This document shows, piece after piece, positions 1 to 64,000 of a stretch of 64,000 nt of DNA (its first letter is position 1; each line of letters starts with the position of its first letter). Position numbers and translations under genes: made by a program. Source of the DNA: Bordetella genomosp. 4 (GTDB taxonomy: Bacteria > Pseudomonadota > Gammaproteobacteria > Burkholderiales > Burkholderiaceae_B); NCBI RefSeq assembly GCF_002261185.1, contig NZ_NEVQ01000003.1, positions 310,001 through 374,000 on the forward strand. The letters run 5' to 3'. The notes beneath the pieces are model-generated. The model made no database searches. It had not been told where the DNA came from and saw only the letters and a list, made by a program, of their open reading frames with translations.

Positions 1-1
1 C

Positions 2-709
2 TATATCGAGCGCTTCAACAAACTGCAGATCGATACCTCGCGGTTGCGCGTCATGCCTGGCACGTTTACGGCTCAGTGCTTTATTACGACTGATCTGGAT
101 GACAGCCAGATCGCCGCTTTTCACCCCGGCGCGATGGAGCTCTCTGCCCAGAACGATCTCACCGGCGCGAAGGCGGCTTGGGCGATCGTCGCGCCTGACG
201 CCAAAGCAGGCATGTTTGCACACGCCGAGCGCCTGCACGCAGCGGGAATCCCATTCATCTTTGATTTGGGCCAGGCCATGCCGCTGTTTGACGGCGCCGA
301 TCTCGAGCGTATGCTGGGCCTGGCTCAGGTGTTGACGGTCAATGATTACGAAGCCGGCGTCATCGAGCAACGCACAGGCCGCAGCATGGAGCAGATCGCG
401 GCCCAGATGCAGGCCGTCGTGGTGACACGTGGCGCTCAAGGGTCGACGCTGTTGACGGAAGGCACTACCGTACAGGTGCCGCCCGTGCAGGCTGCTGCTG
501 TCGTCGATCCGACTGGCTGCGGCGATTCGCACCGTGCGGGCTTACTATATGGGCTGACTAGTGGCTGGAACTGGCTGGACAGCTGCCGTTTGGCGAATGT
601 GATGGGATCGATAAAAATCGCTTCACGCGGCCCCCAGAATCATGCGCCCAGCCGGGCCGAGATCGATGCGCAATTGCGCGCGGCCTATGGAATCAGTCTG
701 CCTGCCTAG
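2..709 (+). CDS. PfkB-family carbohydrate kinase, 5' truncated by window edge
   Basis: The reading frame is open from base 2 without a start, so only the C-terminal about 235 residues are present. The protein is the C-terminal half of a ribokinase/PfkB fold kinase, which phosphorylates a sugar or nucleoside with ATP in the cytoplasm. The diagnostic C-terminal signature is DPTGCGDSHRAGL (near nt 507-545), in which the Asp of GCGD is the catalytic base and the Gly-rich turn is the anion hole. Most family members have GAGD followed by Ala/Ser-Phe; the Cys and His seen here are mild deviations. The adenosine kinase-like subgroup of Betaproteobacteria is the closest I recognise, but the substrate cannot be read from this fragment. 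Confidence 0.85.
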   Translation, partial: YIERFNKLQIDTSRLRVMPGTFTAQCFITTDLDDSQIAAFHPGAMELSAQNDLTGAKAAWAIVAPDAKAGMFAHAERLHAAGIPFIFDLGQAMPLFDGADLERMLGLAQVLTVNDYEAGVIEQRTGRSMEQIAAQMQAVVVTRGAQGSTLLTEGTTVQVPPVQAAAVVDPTGCGDSHRAGLLYGLTSGWNWLDSCRLANVMGSIKIASRGPQNHAPSRAEIDAQLRAAYGISLPA

Positions 710-877
710 GAACTCGGTGTTCCGAAGCCAGTCAAACTGCAGATCGTCTTGCGGGTAGGGATGGAAGTTTGAGATTATTTGCGGTGCAGCACTGCTCGAT
801 ATGGCTTTGCCGCCCTGTTTAAGCGTTACAGAGTTCGACTAAAGGCCGTTCAAAAGTTGCACGCTGTTTCGCACCCG

Positions 878-905
878 TTGTTTCCGGCCAATGCCGGGGT
901 ATTAT
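878..905 (+). promoter_or_regulatory. possible sigma70 promoter of the glycine-zipper lipoprotein
   Basis: A TTGTTT (878-883) and a TATTAT (900-905) are separated by 16 bp, about 40 bp ahead of the start codon at 944. Only sequence similarity supports this. Confidence 0.35.
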
Positions 906-943
906 CCGTAAAATAATTCGTGGTTACCGACCAAGGAGTCCAC

Positions 944-1447
944 ATGAGCCAAACCCTTTCTACTTCTGTCATCGCACCCCGTGCGGGCCGCTGGCTGGCC
1001 GTGGCTGCCGTCGTGACATCGATAGCGCTGCTGGGCGGGTGCGCGAATCGCAGCGCCTCCAGTTCCGTCTATAGCTACGATCAGGCACAGCGAGAGCAAA
1101 TCGTGCGCAATGGCACGGTGACGAGCGTGCGTCCGATCACTATCGAAGAAGACAAATCCAGCGGTGTCGGTATGATTGCCGGCGGCGCATTGGGCGGTGT
1201 CGCCGGTAATGCAATCGGCGGTGGCACGGGGCGTGCCATAGCCACCGTGGGCGGCGCGATCTTGGGCGCACTCGCGGGGAATGCCGTAGAAAACCGCGCG
1301 AACCGCGCTTCGGGCTTGGAAATCACCGTCCGCCTGGATAACGGTGAAACCCGCGTCGTTGCCCAAGAAGCTGACACGCCGTTCAGCGTCGGGCAGCGTG
1401 TACAGGTGATCAGCGGCGCAGGTCCGACGCGCGTCGCCCCGTATTGA
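944..1447 (+). CDS. Glycine-zipper 2TM outer-membrane lipoprotein (SlyB/Pcp-like)
   Basis: Predicted 167-residue lipoprotein. The N-terminus has a basic stretch, a hydrophobic segment and a lipobox LGGC (Cys about residue 31), so it should be lipidated and sorted to the outer membrane. The middle carries a glycine-zipper region (GMIAGGALGGVAGNAIGGG..., about residues 75-115), as in the SlyB/Pcp family, followed by a small beta-rich domain. The ATG at 944 is preferred over an upstream GTG-like start at 920 because AAGGAG (933-938) lies 5 bp in front of it and the lipobox then falls at the usual distance. Family members have envelope-integrity roles; no specific function can be read. It is followed by a strong terminator. 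Confidence 0.85.
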   Translation: MSQTLSTSVIAPRAGRWLAVAAVVTSIALLGGCANRSASSSVYSYDQAQREQIVRNGTVTSVRPITIEEDKSSGVGMIAGGALGGVAGNAIGGGTGRAIATVGGAILGALAGNAVENRANRASGLEITVRLDNGETRVVAQEADTPFSVGQRVQVISGAGPTRVAPY

Positions 1448-1463
1448 TTTAACAGGCCCCAAA

Positions 1464-1493
1464 AACAACGCCCACCTTTTGGTGGGCGTTGTT
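1464..1493. terminator. Bidirectional hairpin terminator between lipoprotein gene and yggT
   Basis: A perfect 13-bp stem (1464-1476 with 1481-1493) with a TTTT loop lies between two convergent genes. A-rich and T-rich flanks make it usable from both sides. Confidence 0.85.
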
Positions 1494-1520
1494 CATTTAC
1501 GGACAGATCTGAGCCTAGCG

Positions 1521-2084
1521 TCAGACACCGATCAAGCTGAAGGTCAGGCGAGACAACATCATCAATACGATCTGCGCCAGGATGAACAGCACCAGCGGCG
1601 AAAAATCGATGCTGGTGCGGCCGGGCAGAATACGGCGTATGGGCTCGAGCATCGGCGCAGTCAGCGTTTGCAGTAATGGCATCAGCGGCGACAAGGGATG
1701 TACCCACGACAGCACCGCCTGCAGAAACGTCAGCCAGACAATGACGTTCAACGTCCACTTTGCCACCAGCAATATCGATGCGCCCAGCGCGGCGGGCCAT
1801 AAGGCGGCAGGAATCAGCGTGTGCGCAGCGATCAGCCACATCAAAATCAGATAGAGCAGGGCGGTCAACCAGGCCGCGACCAGGCTCGACCAATCCAGGG
1901 TATTGCCGGCAGGGACGAGTTTGCGGATGGGCAGCACCAACCAGTTGGTGACTTGATAAACAGCGCGAGACAGCGGATTGAACGGGTGCAGTCGCACCGC
2001 GTGGATCCAGGCGCGTCCGATCAAGGCTGCGCCAAACAGCATAAAGGTGATTTCAAGCAGGAAACGGAGCGTATCGCCGAGCAT
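1521..2084 (-). CDS. YggT-family integral membrane protein
   Basis: A 187-residue very hydrophobic protein with two copies of the YggT unit: a transmembrane helix pair followed by an amphipathic segment with conserved Pro-Arg (VLPIRKLVP near residue 52; LEPIRRILPG near residue 148). The start is MLGDTLRFLLEITF, typical of the family. YggT proteins often lie next to proC or the yggS gene and are linked in other bacteria to osmotic shock or cell-division/envelope functions; here neither neighbour is present. The gene is convergent with the lipoprotein gene. Confidence 0.88.
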   Translation of the reverse strand: MLGDTLRFLLEITFMLFGAALIGRAWIHAVRLHPFNPLSRAVYQVTNWLVLPIRKLVPAGNTLDWSSLVAAWLTALLYLILMWLIAAHTLIPAALWPAALGASILLVAKWTLNVIVWLTFLQAVLSWVHPLSPLMPLLQTLTAPMLEPIRRILPGRTSIDFSPLVLFILAQIVLMMLSRLTFSLIGV

Positions 2085-2164
2085 GAGAACAGTCTGCCAA
2101 AAAGAATAGTTTTAATTGTCGCATGGCCATATGGCAGTGTCGTGAGGCGGAATGCACCTCATCA

Positions 2165-2199
2165 AGCAAAAAGCCGCCTGGCGTGAGCCAGGCGGCTTT
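2165..2199 (-). terminator. Rho-independent terminator of the histone H1-like gene
   Basis: A 13-bp GC-rich stem (2170-2182 with 2187-2199, 4-nt loop), followed on the minus strand by a run of five T. It lies about 30 bp after the stop codon of the histone-like gene. Confidence 0.85.
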
Positions 2200-2230
2200 G
2201 AGGGTACCGCAGTAAACGGCTCCGCCCGTA

Positions 2231-2821
2231 TTACGGACGGCCGCCCGTCGGGAAGGGCCACGACGCGGCAGGATTTACCGTGGTTTTTGCGCCTTGCGCA
2301 GCAGCTGCGGTCGGTTGCGCAGCAGGCTTTTTGGCAGCGGCTTTTTTAGCGGCAGGCTTTTTGGCTGCAGCTTTTTTCGCCGGTGCTTTGGCAGCTTTTT
2401 TAGCAGGCGCCTTTTTCGCTGCTTTCTTGGCAACAGCCTTCTTGGCTACGGCCTTTTTAGCAACGGCTTTCTTGGCGACGGCTTTTTTGACTGCCTTTTT
2501 AGCGACGGCCTTTTTAACGGCTTTTTTCGCTACTGCTTTTTTAGCAACCGCTTTCTTGGCGACAGCCTTTTTGGCTACCGCTTTTTTAGCGACGGCTTTC
2601 TTGGCAGCTTTTTTAGCGACAGTTTTCTTCACAGCCTTTTTGGCAGCCGTTTTCTTCACGGCCGGTTTCTTGGCTGCAACTTTCTTCACTGCCTTTTTAG
2701 CCGCGACCTTCTTCACGGCGACTTTCTTCACGGCCTTTTTGGCCGGGGCTTTCTTAGCTGCGGCCTTCTTGGCTGCAACTTTCTTTACCGCTTTCTTTGC
2801 GGCCTTTTTGGCTGTTGCCAT
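2231..2821 (-). CDS. Histone H1-like, Lys/Ala-repeat nucleoid protein (BpH1 type)
   Basis: About 196 residues made almost entirely of Ala, Lys and Val in tandem units such as KKAVA, AKKA and KKVA, ending in a short non-repetitive tail rich in Pro, Ala and Gly ([17 protein letters not shown]). This is the architecture of the Bordetella BpH1/BpH2 and related eukaryotic-H1-tail-like proteins, which bind DNA without sequence preference and affect compaction and gene expression. The ATG at 2821 is chosen because AAGGAG lies 7 nt upstream; an ATG two codons earlier would leave only 1 nt. The repeats are nearly identical at DNA level, so copy number should vary between strains. Long open frames on the opposite strand are a by-product of the repeats. 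Confidence 0.92.
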
Positions 2822-2970
2822 GGTCATGCTCCTTAGGTTCAGGGGTCCCAGAACGTAAACCCGTGCCACCTTCCGTCGGTTAACGGACGATGCCCGGGCT
2901 ATTCATCGGCGCATGCCGCTGCCCCATTCTGGCGACAGCTACTACGGTTTGCGCTAATGAATTCGGCACA

Positions 2971-3017
2971 GCCATTTGATATGGCCCCCGCGATTCGCGC
3001 GAGCCATCTCAAATGGC
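2971..3017. repeat. Imperfect 15-bp inverted repeat between nrdB and the histone gene
   Basis: Arms 2971-2985 and 3003-3017 pair with one mismatch across a 17-nt loop that itself contains CGCGATTCGCG. It lies in the 317-bp gene-free stretch (2822-3138), upstream of the histone-like gene and downstream of nrdB. It could be an RNA hairpin or a protein-binding site; the sequence does not decide. Confidence 0.5.
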
Positions 3018-3020
3018 GCC

Positions 3021-3048
3021 AGTAGGCAACCTTTTCAGGTTGCCTACT
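3021..3048. terminator. Hairpin downstream of nrdB, probable terminator with weak T tract
   Basis: A perfect 12-bp stem (3021-3032 with 3037-3048, TTTC loop) lies about 90 bp past the nrdB stop on the minus strand. No T run follows on either strand, so it may slow RNA decay rather than terminate. Confidence 0.5.
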
Positions 3049-3138
3049 GCTTGGTACTGCGTATTCGAATACCTGGCCGACGGAGCTGTTATCAGGGCGC
3101 TGCGCAAATCACATTGCGCGCGGCTCGCCTGAAGGTCG

Positions 3139-4341
3139 TCATTCCCAGCTGAGCGTACCGCCAGTCTGGTATTCGATCACGCGTGTTTCGAAAAAGTTTC
3201 GTTCCTTTTTTAGGTCGATCATTTCTGCCATCCACGGGAAGGGATTTTCTTCCTGAGGGAACAGCGGTTCAAGACCAATCTGTTGGCAGCGACGGTTTGC
3301 GATGAAGCGCAGGTAGGATTTAAACATAGGAGCGTTCAATCCCAACACACCACGCGGCATCGTGTCTTCGGCGTAAGCGTACTCGAGTTCTACTGCCTTT
3401 TGGAATAGTGCGCGGATTTCTTCGCGAAATTCCGGCGTCCACAAGTGAGGATTTTCGAGTTTGACGGTGTTGATCAGGTCGATGCCGAAGTTGCAGTGCA
3501 TGGATTCATCGCGCAGGATGTACATGTACTGCTCGGCAGCGCCGGTCATTTTGTTCTGGCGACCGAGTGCCAGAATCTGCGTGAATCCAACGTAGAAGAA
3601 CAGGCCTTCCATGAGGCACGCGAACACGATCAGCGATTTCAACAACGTCTGGTCGGCTTCGGGCGTGCCGGTTTTGAAGTTGGGATCGGCGATGGCGTCG
3701 ATGAACGGGATCAGGAACTCGTCTTTGGCACGAATGGACGGCACTTCGTTGTAGGCATTGAAGATCTCGGCTTCATCGAGATCCAGGCTTTCGACGATGT
3801 ATTGATATGCGTGCGTGTGAATGGCTTCTTCGAATGCCTGGCGCAGCAGGAACTGGCGGCACTCAGGCGCAGTGATGTGGCGATAGGTGCCCAGCACGAT
3901 ATTGTTCGCGGCCAGCGAGTCGGCCGTGACGAAGAAACCCAGGTTGCGTTTGACGATGCGGCGCTCGTCTTCGGTCAACCCGTTCGGGTTTTTCCAGAGC
4001 GCGATGTCGCGCGACATGTTGATTTCTTGCGGCATCCAGTGGTTGGCGCAAGTGGCCAGGTATTTTTCCCAGGCCCATTTGTATTTGAACGGCACCAACT
4101 GATTGACGTCGGTTTCGCCGTTGATGATGCGTTTGTCCGCAACTTTGACGCGATGTGCGGTGGCATCGGCGCTCGCAGGCACAGAGGCGGCTTGCGGAGC
4201 TGCCGGGGGCAGCGCCGCATCCGCGAACGCGCCCGTTGCTGCGCGCGTCGGTTGTGCAGCCGCCGCCGGCTGTCCGCCCGCTGCGGGAGCGGGGGCTTTA
4301 GCCGGTTGCGTTGCGAGGTTGTCGTCTTCCCAATTAAGCAT
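3139..4341 (-). CDS. nrdB: Class Ia ribonucleoside-diphosphate reductase, beta (radical) subunit
   Basis: 400 residues. NrdB houses the diiron-tyrosyl radical cofactor used by NrdA to reduce ribonucleotides to deoxyribonucleotides. The cofactor ligands are visible: Asp141 (TADSLA), Glu172 and His175 with radical Tyr179 in EAIHTHAY, Glu245 (LMEGLFF), and Glu279/His282 in ESMH. Spacing of the EAIHTHAY motif matches E. coli Glu115-His118-Tyr122. Residues 10-62 form an Ala/Pro/Gln-rich extension absent from E. coli NrdB, likely a flexible linker. The C-terminal tail, which docks to NrdA, ends in GGTLSWE. The gene lies 27 bp after nrdA and has its own GGAG site, so the two form an operon. Confidence 0.97.
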
Positions 4342-4368
4342 AAATAAATTCTCCGGAGGCGGTGGTGA

Positions 4369-7299
<2,931 letters not shown>

Positions 7300-7440
7300 G
7301 GAAGCTCCTGTGGAAATAACGTAAAAGGACACGGGCGTGGTCCGTGTCGGGGGCTAAATGTGTCTAAATGCGTGAGGGTCGAGCTGAGCGGGGAGAACAC
7401 CCGGCCGCGCCAGAATGAAGTGAATCTGGCTATGTTTTGA

Positions 7441-7456
7441 CCACTACATATAGTGT
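7441..7456 (-). promoter_or_regulatory. NrdR box 1 upstream of nrdA
   Basis: Read on the minus strand this is ACACTATATGTAGTGG, a near-palindrome that fits the published NrdR consensus of the form acaCwAtATaTwGtgt. It lies about 140 bp before the nrdA start. nrdR itself is encoded at 32538-33017. Confidence 0.85.
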
Positions 7457-7471
7457 ACCACCCCTCGTATG

Positions 7472-7487
7472 ACACTAATTCTAGTGA
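7472..7487 (-). promoter_or_regulatory. NrdR box 2 upstream of nrdA
   Basis: ACACTAATTCTAGTGA is the second NrdR-like palindrome. Its offset from box 1 is 31 bp, close to three helical turns, which is the usual arrangement for paired NrdR boxes and lets the repressor bind both on one DNA face. Confidence 0.82.
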
Positions 7488-7553
7488 TCAATGGGAGAAA
7501 GGCACAAGAAGAAGCTGTGAAGGGCGGATTAATTAATCGTGACAAAATGCGAA

Positions 7554-7576
7554 GCACGCGCCAATCAGGCGCGTGC
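7554..7576 (-). terminator. Hairpin terminator of the indolepyruvate oxidoreductase gene
   Basis: A perfect 9-bp GC-rich stem (7554-7562 with 7568-7576, 5-nt loop) about 30 bp past the stop, followed on the minus strand by a short T-rich tract (ATTTTGT). Confidence 0.6.
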
Positions 7577-7604
7577 GGCGTAGTGATTACTTCAGGTCAT
7601 TATT

Positions 7605-10600
7605 TTACGCGCGTCTGCGCACAGAAATCTCGGTCATGGCCGGCAGGCCGTAATGTTGCAGTTCCTGTTGCAGAGCATTGCGGTATTGCGCCACATTGGC
7701 AATTTTGACATGGCCGAAACCCCGTATCTGGTCGGGCAGCGCAGCAATCTTGGCCGCTTGAGTCAGATTGGCGGGCGACAAGTGCTCGAGCAGGATGTCC
7801 ACTGTCTGGCGATATTGCGCGATCAGCTCGCGCTCCATCCGGCGTTCCTCGCTGCGGCCAAAAAGGTCCAGCCACGTGCCTCGCACGCGTTTGCAACGAG
7901 CCAGGACTTTCATCACGGTCATCGTCGCAGGGCCCAGGGAAATCTTGCGCGGAATGCCCGTATGGGGGTCCTTGCGTGCCAGCAGGGGCGGCGCCATGTG
8001 AAAGCGCAGGGTGTAGTCTCCTTCGAACTGTTCGCGCAATTGCTGTTGGAACGTGCCGTCTGTATATAGCCGGGCGACCTCGTACTCGTCTTTGTATGCC
8101 ATCAGTTTGAACAGATTGCGGGCTACCGCGATGGCCAATCGCGGTGAGCGCGAGGACGGTGCTACCTCGCGTTCGCGTTGGGCCACGCGTTCGACCAGTT
8201 GCTGATACTGGCGCGCATACTCGGCGTCTTGGTAAGCGGTCAGGTCGCGAACCCGGCGCGACACCATGCGCTCGAACGACTCGGGAATGTGCAGTTGGAC
8301 GACCTGGCCCGCGGGGCGCAATGCGGCCGCCAGCGCTTTGGGATTGTGCGCGGCGAGCCGGCCGGCTTCGAAGGCCTCGCGATTGGCCTGTACCGAGACG
8401 CCATTGAGCTCGATGGCGCGGACCAGCGCAGCATGCGACAGCGGCACATGGTTGCGCTGCCAGGCGTAGCCCAACATGAACATATTGGACAAGATGCTGT
8501 CGCCGAATAACGTCTGTGCGGCGTGATGAGCGTCCAAGGCGGCGGTGTGGCTGGCGCCGACCGCGTGCTGGATTTTGGCTAGCAAGGCGTCGGGCCGCAG
8601 TGCCGCATCGGGGTCGCGGGTAAATTCGGAAACGGGTGCAACGTAGGTGTTGATCACGGTTTGCGTGTGCGCATGCCGTAGGGCGCCCAGGGCATCAGGG
8701 GCCGTCGCGGCCACCGGATCGCACAGAATCGCCGCGTCGGCTTGTTGCCAGTCCAGTCTGACAGGGCCATTGGCAGCATGCGCGGGGGCCAACCGGATAT
8801 GGCTGATGACCGTGCCGCCCTTTTGCGCCAGGCCAGTCAGATCCAATACCGACGCTGAGAGACCTTGCAGATGGGCGGCCATGGATACGATCGCCCCGAT
8901 GGTGATCACGCCGGTGCCCCCCATTCCCGCGACCAGCAGGCGGTAGGGCTGCGTCAGAGTCTCAATGGAGGGCATGGGCAGCGCAGCAGCGTCTTGGTGC
9001 CATGCAGCGGCCGTCGCCCTGGCGTTCGACGTTCCGTTGCCTGCCGTGGCCGTTGCCGGATTCTCGCGCGGCGCAGCCTGCTTGCGCAGTTTGCCGCCCA
9101 TGACCGACACAAAGCTCGGGCAAAATCCTTCGGCACAGGAATAGTCTTTGTTGCAGCTGGACTGATCGATGGCGCGCTTGCGCCCATAGGGTGTCTCCAT
9201 GGGCACGATCGATAAACAATTGGATTGCGTCCCGCAGTCGCCACAGCCTTCGCACACTGCGCTATTAATCAGCAGCCGGCGCGCGGGATCGGGAAATTGT
9301 TGTTTTTTGCGGCGACGGCGTTTTTCGGCGGCGCAGGTCTGGTCGTGAATCAGGACCGTGACCCCTTTGGTCTCGCGCAGTTCGCGCTGCAAGGCATCCA
9401 GTTCGCGCCGGTGATGCACTGTCACGCCGGCGGGTAATTCGACGCCCCGATATTTGTCGGGCTCGTCGGTGGTGACGACGATCCGGGCAACATTCTCGCC
9501 GCGCAGTTGTTGGCAGATCTGCGGCACGGAGATCGGTCCGTCTACCGGCTGCCCGCCCGTCATGGCGACGGCATCGTTGAACAGAATCTTGTACGTGATG
9601 TTGGCCCGCGCCGCGACGGCCTGCCGGATCGCGAGGTAGCCGGAATGGTAGTACGTACCCTCGCCCATGTTCTGGAAGACATGGGGCATCTCTATATAGT
9701 TAGAGAGTCCAATCCAGTCGACGCCTTCTCCGCCCATCTGTGTCAGGCCGGCTGTATTGCGGTCCATCCATGCAGCCATGTAATGACAGCCCACTCCTGC
9801 AAGCGCCTGGCTGCCTTCGGGGACTTTGGTGGAACTGTTGTGCGGGCATCCCGAGCAAAAGTAGGGGCGACGGCGCATGCCATCGGCGTCATTGGACAGC
9901 GGCGCCGCGCAAGTCAGCGTTGCAGGAACGGACACGTGGTGCAGCCCCGCCGTGCGTGTCAGCCATGCGGCCAAGGGCGCTGCCAGCAGTGAGGGGCGTA
10001 ATTGACCGGCTGACGGAATCAAGGGCTCGCCGTCCCAGCCGGTCTTGCCTGCGACCGTCGGGCGCTCGGGACGGTTGTAGAGCAGATCTTTGATCTGGCT
10101 TTCGACGACCGCGCCTTTTTCTTCGATGACCAGGATGTGCGACAGCCCATGGGCGAAATCAAATAGACGTTCGGCATCGAGCGGCCAGGTCAGGCCCGGT
10201 TTGTAAATACGCACGGGACTATCCGCGGCGTGAGGATTGATGCCCAGATGCGCCAGTGCTTCCAGTGTGTCGAGATGTGCCTTGCCCACGGTGACGATTC
10301 CCACCGTGGCGTGCGGTGCCGGACAGACGAGTTTGTCGATACTATGACGGCGCGCAAAAGCGCGTACGGCTTTCAGGCGGGTTTGCATGCGCAGTTCGAC
10401 CGCGGGGGACAGAAAGTCGCGTGCGGTGTACTCCAATGCCTCGGGCGGCAATTGGGGATCGGCAGGCATGTCGTAGTTTGCGATGGGAGCGGGAGTATAA
10501 GACTGGCCGCTCTCGATGGTTTCGGAGACGGCTTTGAATGCAACCCACGCGCCGCTGTGGCGCGACAAGGCCCAGCCCCAGAGGGCAAAGGTCTCGTATT

Positions 10601-11174
10601 CGTCGATCGAGGCAGGATGCACGATCGGCATTTGCCAGCCGATCAGCGAGGCCTCGCTCGCATGGGGAATGGATGACGATACGGCGGTGTGATCGTCGCC
10701 GACGACCACCAGCACGCCGCCATGACGCGAGGCGCCGGCGGCGTTGCCGTGATGCAGGGCGTCGCCCGCGCGATCTACGCCGGGGCCTTTACCGTACCAC
10801 AGCGCAAACACGCCATCGACTTTGCGATCATCGCGCACGCCCGCCTGTTGAGTGCCCATGACGGCGGTGGCCGCCATGTCTTCGTTGATGCCCGGCAGAA
10901 AGGTGATTTGATGGGCGTCGAGGATGGGCTTGGCTTTCCACATGGCCATGTCCACGCCGCCTAGGGGCGAGCCCCGATACCCCGAAATAAAGCCTGCCGT
11001 ATTCAACCCGAGCTCGCGATCGCGGCGACGCTGGGCCAACAGGATACGTACCAACGCTTGCGTGCCTGTCAGAAAAATGCGGCCGTTTGTGCGGGTGAGG
11101 TTGTCCTGCAGTTGATAGTCCAGATCCAGCGCCGGTTCGTCTGCCGGGGCCGGATCCAATGGGGTGCCGTCCAT
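7605..11174 (-). CDS. Fused indolepyruvate:ferredoxin oxidoreductase (IorAB-type, single chain)
   Basis: About 1189 residues from the ATG at 11174, chosen because AGGAG lies 7 nt upstream; the frame stays open to 11309 without a better start. The enzyme oxidatively decarboxylates aryl or branched 2-oxo acids to acyl-CoA, passing electrons to ferredoxin. Order of parts: N-terminal transketolase-like domain (GFISGYRGSPLGGVD), cysteine motifs CSGCPHN and GVGCHYMAAWMDR, TPP-binding region (GEGTYYHSG...NDAVAMTGGQPVDG), a ferredoxin-like CEGCGDCGTQSNC plus CAEGFCPSF, and a gamma domain (VAGMGGTGVITIG). In archaea these are two subunits; the fused form is common in Proteobacteria. The Lrp gene transcribed away from it is a plausible regulator in amino-acid catabolism. 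Confidence 0.9.
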   Translation of the reverse strand: MDGTPLDPAPADEPALDLDYQLQDNLTRTNGRIFLTGTQALVRILLAQRRRDRELGLNTAGFISGYRGSPLGGVDMAMWKAKPILDAHQITFLPGINEDMAATAVMGTQQAGVRDDRKVDGVFALWYGKGPGVDRAGDALHHGNAAGASRHGGVLVVVGDDHTAVSSSIPHASEASLIGWQMPIVHPASIDEYETFALWGWALSRHSGAWVAFKAVSETIESGQSYTPAPIANYDMPADPQLPPEALEYTARDFLSPAVELRMQTRLKAVRAFARRHSIDKLVCPAPHATVGIVTVGKAHLDTLEALAHLGINPHAADSPVRIYKPGLTWPLDAERLFDFAHGLSHILVIEEKGAVVESQIKDLLYNRPERPTVAGKTGWDGEPLIPSAGQLRPSLLAAPLAAWLTRTAGLHHVSVPATLTCAAPLSNDADGMRRRPYFCSGCPHNSSTKVPEGSQALAGVGCHYMAAWMDRNTAGLTQMGGEGVDWIGLSNYIEMPHVFQNMGEGTYYHSGYLAIRQAVAARANITYKILFNDAVAMTGGQPVDGPISVPQICQQLRGENVARIVVTTDEPDKYRGVELPAGVTVHHRRELDALQRELRETKGVTVLIHDQTCAAEKRRRRKKQQFPDPARRLLINSAVCEGCGDCGTQSNCLSIVPMETPYGRKRAIDQSSCNKDYSCAEGFCPSFVSVMGGKLRKQAAPRENPATATAGNGTSNARATAAAWHQDAAALPMPSIETLTQPYRLLVAGMGGTGVITIGAIVSMAAHLQGLSASVLDLTGLAQKGGTVISHIRLAPAHAANGPVRLDWQQADAAILCDPVAATAPDALGALRHAHTQTVINTYVAPVSEFTRDPDAALRPDALLAKIQHAVGASHTAALDAHHAAQTLFGDSILSNMFMLGYAWQRNHVPLSHAALVRAIELNGVSVQANREAFEAGRLAAHNPKALAAALRPAGQVVQLHIPESFERMVSRRVRDLTAYQDAEYARQYQQLVERVAQREREVAPSSRSPRLAIAVARNLFKLMAYKDEYEVARLYTDGTFQQQLREQFEGDYTLRFHMAPPLLARKDPHTGIPRKISLGPATMTVMKVLARCKRVRGTWLDLFGRSEERRMERELIAQYRQTVDILLEHLSPANLTQAAKIAALPDQIRGFGHVKIANVAQYRNALQQELQHYGLPAMTEISVRRRA

Positions 11175-11255
11175 GATTTCGCTCCTGCCTATTATTACGA
11201 TCATCATAGGTGCGCACGGATGTTGATTTATTGCGTTATCGGATCGTGTAATCCC

Positions 11256-11278
11256 TATAATTCGAAATAAACATTTCG
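11256..11278 (+). promoter_or_regulatory. Promoter and inverted repeat in front of the Lrp/AsnC gene
   Basis: TATAAT (11256-11261) is followed directly by a perfect 6-bp inverted repeat, CGAAAT-AAAC-ATTTCG (11263-11278), which would cover the transcription start. The whole divergent spacer is 127 bp. This fits an Lrp-type autoregulatory and divergon operator, inferred from position only. Confidence 0.5.
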
Positions 11279-11301
11279 TTTTGGCTCGGAAAAGGGAAAA
11301 A

Positions 11302-11763
11302 ATGGACAAGACAGATATTGGTATTCTGAGAGCCCTGCAAGAAGACGGCAGGGCGTCGGCTCAGCAACTGTCCGAGCAGGTAGGCTTGTCCACTGCGCCG
11401 GTGTGGCGCCGGGTGAAGGCGCTGGAGGCCGCTGGCGTGATCCTGGGCTATTCGGCCCAGGTCGACCGCACCAAGGTCGGGTTGCAGGGGTGTATGTTCG
11501 CGCAGATCAGTCTCGAACGGCATTCGGCCAGCACGGTAGAGAATTTCGAGCGCTCGGTGCGCAATGCGCCCGAGATCCTGGAGTGTTATGCGGTTACGGG
11601 CGACTCGGATTTTCTGTTGAAGATCCTGGTGGAAAGCCCGGAGGCGTATGACCGGTTCCTGCATCGCTTTCTGTTCAATCTGCCGGGCATTCGTCAGACC
11701 CGCACGATTGTTGCTCTTCGCGAGATCAAGCACGAAGTCCGTCTGCCCCTCGATGCCGCATGA
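11302..11763 (+). CDS. Lrp/AsnC-family transcriptional regulator
   Basis: 153 residues from the ATG at 11302 (MDKTDIGILRALQEDG), a classic family start; a TTG at 11281 is less likely. Residues 1-60 form the AsnC-type helix-turn-helix (ASAQQLSEQVGLSTAPVWRRVKALEAAGVI). Residues 65-150 form the RAM ligand-binding and oligomerisation domain, with the usual ECYAVTGDSDFLLKILV block. Such proteins sense amino acids and often control the gene next door. It is divergent from the indolepyruvate oxidoreductase, so control of aromatic or branched-chain amino acid breakdown is a reasonable inference. Confidence 0.92.
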   Translation: MDKTDIGILRALQEDGRASAQQLSEQVGLSTAPVWRRVKALEAAGVILGYSAQVDRTKVGLQGCMFAQISLERHSASTVENFERSVRNAPEILECYAVTGDSDFLLKILVESPEAYDRFLHRFLFNLPGIRQTRTIVALREIKHEVRLPLDAA

Positions 11764-12052
11764 AGTTGGCAGCATGATGTCGGTCGTTTGGAGTTTGTGA
11801 CGTGATGTTGGCGGCGTGATCGCGCGGATTGCATGAAACAAGGACGCGATCGCCCTCGGAATAACGGCGATCCTCGATAGCAAAGTCAAGATTTTCGTGC
11901 TCATTGTTTGTTTCCAGACTGTTGCGTCTACACCGCATTCCCGCTATTGCTGCATTGCATCCTGAGCACGCCCTCATTAGAGTCGCACCTGCAAATGCGC
12001 AGGGATAGATCCGCTATGCAGCGGTGTGATGCGCGTGCGTTTCGAGGGTGTC
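11764..12052. other. 289-bp gene-free spacer
   Basis: No credible coding frame, RNA gene, terminator or repeat was seen between the Lrp gene and the next lipoprotein gene. Weak frames here on the minus strand run into the Lrp gene and have no family features. Confidence 0.5.
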
Positions 12053-12562
12053 ATGAAGAGTGTGTGGCGGTATCGCGGTTTTGTGGTGGCGGGTGCAGTG
12101 TTGACGTTGGCGGGATGCGTGACGAAGAAAGCGCCCGTTGAACAGGTTTCTGTTGCGCCTGAGGCGCCTCGGCCCATCGTTTGCTCGCCGGCAGAGGCAG
12201 GCAGTCAGTTGGTTGGTACATGGCAGTCCAATACGCGCCCTCGCGGCGTGGCCGGTGATTTTCGTGCGCTGATCGTGCTGGGGGCTGATGGCTCGATGGC
12301 CTATGACACCCAACTGAAGGTGGGCAAGCGTATTCGTCCAGGTTTGCGCGAGGCAGGCTGTTGGCAGGTCGCCGATGGGGTGATTACCTTGCAGACGATC
12401 AAATCCAATGGAGAGTTGATCGATATGGACGATCCCATCTATCAGAACCGCTATCGGATCGAGAAGACCGAGCCGAGCCGTTTGACGCTGCGTGAATTGC
12501 GCAGTGGCGGGCAGTCTATTACGGCGCGTCGCATGCAACCGGGTTATCGTTTACCTTATTGA
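12053..12562 (+). CDS. Small lipoprotein of unknown function
   Basis: 169 residues. It begins MKSVWRYRGFVVAGAVLTLAGC, a signal peptide with a lipobox LAGC (Cys22), so it is probably lipidated. An in-frame ATG at 12026 would push the lipobox too far inward, which is why 12053 is chosen. The mature part is about 145 residues and contains a lipocalin-like LVGTWQSNTRP stretch followed by beta-rich repeats (FRALIVLGADGSMAYDT..., GCWQVADGVITLQT), the look of a small beta-barrel. I do not recognise a named family. Its stop codon is one base from the start of the MFS gene, so the two are translated together. Confidence 0.75.
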   Translation: MKSVWRYRGFVVAGAVLTLAGCVTKKAPVEQVSVAPEAPRPIVCSPAEAGSQLVGTWQSNTRPRGVAGDFRALIVLGADGSMAYDTQLKVGKRIRPGLREAGCWQVADGVITLQTIKSNGELIDMDDPIYQNRYRIEKTEPSRLTLRELRSGGQSITARRMQPGYRLPY

Positions 12563-12563
12563 G

Positions 12564-13799
12564 ATGTCCTCTCCACATTCTCAGAATCGAGCGATTCTCT
12601 TGCTGGCGCTGGCGGCTTTCGTCAGCGCCAGTGCTTTTCGTATTTGCGATCCGATGTTGCCGCGGCTGGCAGCCGAGTTTGGCACGTCGACCGGGCAGGC
12701 AGGTGCTACCGTCACGGCATTTGCAGTGGCGTATGGCTTGCTGCAGATGTTTTTCGGGCCCGTGGGAGATCGCTACGGCAAATTTCGCGTCGTTGCCATC
12801 GCAACATTTGCGTGCGCCATCGGCAGTATGGGGGCGGTGATGGCGCCGAACCTGGATGTATTGATTGTGTGCCGTGCATTGTCCGGTGCGGCTGGCGGCG
12901 GCATCGTTCCGTTATCGATGGCGTGGATCGGCGATAACGTACCTTACGAGGAGCGGCAGGCGACCTTGGCGCGCTTTCTGACAGGTACGATTTTGGGAAT
13001 GGCGATGGGCCAGTTGGCCGGTGGCTTGATTACCGACACGATGGGATGGCGCTGGGCCTTTGCGTTCTTGGTCGTGGGGTATGTGGTTGTCGGTAGCCTG
13101 TTGTTGCGCGAGGTCGGGCAACAAGCTGCGCAGCGGCGGTCGGCGGCCGCGGCAGGCGCGACGACGGCGACTCAATCCGCTCCGCGGCATGGCTTTGTCG
13201 CCCAGGTGCGTACCGTGTTTGGCGTGCCATGGGCGCGCGTTGTCCTGGTCACGGTGTTCCTGGAGGGGCTGCTGGTGTTTGGCTCCTTGGCATTCGCGCC
13301 TGCCTATTTGCACGACCGATTTGGCTTGTCATTGTCGGCGGCCGGCGCTGTGGTAGCGGTGTACGCCTTGGGCGGATTGCTTTACACGCTGGTGGCGGGA
13401 CGGGTGCTGCGTTGGTTGGGAGAACGAGGTCTCGCCGCTGCAGGCGGTGTCGTCCTTTGCGTCGCCTTTCTTGCATATTGGCTCGGCCCGGCATGGGGAT
13501 GGGCAGTGGCGGCGAGCGTGCTTGCTGGCTTTGGCTATTACCTGCTGCATGCGACGTTGCAAACCAATGCGACGCAGATGGTGCCATCAGCGAGAGGAAC
13601 CGCCGTGGCATGGTTCGCCTCATGCTTGTTCATGGGACAGGCAGTAGGGGTGGCGCTGGCTGGCGTATTCGTGGACGTTGCAGGCGCTGCCGTATTGTTC
13701 GGTACGTCGGCGGTATTGCTGCCTCTCTTAGGAGCCAGCTTTGCGTGGGCGTTAAAGCGCCGTGCGCAGGCGAAAACCGGCGAGCCGGTGGTTCAATGA
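12564..13799 (+). CDS. Major facilitator superfamily transporter
   Basis: 411 residues with about 12 hydrophobic helices split by a cytoplasmic loop near residue 195 (QQAAQRRSAAAAGATTATQ). The MFS motif A analogue between helices 2 and 3 reads GPVGDRYGKFRV. Helix 4 has RALSGAAGGGIVPLSMAWIGD, as in the drug:H+ antiporter and arabinose-efflux-like groups, so export of a small molecule is likely, but no substrate can be assigned. The ATG at 12564 immediately follows the TGA of the lipoprotein gene; a start at 12492 would overlap that gene and lacks a signal. A strong terminator follows. Confidence 0.88.
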   Translation: MSSPHSQNRAILLLALAAFVSASAFRICDPMLPRLAAEFGTSTGQAGATVTAFAVAYGLLQMFFGPVGDRYGKFRVVAIATFACAIGSMGAVMAPNLDVLIVCRALSGAAGGGIVPLSMAWIGDNVPYEERQATLARFLTGTILGMAMGQLAGGLITDTMGWRWAFAFLVVGYVVVGSLLLREVGQQAAQRRSAAAAGATTATQSAPRHGFVAQVRTVFGVPWARVVLVTVFLEGLLVFGSLAFAPAYLHDRFGLSLSAAGAVVAVYALGGLLYTLVAGRVLRWLGERGLAAAGGVVLCVAFLAYWLGPAWGWAVAASVLAGFGYYLLHATLQTNATQMVPSARGTAVAWFASCLFMGQAVGVALAGVFVDVAGAAVLFGTSAVLLPLLGASFAWALKRRAQAKTGEPVVQ

Positions 13800-13930
13800 A
13801 GGCATGAATCAACACCGCGCGTCAGGATCGCAATGGTGTCATGTATGCGATCCAAGGTGTCCGTGTCGATCGAAGACATCGGGTTGAGCCTCGGCACTGC
13901 GCCTTTTGCGTTTGCGCAATCTTTGGAATG

Positions 13931-13966
13931 AAAAAGGTGCCGCCAAATCGTTGGCAGCACCTTTTT
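13931..13966. terminator. Bidirectional terminator between the MFS gene and gltX
   Basis: A 16-bp stem (13931-13946 with 13951-13966, one mismatch, ATCG loop) with five A on one side and five T on the other, between convergent genes. Confidence 0.9.
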
Positions 13967-13997
13967 GGCGTCAGGAGTTCCGGTTGGGCGTGTCTAT

Positions 13998-15395
13998 TCA
14001 GATTGCGCCCAAGCGCTGCAAGACCGTATCTTTTCCAATCAAAGCGAGCACTGCATCCACTGCCGGCGTCTGGGTCTGGCCCACGACGGCGACACGCAAC
14101 GGAATCGCCAGTTGCGGCATTTTGAGGCCGCGATCGGCCAACACGGCCTTGATGAGCGCAGTGATTCCCTCACGTGTCCAGTCCGTGTCTGCGGCGCGTT
14201 GAGCAAAGTCGGCCAGGGCTTCGCGCGCAGCCGGGGTCAGGTGTTGCTCCACCAGTTCGGCCGGTGCTGGCGTGAACGGTTTGCAGAACAACATCGCCGA
14301 TTCGGCCAATTGCTCCAGCGTTTCGGCACGGTCTTTCAGTAGTCCCATTGCCGCAGGCAGGTCAGTGGCGGCGGGGTTGCCGCCACGTTTTTCAATGCGC
14401 GGGGCAACGCGGGCGGCCAACTCGGCATTGTCCATCTGCTTGATGTAGTGCGCATTGACCCAGTTCAGCTTTTTCGGGTCCCATTGCGATGCGGATTTGG
14501 ACAGATGATCGGTGTCGAACCATTGCACCAATTGTTCGCGCGTGAAGAGTTCGTCATCGCCATGGCTCCAGCCCAGGCGAGACAGATAGTTGATCATCGC
14601 TTCGGGCAAGTAGCCTTGCGCGTCGTATTCCATCACGTTGACGGCGCCATGGCGTTTGGACAGCTTTTCGCCGTCGGGGCCCAGGATCATCGGCACGTGA
14701 CCGTATTCCGGCACCGTGGCGCCCAGCGCGCGCAAAATGTTGATCTGGCGCGGCGTGTTGTTGACGTGATCGTCACCGCGCAGAATATGCGTCATGCCCA
14801 TGTCCCAATCGTCGACCACCACGCAGAAGTTATACGTAGGCGTGCCATCGGGGCGAGCAATGATCAGGTCGTCGAGTTCGCCGTTTTCAAAGCTGATCGG
14901 GCCTTTGACCATGTCGTTCCAGCTGGTCGAGCCCTCTAGCGGGTTCTTGAAACGCACGACGGGTTTGCGGCCTTCGGGGATGGGGGGCAGTGTCTTGCCC
15001 GGCTCCGGGCGCCAGGTGCCGTCGTAACGCGGCTTCAATCCTTTGGCGCGAGCGGCTTCGCGCATTTGCTCGACTTCCTCGGGCGAGCTGTAGCAATGAT
15101 AGGCCGTCCCGGCTTTCAGCATTTGTGCGATGACTTCGCGATAGCGGTCCATACGCTGCATCTGATAGAACGGGCCTTCGTCCGGTTGCATGCCCAGCCA
15201 GTCCATGCTGTCCAGAATGGCCTGTACTGCCTCGGGCGTGGAGCGCTCCAGGTCGGTGTCTTCGATGCGCAGCACGAAAACACCCTGGTTGTGGCGCGCA
15301 AACGCCCATGAAAACAGCGCGGTGCGGGCGCCGCCCAAATGCAGAAAACCCGTGGGCGATGGGGCAAAACGGGTGCGGATAGGGGTCGAGGTCAT
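13998..15395 (-). CDS. gltX: Glutamyl-tRNA synthetase
   Basis: 465 residues. It charges tRNA-Glu with glutamate in the cytoplasm. The class I signatures are present: the HIGH-like HLGG (His19-Gly22, in [16 protein letters not shown]) and the KMSKS-like KLSKR near residue 242. The C-terminal helical anticodon-binding domain is complete. Length matches bacterial GluRS. The gene is divergent from the PatZ-like gene at 15518 and ends against a strong terminator. Confidence 0.97.
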
Positions 15396-15517
15396 AGTCA
15401 GCAGGAAAAAGCGTGGCAGGCCGCCGCGACAGGGCGGAAAACATGGCGTGCGATCATGGCGATCACGCGGCCGTCTTGTTACGATGGGCTTATTTTAGAA
15501 TAGCGCCCGACCTGCCT

Positions 15518-17965
15518 ATGTTGCGACACGCTCTTGCCCCGCTGTTCGACCCCAAATCGCTGGTGATCGTGGCCGATCGGCCCCTGCCTGTGGTCAATAC
15601 TTTACGGGCCGAATTGCGTGCGAACACGACCCAGGTCGATGTGCAGGCAGGGCAGGCTCCGGCAATTCCCGAGACTTGTCAGGGACTGTCAGCCGGGCAG
15701 CGGCCTGATCTGGCGTTGATATGCGTTTCGCCCGCGATATTGCCGGATGTTTTGCGGCGACTGACGGCGTTGCAGCCGCGCGCCGCGATTGTGCTGCCCC
15801 ACGAACTGCCCGATCCCTATCCCGGCGGTACTTTGGCGTTATGCCGCGCATGGGCCGAGCAAACGGGTTGCGCGCTATTGGGGCCTAGGGCCTTTGGACT
15901 GCAACGGCCTCATGCCAGCCTGAATTTCAGCCAGCATTCCTTTTTGGCGCGCGCCGGCCGTGTGGCGTTGGTGACGCAATCGCGTTCGATCACCGCCGCT
16001 GTCATGGACTGGGCGGATGATGTGCATATTGGCTTTTCCACCGCGATTTCACTGGGGGACGAGGCCTCGATTCGTCTGGCTCAAGTGCTGGACTTTCTGG
16101 CCAGCGACCCGAGGACAGACAGCATCGTGCTGTACCTCGAGGATGTAGGCGTTGCACGCGAGTTCATGAGCGCGTTGCGCTCGGCCGCCAGCGTCAAACC
16201 CGTGATTGTGCTCAAGGCCGGCCGTGATGGTCCGCCGGGCAGCGATCCCGCACTGGATGCAGCGCTGCGACGAGCCGGCGCGGTACGCGTCCGGTATTTT
16301 GTGCAGCTATTTTCGGCCGTCAAGGTGCTGGGTTATGCGCGGCGCCCGCGTGGCCGCCGCGTTGCGATCCTTTCGAATGGCAGTGGCCCACCTCAGTTGG
16401 CGCTGGATCTCATCGGCCCGGACACGGCGATGTTGCGCGCCGAGTTGGCCCCAGCCACCCGGCGGGCGTTGACGGAACTGCTCGAGCCCGATGCGGCGAC
16501 GGCCAATCCTGTCATTACCTATGTGCCCCTGACACCGGAGCGCATACAGGCCATGCTGGATAGTTTGATCGACGATCAAGGGGTGGACGGTGTGCTGGTG
16601 GTGCTGGCGCCCGATGCGCTGGCGGATATGCCTGCGGTGGCGCGCCAATTGGCACAGTTTGCACCGAATGCCCGCAAGCCCGTGGTGAGTTGTTTCATGG
16701 GCGACGCGGGTATGCGGCCGCTGCGTCGGATGCTCGACGATGTCGGAACCCCAGCCTTTCGCACCCCTGAGTCTGCAGCCGATGCTTTTGGCGTACTTTC
16801 TACGCACTACTACAACCAACAATTGCTGCTGCAAACGCTGCCGCCCGAGCCGCCGAGCCGCTTGCCGGACGTGAGCAAGGCGCGCCTTGTGCTGGAGAGC
16901 GTTCGCGCAGCGGGCCGCCTGGATTTGTCTGTGTCCGAGTGCCGCGCCGTGTTGGATGCCTTCTATGTCCCGCTGCGCGATGTTCCTGCGGGCGTGCTGC
17001 CGGGTGAGCCCGAGTCGCGGCCTATGGCCATTCGCGTGCGGCGTGACCCGAATTTTGGGCCCATCATCCAATTCGGTGCGGGCGGCCCCGATGCATTGCT
17101 ATCGGCGGGCTCCGATAGAGGCCGGGATTTACCGCCGCTCAATGGCTTTTTGGCGCGCCAACTGATCGAACGCAGCCGTACATGGCAGCGCGTGCTCGCC
17201 TCGCAGATCAGCAGCGCTGCCGCCGAGGCTTTGCAGCACACATTGGTTCAGGTGTCTGAGGTCATTTCCGAATTGCCCGCCATCGAGTCGCTGGATATCG
17301 ATCCGTTGTATGCGGGTGAAACGCAATTGCGCGCTGCTGGCCTGCGCATCACCCTGTGCGCCGAGCCTGCCTGTGCCACGCCGCAAACCAGCGGTTATCC
17401 GCACATGGCGATTCATCCTTATCCTGCGCGGTTAGTGCGGCGCCGCGAGTTCGATGACGGGACTGAATGGGTGATTCGTCCCATTCGTCCCGAAGACGGG
17501 CAGACCTTGCAGGATTTCATCCGTGGCCTGTCAGAGCGTTCGCGTTATATGCGTTTTGTGTCCATGATGCGCGAACTCACGCCGCGCATGGTGGCGCGAT
17601 ACACGCAGATCGATTACCACCGCGAACTGGCGCTGGTGGCGACCACCTATGTCCCGAATCCGGCAAACCGGGGGCATCCGCACGAGATCATCATCGGCTT
17701 TGCGCACTACTTGCGTAATGCCGATGGGCGCGGCGCCGAGTACGCCCTGGTCATCGGTGATGACTGGCAACGCCGGCATCTGGGCGGACAATTGATGCAA
17801 GCCCTGATCGACGCGGCCCGTGACCAAGGACTGGAATATATCGATGGCCTCGTGTTGGCCAATAACCGGCCGATGTTGACCCTGATGACGCGTCTGGGAT
17901 TTACGAACGATCCGGATCCGGAAGACCCCACCATGCGACGGGTGTGGTTGAGTCTGCTTTCCTGA
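15518..17965 (+). CDS. PatZ-like protein: degenerate ADP-forming acyl-CoA synthetase fused to a GNAT acetyltransferase
   Basis: 815 residues from the ATG at 15518 (MLRHALAPLFDPKSL); earlier starts give no family sequence. The order is CoA-binding domain, succinyl-CoA-ligase-like domains, ATP-grasp remnant, then a C-terminal GNAT domain (about residues 655-810) with the acetyl-CoA loop QRRHLGG. Homologues such as E. coli PatZ (886 residues) acetylate lysines, for example of acetyl-CoA synthetase. Two parts look decayed. The usual GAS-type CoA-binding loop after DPKS reads VIVAD. About 70 residues of the ATP-grasp core expected between LDAFYVPL and RDPNFGPIIQFG are missing. The ligase half is thus probably regulatory, while the acetyltransferase half looks intact. 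Confidence 0.87.
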   Translation: MLRHALAPLFDPKSLVIVADRPLPVVNTLRAELRANTTQVDVQAGQAPAIPETCQGLSAGQRPDLALICVSPAILPDVLRRLTALQPRAAIVLPHELPDPYPGGTLALCRAWAEQTGCALLGPRAFGLQRPHASLNFSQHSFLARAGRVALVTQSRSITAAVMDWADDVHIGFSTAISLGDEASIRLAQVLDFLASDPRTDSIVLYLEDVGVAREFMSALRSAASVKPVIVLKAGRDGPPGSDPALDAALRRAGAVRVRYFVQLFSAVKVLGYARRPRGRRVAILSNGSGPPQLALDLIGPDTAMLRAELAPATRRALTELLEPDAATANPVITYVPLTPERIQAMLDSLIDDQGVDGVLVVLAPDALADMPAVARQLAQFAPNARKPVVSCFMGDAGMRPLRRMLDDVGTPAFRTPESAADAFGVLSTHYYNQQLLLQTLPPEPPSRLPDVSKARLVLESVRAAGRLDLSVSECRAVLDAFYVPLRDVPAGVLPGEPESRPMAIRVRRDPNFGPIIQFGAGGPDALLSAGSDRGRDLPPLNGFLARQLIERSRTWQRVLASQISSAAAEALQHTLVQVSEVISELPAIESLDIDPLYAGETQLRAAGLRITLCAEPACATPQTSGYPHMAIHPYPARLVRRREFDDGTEWVIRPIRPEDGQTLQDFIRGLSERSRYMRFVSMMRELTPRMVARYTQIDYHRELALVATTYVPNPANRGHPHEIIIGFAHYLRNADGRGAEYALVIGDDWQRRHLGGQLMQALIDAARDQGLEYIDGLVLANNRPMLTLMTRLGFTNDPDPEDPTMRRVWLSLLS

Positions 17966-17983
17966 AAACCCGAATCGGGTTTT
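17965..17983. terminator. Terminator between the PatZ-like gene and the carboxylesterase gene
   Basis: An 8-bp stem (17965-17972 with 17976-17983) that starts at the stop codon and ends in TTTT. It serves two convergent genes; a T-rich tract follows at 17996-18006. Confidence 0.65.
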
Positions 17984-18009
17984 GTCGTACCCGATTTGGT
18001 TTTTTCCAA

Positions 18010-18693
18010 TTACGCCGATGTCAAAACTTCGCGCAAAAACGCCGCGATATCGTTGATTTCCGGTGCGCATACCGAGTGGGGCATCGGGTAGGTATGCCAG
18101 CGCACGTCATAGCCTAACGACTGTAATTGCGTCAGCGAGGCTTCGGCACGCGGCAGCGCAACGACAGGGTCAAACGTGCCGTGCGCCAGAAAAATCGGCG
18201 TACCGGCATTGGCGGTGTGACGCTCGGCGGCTGCCGTGTCCAGCAATGGCAGGTAGCCGGACAGGCCGATCATGCCTGCCAGTTTTTCTTCCAGCCGCAG
18301 CCCGGTATGCAGCGTCATCGCGCAACCTTGCGAGAATCCGGCCAGCACAATGCGCGAGGTCGGGATGCCGCGAGCATTTTCGCGGGCGATCAACGCCCGT
18401 ACGGCGGCTTCGGATTGCCGGATGCCTGCTGCGTCCTCTTGGCGCACTAGGTCAGTGACCAGAATGTCGTACCACGACCGCATAGCCATCCCGCCGTTGA
18501 TCGTCACGGGTTGCACCGGTGCATGGGGAAAGACAAAGCGCACTGCCGGGCTATCGCCTAGTCGGAGTTCGGGCACAATCGGCGCAAAGTCATTACCGTC
18601 GGCTCCCAAACCATGCAGCCATATCACGGCATGAGTCGGGTTGGGGGCGGTCTGCATTTCGATGCAGTCCAACAGGGCAGGGGTGGCAGTCAT
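18010..18693 (-). CDS. Carboxylesterase / phospholipase of the alpha/beta-hydrolase superfamily
   Basis: 227 residues, the usual size of the cytoplasmic carboxylesterase 2 / acyl-protein thioesterase-like family that cleaves short acyl esters. The triad is clear: Ser121 in GFSQG, Asp175 in HGTFDPVV and His206 in MPHSV. WLHGLGADGNDF near residues 25-36 supplies the oxyanion hole. No signal peptide is present. It stands alone between a terminator and darP. Confidence 0.93.
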   Translation of the reverse strand: MTATPALLDCIEMQTAPNPTHAVIWLHGLGADGNDFAPIVPELRLGDSPAVRFVFPHAPVQPVTINGGMAMRSWYDILVTDLVRQEDAAGIRQSEAAVRALIARENARGIPTSRIVLAGFSQGCAMTLHTGLRLEEKLAGMIGLSGYLPLLDTAAAERHTANAGTPIFLAHGTFDPVVALPRAEASLTQLQSLGYDVRWHTYPMPHSVCAPEINDIAAFLREVLTSA

Positions 18694-18774
18694 GGCGGCA
18701 GAGAGAAACGAGAGGGCCGAAAACGGTCCGATTTGGCTAATGGCTATTGATTGGCGCCGTGGTCTGGGTCAGCG

Positions 18775-19326
18775 TCAGGAAGACAGGGCTTTCAGGGCTT
18801 GGAACAGGGCGCGGTAATGCTTGCGCTGCGGCTCTTGGCCTGGCTGCAGGGCGGCATTGCCTTGCGCTTCTTTGCGTGCCGCGCGTATGGTCGCGCGCAA
18901 TGCCTGCACATCGGCGCCAGGATGGGCATCGAGCAATTGGGTCAAGGCATCGTCATCGCTCAGCAGTTTGTCACGCAGCGACTCCAGCCGATGCATGGCG
19001 GCAGTTTCTTCGCGCGAACCGTTTTGCCAGACATCGAGCTGCGCACGGATCTCATCGGCGGGTGCGTCACGCATCAGCTTGCCCACAAAATGGGTCTGCC
19101 GGCGCTTGCCTTCGCGGCTGGTGGTCTTTTGCGCCAGGCGAATTGCCTCGTACAGACGTTCGGCCAGCGGCAATTGCTTCAGACGGTCGTCAGGCAACTC
19201 GATCAATTGTTTGCCCAAATCGAGCAGGGCATGCATTTCGCGCTTGATTTGCGATTTGCTGGGACGGTCGTAACCGTTTTCGTCGAATTCGCCTTCGGCG
19301 GTCGAATCAGGGATAGAAGAATTCAT
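18775..19326 (-). CDS. darP: DUF615/YjgA ribosome-associated protein (DarP)
   Basis: 183 residues, highly charged and helical, with the family's [21 protein letters not shown] opening and the C-terminal [12 protein letters not shown] block. YjgA (renamed DarP) associates with late 50S ribosomal particles and helps large-subunit assembly in E. coli. The pairing with pmbA, transcribed away from it, is the same as in E. coli and many other Proteobacteria, which supports the call. Confidence 0.93.
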
Positions 19327-19397
19327 GAGGAACGCAATGGGGGAACAGCATCAACGCAGACTTGGCTATGATAACCGTCTCTGCTTACTGGACTGCA

Positions 19398-20765
19398 ATG
19401 GTCAATACTTCTACCTCCTCTCTTCCCGTGGCCGCGAACCACGCGCGTTTCAGCGAACTGGTCGAACAAGTCCTGGCGTATGCACGCCAGATCGGCGCCA
19501 GCGACGCTGCAGCCGAGATTTCCGAAAGCCTGGGGCTGTCGGTATCGGTGCGTAAAGACGATATAGAAACGGTCGAACAAACCCGCGACCGCTCACTGGA
19601 TTTGACGGTGTATGCCGGCCAGAGCCGCGGCTCTGCCTCGACCTCGGATTTTTCCGAGGCTGCGCTGCGCCAGACGGTCGAGGCCGCCTGGCATATCGCC
19701 CGCCATACGGCAGCCGACCCGGCAGCGGGGTTGCCCGATGCTGACCAGTTGGCGACCGATGTCCCCGATCTGGCCTTGCATTATCCCTGGCCAGTCACCA
19801 CGGAGCAGGCCGCCGAACTGGCATTGCGCGCTGAGCGCGCAGCCCGAGCCGTGGATCGCCGTATCACCAATACCGATGGCGCAACCGTAGGCACCTACGA
19901 AGGCCAGTTCGTCATGGGTAATACCCGAGGCTTCCTCGGGGGTTACCCGTACTCGCGCCACAGTCTGTCGGTCGCTCCGATCGCCGGGCGCGGCAACAAC
20001 ATGCAGCGCGACTACTGGTATAGCTCGGAACGTAATCCTGCGTTGTTGGCCGCGCCCGAGGCCGTCGGCCGTTACGCGGCCGAGCGCACCTTGTCGCGCC
20101 TGTCGGCCAAACGAATTCGCACCGGTAAATTTCCCGTGCTCTTCGAGGCGCCTCTGGCGTTAGGGCTGCTGGGCGCGTTTACGCAGGCAACCAGTGGTGG
20201 CGCCTTGTACCGCAAGGCCAGTTTTCTGGTCGATGCTCTGGGCAAACCTATCTTTCCCGACCATATCGACATTGCCGAAGACCCCCACGTGCCTGGTGGC
20301 ATGGGCAGTTCGCCTTTTGACGACGAGGGCGTGCGCACCCGGGCTCGCAGCGTGGTGACAGGCGGCGTGCTGGAAGGCTATTTCCTGTCGACCTACACGG
20401 CGCGTAAGCTCGGTATGACGACGACCGGCAATGCAGGCGGTTCGCATAACCTGACCTTATCCTCGCGCCTGACTTCGGCCGATGATGATTTCGAAGCCAT
20501 GCTGCGCAAGCTCGGTACAGGGTTGCTGGTTACAGAGCTGATCGGTCAGGGCGTCAATTACGTCACGGGCGATTACTCGCGCGGCGCGTTCGGATACTGG
20601 GTGGAAAACGGTCAAATCCAGCATGCGGTCCAGGAAGTCACGATCGCCGGCAATTTGGCTGATATGTTCCGTCAGATCGTCGCCGTAGGTGCCGATACGA
20701 TTGCTCGCGGAACCAAGCGCACAGGTTCGATTCTTATCGAGCAAATGGCGATTGCCGGGGTCTGA
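19398..20765 (+). CDS. pmbA: PmbA/TldD-family metalloprotease subunit
   Basis: 455 residues from ATG 19398. PmbA (TldE) pairs with TldD to form a zinc protease that processes microcin precursors and degrades CcdA in E. coli; the E subunit lacks the metal site. The sequence shows the family's N-terminal helical region (RFSELVEQVLAYARQIGASDAAAEISE) and C-terminal beta-rich half (FDDEGVRTRARSVVTGGVLEGYFLSTYTARKLGM). Start choice is uncertain: an ATG at 19368 and a TTG at 19362 are in frame, and none has a good ribosome site. It is divergent from darP. No tldD is in the window. Confidence 0.93.
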   Translation: MVNTSTSSLPVAANHARFSELVEQVLAYARQIGASDAAAEISESLGLSVSVRKDDIETVEQTRDRSLDLTVYAGQSRGSASTSDFSEAALRQTVEAAWHIARHTAADPAAGLPDADQLATDVPDLALHYPWPVTTEQAAELALRAERAARAVDRRITNTDGATVGTYEGQFVMGNTRGFLGGYPYSRHSLSVAPIAGRGNNMQRDYWYSSERNPALLAAPEAVGRYAAERTLSRLSAKRIRTGKFPVLFEAPLALGLLGAFTQATSGGALYRKASFLVDALGKPIFPDHIDIAEDPHVPGGMGSSPFDDEGVRTRARSVVTGGVLEGYFLSTYTARKLGMTTTGNAGGSHNLTLSSRLTSADDDFEAMLRKLGTGLLVTELIGQGVNYVTGDYSRGAFGYWVENGQIQHAVQEVTIAGNLADMFRQIVAVGADTIARGTKRTGSILIEQMAIAGV

Positions 20766-20885
20766 TTCGCGCAACGCCAGCCGGTGACTCGCCTTTTCGC
20801 CTCTGTAGCAGGCCGGGCTTCCCTCAGTCCGGCCCTGTTGGCCAGCCAAATTCACGATTGCCGGCTTGCGGGCTGGTAACCCCTC

Positions 20886-20938
20886 TTACGGTATAGATAT
20901 AACAACGTGTAATATCCGCCACATATCGCGTGCGATAT
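20886..20938 (+). promoter_or_regulatory. Promoter with overlapping operator-like palindrome of the TRAP binding protein
   Basis: TTACGG (20886-20891) and TAATAT (20910-20915) are 18 bp apart. A perfect inverted repeat ATATCGC-GT-GCGATAT (20923-20938) covers the expected transcription start, the position of a repressor operator. The regulator is not identified. Confidence 0.5.
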
Positions 20939-20972
20939 CTCATACCAAATTGCTGTCGAGGAGCCAACCTTT

Positions 20973-22070
20973 ATGCAACGTCGTTCCTTTTTGAAACAAG
21001 CCGGCCTGGGCGCTGTCGCAGGTAGTGCGGCGGTTGCCGCGCCGGTATTCGCGCAAGACGCACCCAGCCTGAACTGGCGCATGGCGTCCAGCTTCCCGCG
21101 CAGCCTGGATGCGCTGTTCGGCACCGGCGACATTTTCTGCAAGTTCGTCAACGAAGCCACGGGCGGTAAATTCAACATCCGTCACTTCCCGGGTGGTGAA
21201 ATCGTTCCTGCCTTGCAGGTCATGGACGCGGTGTCCAACAACACCATCGAGTGCGGCCATACCGTGTCGTATTACTACTACGGCAAGGATCCGGCGTTCT
21301 GCTTTGACGCGGCTGTGCCTTTTGGCCTGAACGCGCGTCAGATGAACGCCTGGATGTTCAACGGCGACGGCATGAAGCTGACCCGCGAAATGTTCAAGCC
21401 GCACAAAATCGTCAACTTCCCCATGGGCAACACCGGTGTGCAAATGGGCGGCTGGTACCGCAAAGAAATCAAGACCGTCGACGATCTGAAGGGTCTGAAA
21501 ATGCGTACCGCCGGCTTCGCGGGCGAAGTCCTGTCCCGTCTGGGCGTGGTGCCGCAGCAACTGGCAGGTGGCGATGTGTATCCCTCGCTCGAAAAAGGCA
21601 CGCTGGACGCCGTCGAGTTCGTCGGTCCGTACGATGACGAAAAACTGGGCTTTAACAAGGTCGCCAAGTATTACTACTACCCGGGCTGGTGGGAAGGCGG
21701 TCCCCAGGTCTCGCTGTACCTGAACGAAGGCGCCTGGAACAGCTTGCCCAAGAACTACCAAGCCATCGTCGAGGCGGCCAGCCGCGTCGCGCATGTGGCC
21801 ATGACCTCCCGCTACGACGCCGAAAACCCCGGCGCGCTGCGCCGGCTCATTGCCGCAGGCGCCGAGCTGCGTCCGTTCCCGCGCGCCGTGATGGACGCGT
21901 CGTACCAGGCAGCTCAGACGGTGTACAAGGAGTTCAGCGACAAAGACCCGAAATTCAAGGCTTTGTACGACAACTACATGGGCTTCCGCGACAGCGTGGT
22001 GCCGTGGTTCCGTCTGGCCGAAGGATCGTACGACCAATATCTGGGCGTGGCGATGTCGGCGCACAAGTAA
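20973..22070 (+). CDS. TRAP transporter periplasmic binding protein (DctP/TakP type), orphan
   Basis: 365 residues. It captures a carboxylate-type solute in the periplasm for a tripartite ATP-independent transporter. A twin-arginine signal is visible (MQRRSFLKQAGLGAVAGSAAVAAPVFAQ, predicted cleavage after AQ about residue 28). The mature part has the TRAP signature PHKIVNFPMGNTGVQMGGWYRKEIKTVDDLKGLKMRT with the conserved Arg that binds the substrate carboxylate; the YYYYGKDPAF and aromatic-rich segments resemble the 2-oxo-acid-binding TakP subgroup. AGGAG (20959-20963) precedes the ATG. No dctQ or dctM membrane genes are adjacent, so it must work with a permease elsewhere. Confidence 0.92.
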   Translation: MQRRSFLKQAGLGAVAGSAAVAAPVFAQDAPSLNWRMASSFPRSLDALFGTGDIFCKFVNEATGGKFNIRHFPGGEIVPALQVMDAVSNNTIECGHTVSYYYYGKDPAFCFDAAVPFGLNARQMNAWMFNGDGMKLTREMFKPHKIVNFPMGNTGVQMGGWYRKEIKTVDDLKGLKMRTAGFAGEVLSRLGVVPQQLAGGDVYPSLEKGTLDAVEFVGPYDDEKLGFNKVAKYYYYPGWWEGGPQVSLYLNEGAWNSLPKNYQAIVEAASRVAHVAMTSRYDAENPGALRRLIAAGAELRPFPRAVMDASYQAAQTVYKEFSDKDPKFKALYDNYMGFRDSVVPWFRLAEGSYDQYLGVAMSAHK

Positions 22071-22089
22071 TAAATAGGTATCTCGGTAC

Positions 22090-22168
22090 AACGGGCGCGC
22101 TTGTGGGCTGTCCCCAGGGTTGGAGCATATTCAACCGCCCTGGAAAGACGGTTCACCACGCGCCCGTT
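22090..22168 (+). ncRNA. Candidate structured RNA between the TRAP gene and rplM
   Basis: An outer 10-bp stem (22090-22099 with 22159-22168) encloses a hairpin made of CCAGGG/CCCTGG (22114-22119 with 22138-22143) and TTGGA/TTCAA (22120-22124 with 22130-22134) with a 5-nt loop. It could be the 3' end structure of the TRAP mRNA, a terminator or a small RNA. I do not recognise an Rfam family; strand is assumed. Confidence 0.35.
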
Positions 22169-22255
22169 TCGCATAGTTGGTTCCCCCCTGGTGCCCGCAA
22201 GCTACGGGTAGCAGGCCACATTGCACGAGGGCTCGGACAGTTCCTGATCCTCAAG

Positions 22256-22286
22256 TTGCACAATATTTGAGCAATCGTGCTAGAAT
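22256..22286 (+). promoter_or_regulatory. Promoter of the rplM-rpsI operon
   Basis: TTGCAC (22256-22261) and TAGAAT (22281-22286), 19 bp apart, would start transcription near 22293. That leaves a 5' leader of about 170 nt before rplM, long enough for the autogenous control by r-protein known for this operon in E. coli. Confidence 0.55.
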
Positions 22287-22465
22287 GGTCGACTTTCCCT
22301 TATTCCGGTTGGTAGCACGGGCGGTTAATAACGCTTAGGCCAGCTGCGGATCGCATGATCGGCGCGGGATTTCCCGGTCGGATGATGCGCCAAGGCACAA
22401 CGGAACAGGAAAAGATTCTCGTCAGGCTGTTCTGACCAGAAAAATTTACCTTTTAGGAACCAATC

Positions 22466-22894
22466 ATGAAGACCTTTGTGGCCAAGCCGCATGAAGTCCA
22501 ACGTGACTGGTTTGTGATCGACGCCAAGGGCAAAGTCCTGGGTCGTGTGGCCAGCGAAGTCGCACGCCGCCTGCGTGGTAAGCACAAACCTGAATTCACG
22601 CCGCACGTTGATACGGGCGATTACATCGTCATCATCAACGCTGCTGATATCGTTGTTACGGGCACCAAGACGCAAGACAAAAAGTACTTCCGTCACACCG
22701 GCTATCCCGGTGGTATCCGTGAAACGAACTTCGAGAAACTGCAACAGCGGTTTCCCGGCCGTGCCATCCAGAAGGCCGTCAAGGGCATGTTGCCCAAGGG
22801 TCCGCTGGGCTACGCCATGATCAAGAAACTCAAGGTGTACGCCGGTGCCGAGCACCCGCACACCGCTCAGCAGCCCAAGCCGCTGGATATCTAA
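22466..22894 (+). CDS. rplM: 50S ribosomal protein L13
   Basis: 142 residues, full length, with the family's conserved [35 protein letters not shown] region and the GMLPKGPLG motif near residues 110-118. It binds 23S rRNA early in 50S assembly. It is co-transcribed with rpsI, 9 bp downstream, as in nearly all Proteobacteria. AGGA lies about 7 nt before the ATG. Confidence 0.98.
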
Positions 22895-22903
22895 GGAAAC
22901 GCC

Positions 22904-23296
22904 ATGATCGGTAACTGGAACTACGGAACCGGCCGTCGCAAAACCTCGGTGGCTCGTGTTTTCATCAAGAAAGGCTCGGGCAAAATCGTTGTTAACGGCA
23001 AGCCCGTCGACGAATTCTTCGCTCGCGAAACTGGCCGCATGATCGTGCGCCAGCCGCTCGAACTGACCGGCCACCTGGAATCGTTCGACATCAAAGTCAA
23101 CGTCCACGGCGGTGGCGAAACCGGCCAAGCCGGTGCGGTGCGTCACGGCATCACCCGCGCTTTGATCGACTACGATGCGGCCCTCAAGCCCGCGCTGTCG
23201 CAAGCCGGCTTCGTGACCCGCGATGCCCGTGAAGTCGAACGTAAGAAAGTCGGCTTCCGCAAGGCTCGTCGGCGCAAGCAGTTCAGCAAGCGCTAA
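22904..23296 (+). CDS. rpsI: 30S ribosomal protein S9
   Basis: 130 residues, full length. It carries the [14 protein letters not shown] opening, the [23 protein letters not shown] block and the basic C-terminal tail [14 protein letters not shown], whose final Lys-Arg reaches into the ribosomal P site. It is the second gene of the rplM operon and ends at a strong terminator. Confidence 0.98.
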
Positions 23297-23337
23297 TCGT
23301 CTTGCTTGCCCCGGGTCGCGAAAGCGGCCCTGGTGGC

Positions 23338-23377
23338 AAAACAAAACGCCCCTGTTTTTACAGGGGCGTTTTGTTTT
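23338..23377 (+). terminator. Strong terminator of the rplM-rpsI operon
   Basis: An 18-bp perfect stem (core 23341-23355 with 23360-23374, TTTT loop, extended by A/T pairs) followed by more T. It separates the ribosomal operon from argC. Confidence 0.93.
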
Positions 23378-23451
23378 TGGCGATGCGCGAAAAAATATCG
23401 GTATTGAGTTAGCGATACAATTATTTTTCGTCTTACGGAACACCCCCCACC

Positions 23452-24516
23452 ATGGCCCAAGCATCGAATTCCCGTATCAAGGTTGGCATTGTCGGCGGCA
23501 CCGGTTATACCGGCGTCGAGCTGCTGCGTCTGTTGTCGCAACATCCTCATGTAGAACTGACCGCCATCACCTCCCGCAAAGAAGACGGGCTGCCGGTGGC
23601 CGACATGTATCCCAATTTGCGTGGCCGCGTGAATCTGGCGTTTTCCACGCCTGAAAAGGCCAATCTGGCAGATTGCGACGTTGTTTTCTTTGCCACGCCG
23701 CACGGCGTGGCCATGGCGCAGGCCAAAGAGCTCCTGGCTGCTGGTACTCGTATCATCGATCTGGCTGCAGACTTTCGGTTGCAAGACACGGCTACGTTCG
23801 AGCGCTGGTACAAGATGCCGCATGCGTGCCCCGACATCCTGGCTGAGTCCACCTACGGCCTGGTCGAACTCAATCGCGCGGCTGTGTCCAAGGCGCGCGT
23901 CATCGGTAACCCCGGCTGCTATCCGACGACGGTTTTGCTGGGCTTGGCCCCCTTGATCGAGAACGGCGCCCAACTGGTCGATACCCAAACCCTGATCGCC
24001 GATTGCAAATCGGGTGTCTCAGGCGCAGGCCGCAAGGCTGAGGTCGGTTCCCTGTTTTCCGAGGCCAGCGACAATTTCAAAGCCTACGGTGTGGCAGGGC
24101 ATCGCCATCACCCCGAAATCACCGAGCAACTCGAAAAACTGGCGGGCGGCAAAGTCGGCCTGACGTTCGTCCCGCATCTCGTGCCGATGATCCGCGGCAT
24201 GTTCTCGACCTTGTATGCCCGTATCCGCCCTGAAGCACTGGATACGGATTTCCAGGCGCTGTACGAAAAGCGTTACGCCAACGAGACGTTTATCGATGTG
24301 ATGCCGGCCGGCAGTTTGCCCGAAACCCGTTCGGTGCGTGCGTCGAACAATCTGCGCATCTCGGTGCAGCGTCCCAATAATGGAGATCTGTTGATTGTGC
24401 TGGTCATCCAGGACAACTTGGTCAAGGGCGCATCGGGTCAGGCTGTGCAAAACATGAACCTGATGTTTGGCCTGCCCGAGTCGGCAGGCCTGGATCAAGT
24501 CGCTATTCTGCCGTAG
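23452..24516 (+). CDS. argC: N-acetyl-gamma-glutamyl-phosphate reductase
   Basis: 354 residues. It reduces N-acetylglutamyl phosphate with NADPH to the semialdehyde, step three of arginine synthesis. The N-terminal Rossmann loop is [15 protein letters not shown], the catalytic Cys156 sits in GNPGCYPT, and the catalytic His region is GHRHHPEI. Length fits the longer proteobacterial form. It is followed at 42 bp by the DUF6776-type gene, in the order usual for Betaproteobacteria. Confidence 0.97.
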
Positions 24517-24558
24517 GAGATCCTTGGCCGGCCTGGCGGGCTGGCCGGATCGGCTTAG

Positions 24559-25359
24559 ATGCAATCGGCTCCTGAATCCACGGCCGGGTCCCGTCCCGGC
24601 TCTCTCTCGCGATGGCTGTTCGTGCTGAGTGCGCTGGTCGTCGGCTTGGCCCTGGGGGCGCTGGCTGGCTATCAGTACGCGCAGCAGTCGGTGATGGCGG
24701 TTCCCAGCGTCGTCATTACTGCTGAACAAGTCGCTGCACAAGATGCCGCGGTACGGCAAAGCCAGGCAGAAAGCCGTTTCCTGCGGGCGCAGCTCGATAC
24801 GGCCGATGGCGAAATCGCGGTCGAGCGTGCTGCTCGCCAAGAACTCGAGGCGCAGTTGCGCGCGGGTCAGGAGGAGCTGGGCCGCGTGCGTGACCGCCTG
24901 GCCTTTTTCGAGCAATTATTGCCGCCCGGACCCGAAGGCGCTGTCGATATCCGTGGCGCAGAGATTCAGCGTGACGGGCAAGGACTGAAGTATCGCGTGT
25001 TGCTCATGCGTAGTGGCCGCAGTGACGCGCCGTTCGTGGGCACCTTACGTTTCCAGGCCTCGGGTGTGCTAAAAGGGGATGTCGTTTCTGTCGACTTGGC
25101 CCCCATGCAGGTAAAGACCGATACCCCCGAGGGCGACGACAACGGTGATGACTCCAACGCCTCGCCGGGCAGCAAACCCAAGCCCTCCGCCGAAGCAGCG
25201 GCCGCTGCGGGCGGCCTCTTGCCATTGCAATTTGATCAATACCAGCGCATTGAAGGCGTGCTCGATCTGCCCGAGGGATTCGTCCCCGAAAGCGTAACCG
25301 TTAGCGTACTCGAGGGATCCACCGTGCGGGCGTCCCGCACCATCAAGCTGGCATTTTGA
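24559..25359 (+). CDS. DUF6776-type membrane-anchored coiled-coil protein
   Basis: 266 residues. There is one transmembrane helix near residues 19-42, then a coiled coil (about 60-120, with heptads such as [35 protein letters not shown]), a beta-rich domain around residues 130-190, and a low-complexity charged linker ([20 protein letters not shown]). The arrangement suggests a periplasmic domain on a spacer. Function is unknown; the steady position between argC and erpA in Betaproteobacteria is the main clue and hints at envelope work rather than arginine synthesis. Confidence 0.75.
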
Positions 25360-25456
25360 ACCCCGGCCCTCTCTGCGCTACTATGAGAGTATTGAGGCGG
25401 CTCGCCCGTCAACTTTATACGTGATATTGGCCGATTTTTCGGCCAGGAGCTCCACC

Positions 25457-25825
25457 ATGAATGCAGTCACCGAAACCGTCGATCTCCAGGCGCCGCCGAC
25501 GCCGTTGATTTTCACCGATTCCGCCGCAGCCAAAGTCAAAGACCTGCTGGCCGAAGAAGGCAACCCCGAATTGAAACTGCGCGTATTCGTGCAGGGCGGC
25601 GGCTGTTCCGGTTTCCAGTATGGTTTTACCTTTGACGAGGCCGTCAGCGATGACGATACCGTGCTGGACAAGGATGGCGTGCAATTGCTGGTCGATCCCA
25701 TGAGCTTCCAGTACCTGGTCGGTGCCGAAATCGACTACAAGGAAGACCTCGAAGGCGCGCAATTCGTCATTCGGAACCCCAACGCCACCACGACCTGCGG
25801 CTGCGGCTCGTCGTTCTCGGTGTAA
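25457..25825 (+). CDS. erpA: Iron-sulfur cluster insertion protein ErpA (A-type carrier)
   Basis: 122 residues from the ATG at 25457, with AGGAG 7 nt ahead. A-type carriers pass Fe-S clusters to apo-proteins. The three cluster-binding cysteines are present: one in [11 protein letters not shown] and two in the C-terminal CGCGSSFSV. The acidic N-terminal extension and the position next to anmK match ErpA of Betaproteobacteria rather than IscA or SufA. Confidence 0.95.
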
Positions 25826-25832
25826 CGCCTGA

Positions 25833-25854
25833 AGGCTGGGCCTCGCCCCAGCCT
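25833..25854. terminator. Hairpin between erpA and anmK
   Basis: An 8-bp stem AGGCTGGG/CCCAGCCT (25833-25840 with 25847-25854) between convergent genes, without a T run. Confidence 0.4.
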
Positions 25855-25902
25855 GCCTGCTACCAGTCCGTAGCAAGGGTTGCCCGTAAACTGCCCGGTC
25901 GC

Positions 25903-27111
25903 TCAGGCCGGGTACAGTGCGCCCAGTACACGCGGCCCGCGTGCGCCTGTTACTCCAGGTACGCCCGCCGGAATTCGATCTAAAAAGGCTTGTGCCAGCC
26001 AGGCAAACGCCATGGCTTCGACCCATTGGGCCGGCACGCCTGCGCTGTCGGTGGGGCTGACAGGGCGCTGCAGGCAGATCGCCAATTCGCGCATCAATCC
26101 TGCATTGCGTGCCCCGCCGCCGCACACTAGTACATCGTGGGTAGCAGGGGCTGTCGCCTCTAGCGCATCTGCTACGGTACGAGCCGTAAATCGCTGCAAT
26201 GTCGCTTGGATGTCCTGCGGGGCGAGTTTTGCTGCGCCCTCGTAATTTTGCAGACGTTCATCCAGCCAGGCTGCGTTAAACAAATCGCGCCCCGTTGATT
26301 TTGGAGGGGGCAGGACGAGCCAGGGTTCTTCGGCTAATAGGTGTTCGAGCAGGGCTGGCTGCACCTGACCGCCAGCCGCCCATTGCCCGTCTTTGTCGTA
26401 GGGCCGGCCGGTATGCCGCTGGCACCAGAGATCCAGCAAAACATTGGCGGGGCCCGTATCAAAGCCGCGCGGCGGCTCGCCGGGAGTCAATAGGGTGAGA
26501 TTGGCAATGCCGCCCAGATTCAATACAGCTCGCGGGGCGGGCGAGGCGAACACGGCTGCGTGAAAGGGAGGCACCAAGGGAGCGCCTTGGCCTCCTGCTG
26601 CTACATCACGGCTGCGGAAATCAGCCACCACGTCGATGCCGGTCAATTCTGCCAGCAAGGCGGGGGCATTGAGTTGCAGCGTAAAGCCTAATTCCGGCCG
26701 GTGGCGCACGGTTTGTCCGTGTGCGCCAATGGCAGCAATGGCGGTAGCGGGTTGTTGTGCCTGATCCAACAGGGCTTGGACAGTCTCGGCGTATAAACGC
26801 ATCAACGCTTGGCTGGCCAGCGCTGCGCGATGCAGCTCGTCGGCGCCGCTTTGGTTCAGCGCCAGCAACTCGCGCCGCAGTTCGGCCGGCATGGGCAATG
26901 CCGCGGTTGCCAGAACTTCTACGGTAGGCGCTTGTTCGACGTCTTTGAGGGCGTTTGCCGCTGTCCGAACATTGCCGGATTCCGATGGGACACCGCAGGG
27001 CGTATGTAAACGCACCAGCACGCCATCGGCGCCATCCAGACTCGTGCCAGACATCAGGCCAATGAAGAGGCGGCCGGTCGTCAAAGCTGGTTGGCCGCGA
27101 AATCGAGACAT
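25903..27111 (-). CDS. anmK: Anhydro-N-acetylmuramic acid kinase
   Basis: 402 residues. AnmK opens and phosphorylates 1,6-anhydro-MurNAc from recycled peptidoglycan to MurNAc-6-phosphate. The family's opening GLMSGTSLDGADGVLV (near residue 18), the GAHGQTVRHRP motif and the C-terminal VCGGGARNAGLM ATP-site block are present. It sits 25 bp after the M23 peptidase gene on the same strand, so both probably belong to one cell-wall turnover transcript. Confidence 0.96.
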   Translation of the reverse strand: MSRFRGQPALTTGRLFIGLMSGTSLDGADGVLVRLHTPCGVPSESGNVRTAANALKDVEQAPTVEVLATAALPMPAELRRELLALNQSGADELHRAALASQALMRLYAETVQALLDQAQQPATAIAAIGAHGQTVRHRPELGFTLQLNAPALLAELTGIDVVADFRSRDVAAGGQGAPLVPPFHAAVFASPAPRAVLNLGGIANLTLLTPGEPPRGFDTGPANVLLDLWCQRHTGRPYDKDGQWAAGGQVQPALLEHLLAEEPWLVLPPPKSTGRDLFNAAWLDERLQNYEGAAKLAPQDIQATLQRFTARTVADALEATAPATHDVLVCGGGARNAGLMRELAICLQRPVSPTDSAGVPAQWVEAMAFAWLAQAFLDRIPAGVPGVTGARGPRVLGALYPA

Positions 27112-27135
27112 GGCGTCAGAGAGGCGAGCGCCGGG

Positions 27136-28545
27136 TCAGCGGCTGGCGACATTCGTGCTGGACTCAGGCAGCGTTTGCTGCAGATGAGTCAATAACGCGA
27201 GCTGCTGCTTGTAGGGCTCCGTTGCCGCCTGGAACTTGCGAGCCTCGTCCGGATCGAGCGGGCGGGAAATCGGCAGGTCCGCGGCCAGAGGATCCACAGG
27301 CTGGTTGTCAATACGGAACTCGTAATGCAGATGCGGTCCGGTCGCCCAGCCCGTCGAGCCCACGTAGCCGATCAACTGGCCTTGCGACACCTTGGTGCCG
27401 ACTTTGATGCCAGGGGCAATACGGCTCTGATGCGCGTACAAGGTCGAATACTGCCCGTAGTGCTTGACGATGACTACGTTACCGTACCCGTTTTGCCAGC
27501 CGGCAAACTCCACGGTACCGTCCGCGGTGGTGTGGATCGGCGTGCCCGACGGCGCTGCATAGTCCACGCCCTTGTGTCCGGTCCAGGTCTTGTGGATCGG
27601 ATGCATGCGCATGCCAAAGGTCGAACTGATGCGAGAAAATTTCAACGCCGTGCGCAAAAAGGCCCCGCGCAGGCTGACGCCGTCAAAACCGTAGTAATTG
27701 CCCGATTTTCCGTCCGGACTGAACCAGACGGCGTTGTAGGTCTTGCCGTTGTTGATGAACTCCACGGCCAGCAAGCGACCGGCACCGGCATAGCGGCCCT
27801 GGTGCGAACGGACTTCGTAGACAACGCGGAATTGGTCGCCCGGGCGAATATCGCGCAGAAAATCTATCTTGGAGCCGAGCACGTCAGCCATCTGCTGGGT
27901 GATCGAATCCGGAATGCCGGCCGTGTCGGTCGCACCAAATAGCGAATTGCGGATCGTGCCGACGGCGACGCGCGTCTGCAAATCGGTGCGGTCGGTGATC
28001 TCGCGCGCAGTGTAGGAGTCTCCCGACGGCGTCACCAGCAGCATTTTGGTGGTGACTTGGCCGTCGTCTTCCTCGCCTGGGGTATGGATATACCGCAGCC
28101 AGACCAGGTTGCCCTCGGCATCGGTTGCTGCCTGCACAGAGCGGCCGGGGTACAGCTTGTAAATACTGCGAGCGCTGGGGGCCTGCGTCAGGAAGCGTTG
28201 CAAGCCCGGCGCGTCGATCTCCAGGCGTTGCAGCACTGAGGCCAGCGTATCGCCGGCGCGAATGCGCGTTTCGCTGACAAACGGCGCATCGCTGTCCGCG
28301 CTGCTGACACTGACTTGATTCGAAGCCAGGGGCAAAACGCTTTGGATCTGACGCGACAGGGGTAATTGCGTGCGGTCGGGTTGTTGGACCATGCCCAGCG
28401 CAGCGGCGCCAGCAAACAAACCTACGGTGCTGACCAGTAACGTGCGGCGTAGCCAGCCAGCACGACGGGACGACTCGGGGCGAGACAGGGCGGCCGTGCT
28501 GCCAACGGAGCGATCAGCCGGGCTGTGAGGGCCACGATCTATCAA
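27136..28545 (-). CDS. M23-family murein metallopeptidase (MepM/YebA-like)
   Basis: About 469 residues from a TTG at 28545. A signal-anchor helix lies near residues 30-48 (TLLVSTVGLFAGAAALGMV), then LysM/OapA-like domains, then a LytM zinc peptidase domain whose ligands are His and Asp in GHKGVDYAAPSGTPI and HLHYEF near residues 420. Such enzymes cut peptidoglycan cross-links during growth. The N-terminus is uncertain. The TTG is preferred because GAAAGG lies 7 nt upstream; ATGs at 28605 and 28617 and a TTG at 28665 are in frame but lack ribosome sites and would add a basic, cysteine-containing stretch. Confidence 0.9.
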   Translation of the reverse strand: MIDRGPHSPADRSVGSTAALSRPESSRRAGWLRRTLLVSTVGLFAGAAALGMVQQPDRTQLPLSRQIQSVLPLASNQVSVSSADSDAPFVSETRIRAGDTLASVLQRLEIDAPGLQRFLTQAPSARSIYKLYPGRSVQAATDAEGNLVWLRYIHTPGEEDDGQVTTKMLLVTPSGDSYTAREITDRTDLQTRVAVGTIRNSLFGATDTAGIPDSITQQMADVLGSKIDFLRDIRPGDQFRVVYEVRSHQGRYAGAGRLLAVEFINNGKTYNAVWFSPDGKSGNYYGFDGVSLRGAFLRTALKFSRISSTFGMRMHPIHKTWTGHKGVDYAAPSGTPIHTTADGTVEFAGWQNGYGNVVIVKHYGQYSTLYAHQSRIAPGIKVGTKVSQGQLIGYVGSTGWATGPHLHYEFRIDNQPVDPLAADLPISRPLDPDEARKFQAATEPYKQQLALLTHLQQTLPESSTNVASR

Positions 28546-28852
28546 AGTAAAGCCTTTCTTCAGGGGGGTGTAAGTCCCCAGGACGCCGGTACGCCAGCAC
28601 AGCATCACCCAGCGCATCAGCGATACGCAATGGGAGCCGCCTCTGGCGAGGCATCTTGTGAACAACAGGGGGTTAGCCGGGTCGCAACGGCAATAACGCC
28701 ATAATGGCTACAGTTGCGTATGATTAGCGTCGTATCCTAGCTGATTCGGCTAGAATTTTCGACTGATTTCCCGGTCACGCTGACAGTTTTTACACGTTTT
28801 TTGCAATTTTCGGCTCTTTCTTAGCCCTTTATCGCCGCATCCGGCCCCAGAT
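28546..28852. promoter_or_regulatory. Divergent control region between the M23 peptidase gene and tyrS
   Basis: The only promoter-like element I can point to is a TAGAAT (28751-28756), which could be the -10 box of tyrS without a clear -35. A T-rich leader of about 90 nt follows. No RNA gene, T-box or coding frame was recognised. Confidence 0.35.
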
Positions 28853-30082
28853 ATGTCTCAACCCGAAGCCCCCATTACCCCTGAAGTCGAAGCCGACCTG
28901 CGCATCGCCAAGCGCGGTTGCGACGAATTGCTCGTTGAATCGGAGTTCGCCCGCAAGCTGGCCAAGAGCCGCGCGACCGGCGTACCGCTGCGTATCAAAT
29001 TGGGGTTGGATCCCACCGCGCCCGACATCCATCTTGGTCACACAGTGGTGCTGAACAAGATGCGGCAATTGCAGGATCTGGGGCACCACGTCATTTTCCT
29101 CATCGGTGACTTCACCTCCACCATTGGTGATCCCAGCGGCCGCAACTCCACCCGCCCACCGTTGACGCGCGAGCAAATCGAAACCAACGCCCAGACCTAC
29201 TACGCGCAGGCCAGCATGGTGCTGGACCCCACGCGTACTGAAATCCGCTACAACTCCGAGTGGAGCGATCCGCTGGGCGCTCGCGGCCTGATCCAATTGG
29301 CGTCGCGCTACACGGTCGCGCGCATGATGGAGCGCGAAGATTTCACCAAGCGCTTCAAGGGCGGCATTCCCATTGCCGTGCACGAGTTCCTGTACCCCTT
29401 GATGCAAGGCTACGATTCCGTCGCGCTGAAATCCGACCTCGAGCTGGGCGGCACTGACCAGAAATTCAACCTGCTGGTGGGCCGCGAGTTGCAGAAAGAG
29501 TATGGGCAGGCTCCCCAGTGCGTCCTGACCATGCCGTTGCTCGAAGGCACCGACGGCGTCGAAAAAATGTCCAAATCCAAGGGCAACTACATCGGTATCT
29601 CGGAAACGCCGGATTCCATGTTCGGCAAGCTGATGTCGATTTCCGATACGCTGATGTGGCGCTACTATGAATTGCTGTCGTTTCGTTCGCTGGACGATAT
29701 CGCTGCGCTCAAGGCTGCCACCGACGCTGGCGCCAATCCGCGCGATGCCAAAGTCGCCCTGGCGCAAGAGATCATTACGCGCTTTCATTCCGCCCAGGCC
29801 GCCGAAGACGCCTTGGCCAATTTCCAGGCCCGTTTTCGCGACGGCGCGGTGCCCGACGAGATGCCCGAGGTCAATGTGGCTGGCGCGCCGCTGGGGATTC
29901 TCAAAGTCCTACGCGAAGCCGGTCTGGTTGCCTCGGGCGCTGAAGCCCAGCGCAACGTCGAGCAAGGGGGGGTCCGTGTCAACGGCGACCGCGTCGAAGA
30001 CAAATCGTTGCAATTACAGGCCGGGTCTTACGTCATTCAAGTAGGCAAGCGCAAGTTCGCTCGTGTTAATTTGGCTGGGTAG
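28853..30082 (+). CDS. tyrS: Tyrosyl-tRNA synthetase
   Basis: 409 residues. It charges tRNA-Tyr. The HIGH-like motif is HLGH (His60-His63), the KMSKS motif is exact (KMSKSKGN, about residues 238-245), and a C-terminal S4 RNA-binding domain (about 345-405) ends the protein. The sequence is of the TyrZ-like group, as in other Betaproteobacteria, and lacks the longer loop of the E. coli TyrS type. It is divergent from the peptidase gene. Confidence 0.96.
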
Positions 30083-30112
30083 GAAGCGCCTACTGCCTCG
30101 CAGGAGTACGAC

Positions 30113-30769
30113 ATGAAACTTTCGAGTCTATCTTTTTCCGATAACGAATCGATGCCCGACCGCTACGCTTTCGGCAAGATCGACGCCCAGTCGCACGTCA
30201 TCCTCGCGGACAACTTCAATCCCCAGTTTTCCTGGGGTGAGGTCCCGGACGGCACGCGTTCGTTTGCCCTGATCTGCCATGATCCGGATGTCCCTTCAAA
30301 GCCCGACGATGTCAACCAAGAAGGGCGTACCGTGCCGGCGAGCTTGCCCCGCGTGGATTTCTTTCACTGGGTCTTGATCGATCTGGATCCCGAGCTGCGT
30401 GAAATCGAAGAAGGCTCCTTTTCCAGCGGCATCACTCCGCGCGGCAAGGGAGGCCCCCTGGCTCCTAACGAGGCTCGCCAAGGGATCAACGATTACACGT
30501 CATGGTTCGCTGCCGATCGCGATATGAGTGGGGACTATTTCGGCTACGACGGCCCATGCCCGCCGTGGAACGATGAGTTGCTGCATCGCTATATCTTTAC
30601 GCTGTACGCCCTGGATGTTCCCAAACTGGACGTGCATGGGCACTTCAATGGCAACGATGTGCTGAAGGCGATGCAGGGCCATATCCTGGCCCAGGATAGC
30701 CTGACTGGCGTCTATTCTCTGAATCCGGATCTGGCGCCTAAGCAAATCGGTAGCACTGCTGCTACCTGA
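30113..30769 (+). CDS. YbhB/YbcL-family (PEBP-like) protein
   Basis: 218 residues, cytoplasmic by lack of a signal. The phosphatidylethanolamine-binding protein fold is marked by CHDPDVP near residue 57, DFFHWVLIDLDP, and GPCPPWND...HRYIFTLYALD. Bacterial members are small anion-binding proteins of unclear role. The protein is longer than E. coli YbhB (158 residues) because of extra loops around residues 62-75 and 100-130. It follows tyrS by 30 bp and may share its transcript. Confidence 0.88.
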   Translation: MKLSSLSFSDNESMPDRYAFGKIDAQSHVILADNFNPQFSWGEVPDGTRSFALICHDPDVPSKPDDVNQEGRTVPASLPRVDFFHWVLIDLDPELREIEEGSFSSGITPRGKGGPLAPNEARQGINDYTSWFAADRDMSGDYFGYDGPCPPWNDELLHRYIFTLYALDVPKLDVHGHFNGNDVLKAMQGHILAQDSLTGVYSLNPDLAPKQIGSTAAT

Positions 30770-30790
30770 CACTGTGTGGAGTGTCGATAG

Positions 30791-30829
30791 ATTCGCCCTT
30801 CAGCGGTTGTCGCTGAGGGGCGAATTTTT
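30791..30829 (+). terminator. Rho-independent terminator after the PEBP-like gene
   Basis: A 15-bp stem (30791-30805 with 30811-30825, one mismatch) followed by TTTTT. The remaining 265 bp up to glyA show no clear feature apart from a TAAACT near 31038 that could be a -10 box. Confidence 0.9.
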
Positions 30830-31094
30830 GTCAGTGGGACGTCGATGCTGGGACGGGGTTCGTGCTTGGGGGGCGTCGGCACTGAGGAGGACGACGGCTC
30901 CAAATTACATGAAATCCCCTCATGCTCAACTTGAGGCGATCTGCAAGTTGTCCGCGCGTTCCTCGCTTTTGGCGGTCTTCTCAGCGAAATTTCCGCAATT
31001 TCAAGGTCCTAGCCCCAAACGCTGCGGACCCATCGCGGTAAACTAACGGTCATCCATTACCCCGTTCCCCCTATCTACGCCTCAGGAACCCCCC

Positions 31095-32342
31095 ATGTTC
31101 GACCGTAACCGCACCTTGTCCCAGGTAGACCCCGACGTCTGGGCCGCCATCCAGAAAGAAGACGTCCGCCAGGAACAGCACATCGAGCTGATCGCCTCGG
31201 AAAACTATGCCAGCCCTGCCGTCATGGAGGCCCAGGGCACGCAGTTGACCAATAAATACGCGGAAGGCTATCCGGGCAAGCGCTACTACGGCGGCTGCGA
31301 ATATGTCGACATCGTCGAGCAACTGGCCATTGACCGCCTGAAGCAGATCTTCGGCGCCGAGGCAGCCAACGTGCAGCCCAACTCGGGCTCCCAGGCCAAT
31401 CAGGGCGTCTACATGGCCGTGCTCAAGCCGGGCGACACCGTGTTGGGCATGAGCCTGGCCGAAGGCGGTCACTTGACCCACGGCGCCTCTGTCAACGCGT
31501 CTGGCAAGCTCTACAACTTCATTTCGTACGGCCTGGATGCCAACGAAGTGCTGGACTACGAACAAGTCGAAAAGCTCGCCAAAGAACACAAGCCCAAGCT
31601 GATCGTCGCTGGTGCATCGGCCTATGCACTGCGCATCGATTTCGAACGTATGGCACGCATCGCGCACGAGAACGGCGCGCTCCTGATGGTCGACATCGCC
31701 CACTATGCTGGCCTGGTCGCCGGCGGCGTGTACCCCAACCCGTTCCCGCATGCCGATTTCGTGACCTCCACCACGCACAAATCCCTGCGTGGCCCGCGTG
31801 GCGGCGTCATCATGATGAAGGCCGAGTACGAAAAGATCATCAACTCGGCGATTTTCCCCGGCATCCAGGGTGGCCCGCTGATGCATGTCATCGCCGCCAA
31901 GGCCGTGGCTTTCAAAGAAGCTCTCTCGCCTGAGTTCAAACAGTACGCCGAACAGGTCGCCAAGAACGCCAAAGTGCTGGCTGAAACGCTGGTCAAGCGT
32001 GGCCTGCGCATCGTGTCCGGCCGCACCGAAAGCCACGTCATGCTGGTCGACCTGCGTCCCAAAGGCATTACCGGCAAAGAAGCCGAGGCCGTGTTGGGCC
32101 AGGCCCACATCACCGTCAACAAGAACGCCATCCCCAACGATCCGGAAAAGCCTTTCGTGACTAGCGGTATTCGCCTGGGCACCCCGGCCATGACCACGCG
32201 TGGTTTTACCGAAGCCGACGCCGAGCTCACGGCGAACCTGATCGCTGATGTACTGGATAACCCGCGTGACGAGGCCAACATCGCTGCCGTGCGCGCTCGC
32301 GTGAACGAGTTGACGGCTCGCCTGCCCGTCTACGGCCGTTAA
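31095..32342 (+). CDS. glyA: Serine hydroxymethyltransferase
   Basis: 415 residues. It interconverts serine and glycine with tetrahydrofolate and PLP, the main source of one-carbon units. The PLP lysine is Lys229 in [14 protein letters not shown], the same number as in E. coli. Other family blocks are [16 protein letters not shown] and [14 protein letters not shown]. It lies ahead of nrdR and the riboflavin genes, a standard order in Betaproteobacteria. Confidence 0.98.
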
Positions 32343-32350
32343 ATCATCAA

Positions 32351-32376
32351 CGCAGGCGCTTGTTCAGGCGCCTGCG
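32351..32376 (+). terminator. Hairpin after glyA
   Basis: A 9-bp GC-rich stem (32351-32359 with 32368-32376) begins 8 bp after the stop. There is no T tract, so termination would be weak. Confidence 0.45.
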
Positions 32377-32537
32377 CATGATGGTCTGATTGAAGCTGCC
32401 TACTCGCCCGTCCGCCCAGGCGGACAGCGGTAAATTCCCCGGCTCACACCCGCGTCTGCCGTATATTTGCCACGCTGGCGCGTCATGCGCCCGCAACATT
32501 TACAATACGGCGACTGAAATGGACTGGGGGGCGCATC

Positions 32538-33017
32538 ATGAAATGCCCGTTTTGCGGCAATGTCGATACCCAGGTAGTGGATAGCCGGGTATCCGAAGAG
32601 GGCGATACGATTCGCCGCCGTCGCCGCTGCCTGTCCTGTGACAAGCGTTTCACCACCTACGAACGCATCGAGTTGGCCATGCCGTCGGTAGTCAAGCGCA
32701 ATGGCAGCCGCAGCGAATACGATCCGGCCAAGCTGCGCGGCAGCCTGTCCCTGTCCCTGCGCAAACGTCCCGTCAGCACCGACGAGGTCGACAGCGTTGT
32801 CGCTCGCATTGAAGAAACCCTCCTGGCCAGTGGCCAACGCGAGGTGTCGACTGAGCGCATTGGCGAACTGGTCATGGTCGAGCTTAAAAAGCTCGATAAA
32901 GTCGCCTACGTCCGTTTTGCCTCGGTGTACAAGAATTTCGAGGACATCGGCGAGTTTGTCGAGGCGATTCGCGAGATGCAGGGGCCCATGCTGCCGGGCA
33001 AACTACGCCGCAAATAG
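32538..33017 (+). CDS. nrdR: Transcriptional repressor NrdR
   Basis: 159 residues. NrdR senses dATP/ATP and represses ribonucleotide reductase genes. A zinc ribbon at the N-terminus has Cys3, Cys6, Cys31 and Cys34 with the Arg-rich [12 protein letters not shown]-contact loop. An ATP-cone follows (about residues 49-139), similar to the one in NrdA. Length is typical. Two good NrdR boxes in front of nrdA (7441-7487) give its likely target within this window. No box was seen in front of nrdR itself. Confidence 0.97.
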
Positions 33018-33163
33018 CACCCGTTCGCGGTTCGTGGCCGTGCTGGGGCGGATGCCCGATTTTTGGTGACGGCGGGACGCGAGCGGCCGTCAATTCGCTT
33101 GCACACATGAGGTCGTCGTGGGCTTTCATGTGAATTGGGAACACGGCGCATACAATCGCACAC

Positions 33164-34336
33164 GTGACTGCTACAACCGATTCCGACGATATCACCTGGA
33201 TGCGCCAGGCTTTGGCGCTGGCGCGCAGCGTGATGACTTCCACCACCCCCAATCCGAGGGTAGGGTGCGTCATCGTGCGAGATGGCCGCATCGTGGGCGA
33301 AGGCGCGACTCAGCCGCCTGGTGGCCCTCATGCCGAAGTCTGCGCGTTGCGCGACGCCGCTGCCCGTGGCGAATCGGTGCAAGGCGCCACCATGTACGTG
33401 ACCCTCGAGCCCTGCAGCCATTTCGGGCGTACACCGCCATGCGCAGATGCCATTGCGGCCGCACAGCCTGCCCGCGTGGTGGTGGCCATGGGCGACCCTA
33501 ATCCCCAAGTCAATGGTCAAGGCCTCGCGCGGTTGCGGGCCGCGGGGATTGCTGTGACGACCGGAATCTGTGCCGACGAGGCGCTGGAAATCAATGCCGG
33601 ATTTATCGCCCGCATGAGCCGGGGCACGCCGTGGGCCTGGGTCAAAATGGCGGCGTCGCTCGATGGTCGCAGCGCGCTGCATAACGGCGCGTCGCAATGG
33701 ATCACCGGCGAAGCTGCGCGTGCTGATGGCCACGCTTGGCGTGCGCGCAGTTGCGTGGTGCTGACCGGCATGGGCACTATGCTCAAAGATAATCCGCGTT
33801 TGAACGTGCGCGCGGTGCCGACGACGCGAGCGCCGCGCCGGGCGGTCGTGGACGGGCGTTTTGAGGTCCCTGAAGACGCTCTGCTGTTCGACAGCGCAAA
33901 CGCCGATGGCGTAGAAACCCTGATTTTTACGGCAGATCCGCGGGCAGCGAATTCCGACAAAGCGGCTCGTCTGGCCGACAGGAATGTCCGTGTCGTCACC
34001 TTGCCCGAGGGTGATACGCATCGCGTCGATCTGCCCGCGATGATGCGCTGGCTGGGCAGCCACGACATCAACGAGGTCCATGTCGAAGCCGGTGCGGGCC
34101 TGGGCGGCGCGTTATTGTCGGCCGGTTGCGTGGACGAGTTGCTGGTCTATTTAGCGCCCGTCTTGCTCGGGGATGCTGCCGCCATGCTGCGTTTGCCGCT
34201 GATCGAGCATCTGGAACATGCCCGCCGGTTCGAGTTCACGGATACGCTTCGCCTCGGCGCAGATCTGCGGCTGCGTGCGCGAGATGCTGCCCGCTGGCAG
34301 GCTCTGCATCATGCGATCATGTGCCGTCAGGACTAG
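33164..34336 (+). CDS. ribD: Bifunctional riboflavin deaminase/reductase RibD
   Basis: 390 residues from GTG 33164. The N-terminal deaminase has the zinc site HAE (His56, Glu58) with Cys84 and Cys93 in PCSHFGRTPPC. The C-terminal reductase begins near residue 155 (WVKMAASLDGRSA). Together they carry out the second and third steps of riboflavin synthesis from GTP. The start lies only 7 bp after a TACAAT box (33151-33156) and no ribosome site is visible, so the mRNA may be leaderless; the alternative ATG at 33200 would cut into the first helix. Confidence 0.94.
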   Translation: MTATTDSDDITWMRQALALARSVMTSTTPNPRVGCVIVRDGRIVGEGATQPPGGPHAEVCALRDAAARGESVQGATMYVTLEPCSHFGRTPPCADAIAAAQPARVVVAMGDPNPQVNGQGLARLRAAGIAVTTGICADEALEINAGFIARMSRGTPWAWVKMAASLDGRSALHNGASQWITGEAARADGHAWRARSCVVLTGMGTMLKDNPRLNVRAVPTTRAPRRAVVDGRFEVPEDALLFDSANADGVETLIFTADPRAANSDKAARLADRNVRVVTLPEGDTHRVDLPAMMRWLGSHDINEVHVEAGAGLGGALLSAGCVDELLVYLAPVLLGDAAAMLRLPLIEHLEHARRFEFTDTLRLGADLRLRARDAARWQALHHAIMCRQD

Positions 34337-34402
34337 GGCGCTCGCATGGCAATGATTAAAAGGGCAATGCCCCACATTTAACGGCTAAAGGAAATCCATT
34401 CT

Positions 34403-35023
34403 ATGTTTACCGGTCTGGTCGCGGCAGTTGGCCGTATTACGCATCTAGAGCCGCTGGCAGAGACTCAGCAGGGCGGCGTACGCCTGACGATAGACGCGGG
34501 CGAGCTCGATTTGAACGACGTGCGCCTTGGCGATTCCATCGCGGTGCAGGGCGCCTGCATGACGGTGATCGCACTGCAGGCGGGTGGATTTCAGGTCGAT
34601 GTGTCGCGTGAAAGCTTGAATCTGACCACGGGATTGGATCGCGTGGGCGAGGTCAATCTCGAAAAATCACTGCGAGTCGGCGATCAAATTGGCGGCCATC
34701 TCGTGTCCGGCCATGTCGATGGCATGGGCGAAGTCCTGCGTTTTGAGGCAGTAGGGGAATCCCGCGAACTCGTGATTCGCGTGCCCGAGCATCTGGCGCG
34801 ATTTTTGGCGTACAAAGGCTCCATCACCGTCAACGGCATCAGCCTGACGGTAAACCGTGTCACGGATGTTGTAGGCGGATGTGACATCAGCATCAACATC
34901 ATTCCACACACGCAATCCGTCACTACCTTGCGCAACGTCGCCGCTGGCGATCGCGTCAATCTAGAAGTCGATACGATTGCACGCTACGTCGAACGCATGC
35001 TCAGCGTCAGTCCTTCGGTCTGA
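34403..35023 (+). CDS. ribE: Riboflavin synthase alpha chain
   Basis: 206 residues made of two similar beta-barrels, each with the lumazine-binding signature: MFTGLVAAVG...VQGACMTV, then GGHLVSGHVDG...TVNGISLTV. It dismutates two 6,7-dimethyl-8-ribityllumazines to riboflavin. AAGGA lies 9 nt before the ATG. The gene follows ribD by 66 bp. The usual next genes, ribBA and ribH, are not here, so the cluster is split. Confidence 0.96.
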   Translation: MFTGLVAAVGRITHLEPLAETQQGGVRLTIDAGELDLNDVRLGDSIAVQGACMTVIALQAGGFQVDVSRESLNLTTGLDRVGEVNLEKSLRVGDQIGGHLVSGHVDGMGEVLRFEAVGESRELVIRVPEHLARFLAYKGSITVNGISLTVNRVTDVVGGCDISINIIPHTQSVTTLRNVAAGDRVNLEVDTIARYVERMLSVSPSV

Positions 35024-35413
35024 TTCTTGCGGATGCTATCTCGCGAAAGCAAATCAGCACCCGGCGTGCCTGGGCGCGCTTTTTTCGGCTGCTGTTGCGC
35101 ACCATTCGTGCGCCTAATGCGCGCTGCTTGTGCAGTCGCGGCGTGAGTTTGCGTCTCTGATATGCACTGAAACGTGCATTACCAGCTTTCACACGATTTT
35201 GATGATTCTTTGCTTGATTCGCGGAACTTGTTCCTGGATGCTATAGCCTAACGTAACACAGGCTCGTTAACCCAATCTATGGTGTGTGCCGAAAGCAACA
35301 TATCAAGATGATGTGCATAATCCCATTACGAGAAAGTCTAGCGACATTCGAAAATGAGGAACACAATGGGATGACGGACTCGTTAACCGACCATGAGCTG
35401 TAGGAGGTTCTCC
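35024..35413. promoter_or_regulatory. Long control region upstream of the prkA operon
   Basis: A 390-bp stretch without a credible gene. Three things stand out: a 10-bp direct repeat CTCGTTAACC at 35263-35272 and 35379-35388; an 8-bp inverted repeat ATCCCATT/AATGGGAT at 35320-35327 and 35365-35372; and a TATAGC box with TG ahead (about 35249-35256) that could be an extended -10. E. coli yeaGH depends on stationary-phase and nitrogen sigma factors, but I cannot find a convincing sigma-54 site here. Confidence 0.4.
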
Positions 35414-37339
35414 GTGCAAAACATCGTCGAAGGCTTCAAGTCGCTGTATGCGCAAGACCAGGAAACCGAGCTTTCCCTCGAGGAATATCTCGATCTGGTC
35501 AGAAGTGATCCCATGGCATATGCCAGTCCCGCAGAACGCATGTTGGCGGCGATAGGGGAGCCGGAACTCATCGATACGCGCAATGATCCGCGCTTGTCCC
35601 GGTTGTTTTCCAACCGAGTGGTGCGGCGCTATCCCGCTTTTAAAGAGTTTTTCGGTCTGGAAGACGTCATCGATCAAATCGTGGCTTTCTTCAAGCACGC
35701 GGCTCAAGGGCTCGAGGAACGCAAGCAGATCCTGTACTTGCTGGGGCCGGTCGGCGGCGGTAAATCCTCCATTGCAGAACGGTTAAAAGTGCTGATGGAG
35801 GCTTATCCCATCTACGCGCTGAAAGGCTCGCCCATCAACGAGTCGCCCCTGGGTCTGTTTCATCCCGACCGGTTCGGCGATACGCTTGAAAAAGAATACG
35901 GCATTCCCCGCCGCTATCTCAGCGGCATCATGTCGCCGTGGGCAGTCAAACGCTTGAAGGAGTTCGATGGCGACATCTCGAAGTTTCGCGTGGTGCGCCT
36001 GAACCCGTCAGTATTGCGCCAAGTGGCGATTGCGAAAACCGAGCCCGGCGACGAAAACAACCAGGATATTTCCTCGCTGGTCGGCAAGGTCGATATCCGC
36101 AAACTCGATCGCCACTCGCAGGACGATCCCGACGCCTACAGCTACTCCGGCGGCTTGTGCCTGGCCAACCAGGGCCTGCTCGAATTCGTCGAGATGTTCA
36201 AGGCGCCCATCAAGATGCTGCACCCCTTGCTGACGGCGACGCAAGAAGGCAACTTCAAGGGCACCGAAGGGTTCTCCGCCATTCCGTTCAATGGCCTGAT
36301 CCTGGCGCACTCGAACGAATCCGAATGGCAGACCTTCCGCAACAACAAGCACAACGAGGCCTTCCTTGACCGTATCTATATCGTCAAGGTGCCGTACTGC
36401 CTGCAAGTCACCGAAGAAATCGAGATCTACAACAAGCTCCTGCGCAATAGTTCGCTGTCCAAGGCGCCATGCGCCCCGGGCACGCTGGATATGATGGCGC
36501 AGTTCTCGGTGTTGACGCGTCTGAAAGAGCCGGAAAATTCCAGCATCTATTCCAAGCTGCGGGTCTATGACGGCGAATCGCTGAAAGACGTCGATCCCAA
36601 AGCCAAGGCGTTGCAGGAATACAAAGAGTACGCCGGTACCGACGAAGGCATGACCGGGGTATCGACCCGTTTTGCCTACAAGATACTGTCCAGCGTGTTC
36701 AACCACGACCAGACCGAGGTGGCCGCGAACCCTGTGCACCTGATGTACGTGCTGGAGCAGCGCATCGGCCGCGAGGACTACCCCGAGGAAATCCGCCGCC
36801 GTTATCTGGATTTCATCAAGGGCTACCTCGCCCCGCGCTATGCGGAATTCATCGGCAAGGAAATCCAGACCGCTTATCTGGAGTCCTATTCCGAGTACGG
36901 GCAAAACATTTTCGACCGCTATGTAACTTTTGCCGATTGCTGGATCCAGGACGAGGAATTCCGCGATCCCGAGACGGGCGAGAGCTTTGACCGCAGCGCG
37001 TTGAACGACGAGCTCGAGAAAATCGAAAAACCTGCGGGTATTGCCAACCCCAAGGACTTCCGCAACGAAATCGTGAACTTTGTATTGCGCGCCCGTGCCA
37101 ATAACGCTGGCCGCAATCCGACCTGGACCAGCTACGAAAAACTGCGCGAAGTGATCGAGAAGAAAATGTTCTCGAATACCGAAGACCTGTTGCCGGTGAT
37201 CTCTTTCAACGCGAAAGCTTCCGCGGAAGACAAATCCAAGCATCAGAGCTTTGTCGATCGTATGGTGGACAAGGGCTACACCGAGAAGCAGGTCCGCTTG
37301 CTGTGCGAGTGGTATTTGAGAGTGAGGAAGTCATCCTGA
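35414..37339 (+). CDS. prkA: PrkA (YeaG) AAA+ serine protein kinase
   Basis: 641 residues from a GTG at 35414, with TAGGAGG 6 nt ahead. The N-terminal AAA+ part has a Walker A GPVGGGKSS (Lys about residue 117); the C-terminal part is the PrkA kinase domain. In E. coli, YeaG acts with YeaH in sustained nitrogen starvation and stationary-phase survival, and in Bacillus PrkA affects sporulation. It is the first gene of a three-gene operon with yeaH and spoVR, the conserved set in Proteobacteria. Confidence 0.96.
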   Translation: MQNIVEGFKSLYAQDQETELSLEEYLDLVRSDPMAYASPAERMLAAIGEPELIDTRNDPRLSRLFSNRVVRRYPAFKEFFGLEDVIDQIVAFFKHAAQGLEERKQILYLLGPVGGGKSSIAERLKVLMEAYPIYALKGSPINESPLGLFHPDRFGDTLEKEYGIPRRYLSGIMSPWAVKRLKEFDGDISKFRVVRLNPSVLRQVAIAKTEPGDENNQDISSLVGKVDIRKLDRHSQDDPDAYSYSGGLCLANQGLLEFVEMFKAPIKMLHPLLTATQEGNFKGTEGFSAIPFNGLILAHSNESEWQTFRNNKHNEAFLDRIYIVKVPYCLQVTEEIEIYNKLLRNSSLSKAPCAPGTLDMMAQFSVLTRLKEPENSSIYSKLRVYDGESLKDVDPKAKALQEYKEYAGTDEGMTGVSTRFAYKILSSVFNHDQTEVAANPVHLMYVLEQRIGREDYPEEIRRRYLDFIKGYLAPRYAEFIGKEIQTAYLESYSEYGQNIFDRYVTFADCWIQDEEFRDPETGESFDRSALNDELEKIEKPAGIANPKDFRNEIVNFVLRARANNAGRNPTWTSYEKLREVIEKKMFSNTEDLLPVISFNAKASAEDKSKHQSFVDRMVDKGYTEKQVRLLCEWYLRVRKSS

Positions 37340-37351
37340 GCGAGGTGAATC

Positions 37352-38617
37352 ATGAATTCACTGATCGACCGGCGTCTGAATGGCCGCAATAAAAGCGCGG
37401 TCAATCGGGAACGCTTTCTCAGGCGATACAAAGACCAGATCCGCAAGGCCGTGCAGGATATGGTGCGCGAGCGGTCCATCGAAGACATGGACCAGGGTGG
37501 GGAAATCAACCTGCCCACTCGCGATATCTCCGAGCCGCATTTCAGGCACGGCCAGGGTGGCGATCGCGAGCTGGTGCATCCTGGCAACCGCGAGTTCGTC
37601 AAAGGCGATACGTTCCAGCGTCCGCAGGGCGGGCAGGGACAAGGCGGGTCTGAGCCCGGCGAAGGTGAATCGGTAGATCAATTCACCTTCAGCCTGTCTC
37701 GCGCCGAATTCCTGAACCTGTTCTTCGAGGACCTGGAGCTGCCGCACCTGATACGTACCCAGCTGGGCGACGTAGAGCAAAAGAAATGGCAGCGCGCGGG
37801 GTATACGACCACGGGCTCGCCGAGCCTCTTGAGCGTCAGCCGCACGCTCAAGGCCTCGTTATCGCGACGCGTCGCATTGACCGTCGCTGCGCGTGCCGCG
37901 TTGGAGGCTGCACAGGCCAAACTGGATGCTGCGATCGCGAAGGGTGCTCCGCAAGCTGAGATAGACGCCTTGCGCCAAGAGGTCGAAGATTGCCAGCAGC
38001 ACCTGGACAATGTCCCGTTTCTCGACGATCTGGATCTGCGCTATCGCAACCGTATTTCTGTCTCCATGCCGATGGCGCGCGCCGTGATGTTCTGTCTGAT
38101 GGACGTCTCCGGCTCGATGGACGAAGGCAAGAAAGATCTCGCTAAACGCTTCTTTACGCTGCTGTACTTGTTCCTTTCGCGTAAATACGAGCATGTGGAT
38201 GTGGTGTTCATCCGTCACACCGACAATGCCGAGGAAGTCGACGAGCAGACCTTTTTCTACGATCCCAAGAGCGGCGGCACCATCGTGTTGTCGGCCCTGG
38301 AGCTGATGAACGAGATCGTGCAGAAACGCTACCCGCCCAGCGCCTGGAACGTCTATGCGGCGCAGGCCAGCGATGGCGATTCATTTGGCGCCGACGCCGG
38401 TAAAAGCGCGCGTTATCTGGCTGAAAATCTGTTGCCCGCCACGCGCTATTTCGCGTACATCGAGGTCCCGGATTCGCCAGAGGCCCGCAAGAGCAGCCTG
38501 TGGGCCGAATACGAACAAAAAACGGCGCCGCATTTTGTGATGCGCCGGATCTGCGAACGCGGAGAGATCTATCCCGTGTTTCATGATCTGTTCAAGAAGG
38601 AGCCCGTAACATCATGA
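37352..38617 (+). CDS. yeaH: YeaH/DUF444 protein with VWA-like domain
   Basis: 421 residues. A basic N-terminus (IDRRLNGRNKSAVNRERFLRRY) and a glycine-rich linker (about residues 90-108) precede a C-terminal von Willebrand A-type domain. Its MIDAS metal site DVSGS starts at Asp251, with a Thr and Asp in later loops. YeaH is the partner of the YeaG/PrkA kinase. It starts 12 bp after prkA and overlaps spoVR by 4 bp (ATGA), so the three genes are translated as one block. Confidence 0.95.
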   Translation: MNSLIDRRLNGRNKSAVNRERFLRRYKDQIRKAVQDMVRERSIEDMDQGGEINLPTRDISEPHFRHGQGGDRELVHPGNREFVKGDTFQRPQGGQGQGGSEPGEGESVDQFTFSLSRAEFLNLFFEDLELPHLIRTQLGDVEQKKWQRAGYTTTGSPSLLSVSRTLKASLSRRVALTVAARAALEAAQAKLDAAIAKGAPQAEIDALRQEVEDCQQHLDNVPFLDDLDLRYRNRISVSMPMARAVMFCLMDVSGSMDEGKKDLAKRFFTLLYLFLSRKYEHVDVVFIRHTDNAEEVDEQTFFYDPKSGGTIVLSALELMNEIVQKRYPPSAWNVYAAQASDGDSFGADAGKSARYLAENLLPATRYFAYIEVPDSPEARKSSLWAEYEQKTAPHFVMRRICERGEIYPVFHDLFKKEPVTS

Positions 38618-40179
38618 ACGCACTGACTGGCTCTCGTGCCGAGCTGGAGGCCCTGCAAGGGGCTCGGCCCATTTCCGAAGACTCCGAATGGACCTTCGAA
38701 CTCATCCAGCGTTATGACGAAGCCATCGCCGAGGTGGCCGAAGAATTCGGTCTGGACACCTACCCGAACCAGATCGAGGTGATTACCTCTGAGCAGATGC
38801 TGGACGCCTATGCGTCAGCGGGCCTGCCCATCGGCTATCCACACTGGTCCTATGGCAAGGAATTCATCCGCAACGAGCAGTTCTATCGCCGCGGGATGCA
38901 AGGGCTGGCGTATGAGATCGTCATTAACTCCAACCCCTGCATTGCCTATCTGATGGAAGAAAACACCATGGCCATGCAGGCCCTGGTGATCGCCCATGCC
39001 TGCTACGGGCACAACTCGTTTTTCAAAGGCAACTATCTGTTCCGTCAGTGGACGGACGCCGACAGCATTCTGGATTACCTGGTCTTTGCGCGTAAATACG
39101 TCATGGACTGCGAAAGCCGCTACGGTATCGATGCGGTGGAGTCTTTGCTGGACTCTTGTCATGCCCTGACGCCTCACGGTGTAGACCGCTACAAGCGTCC
39201 CACCCCTATGTCGTACAAAGAAGAAGCCCAACGCCAGGCCGAGCGGGCCGAACACGCCCGGCTGCAATACAACGATCTATGGCGCACCTTGCCGCGTGTC
39301 GAAGCCGACGCGGCCTCGGAAAAGCAGCGCGTCGTCTTTCCTCCAGAGCCCGAGGAAAACCTGCTGTATTTCATCGAGAAGCATTCGCCGAAACTGGAGC
39401 CCTGGCAGAAAGAACTGGTGCGCATCGTGCGCAAGATCGCGCAGTATTTCTACCCGCAAGGGCAGACCAAGGTCATGAACGAAGGCTGGGCCACGTTCTG
39501 GCACTACACCATCCTGAATCGCCTGCACGAAAAAGGCCTGGTGACCGATGGCTTCATGATGGAGTTCCTGCAGAGCCATACCAATGTCGTCAGCCAACGC
39601 GGTTTTGACGAGCGAGGCTACGGCGGCATCAATCCCTATGCGCTGGGGTTTGCCATGATGCAGGACATCCGCCGTATCTGCGAATCACCCACGGAAGAGG
39701 ACCGAAAGTGGTTCCCTGATATCGCAGGCAGCGACTGGATCAAGACGCTGGATTTTGCAATGCGCAATTTCAAGGACGAGTCGTTTATCTCGCAATACCT
39801 GTCGCCGCGCCTCATCCGTGAGTTCCGCTTTTTCGCGATCGCTGACCACGAGGCCAACCCTGTGCTGGAGGTCGCCGCGATTCATGACGACGAGGGCTAT
39901 CGCCACATTCGTAAACTCCTGGCCGAGCAGCACAACCGGGACAATCAGGTGCCGGACATCCAGATCGTACGTTATCGCCGCGAGTCGGATCGTTCGTTGG
40001 TGCTGCGGCACTTGCGCACGCGAGGCCGGCCATTAGCGGCCGAAGATGCCGATCAGGTCATGAAGCACCTGGGCCGCTTATGGGGCTTTAAAGTCCGGCT
40101 GGAAGAAACCGAGGCTGATGGGACGGTAAGCTCATACCGCGAGGTCAACCCGACTGCGCCGTATCGCGAAGGTATCTAG
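38614..40179 (+). CDS. SpoVR-family protein (YcgB)
   Basis: 521 residues, the usual length of the SpoVR/YcgB family. The protein has the conserved segments EDSEWTFELIQRYDEAIAEVAEEF and a His-rich AHACYGHNSFFKGN. The metal-binding-like motif EGWATFWHYTILN near residue 291 recalls zinc peptidases. Biochemical activity is unknown; in Bacillus SpoVR is needed for spore cortex formation. It is translationally coupled to yeaH (ATGA overlap), which ties it to the PrkA stress pathway. Confidence 0.94.
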   Translation: MNALTGSRAELEALQGARPISEDSEWTFELIQRYDEAIAEVAEEFGLDTYPNQIEVITSEQMLDAYASAGLPIGYPHWSYGKEFIRNEQFYRRGMQGLAYEIVINSNPCIAYLMEENTMAMQALVIAHACYGHNSFFKGNYLFRQWTDADSILDYLVFARKYVMDCESRYGIDAVESLLDSCHALTPHGVDRYKRPTPMSYKEEAQRQAERAEHARLQYNDLWRTLPRVEADAASEKQRVVFPPEPEENLLYFIEKHSPKLEPWQKELVRIVRKIAQYFYPQGQTKVMNEGWATFWHYTILNRLHEKGLVTDGFMMEFLQSHTNVVSQRGFDERGYGGINPYALGFAMMQDIRRICESPTEEDRKWFPDIAGSDWIKTLDFAMRNFKDESFISQYLSPRLIREFRFFAIADHEANPVLEVAAIHDDEGYRHIRKLLAEQHNRDNQVPDIQIVRYRRESDRSLVLRHLRTRGRPLAAEDADQVMKHLGRLWGFKVRLEETEADGTVSSYREVNPTAPYREGI

Positions 40180-40332
40180 CTGAGCGTGGCTCGCTGCGTC
40201 GCTGTTTTCTATGCCACCCAGCGTAGGCGCGGGCGACACATTTGCGCATGCGACTTCTACATGCAAGTGACGGTTTGCTGGCGTCTGCGGCGCCATCGTA
40301 TCAATCGTCATCTGCCACACATAGTGACCCCC

Positions 40333-40338
40333 TATAAT
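40333..40338 (+). promoter_or_regulatory. -10 box upstream of the nadQ-like gene
   Basis: A perfect TATAAT with no clear -35 at the right distance. The 246-bp spacer after spoVR has no terminator that I can see. Confidence 0.4.
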
Positions 40339-40425
40339 TCAGAGCAGCCTACAACCTGAAGCGTGTGTCAGGCTGTGGGACTACCTTTTGCCCGTCATGG
40401 TTTGCTTTGCATTCTGGAGCCGCTA

Positions 40426-41388
40426 TTGCCCGATTCCGCCGAAAATTTCGTGTCTGCCGAACTGGTCGCCGTCCTCGTGGCAGTGACCAAGGGTGAGCCG
40501 CGTGTGCTGGTTCGCACCCATGACGCCGCCAACGGGGCACGCACGAAATACGACGGCTTGCCTTCGGGAGCGTTTCAGCCCGGGCATCGGTCTTTACAGG
40601 CAGGGATGCGGGCATGGGTAGAAACCCAGACCCACCATCCGCTGGGCTACGTCGAGCAGTTGTACACCTTTGCCGATCACGATCGGTTTGACGAGTCTGG
40701 TCCACGCGCGATTTCGATCAGCTACCTCTGTTTGACCCGGGAAGGCGATGCAACCGGCGGCACAGAGGCGGTGTGGCAGGACTGGTACCGCTATTTCCCT
40801 TGGGAAGACCGTCGCGGTGCCGAGCCCGCTGTATTGACCGAGTCGATCGTGCCGCGGCTGCGTCAGTGGGTCGCCGATACGCGAGACGCTGGTTTGCGTG
40901 CGCTGCGTGCGCAACGCTTGGCCGTGGTTTTTGGTCTGGACGATGCGCCGTGGAACGAAGACATGGTGCTGCAGCGTTACGAGCTCATGTACGAAGCTGG
41001 GCTCGTGCCTGAGGCGACGCGGCATACCCCTTCGGCCGAGCGGGATGCGGTGCCAGGTGATCCGATGCGCACGGACCATCGCCGCATCCTGGCGACCGGG
41101 ATTGCGCGCCTGCGTGCCAAGATCAAATATCGGCCGGTGGTTTTCGAGCTGTTGCCAGCCGAATTCACCCTGCTGCAATTGCAGCAGACCGTCGAGGCGC
41201 TGGCCGGGCGGGATTTGCACAAACAGAATTTCCGTCGCTTGATTGAACAGCAAAACCTGGTCGAGGAAACCGGCGGCATGTCGGCCGCGGGAGCAGGCAG
41301 GCCGGCCAAGCTATTCCGATTCCGGCGTGATTTGCTGGCCGAGCGCGCTATCGCCGGCAGCAAATTGCCGCTGTCGCGTCAGGCCTGA
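40426..41388 (+). CDS. NAD-pathway transcriptional regulator, NadQ/NrtR type (Nudix-like domain plus winged helix)
   Basis: About 320 residues from a TTG at 40426 (GGAG 6 nt ahead); the frame is open back to a GTG at 40363, and either start is possible. The N-terminal half is Nudix-like (ISISYLCLTRE, WVETQTHHPLGYVEQLYTF), but the catalytic Nudix box is degenerate: the REUXEE block reads MRAWVETQTHH. This fits a ligand sensor rather than a hydrolase. The C-terminal half, from about residue 222 (KIKYRPVVFELLPAEFTLLQLQQ...NFRRLIEQQNLVEETG...GRPAKLFRF), is the NrtR-type winged helix. Such proteins repress NAD synthesis genes in response to NAD metabolites. nadC follows it, with two operator-like palindromes between them. 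Confidence 0.85.
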   Translation: MPDSAENFVSAELVAVLVAVTKGEPRVLVRTHDAANGARTKYDGLPSGAFQPGHRSLQAGMRAWVETQTHHPLGYVEQLYTFADHDRFDESGPRAISISYLCLTREGDATGGTEAVWQDWYRYFPWEDRRGAEPAVLTESIVPRLRQWVADTRDAGLRALRAQRLAVVFGLDDAPWNEDMVLQRYELMYEAGLVPEATRHTPSAERDAVPGDPMRTDHRRILATGIARLRAKIKYRPVVFELLPAEFTLLQLQQTVEALAGRDLHKQNFRRLIEQQNLVEETGGMSAAGAGRPAKLFRFRRDLLAERAIAGSKLPLSRQA

Positions 41389-41435
41389 CCGCTTTATTCG
41401 CGCAACGCTTTGTCGCGCCGCACAACAAAAAGTGC

Positions 41436-41470
41436 TTGACAGTCATTTATGCTCAAAACTAGCATAAATG
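41436..41470 (+). promoter_or_regulatory. nadC promoter with overlapping perfect palindrome (candidate NadQ operator 1)
   Basis: TTGACA (41436-41441) and TAGCAT (41460-41465), 18 bp apart, form a good promoter. A perfect 10-bp inverted repeat, CATTTATGCT/AGCATAAATG with a 7-nt spacer (41444-41470), lies between and over them, the position of a repressor site. Confidence 0.75.
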
Positions 41471-41476
41471 CGTGAT

Positions 41477-41496
41477 GCCCGATGGGCGCTTTTTTT
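41477..41496 (+). terminator. Terminator-like mini-hairpin in the nadC leader
   Basis: GCCC-GAT-GGGC (41477-41487) followed by GC and seven T (41490-41496), 20 bp before the nadC start. The stem is short; it could attenuate transcription or be chance. Confidence 0.35.
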
Positions 41497-41506
41497 GGCT
41501 TCTGAA

Positions 41507-41524
41507 ATACTCAAAATGAGCATA
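41507..41524 (+). promoter_or_regulatory. Candidate NadQ operator 2 at the nadC start codon
   Basis: ATACTCAAAATGAGCATA repeats the core of operator 1 (GCTCAAAACTAGCAT) and has CTCA...TGAG dyad symmetry. It overlaps the ATG at 41516. Confidence 0.55.
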
Positions 41525-42379
41525 TCTAATACTCTTGCTGTCCCGCCGTTGCCAGCCGTGTTGCTGGAGCCCTTAGTGCGTAACGCGCTCGTCGAGGACC
41601 TGGGACGTGCCGGTGACATCACCACCGATGCGATCGTGCCAGCGGACGCCATGGCAGAAACCCGCCTGGTCGCTCGACAAGACGGCGTGCTCGCGGGTCT
41701 GGATCTGGCACGCATCGCATTCGAATTGGTCGATCCGCGCATTGAGTTTCAGCCTCGCCTGGCTGATGGCGCGACGCTCGCGCCCGGCGCAGAAATCGCG
41801 CTCATCCGCGGACCGGCGCGCGGCATGCTGACAGGGGAACGCGTGGCGTTGAATTTCCTGTGCCATCTGAGCGGCGTGGCATCGGCCACCGCATCGATCG
41901 TGCATTCCATCCGCGAATATCGCGCGCGTGTGACATGCACGCGCAAGACCATGCCGGGTCTGCGCGCCGTACAGAAATACGCCGTCCGTGTCGGCGGTGG
42001 CAGCAATCACCGGTTCGGCCTGGACGATGCCGTATTGATCAAGGACAACCACATCGCCATCGCCGGTGGCGTACGCCAGGCCGTCGAACGCGCGCGTGCG
42101 GCGATCGGGCATCTGGTCAAGATCGAGTTGGAGGTCGACACGCTGGAGCAATTGCGCACTGCGCTCGACCTGGGTGTGGAAGTCGTGTTGCTCGACAACA
42201 TGGGACCCGACATGTTGCGCGAGGCCGTGCGTATGGTGGACGGCCGTGCGATCACCGAGGCCTCCGGCCGCATTACGCCCGAGACGGCGCCTGCGCTGGC
42301 CGCCACGGGTGTGGATCTGATGGCCATCGGATGGTTGACCCACAGCGCGCGGGTATTGGATATCGGGCTGGATAGCTAG
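41516..42379 (+). CDS. nadC: Nicotinate-nucleotide pyrophosphorylase (carboxylating), quinolinate phosphoribosyltransferase
   Basis: 287 residues from the ATG at 41516; an in-frame start at 41468 lies inside the operator and adds no family sequence. NadC makes nicotinate mononucleotide from quinolinate and PRPP. The substrate site block CTRKTMPGLRAVQKYAVRVGGGSNHRFGLDDAVLIKDNH is intact, followed by the IELEVDTLEQL and EVVLLDNMGPD motifs. No nadA or nadB is adjacent. In Bordetella, which often lack de novo NAD synthesis, NadC is known to serve in quinolinate salvage. A Bug gene follows at 17 bp. Confidence 0.96.
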   Translation: MSISNTLAVPPLPAVLLEPLVRNALVEDLGRAGDITTDAIVPADAMAETRLVARQDGVLAGLDLARIAFELVDPRIEFQPRLADGATLAPGAEIALIRGPARGMLTGERVALNFLCHLSGVASATASIVHSIREYRARVTCTRKTMPGLRAVQKYAVRVGGGSNHRFGLDDAVLIKDNHIAIAGGVRQAVERARAAIGHLVKIELEVDTLEQLRTALDLGVEVVLLDNMGPDMLREAVRMVDGRAITEASGRITPETAPALAATGVDLMAIGWLTHSARVLDIGLDS

Positions 42380-42396
42380 AGGCACCGGAGCAATCG

Positions 42397-43425
42397 ATGA
42401 AAACGCGTTTCAACCTTTCGCGGCGCGCTGCGATGTTGACGATGTCTGCGCTGGTTGGATTGGGGGCGGCGTTGGGGGGAATGGGCCTGCTGTCCGCAGC
42501 GGGATCCGAGACTCGCACCGCGGCACAGAGTTTTCCCAATCGGCCCATCACGATCATTGTGACGTTTCCTCCTGGAGGAGGAACAGACTTGTTGGCCCGC
42601 AAGCTGGGCGCCTTGATGCAGGAACGCCTGGGACAGGCTGTGGTGGTGGAGAACCGGCCGGGGGCGAGCGGCAATATCGGCGCGCGCGCCGTAGCAGACG
42701 CTGCGCCTGACGGCTACACCTTGTTGATGGTCAATAGTTCGTTTGCCATCAACCCAGGGGTATACGGGAATCTCGGCTTTGATCCCAAAGGCGATTTCCA
42801 GGCCGTAATCAATGTGGCGTTTGTGCCCTCTGTATTGATCGTGCCGCAGGATTCCCCCTATCGCACGCTCACCGATTGGATGGATGCCGGCCGCAAACCC
42901 GGTGCGATACTGCCATTTGCTTCTTGCGGCAATGGCACCCCACAACATCTCGCCGGAGAAATGTTGACCGCCAACGCGCATTTACCCGTGCAACATGTGC
43001 CGTATCGTGGCTGCGGTCCTGCGTTGACAGACGTGCTGACGGGCCAAGTCCCCATGGGCATCGTGACAGCGTCCAGCGCATCGCCATTTCTGCAGGCCGG
43101 CAAATTACGAGCGTTGGCAGTGACCTCGCCGCAGCGCTCGACGCTGATGGCGGACGTGCCGACCGTGGCAGAGCAGGGCATGCCCGGATACGAGCTGGAT
43201 CAATGGCATGGGCTGTTGGCCCCGGCGCAAACGCCTAAAGACATTCTCGCGAAATTGAATCGCACCGTCGCGCAGATCATGAAACAACCCGACGTCCGGC
43301 GCGATTTGCTGCAGTTGGGATTCAACCCGACGACCAGCACCTCGGTAGAGTTTCAGTCGCTGATTGGCCAGGATATTGACCGGTTTGCGTCGCTGACGCA
43401 GCGGATCGGACTGCGGGCGGATTAG
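42397..43425 (+). CDS. Bug/TctC-family periplasmic solute-binding protein next to nadC
   Basis: 342 residues. The N-terminus (MKTRFNLSRRAAMLTMSALVGLGAALGG...) is a long export signal with a twin Arg but without the full Tat consensus. The mature part shows Bug signatures: FPNRPITIIVTFPPGGGTDLLAR, VVVENRPGASGNIGA, DGYTLLMVNSS and HVPYRGCGPALTDVLTGQV. Bug proteins bind small carboxylates in the periplasm. The gene starts 17 bp after nadC, so it is probably in the same transcript and under the same NAD-linked control. Uptake of a pyridine carboxylate such as quinolinate or nicotinate is a reasonable guess, not a demonstrated role. Confidence 0.92.
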   Translation: MKTRFNLSRRAAMLTMSALVGLGAALGGMGLLSAAGSETRTAAQSFPNRPITIIVTFPPGGGTDLLARKLGALMQERLGQAVVVENRPGASGNIGARAVADAAPDGYTLLMVNSSFAINPGVYGNLGFDPKGDFQAVINVAFVPSVLIVPQDSPYRTLTDWMDAGRKPGAILPFASCGNGTPQHLAGEMLTANAHLPVQHVPYRGCGPALTDVLTGQVPMGIVTASSASPFLQAGKLRALAVTSPQRSTLMADVPTVAEQGMPGYELDQWHGLLAPAQTPKDILAKLNRTVAQIMKQPDVRRDLLQLGFNPTTSTSVEFQSLIGQDIDRFASLTQRIGLRAD

Positions 43426-43451
43426 CTGCTGATCCGCCCGCTATGCGGCTG

Positions 43452-44426
43452 TTATTCCAGCACGACTTTGGCGTCGGTGGCGATCTTGCCGAATTTGACG
43501 GTCTCGTCAGCGATGTAGGCTTTAAAGGCTGCAGCGTCTTTGTACGACACGGTGATGCCGGCAGCTTCCAGCTTTTCGGAGACGTCGGGCATGCTCAACG
43601 CTTTATTGAGTGCGTTGCTCAATGTGGCGACGACAGCAGGATCTGTTTTGGCAGGCGCCCACAGGCCAAACCACAAGACGACGTCCACGCCTGCCAGTTC
43701 GGGCGTTTCTGCCAAGGCGGGCACGTCCGGGGCGGCCTTCGTGCGGGTGGCCGAAGTCACGCCGATGCCTTGCAGTGCGCCCGAGCGGATATGGGGCAGG
43801 GCAGTCGAAAATACGAGCACGCCGCCTTCGATTTGGCCACCTACGATGTCCGCCAGGGCCGGTGCGCCGCCTTTGTACGGCACGTGGAACATCTTGCCTC
43901 CGCTTTCTTTGGCGATCAGTTCGCCAGCCAGGTGCAGTGGGGTGCCGATGCCGGAGGTGCCGTAACGGAATTCTTCGGTTTTGGTGCGCGCGAGAAACTC
44001 TGCCACCGTCTTGACGCCGAGGTTGGGTGCGGCGACCAAGGCCAGGGGTTGCGCGCCGATCTGTCCGATGGGTGCCAAGTCGCGTTGGCCATCGTATTTC
44101 ACATGCGGATTGATCTGGCTGGCAATCGAGATCTCGCTCGGCGAGCCGAGCAGAATCGTGTAGCCGTCCGCGTCGGCGTTGACCACGCGGTTTGCACCGA
44201 TGACGCCACTGGCGCCCGGTGCATTCACGATGACGACGCTTTGGCCTAACTGGTCGCCCATGCCTGCGCCGACGACGCGGGCGATCAGGTCATTGCTGCC
44301 GCCAGAGGCATAAGGCACCACGATGGTCACAGGTTTATCTGGAAATGTGCTGGCCAGCGATGGCGCCGACAGCGCAGCCGTGCAGGCCGTAAAAACCCCG
44401 GCCAGATATTTTTTTAGTGTGGACAT
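43452..44426 (-). CDS. Bug/TctC-family periplasmic solute-binding protein (amidohydrolase operon)
   Basis: 324 residues with a signal peptide (MSTLKKYLAGVFTACTAALSAPSLAS, cleavage about residue 26). Bug motifs are FPDKPVTIVVPYASGGSNDLIAR, VVIVNAPGASGVIGA, DGYTILLGSP and HVPYKGGAPALADIVGGQI. It is the last gene of a minus-strand operon after a PyrE-like protein and an M20 amidohydrolase; a hairpin lies in the gap before it. The neighbour suggests an N-carbamoyl or ureido-type acid as solute, by inference only. It faces the nadC-linked Bug gene tail to tail. Confidence 0.92.
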   Translation of the reverse strand: MSTLKKYLAGVFTACTAALSAPSLASTFPDKPVTIVVPYASGGSNDLIARVVGAGMGDQLGQSVVIVNAPGASGVIGANRVVNADADGYTILLGSPSEISIASQINPHVKYDGQRDLAPIGQIGAQPLALVAAPNLGVKTVAEFLARTKTEEFRYGTSGIGTPLHLAGELIAKESGGKMFHVPYKGGAPALADIVGGQIEGGVLVFSTALPHIRSGALQGIGVTSATRTKAAPDVPALAETPELAGVDVVLWFGLWAPAKTDPAVVATLSNALNKALSMPDVSEKLEAAGITVSYKDAAAFKAYIADETVKFGKIATDAKVVLE

Positions 44427-44445
44427 GGTATTTCCCCTTGCTGAT

Positions 44446-44467
44446 ATGGGCCCGATGGTGGGCCCAT
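44446..44467 (-). other. Intercistronic hairpin between amidohydrolase and Bug genes
   Basis: A perfect 8-bp stem ATGGGCCC/GGGCCCAT (44446-44453 with 44460-44467) with no T run on the minus strand. It more likely sets mRNA stability of the downstream binding-protein gene than stops transcription. Confidence 0.4.
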
Positions 44468-44472
44468 TTGTT

Positions 44473-45768
44473 TCAATTTGTGACTTGTACCGATTGACGA
44501 GGTGGAATTGTGCCGTTCAGAGCGCGATGAAGCAAATCGGTTCCCAACAGAAAGTCTTCGATGTCCATGGCTTCGTGCGGATTGTGGGATCCGTTTGCGT
44601 TGCGTATGAACACCATGGCCGATGGAATGCCGGCATTGGCAAATACCGATGCATCGTGCCCGGCACCGCTGGGAATACGTTCCAGCGTCATGCCCGTTTG
44701 CGCTGCCGCTGATTCCAGCTTTGCTATCCAGGCCGGATCCATCGTTGCCGGTTCTGTAAAGAGACGTTCGTCGAACTCAAAACGCACGCCTCGACTCTCC
44801 TCGATGGCGCGGCATTCGTCGCGCATCAGGGTGTAGAAGCGTTCCAGTGTCTGCGTGTCCTGGCTGCGCACCTCAAAGCTGAGTTGGACTTCGCCCGGAA
44901 TGACGGATACAGCATGCGACTGTTGGGGCGTCGAGCAAATGCCGCTGGTCATGACCAGATCCATGCCCATCTGCAGCAGGACCCGCCAATGTTCATCCAT
45001 GCGTGACAGCAGTTCCGCTACGGCCAGCAGCGCGTCTTTACGCAGCCAGCGCGGCACCGCGCCCGAGTGGCCGGTTTCACCGACACAGCGTACGTGATTG
45101 TGCCGGATGTTGCCTCGAATGCCAGTGACTGCGGCAACCGGCCACTGACGAGCGACCATGACCGGGCCCTGCTCGATGTGCAGTTCCAGATAAGCGCCCA
45201 TCCGGGCAGGATCAATCATCGGTTCTGCACGGCGGACTGCTTCAATATCGACGCCACTGCGGGCCATCGCGTCGCCCAGTGTGCCTTGCCCGCCGCGGTG
45301 AGGCATGTTCAACGCGGATGCAGGCAAGCGTCCCAGCAGTGCGAGGGACCCCATATAGGCCTTGCCATACCAGGCGCTTTCCTCGCCGCGCAAGGCCAGA
45401 ACGCGCACTGGCGGCGCATCCTCGTGATGTCCGCGCAGGCTGGACAGCACCAGCATGCCGGAGACCACGCCTGCCAAGCCGTCAAAGTTGCCGCCCTGCG
45501 GGACGGAGTCCACGTGCGATCCGATCGTGACAAAGGGATCGGGGCGCTGGTCCTGCGGCAGCCACATCCACAGATTCTGCGCACCGTCACGTTCATATGC
45601 CAGACCCAGGCGTTCGGCATGGCGCTCCAGAATCCGCAAGGCGGCCTCTTCGCCTGCGCCATAGCTTTCACGCGTCACGCCCAGGCCGTCACGCGTGGCC
45701 TCGCGGATTTCGGCGAGAATCGTTTGCGCCAGATCGCGCAAGAGCGGGGATGTCCGACTGGTCGTCAT
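44473..45768 (-). CDS. M20-family Zn-dependent amidohydrolase (N-carbamoyl-amino acid hydrolase / allantoate amidohydrolase type)
   Basis: 431 residues from the ATG at 45768, which overlaps the stop of the upstream gene (ATGA). The enzyme family hydrolyses N-carbamoyl-L-amino acids, ureidoglycine or related C-N bonds with two metal ions. The ligand pattern is present: His and Asp in GSHVDSVPQGGNFDG, Glu-Glu in ALRGEESAWYG, His in ELHIEQGP and a C-terminal His in SGAGHDASV; GSHNPHEAM carries further conserved His. The usual EEGSRF block reads EESAWYG, so the substrate may differ from the classic enzymes. Coupled with a PyrE-like protein and a Bug protein, a small uptake-and-hydrolysis unit is likely. 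Confidence 0.9.
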   Translation of the reverse strand: MTTSRTSPLLRDLAQTILAEIREATRDGLGVTRESYGAGEEAALRILERHAERLGLAYERDGAQNLWMWLPQDQRPDPFVTIGSHVDSVPQGGNFDGLAGVVSGMLVLSSLRGHHEDAPPVRVLALRGEESAWYGKAYMGSLALLGRLPASALNMPHRGGQGTLGDAMARSGVDIEAVRRAEPMIDPARMGAYLELHIEQGPVMVARQWPVAAVTGIRGNIRHNHVRCVGETGHSGAVPRWLRKDALLAVAELLSRMDEHWRVLLQMGMDLVMTSGICSTPQQSHAVSVIPGEVQLSFEVRSQDTQTLERFYTLMRDECRAIEESRGVRFEFDERLFTEPATMDPAWIAKLESAAAQTGMTLERIPSGAGHDASVFANAGIPSAMVFIRNANGSHNPHEAMDIEDFLLGTDLLHRALNGTIPPRQSVQVTN

Positions 45769-46436
45769 GCGCCGGTTCCTCCGTGGCCGATGGACCATGC
45801 CACCGGGTCTGCGGCGAAATCGGCCAGCATGGCTGCCTGTGCGTCATTGAGTTGTCCGCTGGCGAGCAGTGCCCGATGCAGATGCGGCCATGACGCCAGG
45901 GCATGCAATTGCAGCGAATGGTCTGCGAGTGTCTGGTTTTCCTGCGCGTAGAGCGCATAGTCCAGCAGGACCATTACATGTTCCACCGTGGGACCCGACT
46001 GGCGCAGCGCAGCGACCGCGCCGGCCTTGGAGCGGCCATCGGTTGTGATGTCATCGACCAGCAGTACGCGGGCATCAGGTGGCAGCCGGCCTTCGAGTTG
46101 AGCGGTGATGCCCCAGCCTACCGGCCGTTTACGCAAATACAGCATGGGCAGTTGCAGCCGTTCGGCCAGCCAGGCCGCGATGGCGATGCCCGAGCTCTCC
46201 GTGCCCACGATGGCATTGATCTGGCCCGCTGCAATGACCGGGGCGATCGCGCGTGCGGCGATGTCCATGATCTCGGTGCGCCATTGCACATCCGACATCA
46301 ATACATGGGCATCCACGTAGACTGGGCTGGCCCAGCCCGAGGTGTAGAAAAAGGGTTGGTCTGATGCGATGCGGACGGCGCCCAGCGCAACGAGCGCCTG
46401 AGCGACACGCGGGGCGTCGGAAACGGAGAGAAGCAT
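45765..46436 (-). CDS. Orotate phosphoribosyltransferase-like protein (PyrE family)
   Basis: 223 residues. The PRPP-binding motif VLLVDDITTDGRSK (near residue 125) and the N-terminal FFYTSGWASPVYVDAH block identify the type I phosphoribosyltransferase of the orotate group. GTESSGIAIA replaces the usual GP(A/E)YGG(V/I)P loop. It is not in a pyrimidine operon: it is the first gene of a unit with an amidohydrolase and a Bug protein, behind a LysR gene. It may be a second copy used for salvage of a pyrimidine-like acid. Whether a canonical pyrE exists elsewhere cannot be told. Confidence 0.85.
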   Translation of the reverse strand: MLLSVSDAPRVAQALVALGAVRIASDQPFFYTSGWASPVYVDAHVLMSDVQWRTEIMDIAARAIAPVIAAGQINAIVGTESSGIAIAAWLAERLQLPMLYLRKRPVGWGITAQLEGRLPPDARVLLVDDITTDGRSKAGAVAALRQSGPTVEHVMVLLDYALYAQENQTLADHSLQLHALASWPHLHRALLASGQLNDAQAAMLADFAADPVAWSIGHGGTGA

Positions 46437-46634
46437 GGGATATCCGTCGGCAAAAGCTCGATGCTATGGAAATCCGCCTATCCCTGAGAAGCAGTGAAAA
46501 TTCAGCAAGCCGTTCCCAAAAGTGATGGCTCGACCCCGGTGTTGCGTTACGATGCCTCTGCTTCAGGATGAAATTCCTCCACCCGTTCCGTTTCGCGTTA
46601 TCCGGCTATACCGCTATCGTGTGCCGATTCCATC

Positions 46635-47549
46635 ATGTCCATGTTCGCCTCTCCCCGCAGTTTTTTACGTCACGTCGATCTCTCGACGCTGGATCTGTTC
46701 GTCTTGACGTGTCAGTCCGGCAGTATTGCCAGGGCTGCGGCACAGGGGCAGTTGGTCGCCTCAGCGGTGAGCAAACGCATTGCGGAATTGGAGTCCCTGG
46801 CGCAGACGCCACTGTTGCAGCGCCATGCCCGGGGCGTGCGTCCCACCGCTGCAGGCGAACTGCTGTTGCGGCATGCACACGCGATCTTGCAGGAGGTTGA
46901 GTACCTGCGTGCCGATCTGAGCGAGTATGCGCGGGGCGTGCGAGGCGTGGTGCGTTTGAGCGCGAATGCCTCGGCGGTCGAGCAGTTTCTGCCCGAAGAC
47001 ATCGCTGCTTTCATGAGAGAGCACGCCGAGATACGCATCGACTTGCGCCAGGCGACCAGCCGCCGGGTCGCTCAGGCCGTGAGAGATGGAGAGGCCGATC
47101 TGGGTATTTGCAGTCCCAGCGATGAGGCGGGGGGATTGGAATCTCTGCCATATCGGCGTGAACGCATGGTATTGGTCATGCCACGTACTCATCCATTGGC
47201 CGAACACCAGCAGCTGGCTTATGAACAGGCTCTGGATCACGCGCAGATCGGCCTGCGCGACAGCAGCATCATTCAGGAAACGTTGAGCCGCGCCGCGCAA
47301 AGCGGGCGGCGCATGTTGCGGCAGCGTATCGAGGTCGATAGCCTCAGCGCCATGTGCCGCATGATCGAATGCGATCTAGGTGTGGGCGTCATGCCTGAGG
47401 GCGCGTATCAGTCTGTCGGTGGGTCACGCCAGTTGCACGCCGTGCCGCTGACGGATGCCTGGGCAGAGCGCACGCTGAATCTGTATGCGGTCAGTTTTGC
47501 GGAGTTGTCGGTGGCCGCCAGGCGTTTTGTGGGGCGGATTACGCAGTAA
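46635..47549 (+). CDS. LysR-family transcriptional regulator
   Basis: 304 residues. The winged helix-turn-helix is at residues 16-75 (LDLFVLTCQSGSIARAAAQGQLVASAVSKRIAELE), followed by a LysR substrate-binding domain (about 95-300). It is divergent from the PyrE-like/amidohydrolase/Bug unit across a 198-bp spacer and probably controls it with a breakdown intermediate as inducer. An in-frame ATG two codons downstream of the first is an equally good start. Confidence 0.93.
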   Translation: MSMFASPRSFLRHVDLSTLDLFVLTCQSGSIARAAAQGQLVASAVSKRIAELESLAQTPLLQRHARGVRPTAAGELLLRHAHAILQEVEYLRADLSEYARGVRGVVRLSANASAVEQFLPEDIAAFMREHAEIRIDLRQATSRRVAQAVRDGEADLGICSPSDEAGGLESLPYRRERMVLVMPRTHPLAEHQQLAYEQALDHAQIGLRDSSIIQETLSRAAQSGRRMLRQRIEVDSLSAMCRMIECDLGVGVMPEGAYQSVGGSRQLHAVPLTDAWAERTLNLYAVSFAELSVAARRFVGRITQ

Positions 47550-47584
47550 GCGGCGTCGTTTGGCACACGGCGGTGCCGACCCGA

Positions 47585-47986
47585 TTACGGCTGTTTGGCC
47601 ATGGCCCTGCGAGCGGCTTCGACCAGAAAGCCGCTACGGGTTGCACCATGCTCCTTTGCATAACGATCGATGCGTGCCAGCACGCGTCGCGGCACAGTGA
47701 TATTGATTTTTTCGGATCGTCCATCAAAGCGAGATACGTCAACATCAATGACCGCCCAGATGCCGCCCGCATAATCAGGGTTGTTGATGTGCTGGGCAAT
47801 TGGCAAAGTGAGAGGGACGTCATCGCCGTCTTCGGTCAACCCTTCCAAGTGCAAGTCAATGGCTTCTTTGACGGATTCCAAGGCGTCTTCAATGCTGTCG
47901 CCTGCAGAGAAACAGCCCGGCAGATCCGGTACGGTTACTCCGTAGTGGATGCCATCATCGGTATGTAGCACTATGGGAAATCGCAT
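47585..47986 (-). CDS. HicB-family antitoxin-like protein, solitary
   Basis: 133 residues from the ATG at 47986 (AGGAG 5 nt ahead; an upstream in-frame start at 48004 has none). The N-terminal HicB fold reads MRFPIVLHTDDGIHYGVTVPDLPGCFSAGDSIEDALESVKEAI; the C-terminal ribbon-helix-helix (SEKINITVPRRVLARIDRYAKEHGATRSGFLVEAARR, about 93-130) would bind DNA. A HicA toxin of about 60-80 residues is expected next to it, but neither the 35 bp downstream nor the 180 bp upstream, before the tRNA, can hold one. A perfect palindrome lies just upstream. It is either a remnant or a stand-alone regulator. Confidence 0.88.
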   Translation of the reverse strand: MRFPIVLHTDDGIHYGVTVPDLPGCFSAGDSIEDALESVKEAIDLHLEGLTEDGDDVPLTLPIAQHINNPDYAGGIWAVIDVDVSRFDGRSEKINITVPRRVLARIDRYAKEHGATRSGFLVEAARRAMAKQP

Positions 47987-48019
47987 GCTGACTCCTATTT
48001 CCAACCCGACTGCTGTTTA

Positions 48020-48040
48020 TGGTGGTTATTATAACCACCA
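48020..48040 (-). promoter_or_regulatory. Operator palindrome and -10 box of the hicB gene
   Basis: A perfect 10-bp inverted repeat, TGGTGGTTAT and ATAACCACCA around one central base, with a TATAAT (minus strand, 48028-48033) in its middle, 34 bp before the hicB start. This is where an autoregulating ribbon-helix-helix protein would bind. Confidence 0.75.
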
Positions 48041-48094
48041 GCCGGAAAGTATTGTGCTCAGGCTCCGGCTTTAGCGCACTATCTCCATTTCTGC

Positions 48095-48100
48095 TAGAAT
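48095..48100 (+). promoter_or_regulatory. -10 box of the tRNA-Ser gene
   Basis: TAGAAT preceded by GC, about 63 bp before the mature tRNA 5' end. No good -35 was found. Confidence 0.4.
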
Positions 48101-48162
48101 CGCGGATTCGCGTTGTGGCCAGCTTCTTTGAGGCGACTCGGCTGCAAACGTGTCCCAGATCA

Positions 48163-48253
48163 GGACAGGTGGCCGAGTGGTTGAAGGCGCACGCCTGGAA
48201 AGCGTGTATACGTGATAAGCGTATCGGGGGTTCGAATCCCCCTCTGTCCGCCA
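48163..48253 (+). tRNA. tRNA-Ser (anticodon GGA)
   Basis: A 91-nt class II tRNA with encoded CCA. The acceptor stem is GGACAGG with TCTGTCC and discriminator G. The anticodon loop CTGGAAA (48195-48201) sits on a CACGC/GCGTG stem, giving GGA at 48197-48199. A long variable arm follows, and the T-arm is GGGGG-TTCGAAT-CCCCC. It reads UCC and UCU codons. Its terminator directly follows and has been hit by the insertion sequence. Confidence 0.97.
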
Positions 48254-48260
48254 GAAATAC

Positions 48261-48291
48261 AAAAGCCCTTGAGATACTCAAGGGCTTTTTT
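48261..48291 (+). terminator. Terminator of tRNA-Ser, with the IS inserted in its T tract
   Basis: A 13-bp perfect stem (48261-48273 with 48277-48289, ATA loop) running into six T (48286-48291). The target duplication of the insertion sequence begins at 48287, inside the T run. Confidence 0.9.
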
Positions 48292-48294
48292 GTT
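48287..48294. repeat. Target site duplication, left copy (TTTTTGTT)
   Basis: 8 bp directly before the left end of the insertion sequence, identical to the 8 bp after its right end. Confidence 0.93.
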
Positions 48295-49599
48295 GGCTCT
48301 ACCCCATAAACGGGGGATGGGCATTCATCAGACTCGGTTAATCACACCGTTCCAACCGCACTGAGCCAAGACTCTCATGCGGTAATTCTCAAAATTTCTG
48401 AACCCAAACGCCCGGCGTGAGAGCATCTCCATCTTCGTATGGAATCCCTCGGTGATCCCGTTGGACTTGGTGAAACGCCACATTCGTACGATCGGCTCCA
48501 GCCACGATAGTAACGTCGCGGCCAGCGCCTTGGCCGGACTTTGCTCGAACTGCCGGATCAACGCCAGGAATTTGGGTAGCATTTTCTGGGAGCGTTCGGC
48601 CTTCAGGCTCTTCAGGACTAAAAAGCCGTTGAGCTGCTGCTTGGCAAAATACAGCGCCTGCAGCACCGGCATCTGTGCCAGGTACTGGTGCAGGTTTTCC
48701 TTCTGCAGGGCGGTCAGTTTCCAGTGATGGCGGCGCATCAGGCTTAATAGTCCACGGTTTCTGCGACCGTCGGGATCGTGCTGTTGCCACAGCTTGAGGA
48801 AATGGTGATTCACCAGCCGAATGACGTGGAAACGGTCAGCCACAATCATGGCATTGGGGAAGTACCGTTGGGCAATTCGGCGATAGGTCTCGGACAAATC
48901 CATGACGATGACCCGCACGTGCTCCTTGCCCGGCAAACGCTGCAAATAGCGATGCAGACTGTCCTCTGAGCGCCCCAGCACGACATCGAAGACCTTATGG
49001 TTCTTTAAATCCACCAGCGTCGTGGCGTAGCCCTTTTTACGACTGAAAAAGTGTTCATCGATCCCCAGCACCTGCGGGCAAGCCCGGCTCGAGAGCTCTG
49101 AGACGCGCTGCCTCACAAACGATTGATACCAGCGCTCGACCGTCGCGCTGCCAATCCGATGCGTGACCGTCAGCTTGCGTTGACTAACGCCGCCCTCGTG
49201 GGCCTCAAACACCTCCAGCCGATAGGCCTCGGTGGCCCGAAACCGAGGGCGAATCCCAGAAAATCGATGCCGGAAATAGCGATGGCACTCAGTGCAGTGG
49301 TACTTGGGCACGCTCAGGTGCAACACCATCAACTGATTACCCTGACGAGTGTGTTTAACGGTGCGCCGATGCGTGGCCTTAATGCGCAATCCGTCGTGCG
49401 AACAATACTCGCACACCGGCCGCTTCGCCGGCCTGGCCCAGACGTGAATGTCTCGGCGCCTCTCGACCCGCTGAACTACTAAATCCCGCAACCCTAAGAT
49501 AGAATCGACTGGGGACATCGGCATTGCCTCCATTAAACCTGTTTCTTCGCAAAAACAAGTCTAATGAATGTCGGTGTCCCCCGTTAATGATGTAGAGCC
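48295..49599 (-). mobile_element. Complete ISL3-family insertion sequence, 1305 bp
   Basis: One transposase gene lies between terminal inverted repeats of about 23 bp with three mismatches (left end starts GGCTCTACCCCAT, right end on the minus strand GGCTCTACATCAT; both then share AACGGGGGA). A further shared CATTCAT-AGACT block lies just inside. Exact 8-bp duplications flank it, the size expected for ISL3 elements, so the copy is intact and the insertion probably recent. Confidence 0.95.
48328..49533 (-). CDS. ISL3-family transposase
   Basis: 401 residues, full length for the family. The N-terminal zinc ribbon is CEYC...CTEC (ZF-ISL3, about residues 41-84), followed by a helix-turn-helix (VSQRKLTVTHRIGSATVERWY). 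The DDE core has Asp in VLGIDEHFFSRKKGY and VIVMDLSETYRRI, the AND-RFHV-like ADRFHVIRLV block, and Glu in SNGITEGFHTKMEMLSRRAFGFRNFENYRMR. No stop or frameshift is present, so the element should be active. It is read against the tRNA-Ser gene. Confidence 0.96.
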   Translation of the reverse strand: MEAMPMSPVDSILGLRDLVVQRVERRRDIHVWARPAKRPVCEYCSHDGLRIKATHRRTVKHTRQGNQLMVLHLSVPKYHCTECHRYFRHRFSGIRPRFRATEAYRLEVFEAHEGGVSQRKLTVTHRIGSATVERWYQSFVRQRVSELSSRACPQVLGIDEHFFSRKKGYATTLVDLKNHKVFDVVLGRSEDSLHRYLQRLPGKEHVRVIVMDLSETYRRIAQRYFPNAMIVADRFHVIRLVNHHFLKLWQQHDPDGRRNRGLLSLMRRHHWKLTALQKENLHQYLAQMPVLQALYFAKQQLNGFLVLKSLKAERSQKMLPKFLALIRQFEQSPAKALAATLLSWLEPIVRMWRFTKSNGITEGFHTKMEMLSRRAFGFRNFENYRMRVLAQCGWNGVINRV

Positions 49600-49607
49600 T
49601 TTTTGTT
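49600..49607. repeat. Target site duplication, right copy (TTTTTGTT)
   Basis: Identical to 48287-48294 and directly after the right inverted repeat. Confidence 0.93.
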
Positions 49608-49646
49608 TTCGGGCCCATCAAGGCCTGCGTGCGGTGATACCCAAAT

Positions 49647-51209
49647 TTACCTGCCCATAAACGCGTATCCCGCTCGCACCACTTCGCGGTCTGCGCCACG
49701 CTGCCCCAGAAATGAGATGCCCACGGGCAGATTCCCCTCAACGATGCCTGCCGGCACCGAAATTTCCGGGAAACCTGTGGCGGAGGCAATGTACGCGGAA
49801 GCGTAGGTGTCTTCTGCCTTGCACACATAGCCAGGATCGGATTGGCCTGGCACTACCGATGCGGGGCAATTGATCGTCGGAAACATAAGGACTTCTACGC
49901 CCGCCTCGTGCATCAGTGCCGAGAGTTCGGTTCTGATAGATGGAATCGTATTGGTCAGGATCGAAATGTACCGCGGCGAGGCACTGGTAACGTTCTCGTT
50001 GAGGTCTTTCAGTGCGGCCAGGCGCTTGGGGTTCATGAGGTGGTCTTGATGTTCGCGCTGATGTTCATCGGCTAGCGCTACAAAGTCTGCCAGAGTCTTG
50101 GGTTGCATCCCGGAAAGCGTTTTCAGATAACGCTCGAATTGCGGTGGGAACTCGCTGTCACCGACGGGCCCTAGTACCGTCGCCCAGAGTTTCTCGTAGT
50201 GTTCCGGCAGCTTTACCTCTATAAGCCGAGCTCCCTTGTCCTGCGCATGCCGCTGGGCGGCAGCAAATACTGCATCCACCTGATCGTTGGCACCGGTGAA
50301 ATTTGTCACCACGCCGATGGTCTTGTCCTTGAGAGTGCTGTCCTCCAAGTCTCGGACGAAGCTAATGGATGTCGATTCTATGTTCTCAGTGGCCGCGTCA
50401 TTCTCATCTCGGCCCTTGATCACGTCCAGTACGACGGCCTGATCGCGCACAGTTCGCGTGATGACTCCAGCAGTATCAAAAGACAACGACAGCGGCATGA
50501 TCCCGCTGCGACTGATCAGGCCTAACGAAGGACGCAAGCCCACCGTCCCGGTCACACTGGCAGGCGCCCTGATCGAGCCGCTGGTATCGGTGCCTAGTGC
50601 AAAGGGCGCGAATCCGGCCGCGACAGCCGCGGCGGATCCACTGCTGGAACCGGAAGCGTCATGTCTCAGATTGTGTGGATTGAGCGTCTGCCCGCCGAGC
50701 GAGCTGTAGCCCATCCAGCCGAATGAGGCGGCCAGTTCGGACATATTGGTCTTGCCGAGCAGAATGGCACCGTCAGCATCCAATTGTTTGAGTACGAAGG
50801 CATCGCTGGTCGGTTTAGCGTTGCGTAGGACCCACGATCCGCCACTGGTTGGCAGGCCCCTGGAGTCGATGTTGTCTTTAGCCAGATACGGAATGCCGGC
50901 AAGGGCGCCATGCTTGGAATTTGGATTTCTTGCTCTTTGTTCGTCCCAAGCTTTCGCCTGCTCTAAAGCATGCTCGTTCATGCGGATAACCGCATTGATT
51001 CGATCACCCTGACGGTTGTTCTGCTGGATTTTCTGTTGATAGTGGCGCACCAGTTGTTCTGCGGTGATGCGGCCTTCATCCAGTGAGCGCCGAAGTTGGC
51101 GCAGGTCCATGTCATCCAGATTATTCGCCAGTGCAGGTATAGAAATCAGCAAGGACAGGATGTAGGCAAAAGGAGATTTCAGAGGCAAGAGCACGGCATG
51201 TCCCATCAA
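49647..51209 (-). CDS. Exported amidase-signature hydrolase
   Basis: 520 residues. It hydrolyses an amide bond by the Ser-cisSer-Lys mechanism: Lys111 (LAKDN), cis-Ser189 in SGSSSGSAAA, and nucleophile Ser212 in GTDTSGSIR. A hydrophobic N-terminus (about residues 8-28, ending IPALANN) looks like a signal peptide, so the enzyme probably acts in the periplasm. It overlaps the binding-protein gene by 4 bp (ATGA) and is the last gene of the ABC transporter operon. Release of a transported quaternary amine or amino acid from an amide is a fair inference. It ends 40 bp from the insertion sequence's duplication. Confidence 0.92.
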   Translation of the reverse strand: MMGHAVLLPLKSPFAYILSLLISIPALANNLDDMDLRQLRRSLDEGRITAEQLVRHYQQKIQQNNRQGDRINAVIRMNEHALEQAKAWDEQRARNPNSKHGALAGIPYLAKDNIDSRGLPTSGGSWVLRNAKPTSDAFVLKQLDADGAILLGKTNMSELAASFGWMGYSSLGGQTLNPHNLRHDASGSSSGSAAAVAAGFAPFALGTDTSGSIRAPASVTGTVGLRPSLGLISRSGIMPLSLSFDTAGVITRTVRDQAVVLDVIKGRDENDAATENIESTSISFVRDLEDSTLKDKTIGVVTNFTGANDQVDAVFAAAQRHAQDKGARLIEVKLPEHYEKLWATVLGPVGDSEFPPQFERYLKTLSGMQPKTLADFVALADEHQREHQDHLMNPKRLAALKDLNENVTSASPRYISILTNTIPSIRTELSALMHEAGVEVLMFPTINCPASVVPGQSDPGYVCKAEDTYASAYIASATGFPEISVPAGIVEGNLPVGISFLGQRGADREVVRAGYAFMGR

Positions 51210-52093
51210 TCGACTATCAGCTTGCTTTGGATTAGGTGCTCGGCGGCAACTTTCTCAATTGCTTCTCTACCAACGTCTACTCGTGCATTGAGCGCCGCGA
51301 TAGTCTCGCTGTCCAAAGTAGCAGAAAGGCTGTTGAGCAAGGTCGCCACCCGGGGATGCTCGTCAAGAAAAGCAGTCCTCACCACCGGAGTCAGGGCGTA
51401 GCTGGGGAAAAACGATTTGTCGTCCTTAAGGATCACAAAACCGAATGCCGACACTCTGCCATCTGTGGACAGTACCAAAGAAACATCCGTCTGCCCCTGA
51501 CGAAGCGCGAGATAGGTGAGTCCGCCATCCATACGCATCACGTCACGTCGCTCGAATTTGAATCCGTAGCGTTCCTGCAGCGGACGCAGACCGTCGGGCC
51601 GGGAATAGAACTCGGCGTTGGAGGCAAATGTGAGGTGCTCGCCAGCGTTAATGTGTTGGGCCAAGTCGGACATTGTGACGATACCCTTGGCTTGAGCTTC
51701 AGTTTTTCTCATTGCAAACGCATAGGTATTGTTTGCTTTGGAAGGCTGCAGCCAAGTCAATCCCTTAGCCGCGTCCAGTTGCTTGACCCGTTGGTAAGTC
51801 TGTTCGGCATCCAACTGTTCTTTGACCTTGTTGTAAATGATCAGAGAGGTACCGGTGTATTCCCAATAAATGTCAATCTGACCGTTTTCTTGAGCAGCCC
51901 TCAAGACCGTCGATCCGAGGTCAGAGCGCTTATCCACGGAGAAACCGTTGCTTCTGAGCAGTTGGCTGGTCATTTCGGAAACCAGCTGTTGTTCGGTGAA
52001 CTTCTTGCCGCCGACCACTACAGGAGATTTGGCGGCGACGCTGGCGCCTGTCAGAAATATCATGAAGGCGAAGACGATTGTGCGTGGAAACAT
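51206..52093 (-). CDS. Glycine betaine/choline-type ABC transporter substrate-binding protein (OsmF/OpuCC family)
   Basis: 295 residues with a signal peptide (MFPRTIVFAFMIFLTGASVAA). The family hallmarks are VVVGGKKFTEQQLVSEMTSQLL and IDIYWEYTGTSL, followed by the two-lobe OpuAC fold. The protein captures a quaternary ammonium or related solute in the periplasm. The aromatic residues that box betaine cannot be placed with certainty, so the substrate is open. It lies 33 bp after a permease gene and is coupled to the amidase. Confidence 0.92.
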   Translation of the reverse strand: MFPRTIVFAFMIFLTGASVAAKSPVVVGGKKFTEQQLVSEMTSQLLRSNGFSVDKRSDLGSTVLRAAQENGQIDIYWEYTGTSLIIYNKVKEQLDAEQTYQRVKQLDAAKGLTWLQPSKANNTYAFAMRKTEAQAKGIVTMSDLAQHINAGEHLTFASNAEFYSRPDGLRPLQERYGFKFERRDVMRMDGGLTYLALRQGQTDVSLVLSTDGRVSAFGFVILKDDKSFFPSYALTPVVRTAFLDEHPRVATLLNSLSATLDSETIAALNARVDVGREAIEKVAAEHLIQSKLIVD

Positions 52094-52126
52094 ACAGCAC
52101 CTATTCTTGTCGTTGTTCGTTGTGAT

Positions 52127-52792
52127 CTAGCGTGCCGCCAGCCGTAGGCCGCGGGAAACTGAGGCGCGCTGTACCAGCCCGCAAAGCGTATCCACCAGCA
52201 TCGCGAGACCGGCCGTGGCGATGGCGCCGGCCAGCATCATTCCATAGTCGTTGAGGTCGATCCCGGTGAAAATAAGCTCGCCGAGACCCCCGCCACCCAC
52301 GAGGAAAGCAAGAGGCGCGGTACCGACATTAATGGCCAGGGCTGTACGCAGACCTGCGAAAATTACGTTCAAGGCGTTAGGAATCTCGACTTTAAAAAGG
52401 GTCTCACGCGGCGTCATGCCTATGGCTTCTGCTGCTTCGAGCAGGTGTCGGGGCACGGCGCGCAGGCCTTCGTAGGTATTGACGGTGATCGGAAGGATAG
52501 TTGCTACCCATAAGGCAAAAATCGCCGCAGGAGCGCCAACCCCTACCAACGTCATCGCCAATGTAAGCAAAGCCAGTTTAGGTACCGCCTGACCTATGTT
52601 GAGTATCTGCATGACGGCCAAGGCGCGACGATGGTTGCGCGGGCGACTCATCCAGATGCCGATTGGCAGCGCGATGATGATGGCCAGCGCACTGCTGACC
52701 GCCACGATATGGAGGTGCTGAAGCGACAGGTAAACCACTTCGCTCCAATAGGCCTGAAGCCATGCCATCATCTTGTTGAACAGGTCCATCAC
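52127..52792 (-). CDS. ABC transporter permease (OpuCB/YehW type)
   Basis: 221 residues, about five or six membrane helices, with the binding-protein-dependent permease EAA loop (EAAEAIGMTPRETLFKVEIPNALNVIFAGLRTALAINVG). It forms half of the membrane channel with the second permease at 53781-54464. Its ATG overlaps the stop of the ATPase gene (ATGA). Confidence 0.92.
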   Translation of the reverse strand: MMDLFNKMMAWLQAYWSEVVYLSLQHLHIVAVSSALAIIIALPIGIWMSRPRNHRRALAVMQILNIGQAVPKLALLTLAMTLVGVGAPAAIFALWVATILPITVNTYEGLRAVPRHLLEAAEAIGMTPRETLFKVEIPNALNVIFAGLRTALAINVGTAPLAFLVGGGGLGELIFTGIDLNDYGMMLAGAIATAGLAMLVDTLCGLVQRASVSRGLRLAAR

Positions 52793-53784
52793 GCCACCGC
52801 CGCAGTGTTGTCGACTAAGCGAGCAAGAATGTCCCGCTGATGTACGAAGCCAATGAACTGCCCCTGTTCGTTCTTACATACCGCCCATTCGCGACCTTGG
52901 CCCAGCAACAGGCAAAGCACTTGGCGCAGGTCATCCCTCGACGACACGGTAATGGCGCCTTCCGGCGCGGCAGCAAACTGGTCGCTGGCAACGTTCATGC
53001 CTTCCTGAGGGGGAGTTGGGCAGACAATATCTGCCGCTTGCAAAAGGCGCAGGCGTTTCATGATGCGGTCGCTGCCCATGAAGTTCGCCACGAAATCGCT
53101 GACGGGACGGGCAAGCAAGTCGTCCGGCGTACCGAATTGTTCGATCCTGCCGGCATTAAACAGCGCAACACAATCCGCCATTTTCACCGCTTCGTCGATG
53201 TCATGGCTGACGAACAGAACCGTTTTGCCGACCTGACGCTGGATTCGCATGAACTCGTCCTGAATCGTGTCGCGATTGATCGGGTCGATGGCTCCGAAGG
53301 GCTCGTCCATCAGCATCACTGGTGGATCTGCAGCCAAAGCGCGGGCAACGCCAACGCGCTGCTGTTGTCCGCCGGAGAGTTCGCACGGGTAGCGTTTGGC
53401 GAACTTGGATGGTTCCAGAGCTACTACTTCCAGCAGCTCCGCAGCACGTTTGCGGCTTTTGGTCTTGTCCCAACCCATCATGTCCGGCACTACGCAGATG
53501 TTGTCTTCGACTGTCATGTTGGGGAATAGCCCGACTTGCTGAATCACATAGCCGATCGAGCGACGCAGAGTGACAGTGTCCAGTTCAGCAGTATCCCGTC
53601 CACCAATCAGCACTCTTCCCGAGGTCGGCGGGACCAGGCGATTGATCATCTTCAGCGTGGTGGTCTTCCCGCAGCCAGAGGGTCCGAGCAGCACGCATAT
53701 TTTTCCCTCAGGTACAGTGAAGGAAACATCTTCCACGGCGGTGATTGAGCCGAATTTTTTATTCAAATTATCAATCTGAATCAC
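52789..53784 (-). CDS. Quaternary amine-type ABC transporter ATPase with C-terminal CBS-like region
   Basis: 331 residues. Walker A is GPSGCGKTT (residues 34-42), the signature is LSGGQQQRVG and Walker B is VMLMDEPFGAIDP, followed by the switch His in FVSHDIDEA. After residue 240 there is a CBS-like regulatory part (ITVSSRDDLRQVLCLLLGQGREWAVCKNEQGQFIGFVHQRDIL), as in OpuA/OpuC/YehX ATPases, where it senses ionic strength. Overlaps of 4 bp at both ends tie it to the two permease genes. Confidence 0.94.
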   Translation of the reverse strand: MIQIDNLNKKFGSITAVEDVSFTVPEGKICVLLGPSGCGKTTTLKMINRLVPPTSGRVLIGGRDTAELDTVTLRRSIGYVIQQVGLFPNMTVEDNICVVPDMMGWDKTKSRKRAAELLEVVALEPSKFAKRYPCELSGGQQQRVGVARALAADPPVMLMDEPFGAIDPINRDTIQDEFMRIQRQVGKTVLFVSHDIDEAVKMADCVALFNAGRIEQFGTPDDLLARPVSDFVANFMGSDRIMKRLRLLQAADIVCPTPPQEGMNVASDQFAAAPEGAITVSSRDDLRQVLCLLLGQGREWAVCKNEQGQFIGFVHQRDILARLVDNTAAVA

Positions 53785-54464
53785 GGTGTCGCTTCCTTCA
53801 TGCTGAGGTTGTTAAGCTTGATTACTCCTTTAGGTGTCAACACACGCTGAAGGGCGGCCAGGGCGTAGTCCGCGGTCACGGCGATTACGCTGATTAAAAC
53901 TGCACCGGCAATTAATTGCCGTGTGTCGGACTGTGCGATGCCACGCACGATCAAGCTGCCGAGCCCGCCAGCGCCGATATAGGCAGCGATCGCCGCGATG
54001 CCGATATTGATCACCGTCGCCACGCGGACCCCGGCCATGATCAACGGCGTCGCAAGAGGAAGTTCCACTTTCCACAAACGTTGCCACGATGACATACCCA
54101 TACCGAGAGCCGCCTCTCGCAACGAGGGTTCAACGTTGGAAATGGCAGTGTGCGTGTTGCGAATGATGGGAAGCTGCGAATACAGGAAAAGGGCGATGAT
54201 CGCCGGCACGGTGCCGATACCTTGCCCCCAGATGGACAGCAAAGGAATCATGAGGCCGAACAGTGCCGCGGAGGGGATCGTCATCAGCATGGCGGCAAAT
54301 GTCAGAATCCAGTGACCCGATCGAGAACGCTGGGAGACGTAGATTCCCAACGGAACCCCGGTGAGGATAGCGAGCCCCACAGCCATGAAGACGATATAGA
54401 GGTGCTGTCCAAGCAACTGAGTTATCAAGCCCAAATTCGAGGCGATAAAACTTATCGTTTCCAT
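53781..54464 (-). CDS. ABC transporter permease (OpuCD/YehY type), first gene of the operon
   Basis: 227 residues with about six helices and the EAA loop (EAALGMGMSSWQRLWKVELPLATPLIMAGVRVATVINIG). It is the second half of the channel. It is the promoter-proximal gene of the five-gene operon permease-ATPase-permease-binding protein-amidase. A short 123-bp spacer separates it from the GlxA-type regulator, which is read in the same direction. Confidence 0.93.
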   Translation of the reverse strand: METISFIASNLGLITQLLGQHLYIVFMAVGLAILTGVPLGIYVSQRSRSGHWILTFAAMLMTIPSAALFGLMIPLLSIWGQGIGTVPAIIALFLYSQLPIIRNTHTAISNVEPSLREAALGMGMSSWQRLWKVELPLATPLIMAGVRVATVINIGIAAIAAYIGAGGLGSLIVRGIAQSDTRQLIAGAVLISVIAVTADYALAALQRVLTPKGVIKLNNLSMKEATP

Positions 54465-54587
54465 TTTTTTATGCCTTGTCTCCGTAGAATTATTGTTCGC
54501 CGGTTCATCAAAGACGAGAGTCCCGGCATTGAGGAGACATTAACCCCGAAGGGCTGCAATCTCAGAATTTACGTTCGACGATTTTTA

Positions 54588-55604
54588 TCAAAAATTCGAC
54601 AAATCGTTTGCTTGCCGCTTTGGCGGCGCACTATCAAACTTCCGACGTTCCTCCCCTGGGCTACATCCCCAGACTTTGCGATATGCACTGCCCAGGTGTG
54701 ACGGTGAGACAAAGCCGCAGGAGTAGGCTACCGATGCGATAGATTTGCTGCTTTCGCGCAGAAGCCGGCGGGCTTCGGCCAGGCGCAGCTCTAGATAAAA
54801 GCGCTGCGGTGTCATGCCAAAGTGTTGATGCCAAAGCCGTTCGAGTTGGCGTTGTGAGACATTACAACGATCGGCCACCTCCTCTATGCCTATAACGTGT
54901 TCGAAATTGGCCTCCATGTGCCCGATGGCCGCGGTGATACGCCGATCGTGGATGCCGAATCGCCATTGAATGGACATGCGCTGATGCTCTTCCGGTCCTC
55001 TGATTCGAGCATGCAGAAACTGCTCCGCGACGGCGGTGGCCAACTTGTTGCCGTGATCCACGGAAATCTGAGCGAGCATTAGATCTATCGCGGCAGTACC
55101 TCCCGCGCAGGTCCACCGGTTGTCGTGGTTCACATACAGTTCGCGGGTCACGTCAATGCCAGGGAACTCTTCGGCAAACTCATTGATCGATTCCCAATGC
55201 AGAGTGCACTTGCGGCCGTCCAACAGACCCGCCCGAGCCAGAATGAAGGTGCCGGTGCTGAACGCGCCCACCGTCTTCCCCTGCGCGGCTGCCCGCTGCA
55301 GGAAGCGCAGCATCTGCGGCGGCCGTAGGTGTTCGATATCAAGGCTAGCGAGGACGAAAACACGATCCAGTTCGTTCGCATCGCCTAATGTGCGAGTGCT
55401 GATTTCAACGCCACTGCTGGAGCACACGACGCCGCCGGTTTCGGACAACAATTGCCATTCGTAGAGAGCTCTTTCTGCCAACCGATTGGCTGCGCGCAAG
55501 GGCTCAATGGCGCCCGCCAGAGCCATCATGGAAAACTGAGGCAGGATCAGTAGGCCGATCCGCTTGTAGCCTTCGTTGAGTTTAGCGACGTGCAGTGGCG
55601 TCAT
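54588..55604 (-). CDS. GlxA-family AraC-type transcriptional regulator
   Basis: 338 residues. The N-terminal DJ-1/PfpI-like amidotransferase fold (about residues 14-190; GAFSTGTFILARAGLLDGRKCTLHW holds the nucleophile-elbow region without the Cys of active enzymes) is a sensor. The C-terminal AraC helix-turn-helix (about 225-325; VADRCNVSQRQLERLWHQHFGMTPQRFYLELRLAEARRLL) binds DNA. The same family includes GbdR, CdhR and SouR, which answer to betaine, carnitine and sarcosine in Pseudomonas. Position upstream of the ABC-amidase operon and downstream of a hydrolase pair makes control of both likely. Confidence 0.92.
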   Translation of the reverse strand: MTPLHVAKLNEGYKRIGLLILPQFSMMALAGAIEPLRAANRLAERALYEWQLLSETGGVVCSSSGVEISTRTLGDANELDRVFVLASLDIEHLRPPQMLRFLQRAAAQGKTVGAFSTGTFILARAGLLDGRKCTLHWESINEFAEEFPGIDVTRELYVNHDNRWTCAGGTAAIDLMLAQISVDHGNKLATAVAEQFLHARIRGPEEHQRMSIQWRFGIHDRRITAAIGHMEANFEHVIGIEEVADRCNVSQRQLERLWHQHFGMTPQRFYLELRLAEARRLLRESSKSIASVAYSCGFVSPSHLGSAYRKVWGCSPGEERRKFDSAPPKRQANDLSNF

Positions 55605-55757
55605 TCCAGAACCTCATTCAATGACTTAGGCGCCGATAGGCGCCTGTTGTGTTCTCAGGATACTGGAGCGGAGCGTCGCGGTACCGACAGGAGGACTTGG
55701 GGCCGACGAAGGATCTCCGATCCCGCAGAGTCGAAGGAGCCCTGCGGGAGGTGGATT

Positions 55758-56723
55758 TTACAGACGCTGGCGCACGGCCTCATCAATGTTCTCAATGATG
55801 GCCCTGAATACGGGATGGCCAGCCTCGTTCTGTTGACCATGCTGCATGTCGGATATCATCAGAACGCCATCACCTGCCTCGCCAGGGTAGCGCCGATACA
55901 GGCGCTCGGACTCAGCAGGCATATGCAGAGTGTTTTTTGCCCCATGGATGATCAGCGCAGGCGGGAAACCGGTCGCACCCTCGAGTTCGCGCTCTGGGTC
56001 AAAGCCGACATAAGAGCTGTAGGACTTGGCAGTGACCCAGGCACAACCCGGCCAGCGGTCTGCGCCGCCGGCTTCGGTGTAGGCCCCTAACTGCTCGTCG
56101 ACATACTGCTGGGTGGCAGGATCGAGCGGGTAGTACCCAAGCCGGGTGGCTTCGGTGCCGGTGTCGAATGGCGGAATGGCGAAATCAGGACTCAACGCCT
56201 TGATACTGGCATCAGCCGTTTGCGGCTCGGCGCGTAGGGCTTGCAGTGCGCTAATGCTGGTGTAGCTCATTGGCACCCAGAACTTCACCTGTTCTGCCTT
56301 ATTGCGGGCCAGTTCGGCAATCGCTGCCAAGCTGGCCACCGAACCCATTGCCCATGAAGCCACCACCGGCATTTGCCCAAAAGCACTGCGCGCCCACGCT
56401 ACAGCGCCTAGCACTTCGTTCTTTTGATCTTCCAGGCTGACGTTCGTCACCGTCTTGCTGTCAATTTGCAAGGTATTGCGCACAGCTTTGTTGCTGAAGA
56501 AACCTGCCACATCGTAGGTCATAACGCGGTAGCCGCGCGCAGCCAGCGCACGACCGAACAACTGGCCGTACATTGACACGCCGCCGGTGAAGCCGGAGTT
56601 GAACACGACTGGAGGTAGGCTCTGGTCAGGCGAGGTGGGCTCGAAGACGGTGCCGTCGAGGCTTAGCACCTCGTCGCCGAAATCGACGTCGAACTTAATT
56701 TCTCGGCTGGATACGTTACTCAT
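55758..56723 (-). CDS. Alpha/beta-hydrolase fold protein lacking the catalytic serine
   Basis: 321 residues from the ATG at 56723, which overlaps the amidohydrolase stop (ATGA); a longer frame to 56810 overlaps that gene and shows no family features. The fold is evident: FNSGFTGG oxyanion loop, a nucleophile-elbow segment VVASWAMGSVASL, and a late HGAKNTLHMPAES acid-turn. The GxSxG motif reads S-W-A-M-G, with Ala125 in place of the nucleophile Ser; the acid-turn Asp also appears as Asn. A His in SDMQHGQQ remains. The protein is thus a likely pseudo-enzyme, or one with different chemistry. Exact function is unknown. Confidence 0.82.
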   Translation of the reverse strand: MSNVSSREIKFDVDFGDEVLSLDGTVFEPTSPDQSLPPVVFNSGFTGGVSMYGQLFGRALAARGYRVMTYDVAGFFSNKAVRNTLQIDSKTVTNVSLEDQKNEVLGAVAWARSAFGQMPVVASWAMGSVASLAAIAELARNKAEQVKFWVPMSYTSISALQALRAEPQTADASIKALSPDFAIPPFDTGTEATRLGYYPLDPATQQYVDEQLGAYTEAGGADRWPGCAWVTAKSYSSYVGFDPERELEGATGFPPALIIHGAKNTLHMPAESERLYRRYPGEAGDGVLMISDMQHGQQNEAGHPVFRAIIENIDEAVRQRL

Positions 56724-57646
56724 TTTGTCACCTGGGTCCTGTTGGTTTGCATGTTGGGAAAGACGGCTGAAGCCGCACCGTTGAGGAGTTCGTCGGCAGG
56801 GACGCCACAATGTTGTGACGCAGCGCTGGCCAGTTGTTGAACGAAATCGAATGCGCTGGAGGGATGAAAGAGGTCGCGATAAGCGCGCGCACTCTGGTCG
56901 GCGCCGACATGTGGTGCATCGGTTGCTTGCAGAAGCAGCTTTTCAGCGCCGAGCGCTTTGATAATTCGAACGACAAAAGGCACAGTTTCCTGAATGTCGG
57001 TCGACGTGCGATAACCCGGGCCTTTGAACCAGACATTGCCGCGCCGATGAGCCTCTTCGAGCAGCTTGGTGAAGGCCCCGTCATCGGCGTTCAGGTTTGC
57101 ATGGCAAGTGCCTAGATGATCGATGACAACGCGCACATCGTCAGGAATCTGACGGAGTACCCGATGGTTAGTGGCGGCTGCCTGAGCATAGACATGCACG
57201 TGCTGGTGCGCTGCAAGGCGCCCATATAAGGTTTGCCAGGCAGGGGTGCTGTAAGCATCGGAAGCAATACTCTCCTCGGGGGCGTCATGCAAGACGATCC
57301 GAACACCGACGACTTGTGGATGGCTCAGACGCTCTTCGTTCGCATAAACAGGATCAGCTTTTATCGTCCCGACCAAGCGAACTTTGTCGAACTTCCCTGG
57401 AAACTTTTTCTTCAGATCAGCAAGTTCCTTAAACGAGGAGAATATATTCTCGGAGTTTGGAAGAACGCTCAGATGTACATTATTAATCAGCGTAGGCAAG
57501 CGGCCTTTAGCTTCCAGATCTTGGAGATAAACCGAAAGCGGGTTAGGTTCAGGGCGGTCGTAAGGAAGTTCAGCGCTGACTGCGTTGAGATCATCTTCTG
57601 TAAAGAAGTGCACATGGCCATCTACTAGGTAGTCGTTATTACTCAT
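56720..57646 (-). CDS. Metal-dependent amidohydrolase (COG3618/LigI-like)
   Basis: 308 residues from the ATG at 57646 (MSNNDYLVDGHVHFF); a longer frame to 57727 lacks a ribosome site. The TIM-barrel metal motif HxH is in DGHVHFF near residue 12; VVIDHLGTCH near residue 175 and ATDAPH near 240 give the later His and catalytic Asp positions. Relatives open lactones or cleave C-N and C-C bonds of small acids. It is coupled to the alpha/beta-hydrolase gene (ATGA), so the two proteins are probably made together. Confidence 0.87.
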   Translation of the reverse strand: MSNNDYLVDGHVHFFTEDDLNAVSAELPYDRPEPNPLSVYLQDLEAKGRLPTLINNVHLSVLPNSENIFSSFKELADLKKKFPGKFDKVRLVGTIKADPVYANEERLSHPQVVGVRIVLHDAPEESIASDAYSTPAWQTLYGRLAAHQHVHVYAQAAATNHRVLRQIPDDVRVVIDHLGTCHANLNADDGAFTKLLEEAHRRGNVWFKGPGYRTSTDIQETVPFVVRIIKALGAEKLLLQATDAPHVGADQSARAYRDLFHPSSAFDFVQQLASAASQHCGVPADELLNGAASAVFPNMQTNRTQVTK

Positions 57647-57902
57647 CGGCGTGTCTCCGTGGGCTTGGAAACACGATACGGGTAAATCCAACGACGTACG
57701 TTCCGTGCAGCCGACGAGTCCTATCAAAAATTCGCCATGCAGCTAGCGGTCGTCCCCCATGCCTGCAATGACTGGAGGTACGCTATAGTTGTTTCAGATT
57801 TGGATATTCAAGACCAGAGACCGCTGTGGAGATTCATGCCGCCGCATCGACGAGGCATCTCAGGCCGGAGATGAGCCGGCCCGCTTTGGGTAATCGTCAA
57901 GA
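57647..57902. other. 256-bp spacer with no recognised gene
   Basis: Control region upstream of the amidohydrolase pair (read left) and the tail region of the DUF1504 gene. No terminator, RNA or clear promoter was recognised. Confidence 0.4.
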
Positions 57903-59174
57903 TCACAACAGCAGCAAGGCCGCCGCCGCCACGGCTGTCGGCACCAGAGCTCCCAGCAGCAACCCACCTGCACTGACGGTTTCGTCAGAAAACCCGCGTT
58001 TGAGCAACGCGACGCCGGCGGGGTTCGGTGCATTCGCAATAACGGTCAGCCCACCGCCCGCAACGGCTCCTGCCATGAGCATGTATTTAGCGTCGTCGGA
58101 CATTCCCTCAATCAGCGATCCGAGGTAGGTCAGCGCGGCATTGTCCGTAATAGCCGTCAAGCCCAGAGAGCCAAAGAATAGGGCAATGGGTTCGAGGCTC
58201 GATACGACGGGTTGCAGCCACCATTGCTGCATCCCGCCGAGCACCACCAGACCTGCGAGGAAAAAGCCGACCAACAAGGCTTCTTTGATAATGAGGGCGC
58301 TCTGATGGCGCTCATAGGCGTGAGTAAACCCGAGGAAAAGGAGAAAAATCCCCAAAAAGGCCACCGGATGATGAGCAAGCATGACAACCGCCGCCAACGT
58401 CGCGAGGTGTATCGCGACCACAGATACCGGGACTGGCTTGGCATTCGCCGTGGTGCCGGAGCTCAAGGCGACGTTGTCGATGTGCGTGCGGACGGCGAGC
58501 GTCGCGATGGTCGCATTCACCACAACAGCCAATGCCGACTTCCATCCGAAGTTGGCGAGCATGAACGCCGAGTCCCATTGCCACGTGCTGGCCACCATGA
58601 GAACGGGCGGCGCTGCATATGATGTCAGTGTTCCACCGATCGACACGTTGACAAAGAGAACGCCAAGCGCGAGGTACTTGGCCCCGTTGGGCATTGCAGG
58701 CCTGAAAATCTGCGGTGCGAGCAGCAATGCTGCAATCGTCATCGCCGCAGGTTCGGTGATGAGCGAACCCATCAGCGGCACGACGGCCAGCCCTAGCCAT
58801 GCTGTTGCGACAGACGTACGGACCGGCAGCATCCGCGCGATGGCATTGATCATGGCCAGCACGGTTTGCAGTATGGGCCGCGACGCCGCCACCACCATGA
58901 CGACGAATACAAACAACGGTTCGGTGTAATTACGTGATTCAGCGTACGCTAACGCTTCGCTGCCTCCTACCGTCAACGCCATGAATGCGATGAGGATGGC
59001 AGCCCAGAATCCAAAGACGATTTCTACTTCGCCTAGCAGATGAAATAAGCCAGCGTGGCGCGGGAAACGATGAGAGAGACGTTCAAATTGCTTGGCAGCG
59101 AACGTATGGAGCAGCGCCAGTGCAAAAATGATAGCGGCTGCGACTTCAAAAAAAGAAGAAGTGGTGTCGTGCAT
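57903..59174 (-). CDS. Putative Na+/H+ antiporter of the DUF1504 family
   Basis: 423 residues from the ATG at 59174; the frame is open to 59252, but that start would add a polar tail. There are about 12-13 membrane helices. The pattern of two related halves, with motifs MGSLITEPAAMTIAALLLA and LTAITDNAALTYLGSLIEGM, matches the IT-superfamily (NhaD/ArsB-like) DUF1504 proteins called putative Na+/H+ antiporters. Conserved Asp and Asn in TDNAAL are likely ion sites. It stands alone; no neighbour explains it. Confidence 0.85.
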   Translation of the reverse strand: MHDTTSSFFEVAAAIIFALALLHTFAAKQFERLSHRFPRHAGLFHLLGEVEIVFGFWAAILIAFMALTVGGSEALAYAESRNYTEPLFVFVVMVVAASRPILQTVLAMINAIARMLPVRTSVATAWLGLAVVPLMGSLITEPAAMTIAALLLAPQIFRPAMPNGAKYLALGVLFVNVSIGGTLTSYAAPPVLMVASTWQWDSAFMLANFGWKSALAVVVNATIATLAVRTHIDNVALSSGTTANAKPVPVSVVAIHLATLAAVVMLAHHPVAFLGIFLLFLGFTHAYERHQSALIIKEALLVGFFLAGLVVLGGMQQWWLQPVVSSLEPIALFFGSLGLTAITDNAALTYLGSLIEGMSDDAKYMLMAGAVAGGGLTVIANAPNPAGVALLKRGFSDETVSAGGLLLGALVPTAVAAAALLLL

Positions 59175-59347
59175 AGTCGAAGTTACTCCGCGCGGCGGCC
59201 CGACCTGCGCGTTAACCTGCCCAGCAATGGAAGTTTGCTTGACACCCAGCACGGGAGTGTATCAAAGTGGTCGCGTTTTTACCAAGGGCACGCCATTCAC
59301 ATCGTGCCGCGGTGAGCGAGCCTTGTGCACAGGAGCAATGAGTGCTC

Positions 59348-60097
59348 TCACCGCCACAGCTCATGCAGCGGGGTTTGTGGGGAAAATCTGTGCGCCACTT
59401 GTGCCTGCAACAATTCTGCGGTGGCCAATGCGTCAGTCAGCGCATGGTGCGCGCGGTATCGCGGCAGCCGATAGCGTGCGCGGCTGGGCGCAAGCCGGAT
59501 GGAGACTGGCCGCGTTCGTCGGCCTAGCAACCTGGCAAAGAGCGTGGGCGGCTTGCGGTGTAGTCTCGCTTCGAGCTCCATGGTGTCGATGACTGGAAAT
59601 TCGATGCCTTCGCCGATGCGCGACATGAGCGCAGCATTCAGAAAACTGCGCTCGATGTCGCGGCAATGGACGACAATGATGCGGCCTGCCAGCATTGGCA
59701 GCAATTCATCGAGAATCGCCTCCAAATCCGGCGCTTCTTCGATCTGCGAGTGGGTGATGGCGTGGATGGTTATTGATTCCGGCCTCAATTCTGTCTTGGG
59801 ATGGACCACCCAGTAACGGGAAGCGCTCGCCTGAATGCGCTCCAATGTCATGGGGACGACGCCGATGCTGACGATCTCGTCCTGCGAGGTATTGAGACCG
59901 GTAGTTTCCACGTCGAGAGCAGCAAGCGGGACGTGCTGCAAAGGGCTGTCGCCGGATGGCGTGCCCTGTGCGTAGAAGGCCTTGAGACGAGGATCACGAG
60001 CCGTCTCGGCCAGCATCGAAAAGCGCTTCGGCCAGTCGTGTACAAGCGTGGTGCGACTGGTATCTTGCTCTGTTCGCAGGTTTCCCAGATGCAGCAT
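59348..60097 (-). CDS. DEDDh 3'-5' exonuclease (DnaQ-like)
   Basis: 249 residues. The exonuclease domain has Asp62 and Glu64 in LDVETTG, a central Asp in HCRDIERSF, and His and Asp in HHALTDALATAEL, the full DEDDh set, so it should be active on single-stranded DNA or RNA. Before it there are about 55 residues of a non-domain helical N-terminus. It starts 2 bp after the stop of the cNMP/CBS/DUF294 gene, so they are one operon. Exonucleases of this kind paired with DUF294 proteins recur next to sodium-solute symporters. Confidence 0.9.
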   Translation of the reverse strand: MLHLGNLRTEQDTSRTTLVHDWPKRFSMLAETARDPRLKAFYAQGTPSGDSPLQHVPLAALDVETTGLNTSQDEIVSIGVVPMTLERIQASASRYWVVHPKTELRPESITIHAITHSQIEEAPDLEAILDELLPMLAGRIIVVHCRDIERSFLNAALMSRIGEGIEFPVIDTMELEARLHRKPPTLFARLLGRRTRPVSIRLAPSRARYRLPRYRAHHALTDALATAELLQAQVAHRFSPQTPLHELWR

Positions 60098-60099
60098 TT

Positions 60100-61977
60100 T
60101 TAATTGGACCGTCCCGGCTGATAACGGTACTTGAGATATTTCTGCGCGTTGCTCAGTATCAGGAACGCGTCGCGTAGACTCTTGCGTTCGAAATCCGAAA
60201 GTTTTTCGGGCTCTACACTGTTATCGGGATCGTTGCCTGCACTCAGTTCATCAGCCTGGACTCGCGCCCTCACCATGGTGATGAACTCCAGAGCATCGTA
60301 CATATCTTGACCTCGCCCCAGCGGCAGGATCGCAGCATCGATGATCTCGCGCAGGCGATCAAATGAATTGAGTGCCGGTGAGCCGATTGCTAACGCATGA
60401 ACGCGGATCAGATCCGTCAAAGGGCCGGTGCCGCGGCGCTTGATGTTGATGGCGTGCGTGTGCCGGCCATCGGATTCGACGACAAAGTCTTTGAAGAAAC
60501 CCAATGGCGGTGTGCGCAGCAACGCATTGCGTGCCATACACGCGAGGAATCGCGAGTTCCCCTGGGCCTTGCGCGCAATCATCTTGCGCAGATGCGCTGC
60601 CCATTCCGTGCGTCCCCATACGCCATCGAGGTCAAAAAATATACCGGCGTGAAGCAGCGATTCGGGAGTTGGACGCTCGATCCAATCGGTAAAGAGGCGC
60701 TCCCAGGTTTTCAACGGCTGACGCCATTTGTCATTGGTCGCCATGACGCCGCCCGTGCAGTACGAATAGCCGCAGCGTGCCAAACCATCGCTGACGAAGG
60801 TGGCGAGCGCCTTGAACCAGGCGTCATGCTGAACGGGATCAAAGCGGTCGTCCACGATGAGGGCGTTGTCCTGATCGGTGACAATCAGCTGTTCCTGGCG
60901 AGCCATTGACCCCAGCGCGAGAAAACAATAGGGCACAGGGGGCGGGCCGAGCTCGGCCTCCGCGAGCTCCAGCAGACGTTGTTTCACGGCGCGCCCAATC
61001 GCGGTCATCGCGCTGCCTATCATGTGCGCGCTGGCGTCCTCAGCGACCATGCGGGTGAAGCAGGCCTGCATGTCGGGCACCAGTGCCGCCAGTTCATCTG
61101 CGTTCTGTGCGCGGAAGATGCTTCCGACTACGAAAAGACTGTTGCGCGATTCATAACGGATGATGTCTGACAGTGCGATGATACCGAGCGGGCGCTGGTC
61201 CTTCATCACTGGCAGGTGATGCACGTTATGGCGCAGCATCGCCAGCATCGCTTCGAATATGACTTGGTTATGTGACACCGTTACTACATAAGGTGTCATG
61301 ATGTCGGCCACTGGCGTGTCGTGAACCAAGCCTGGCGCAAGCAGCCTCGTACGCAGGTCGCGGTCGGTAAGTATCCCGGACAGCAACGGCAGGCCAGGAA
61401 TGTCGGGATTGTCATCGACGATCAATAGCGAGGACACGCCTTCTTGTGTCATGCGTTCCGCCGCTTCGCGCGCGCTGGCCTGGCGGCCCAGGGTCACTGC
61501 CTCGCGCGTGACCAGGGTGTCGACGGTCGCTGACAACAGATCATTGGCATCCTCGCGACGCGACATGACTTGCCGTAACCGGGTGCGGTCTTCGATCTCG
61601 ACGTAATCCGCGAACGCCTCATTGTTATCGAACAAATCGAGAAATACTGACTGCGGAATCAGGTAGATCAGCGAGTCTTCCAGCGCACGCGCAGGAAAAC
61701 GAACCCGTCCGTGACGCAGCAAACCGAACTCTCCGAAGTATCCGCCGGAGGTCAGACGGTTATACAAGGTTCCGGTGCGTCGAAAGACTTCCACTGCGCC
61801 GCTGCGGACTACATACCAGTATTCGGACGCTTGTCCGAACTCTACGATCTGCTCGCCCGCCTTGTAATAACGGACGTCGACGGCCGCGGTCGCCTGTTCC
61901 AGCGCCTCGTGCGGCAAGGCATCGAAAGGCGCGTGGGAGCGAAGAAAATCGAAGATTTCAAGCTGCTCGATCTGCAT
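60100..61977 (-). CDS. cNMP-binding, CBS and DUF294 nucleotidyltransferase protein
   Basis: 625 residues. In order: a cyclic-nucleotide-binding domain (about residues 12-125, GYFGEFGLLRHGRVRFPARA), two CBS domains (about 150-275), a DUF294 nucleotidyltransferase (about 345-480) with the LGSMARQEQLIVTDQDNALI catalytic block (GS and two Asp), and the DUF294 C-terminal helical domain. The design is a signal-controlled nucleotidyl- or uridylyl-transfer switch, similar to GlnD in its catalytic part. What it modifies is unknown. It is followed by the exonuclease and preceded, 82 bp away, by the BCCT transporter gene. Confidence 0.92.
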   Translation of the reverse strand: MQIEQLEIFDFLRSHAPFDALPHEALEQATAAVDVRYYKAGEQIVEFGQASEYWYVVRSGAVEVFRRTGTLYNRLTSGGYFGEFGLLRHGRVRFPARALEDSLIYLIPQSVFLDLFDNNEAFADYVEIEDRTRLRQVMSRREDANDLLSATVDTLVTREAVTLGRQASAREAAERMTQEGVSSLLIVDDNPDIPGLPLLSGILTDRDLRTRLLAPGLVHDTPVADIMTPYVVTVSHNQVIFEAMLAMLRHNVHHLPVMKDQRPLGIIALSDIIRYESRNSLFVVGSIFRAQNADELAALVPDMQACFTRMVAEDASAHMIGSAMTAIGRAVKQRLLELAEAELGPPPVPYCFLALGSMARQEQLIVTDQDNALIVDDRFDPVQHDAWFKALATFVSDGLARCGYSYCTGGVMATNDKWRQPLKTWERLFTDWIERPTPESLLHAGIFFDLDGVWGRTEWAAHLRKMIARKAQGNSRFLACMARNALLRTPPLGFFKDFVVESDGRHTHAINIKRRGTGPLTDLIRVHALAIGSPALNSFDRLREIIDAAILPLGRGQDMYDALEFITMVRARVQADELSAGNDPDNSVEPEKLSDFERKSLRDAFLILSNAQKYLKYRYQPGRSN

Positions 61978-62059
61978 GAGTTCGATACGAGGAGGAATGC
62001 GTGGCTGTATCGGTGGTTCGGGGTAAGGCTGCTTAGCGCAACCCCGCCCCTGGTTTTTC

Positions 62060-63700
62060 TTAGCGTCGTGGTTCCGACATCAGCCCTTTGATAATGGCCA
62101 GGGTGGCTGCCAGCAACACGATGGCAAATGGCAGCCCCGTCGATACCGCCATGGCCTGCAGGGCGACCAGCCCGCCACTGAGAATCAATGCGATGGCCAC
62201 CAGCCCTTCAAACACTGCCCAGAACACGCGCTGAGGAACTGGGGCATCGACTTTGCCGCCCGCTGAGATGACGTCGATCACCAGGGACCCAGAGTCGGAG
62301 GAAGTAACGAAGAACACTACCACCAGAATGATGGCGATGAAGGAGGTGATTTCCTTCAATGGCAGCGCATCGAGCATCATGAACAGCTGCAGCGGCAATT
62401 CCGCATCGCGGGCGGCTTCGTAGCCGTTGCGCACGACTTGTGAGATCGCGGTTTCGCCGAACACCGTCATCCACAGGGTGCACGCCAGCGAAGGCACAAT
62501 CAGCACCGAGATGATGAACTCACGCACCGTGCGGCCGCGCGATACACGTGCGATGAACATGCCGACAAAGGGCGACCAAGAGATCCACCATGCCCAATAG
62601 AAGGCGGTCCAGCCTTGCAGGAAATTAGTATCCTCTCGCCCTATCGGGTTGGACAAGGCCGGCAGATACTGTAGATAGGCGCCCAGGTTCGAGAAAAATC
62701 CGCTGAGGATGTCCAGCGTTGGCCCCACGGCAATGACAAACAGCAGCAGCAGTAATGCCAGCGCCATATTGATCTCGGACAGGCGCTTGACCCCCGCATC
62801 CAATCCTGCGACGACTGAGAACAGCGCGATGGCTGTGATGACGACGACCAGTACGATCTGGACGGTGATGCCTTGCGGAGTACCAAACAGAAAGTGCAGG
62901 CCCGAACTGGCCTGCGACGCCCCAAAGCCCAGCGAGGTGGCCAAGCCGAACAGCGTGGCTAGCACGGCGAGGATGTCGATGACGTGTCCGGGCCAGCCCC
63001 ACACGCGTTCGCCCAGCAGCGGGTAGAACACAGACCGGATCGTCAGTGGCAGTCCCTTGTTGAACGAAAACAGCGCCAGCCCTAGTGCGAGTACGGCGTA
63101 GATGGCCCACGGGTGCAGCGCCCAGTGGTAGATCGTGGCCGCCATGCCCAGGCGAGTGGCTGCCTGCGCATCGCCAGCTGCCGCGCCCAGAGGGGCCCAG
63201 TCGGTCCGTACGCCATCGGTCATTTCTATGCCGCCGAACGCAGTGCCGAAATGTGTCAAGGGTTCGGAGACACCGAAGAACATCAGCCCGATGCCCATGC
63301 CGGCGGCAAACAGCATCGAGAACCACCCTAGATAGGTATAGTCGGGCTTTGCTTCCGTGCCGCCCAGCCGTACTCGGCCTAGTGGAGAGAAGGCGACAAT
63401 CAAGCACACCAGCACAAAAATGTTGCCTGCTACAAGAAAGAATCCGTCGAGGTTGGCTGTCAGCCAGTTCTTCATCCCGCTGAAAAGCGACTCGACTTGA
63501 TCGTGAAAACCCAATGTCAACGCAACGAACAAAATCACCAGCCCGCCCGCAACGCCGAATACCGGGTTGTGTATGTCGAGGCCGAACGGCCCGACGTTGA
63601 CGATGATGTTGTCCTGACCCACTTGATAATCAGTGTCGATGGGATTGACTTCTCCATCGGGGATCATGGGATCTTTCTTTTCTGGGCGTTCTTCCGTCAT
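62060..63700 (-). CDS. BCCT-family betaine/carnitine/choline transporter
   Basis: 546 residues with 12 helices plus a cytoplasmic N-terminal tail. The family signature GMGIGLMFFGVSEPLTHFG is intact, as is the Trp-rich helix FYWAWWISWSPFVGMFIARVSRGRTVREF, whose aromatics bind the quaternary ammonium group. The residue after FFG is Val-Ser, and no Gly-rich glycine-betaine motif decides between betaine, carnitine and choline. It lies upstream of the cNMP/CBS gene on the same strand and is divergent from a LysR gene. Confidence 0.94.
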   Translation of the reverse strand: MTEERPEKKDPMIPDGEVNPIDTDYQVGQDNIIVNVGPFGLDIHNPVFGVAGGLVILFVALTLGFHDQVESLFSGMKNWLTANLDGFFLVAGNIFVLVCLIVAFSPLGRVRLGGTEAKPDYTYLGWFSMLFAAGMGIGLMFFGVSEPLTHFGTAFGGIEMTDGVRTDWAPLGAAAGDAQAATRLGMAATIYHWALHPWAIYAVLALGLALFSFNKGLPLTIRSVFYPLLGERVWGWPGHVIDILAVLATLFGLATSLGFGASQASSGLHFLFGTPQGITVQIVLVVVITAIALFSVVAGLDAGVKRLSEINMALALLLLLFVIAVGPTLDILSGFFSNLGAYLQYLPALSNPIGREDTNFLQGWTAFYWAWWISWSPFVGMFIARVSRGRTVREFIISVLIVPSLACTLWMTVFGETAISQVVRNGYEAARDAELPLQLFMMLDALPLKEITSFIAIILVVVFFVTSSDSGSLVIDVISAGGKVDAPVPQRVFWAVFEGLVAIALILSGGLVALQAMAVSTGLPFAIVLLAATLAIIKGLMSEPRR

Positions 63701-63915
63701 CCATATTTCCTTGAAGTTACCTGGAATAGGGTGGACTCATTCCGCGAGGCATGTAACGCGCACGATAAAGGACTTGCTGCGTGGCGGCAACCTGCAGGCC
63801 ATTCTGGCTCAAGATAAGCTGCTACATTTATCCCCTTGCTGACTGAACATTACGCGAATGCGCTTCGTGATAGTGGCCCCCCCACGATCAGGACGAAGGT
63901 TTCCCGTAGATTGCG

Positions 63916-64000
63916 ATGACCCCACGCCAATTACGCTATTTCCTGGAGATCGCCCACAACGGCAGCCTGTCGTTGGCGTCCGCGGCGTTGCGTATTGCGC
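63916..64000 (+). CDS. LysR-family regulator, 3' truncated by window edge
   Basis: Only the first 28 codons are present: MTPRQLRYFLEIAHNGSLSLASAALRIA, the first two helices of a LysR helix-turn-helix. It is divergent from the BCCT transporter across 215 bp and may control it. Confidence 0.85.
   Translation, partial: MTPRQLRYFLEIAHNGSLSLASAALRIA

Follow-up and report, generated by a model that had tools for sequence, protein, structure and literature searches.

We consider it quite probable that the nadC locus described here is a nadC-bug69 operon repressed by NadQ, and that NadQ also governs a remote nadA-nadB pair. The locus lies in a 64-kb stretch of DNA (the window; contig C19, bases 310001-374000) from a genome of 5.53 Mb in 23 contigs. 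Among named relatives, nadC identity was highest to Bordetella sp. 02P26C-1, at 92%, followed by 82% to B. ansorpii and 76-80% to Achromobacter, and on account of these identities the host is placed in the Bordetella group. As listed below, nadQ, nadC and a TctC/Bug gene are found on the same strand and in this order, which is that of the nadQ-nadC-bug69 units reported for Bordetella, Achromobacter and others (Sorci 2024, PMC11452294), and the likeness includes the regulator NadQ, NadC, an orphan Bug protein of the Bug69/27 type and the lack of a membrane partner. The unit and its main idea are already in print and are mostly known biology; the newer detail is a conserved double-operator promoter with an odd build.

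40363..41388, plus strand: nadQ, transcriptional regulator; open reading frame from GTG, with an inner TTG preceded by GGAG as alternative start
41436..41465, plus strand: promoter P1; -35 TTGACA (41436-41441), -10 TAGCAT (41460-41465), spacer 18
41447..41467, no strand: operator op1, NadQ-type site; 2 mismatches; within the 10-7-10 inverted repeat 41444-41470
41476..41496, plus strand: terminator-like short hairpin (41476-41488) and T7 run (41490-41496)
41505..41525, no strand: operator op2, NadQ-type site; 3 mismatches; overlies the nadC start codon
41516..42379, plus strand: nadC, quinolinate phosphoribosyltransferase; TIGR00078
42397..43425, plus strand: bug69-type periplasmic binding protein gene (TctC family); 2qpq match, pocket residues
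43413..43441, no strand: inverted repeat spanning the bug stop codon; sits between convergent genes

The earlier note had called the regulator in front of nadC NadQ/NrtR-type. A NadQ-type gene is indeed present 5' of nadC (40363-41388, outside the segment which that note described), with an uncertain start codon, and the first half of the label holds: its best PDB relative is 7q91, 'NADQ transcription factor' (E 9.4e-106), aligned over query residues 30-339, so that the kinship with a characterised NadQ (COG4111) extends across most of the protein. The NrtR half does not hold. NrtR is an ADP-ribose-responsive regulator, and what the protein has in common with it is the winged-helix DNA-binding domain. 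Pfam matches were limited to this part (NrtR_WHD, 85.5 bits), whereas the N-terminal part gave no Nudix match at E 0.001, and the score against the curated NrtR model of NCBIfam was 52.7 bits, compared to a cut-off of 400. The 'NAD-responsive' of the earlier note is likewise unproven; the title of Minazzato 2022 terms NadQ 'ATP-responsive'.

The NadC protein scored 326 bits against TIGR00078 (cut-off 198), and its gene is present as a single copy in the genome, without an evident Shine-Dalgarno sequence. As had been proposed from the letters alone, a second core site lies on the nadC start codon: the ATG at 41516 is located inside op2 (41505-41525), and an in-frame ATG inside op2 was found in all 18 Bordetella and Achromobacter loci, the window counted. 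An upstream ATG at 41468 is disfavoured as the nadC start, as a stop codon in the nadC frame precedes op2 closely in 7 of 28 loci (L024, L025, L026 and L028-L031). The bug gene begins 17 nt after nadC, at 42397, as noted before, with GGAG in the gap, and we infer that the two genes are co-transcribed.

A scan of 40100-43600 gave TTGACA-18-TAGCAT (41436-41465) as the sole sigma70-like promoter, which is weak evidence by itself since shuffled sequences gave a mean of 1.4; transcription from P1 would start near 41472. The -10 hexamer (41460-41465) is overlapped by the inverted repeat CATTTATGCT-7-AGCATAAATG (41444-41470). The latter had been described as a perfect 27-bp palindrome between the -35 and -10, and the repeat is there, but it consists of 10-bp arms around an unpaired 7-nt centre, and it covers the -10 instead of lying in front of it. 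Such a repeat is not remarkable per se, because exact 10-bp arms with a spacer of 3-12 nt occur at 8 places in the window (24 rows; 20 Markov copies averaged 1.05). What is remarkable is the match to the NadQ consensus, given in PMC5343134 as ttATRCTCannntGAGYATaa, and its conservation. When up to 4 mismatches to this consensus were allowed, op1 and op2 were the sole sites in all 64 kb of the window; 20 copies of it generated by a first-order Markov model contained none at up to 3 mismatches. With up to 3 mismatches allowed, the whole genome (5.53 Mb) contained four sites: one pair at nadC and another before nadA on contig C22, hence at NAD-biosynthesis genes, with 2-3 mismatches per site. The control, for which the pattern was read backwards, gave 2 places in the whole genome at the same threshold, versus 4 for the true pattern, and therefore the case for the operators is carried by their placement in two nad promoters and by conservation rather than by the number of sites.

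In the aligned promoters of relatives, op1 departs from the consensus at one place (TAG for GAG), which generates TAGCAT, and op1 apparently serves as the -10 box too, its right half supplying the hexamer. A perfect TTGACA is located 17-18 nt before this TAGCAT in 24 of the 30 composite loci. NadQ bound to op1 would cover the spacer and the -10 and so block RNA polymerase binding, and NadQ bound to op2 would cover the start codon and block promoter clearance or elongation, so that repression may be exerted at each of the two sites. A possible second promoter at op2, with the T run and GACC as -35, was rejected by eye: the sole fitting -10 has a 19-nt spacer and puts the start inside nadC. Looping between op1 and op2 at a fixed helical phase is not supported either, as the gap between the two sites at nadC promoters varies from 15 to 76 nt.

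Conservation of the nadC-Bug order in relatives, which the earlier note had proposed to check, was borne out in 27 of the 30 beta loci with this nadC type (the window and 29 others), where a Bug gene directly follows nadC; nadQ is directly 5' in 25, and all three genes are present in order in 24. The exceptions are L038, L054 and L055, which lack the Bug gene, and L054, L055, L058, L064 and L100, which lack an adjacent nadQ. The whole promoter pattern was found without mismatch in 39 of 200 family genomes (10 of 43 genera) and, when read backwards, in none of the 200. This pattern demands a T6 run and a gap of 6-9 nt, so the spacings in the 30 composite loci, which are those of its matches that have loci, are partly due to selection.

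The best PDB relative of the window Bug is B. pertussis Bug27 (2qpq), at 400.7 bits compared to 192.7 for the next, which makes Bug27 the closest of the Bugs with a solved structure. All seven pocket residues named in PMC11452294 (Gly21, Thr22, Ser74, Cys136, Gln142, Cys165 and Thr183 in its numbering) are present in the window Bug. For the pocket alignment we used 20 nadC-linked Bugs, the window Bug and 10 other Bugs of the host genome, and added Phe16, Asn72 and Asn78 as neighbours of our own choice, since Phe12 and Asn74 of PMC11452294 misfit the chain numbering. These ten positions are identical in 21 of the 21 aligned nadC-linked Bugs. The pocket set is absent from the ten other Bugs of the host genome (nine top paralogues and the convergent neighbour), none of which contains either cysteine. 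Docking in PMC11452294 has the ring nitrogen held by Asn228; by our count, Gln occupies 228 in both Bug27 (2qpq) and the window Bug, and residue 227 is Asn in the former and Asp in the latter.

Quinolinate is bound with a Kd of 70 nM by Bug69 and of 136 nM by Bug27, and thermal shifts with nicotinate and nicotinamide are far weaker than with quinolinate (PMC11452294). Because binding has been shown for these two proteins and the seven pocket residues are kept, quinolinate is likely the ligand of the window Bug as well. Uptake of 'quinolinate or nicotinate' had been suggested before; the kept pocket favours the former, and the weak shifts speak against nicotinate, as they do against nicotinamide. 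The Bug protein would capture quinolinate in the periplasm and take part in its transport together with a membrane partner, and NadC would turn quinolinate, imported or made by NadA and NadB, into nicotinate mononucleotide for NAD. The transport role is unproven, because mutation of bug69 did not impair the growth of B. bronchiseptica on quinolinate (Brickman 2017, as cited in PMC11452294). This lack of a growth defect would fit a protein that acts as a quinolinate sensor, or that binds another carboxylate, with its gene beside nadC for regulation only, and so would the fact that neither the nadC-bug unit nor its surroundings encode a membrane partner; a signalling role was raised in PMC11452294. 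We consider this unlikely, however, as the pocket residues are kept in the window Bug, Bug69 and Bug27 bind quinolinate at sub-micromolar levels, and the linkage of Bug to nadC is maintained in 27 of 30 loci.

Compared to the nadQ-nadC-bug69 systems of Bordetella and Achromobacter, the host is different in that no second Bug27/69-type protein was found among 150 scored Bug-like matches (206 candidates), the next best reaching 254 bits. The nadC-linked Bug is seemingly the sole one of its type, so that the Bug69 uptake question could be addressed here without the proposed Bug27 redundancy. The Bug/TctC family as such is large in this 5.5-Mb genome, with at least 150 genes scored.

A second difference is that the host carries nadA and a nadB-like gene elsewhere. 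nadA is located on contig C22 (E 8.8e-104), with the nadB-like gene next to it and two NadQ sites in front; the name nadB-like is based on this position and on 39-44% identity to the gene which, in alpha loci, separates nadA from nadC. Because both genes are present, the host is probably capable of quinolinate synthesis; its genome also contains two matches to nicotinate phosphoribosyltransferase. The term 'salvage unit' in the earlier note is therefore too narrow. That the cell depends on external pyridine carboxylates, imported and used via this unit, seems very improbable. The arrangement is best known from bordetellae without nadA and nadB (PMC11452294), and there was no NadA match in L024 and L025, two of the nearest relatives, for whose genomes completeness is not stated; nevertheless, the host itself has nadA on C22 with the nadB-like gene behind NadQ sites, and NadA was found in 7 of the 9 genomes from its genus, the host counted. 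It was also found in 10 of 29 beta genomes with this nadC type, including 5 of 15 Achromobacter. Neither the absence of nadA nor joint control of both branches is general in the group.

Under the NadQ-repressed operon that we favour, the remote nadA-nadB pair would be held by NadQ through a similar pair of sites, and because the regulator is the same and the site pair similar, one signal would adjust de novo synthesis and the capture of quinolinate jointly. The host adds a lineage in which NadQ is apparently over both; NadQ co-regulation has been predicted in Delftia and Comamonas (PMC11452294). Two NadQ sites are also present before nadA in relatives. At the host nadA, the arms of the op1 repeat reach 15 bp (8 outer plus 7 inner pairs); the arms are 13-15 bp at nadA of five Achromobacter, and the six other nadA promoters of the genus have only 0-3 outer pairs. 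A different layout was observed in Oligella urethralis and an Alcaligenaceae bacterium (L105, about 239-1400, and L106, about 2553-3738), where nadQ and nadA are oriented divergently, the stretch between them contains a NadQ site without mismatch, and nadC has no site.

The alpha nadQ-nadA-nadB-nadC loci (regulon in PMC5343134) share NadQ, paired sites and the same NadC type with the window. In these loci, two NadQ sites precede nadA, nadAB lies between nadQ and nadC, the gaps between sites are mostly 5-7 nt, and there is no Bug gene. NadC of the window is 63-76% identical to alpha NadC, compared to at most 53% in the 65 further genomes of the order that gave a match, and in a quick tree of 43 NadC proteins from hand-chosen rows, the NadQ-type beta NadC grouped with alpha NadC to the exclusion of 15 others from the order, at a support of 91 (not starred). 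For the host NadA, on the other hand, identity is 57-73% with the NadA proteins of 27 other genomes from the order and only 33-37% with those of the alpha loci. Since NadC is nearest to alpha proteins and NadA nearest to order relatives, we infer that nadQ-nadC derives from an alpha-type source and that native nadAB then came under NadQ control.

The remaining element of the promoter is the T run, which in the window ends 8 nt before op2. A run of at least six T's ending 7-8 nt before op2 was found in 24 of 28 nadC promoters (missing in L025, L038, L073 and L100), where shuffling of the same bases would yield 0.03; these relatives are not independent, as 15 of the 28 are named Achromobacter, and L054 and L055 were excluded since they have no site. 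With one nadC locus per lineage (10, hand-picked), the run was at 7-8 nt in 6, versus 0.02 expected. It was also found in 14 of 15 two-site nadA promoters (missing in L104; shuffle expectation 0.10), a set from which L105 and L106 (one site), L109 (no site) and L152 and L153 (repeats of L127 and L131) were excluded. As a control for the run, the 28 alpha loci are of little use, since most of their gaps are too short for one. A role of the run as translation enhancer is disfavoured, as its spacing to op2 is kept at nadA too, where the start codon is farther away.

A terminator-like hairpin precedes the T run in 31 of 40 distinct nadC leaders and in 1 of 11 distinct nadA leaders, counted among pattern-fitting loci only, so that the host's own nadA promoter is not among the 11; nadA leaders are shorter than nadC leaders and too short for much of a hairpin. 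The simplest and most likely reading is that the hairpin is the nadQ terminator, and that hairpin and T run before op2 would end nadQ transcripts. The hairpin lies downstream of P1, and nadC transcripts must cross it; together with the T-run-to-op2 distance, which is fixed at both nadC and nadA, this could mean that hairpin and T run form an attenuator in the nadC leader acting with NadQ at op2. We give this second reading less credence, as most nadA promoters have the T run but no leader hairpin (found in 1 of 11 distinct leaders), a distribution more in keeping with a nadQ terminator, and the window hairpin itself (41476-41488) is no better than shuffles (z -0.5).

Tentatively, and with the nadQ terminator still the preferred role of the hairpin, the parts could also be combined into a composite device. 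In such a device, op1 would have been bent from the consensus to be the -10, and a T6-8 run 7-8 nt before op2 would be part of the switch; at nadC, a hairpin would be added that joins repression to transcript ending, and NadQ, having come with the alpha-type nadC, would have captured native nadAB via the same module. The T run may act here as a phased bend, as a NadQ contact, or as a release point for polymerase halted at op2. Its fixed spacing to the operator provides a concrete element to mutate for studying the mechanism of NadQ repression. The titles and abstracts searched contained no description of a promoter with op1 as -10 and such a T run; Brickman 2017 or Minazzato 2022 may contain one.

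At its 3' side, the nadC-bug unit is probably closed by the inverted repeat at 43413-43441. Beyond it, a second, unrelated Bug gene (43452-44426, minus strand) is convergent to the unit; it was rejected as a member, having 33% identity and no pocket set. It is adjoined by genes for an M20-type hydantoinase/carbamoylase-like amidohydrolase (44473-45798, minus strand) and a phosphoribosyltransferase-domain protein (45765-46436, minus strand), and these three genes may constitute a carbamoyl- or pyrimidine-related uptake unit of their own. Directly 5' of nadQ, a trio of genes (35393-40179, plus strand) comprises a 648-aa open reading frame, which by eye we take to be PrkA-like, and, by family scan, DUF444 and SpoVR proteins. 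Further downstream, a 401-aa open reading frame (48328-49533, minus strand) resembles, by eye, an insertion-sequence transposase.
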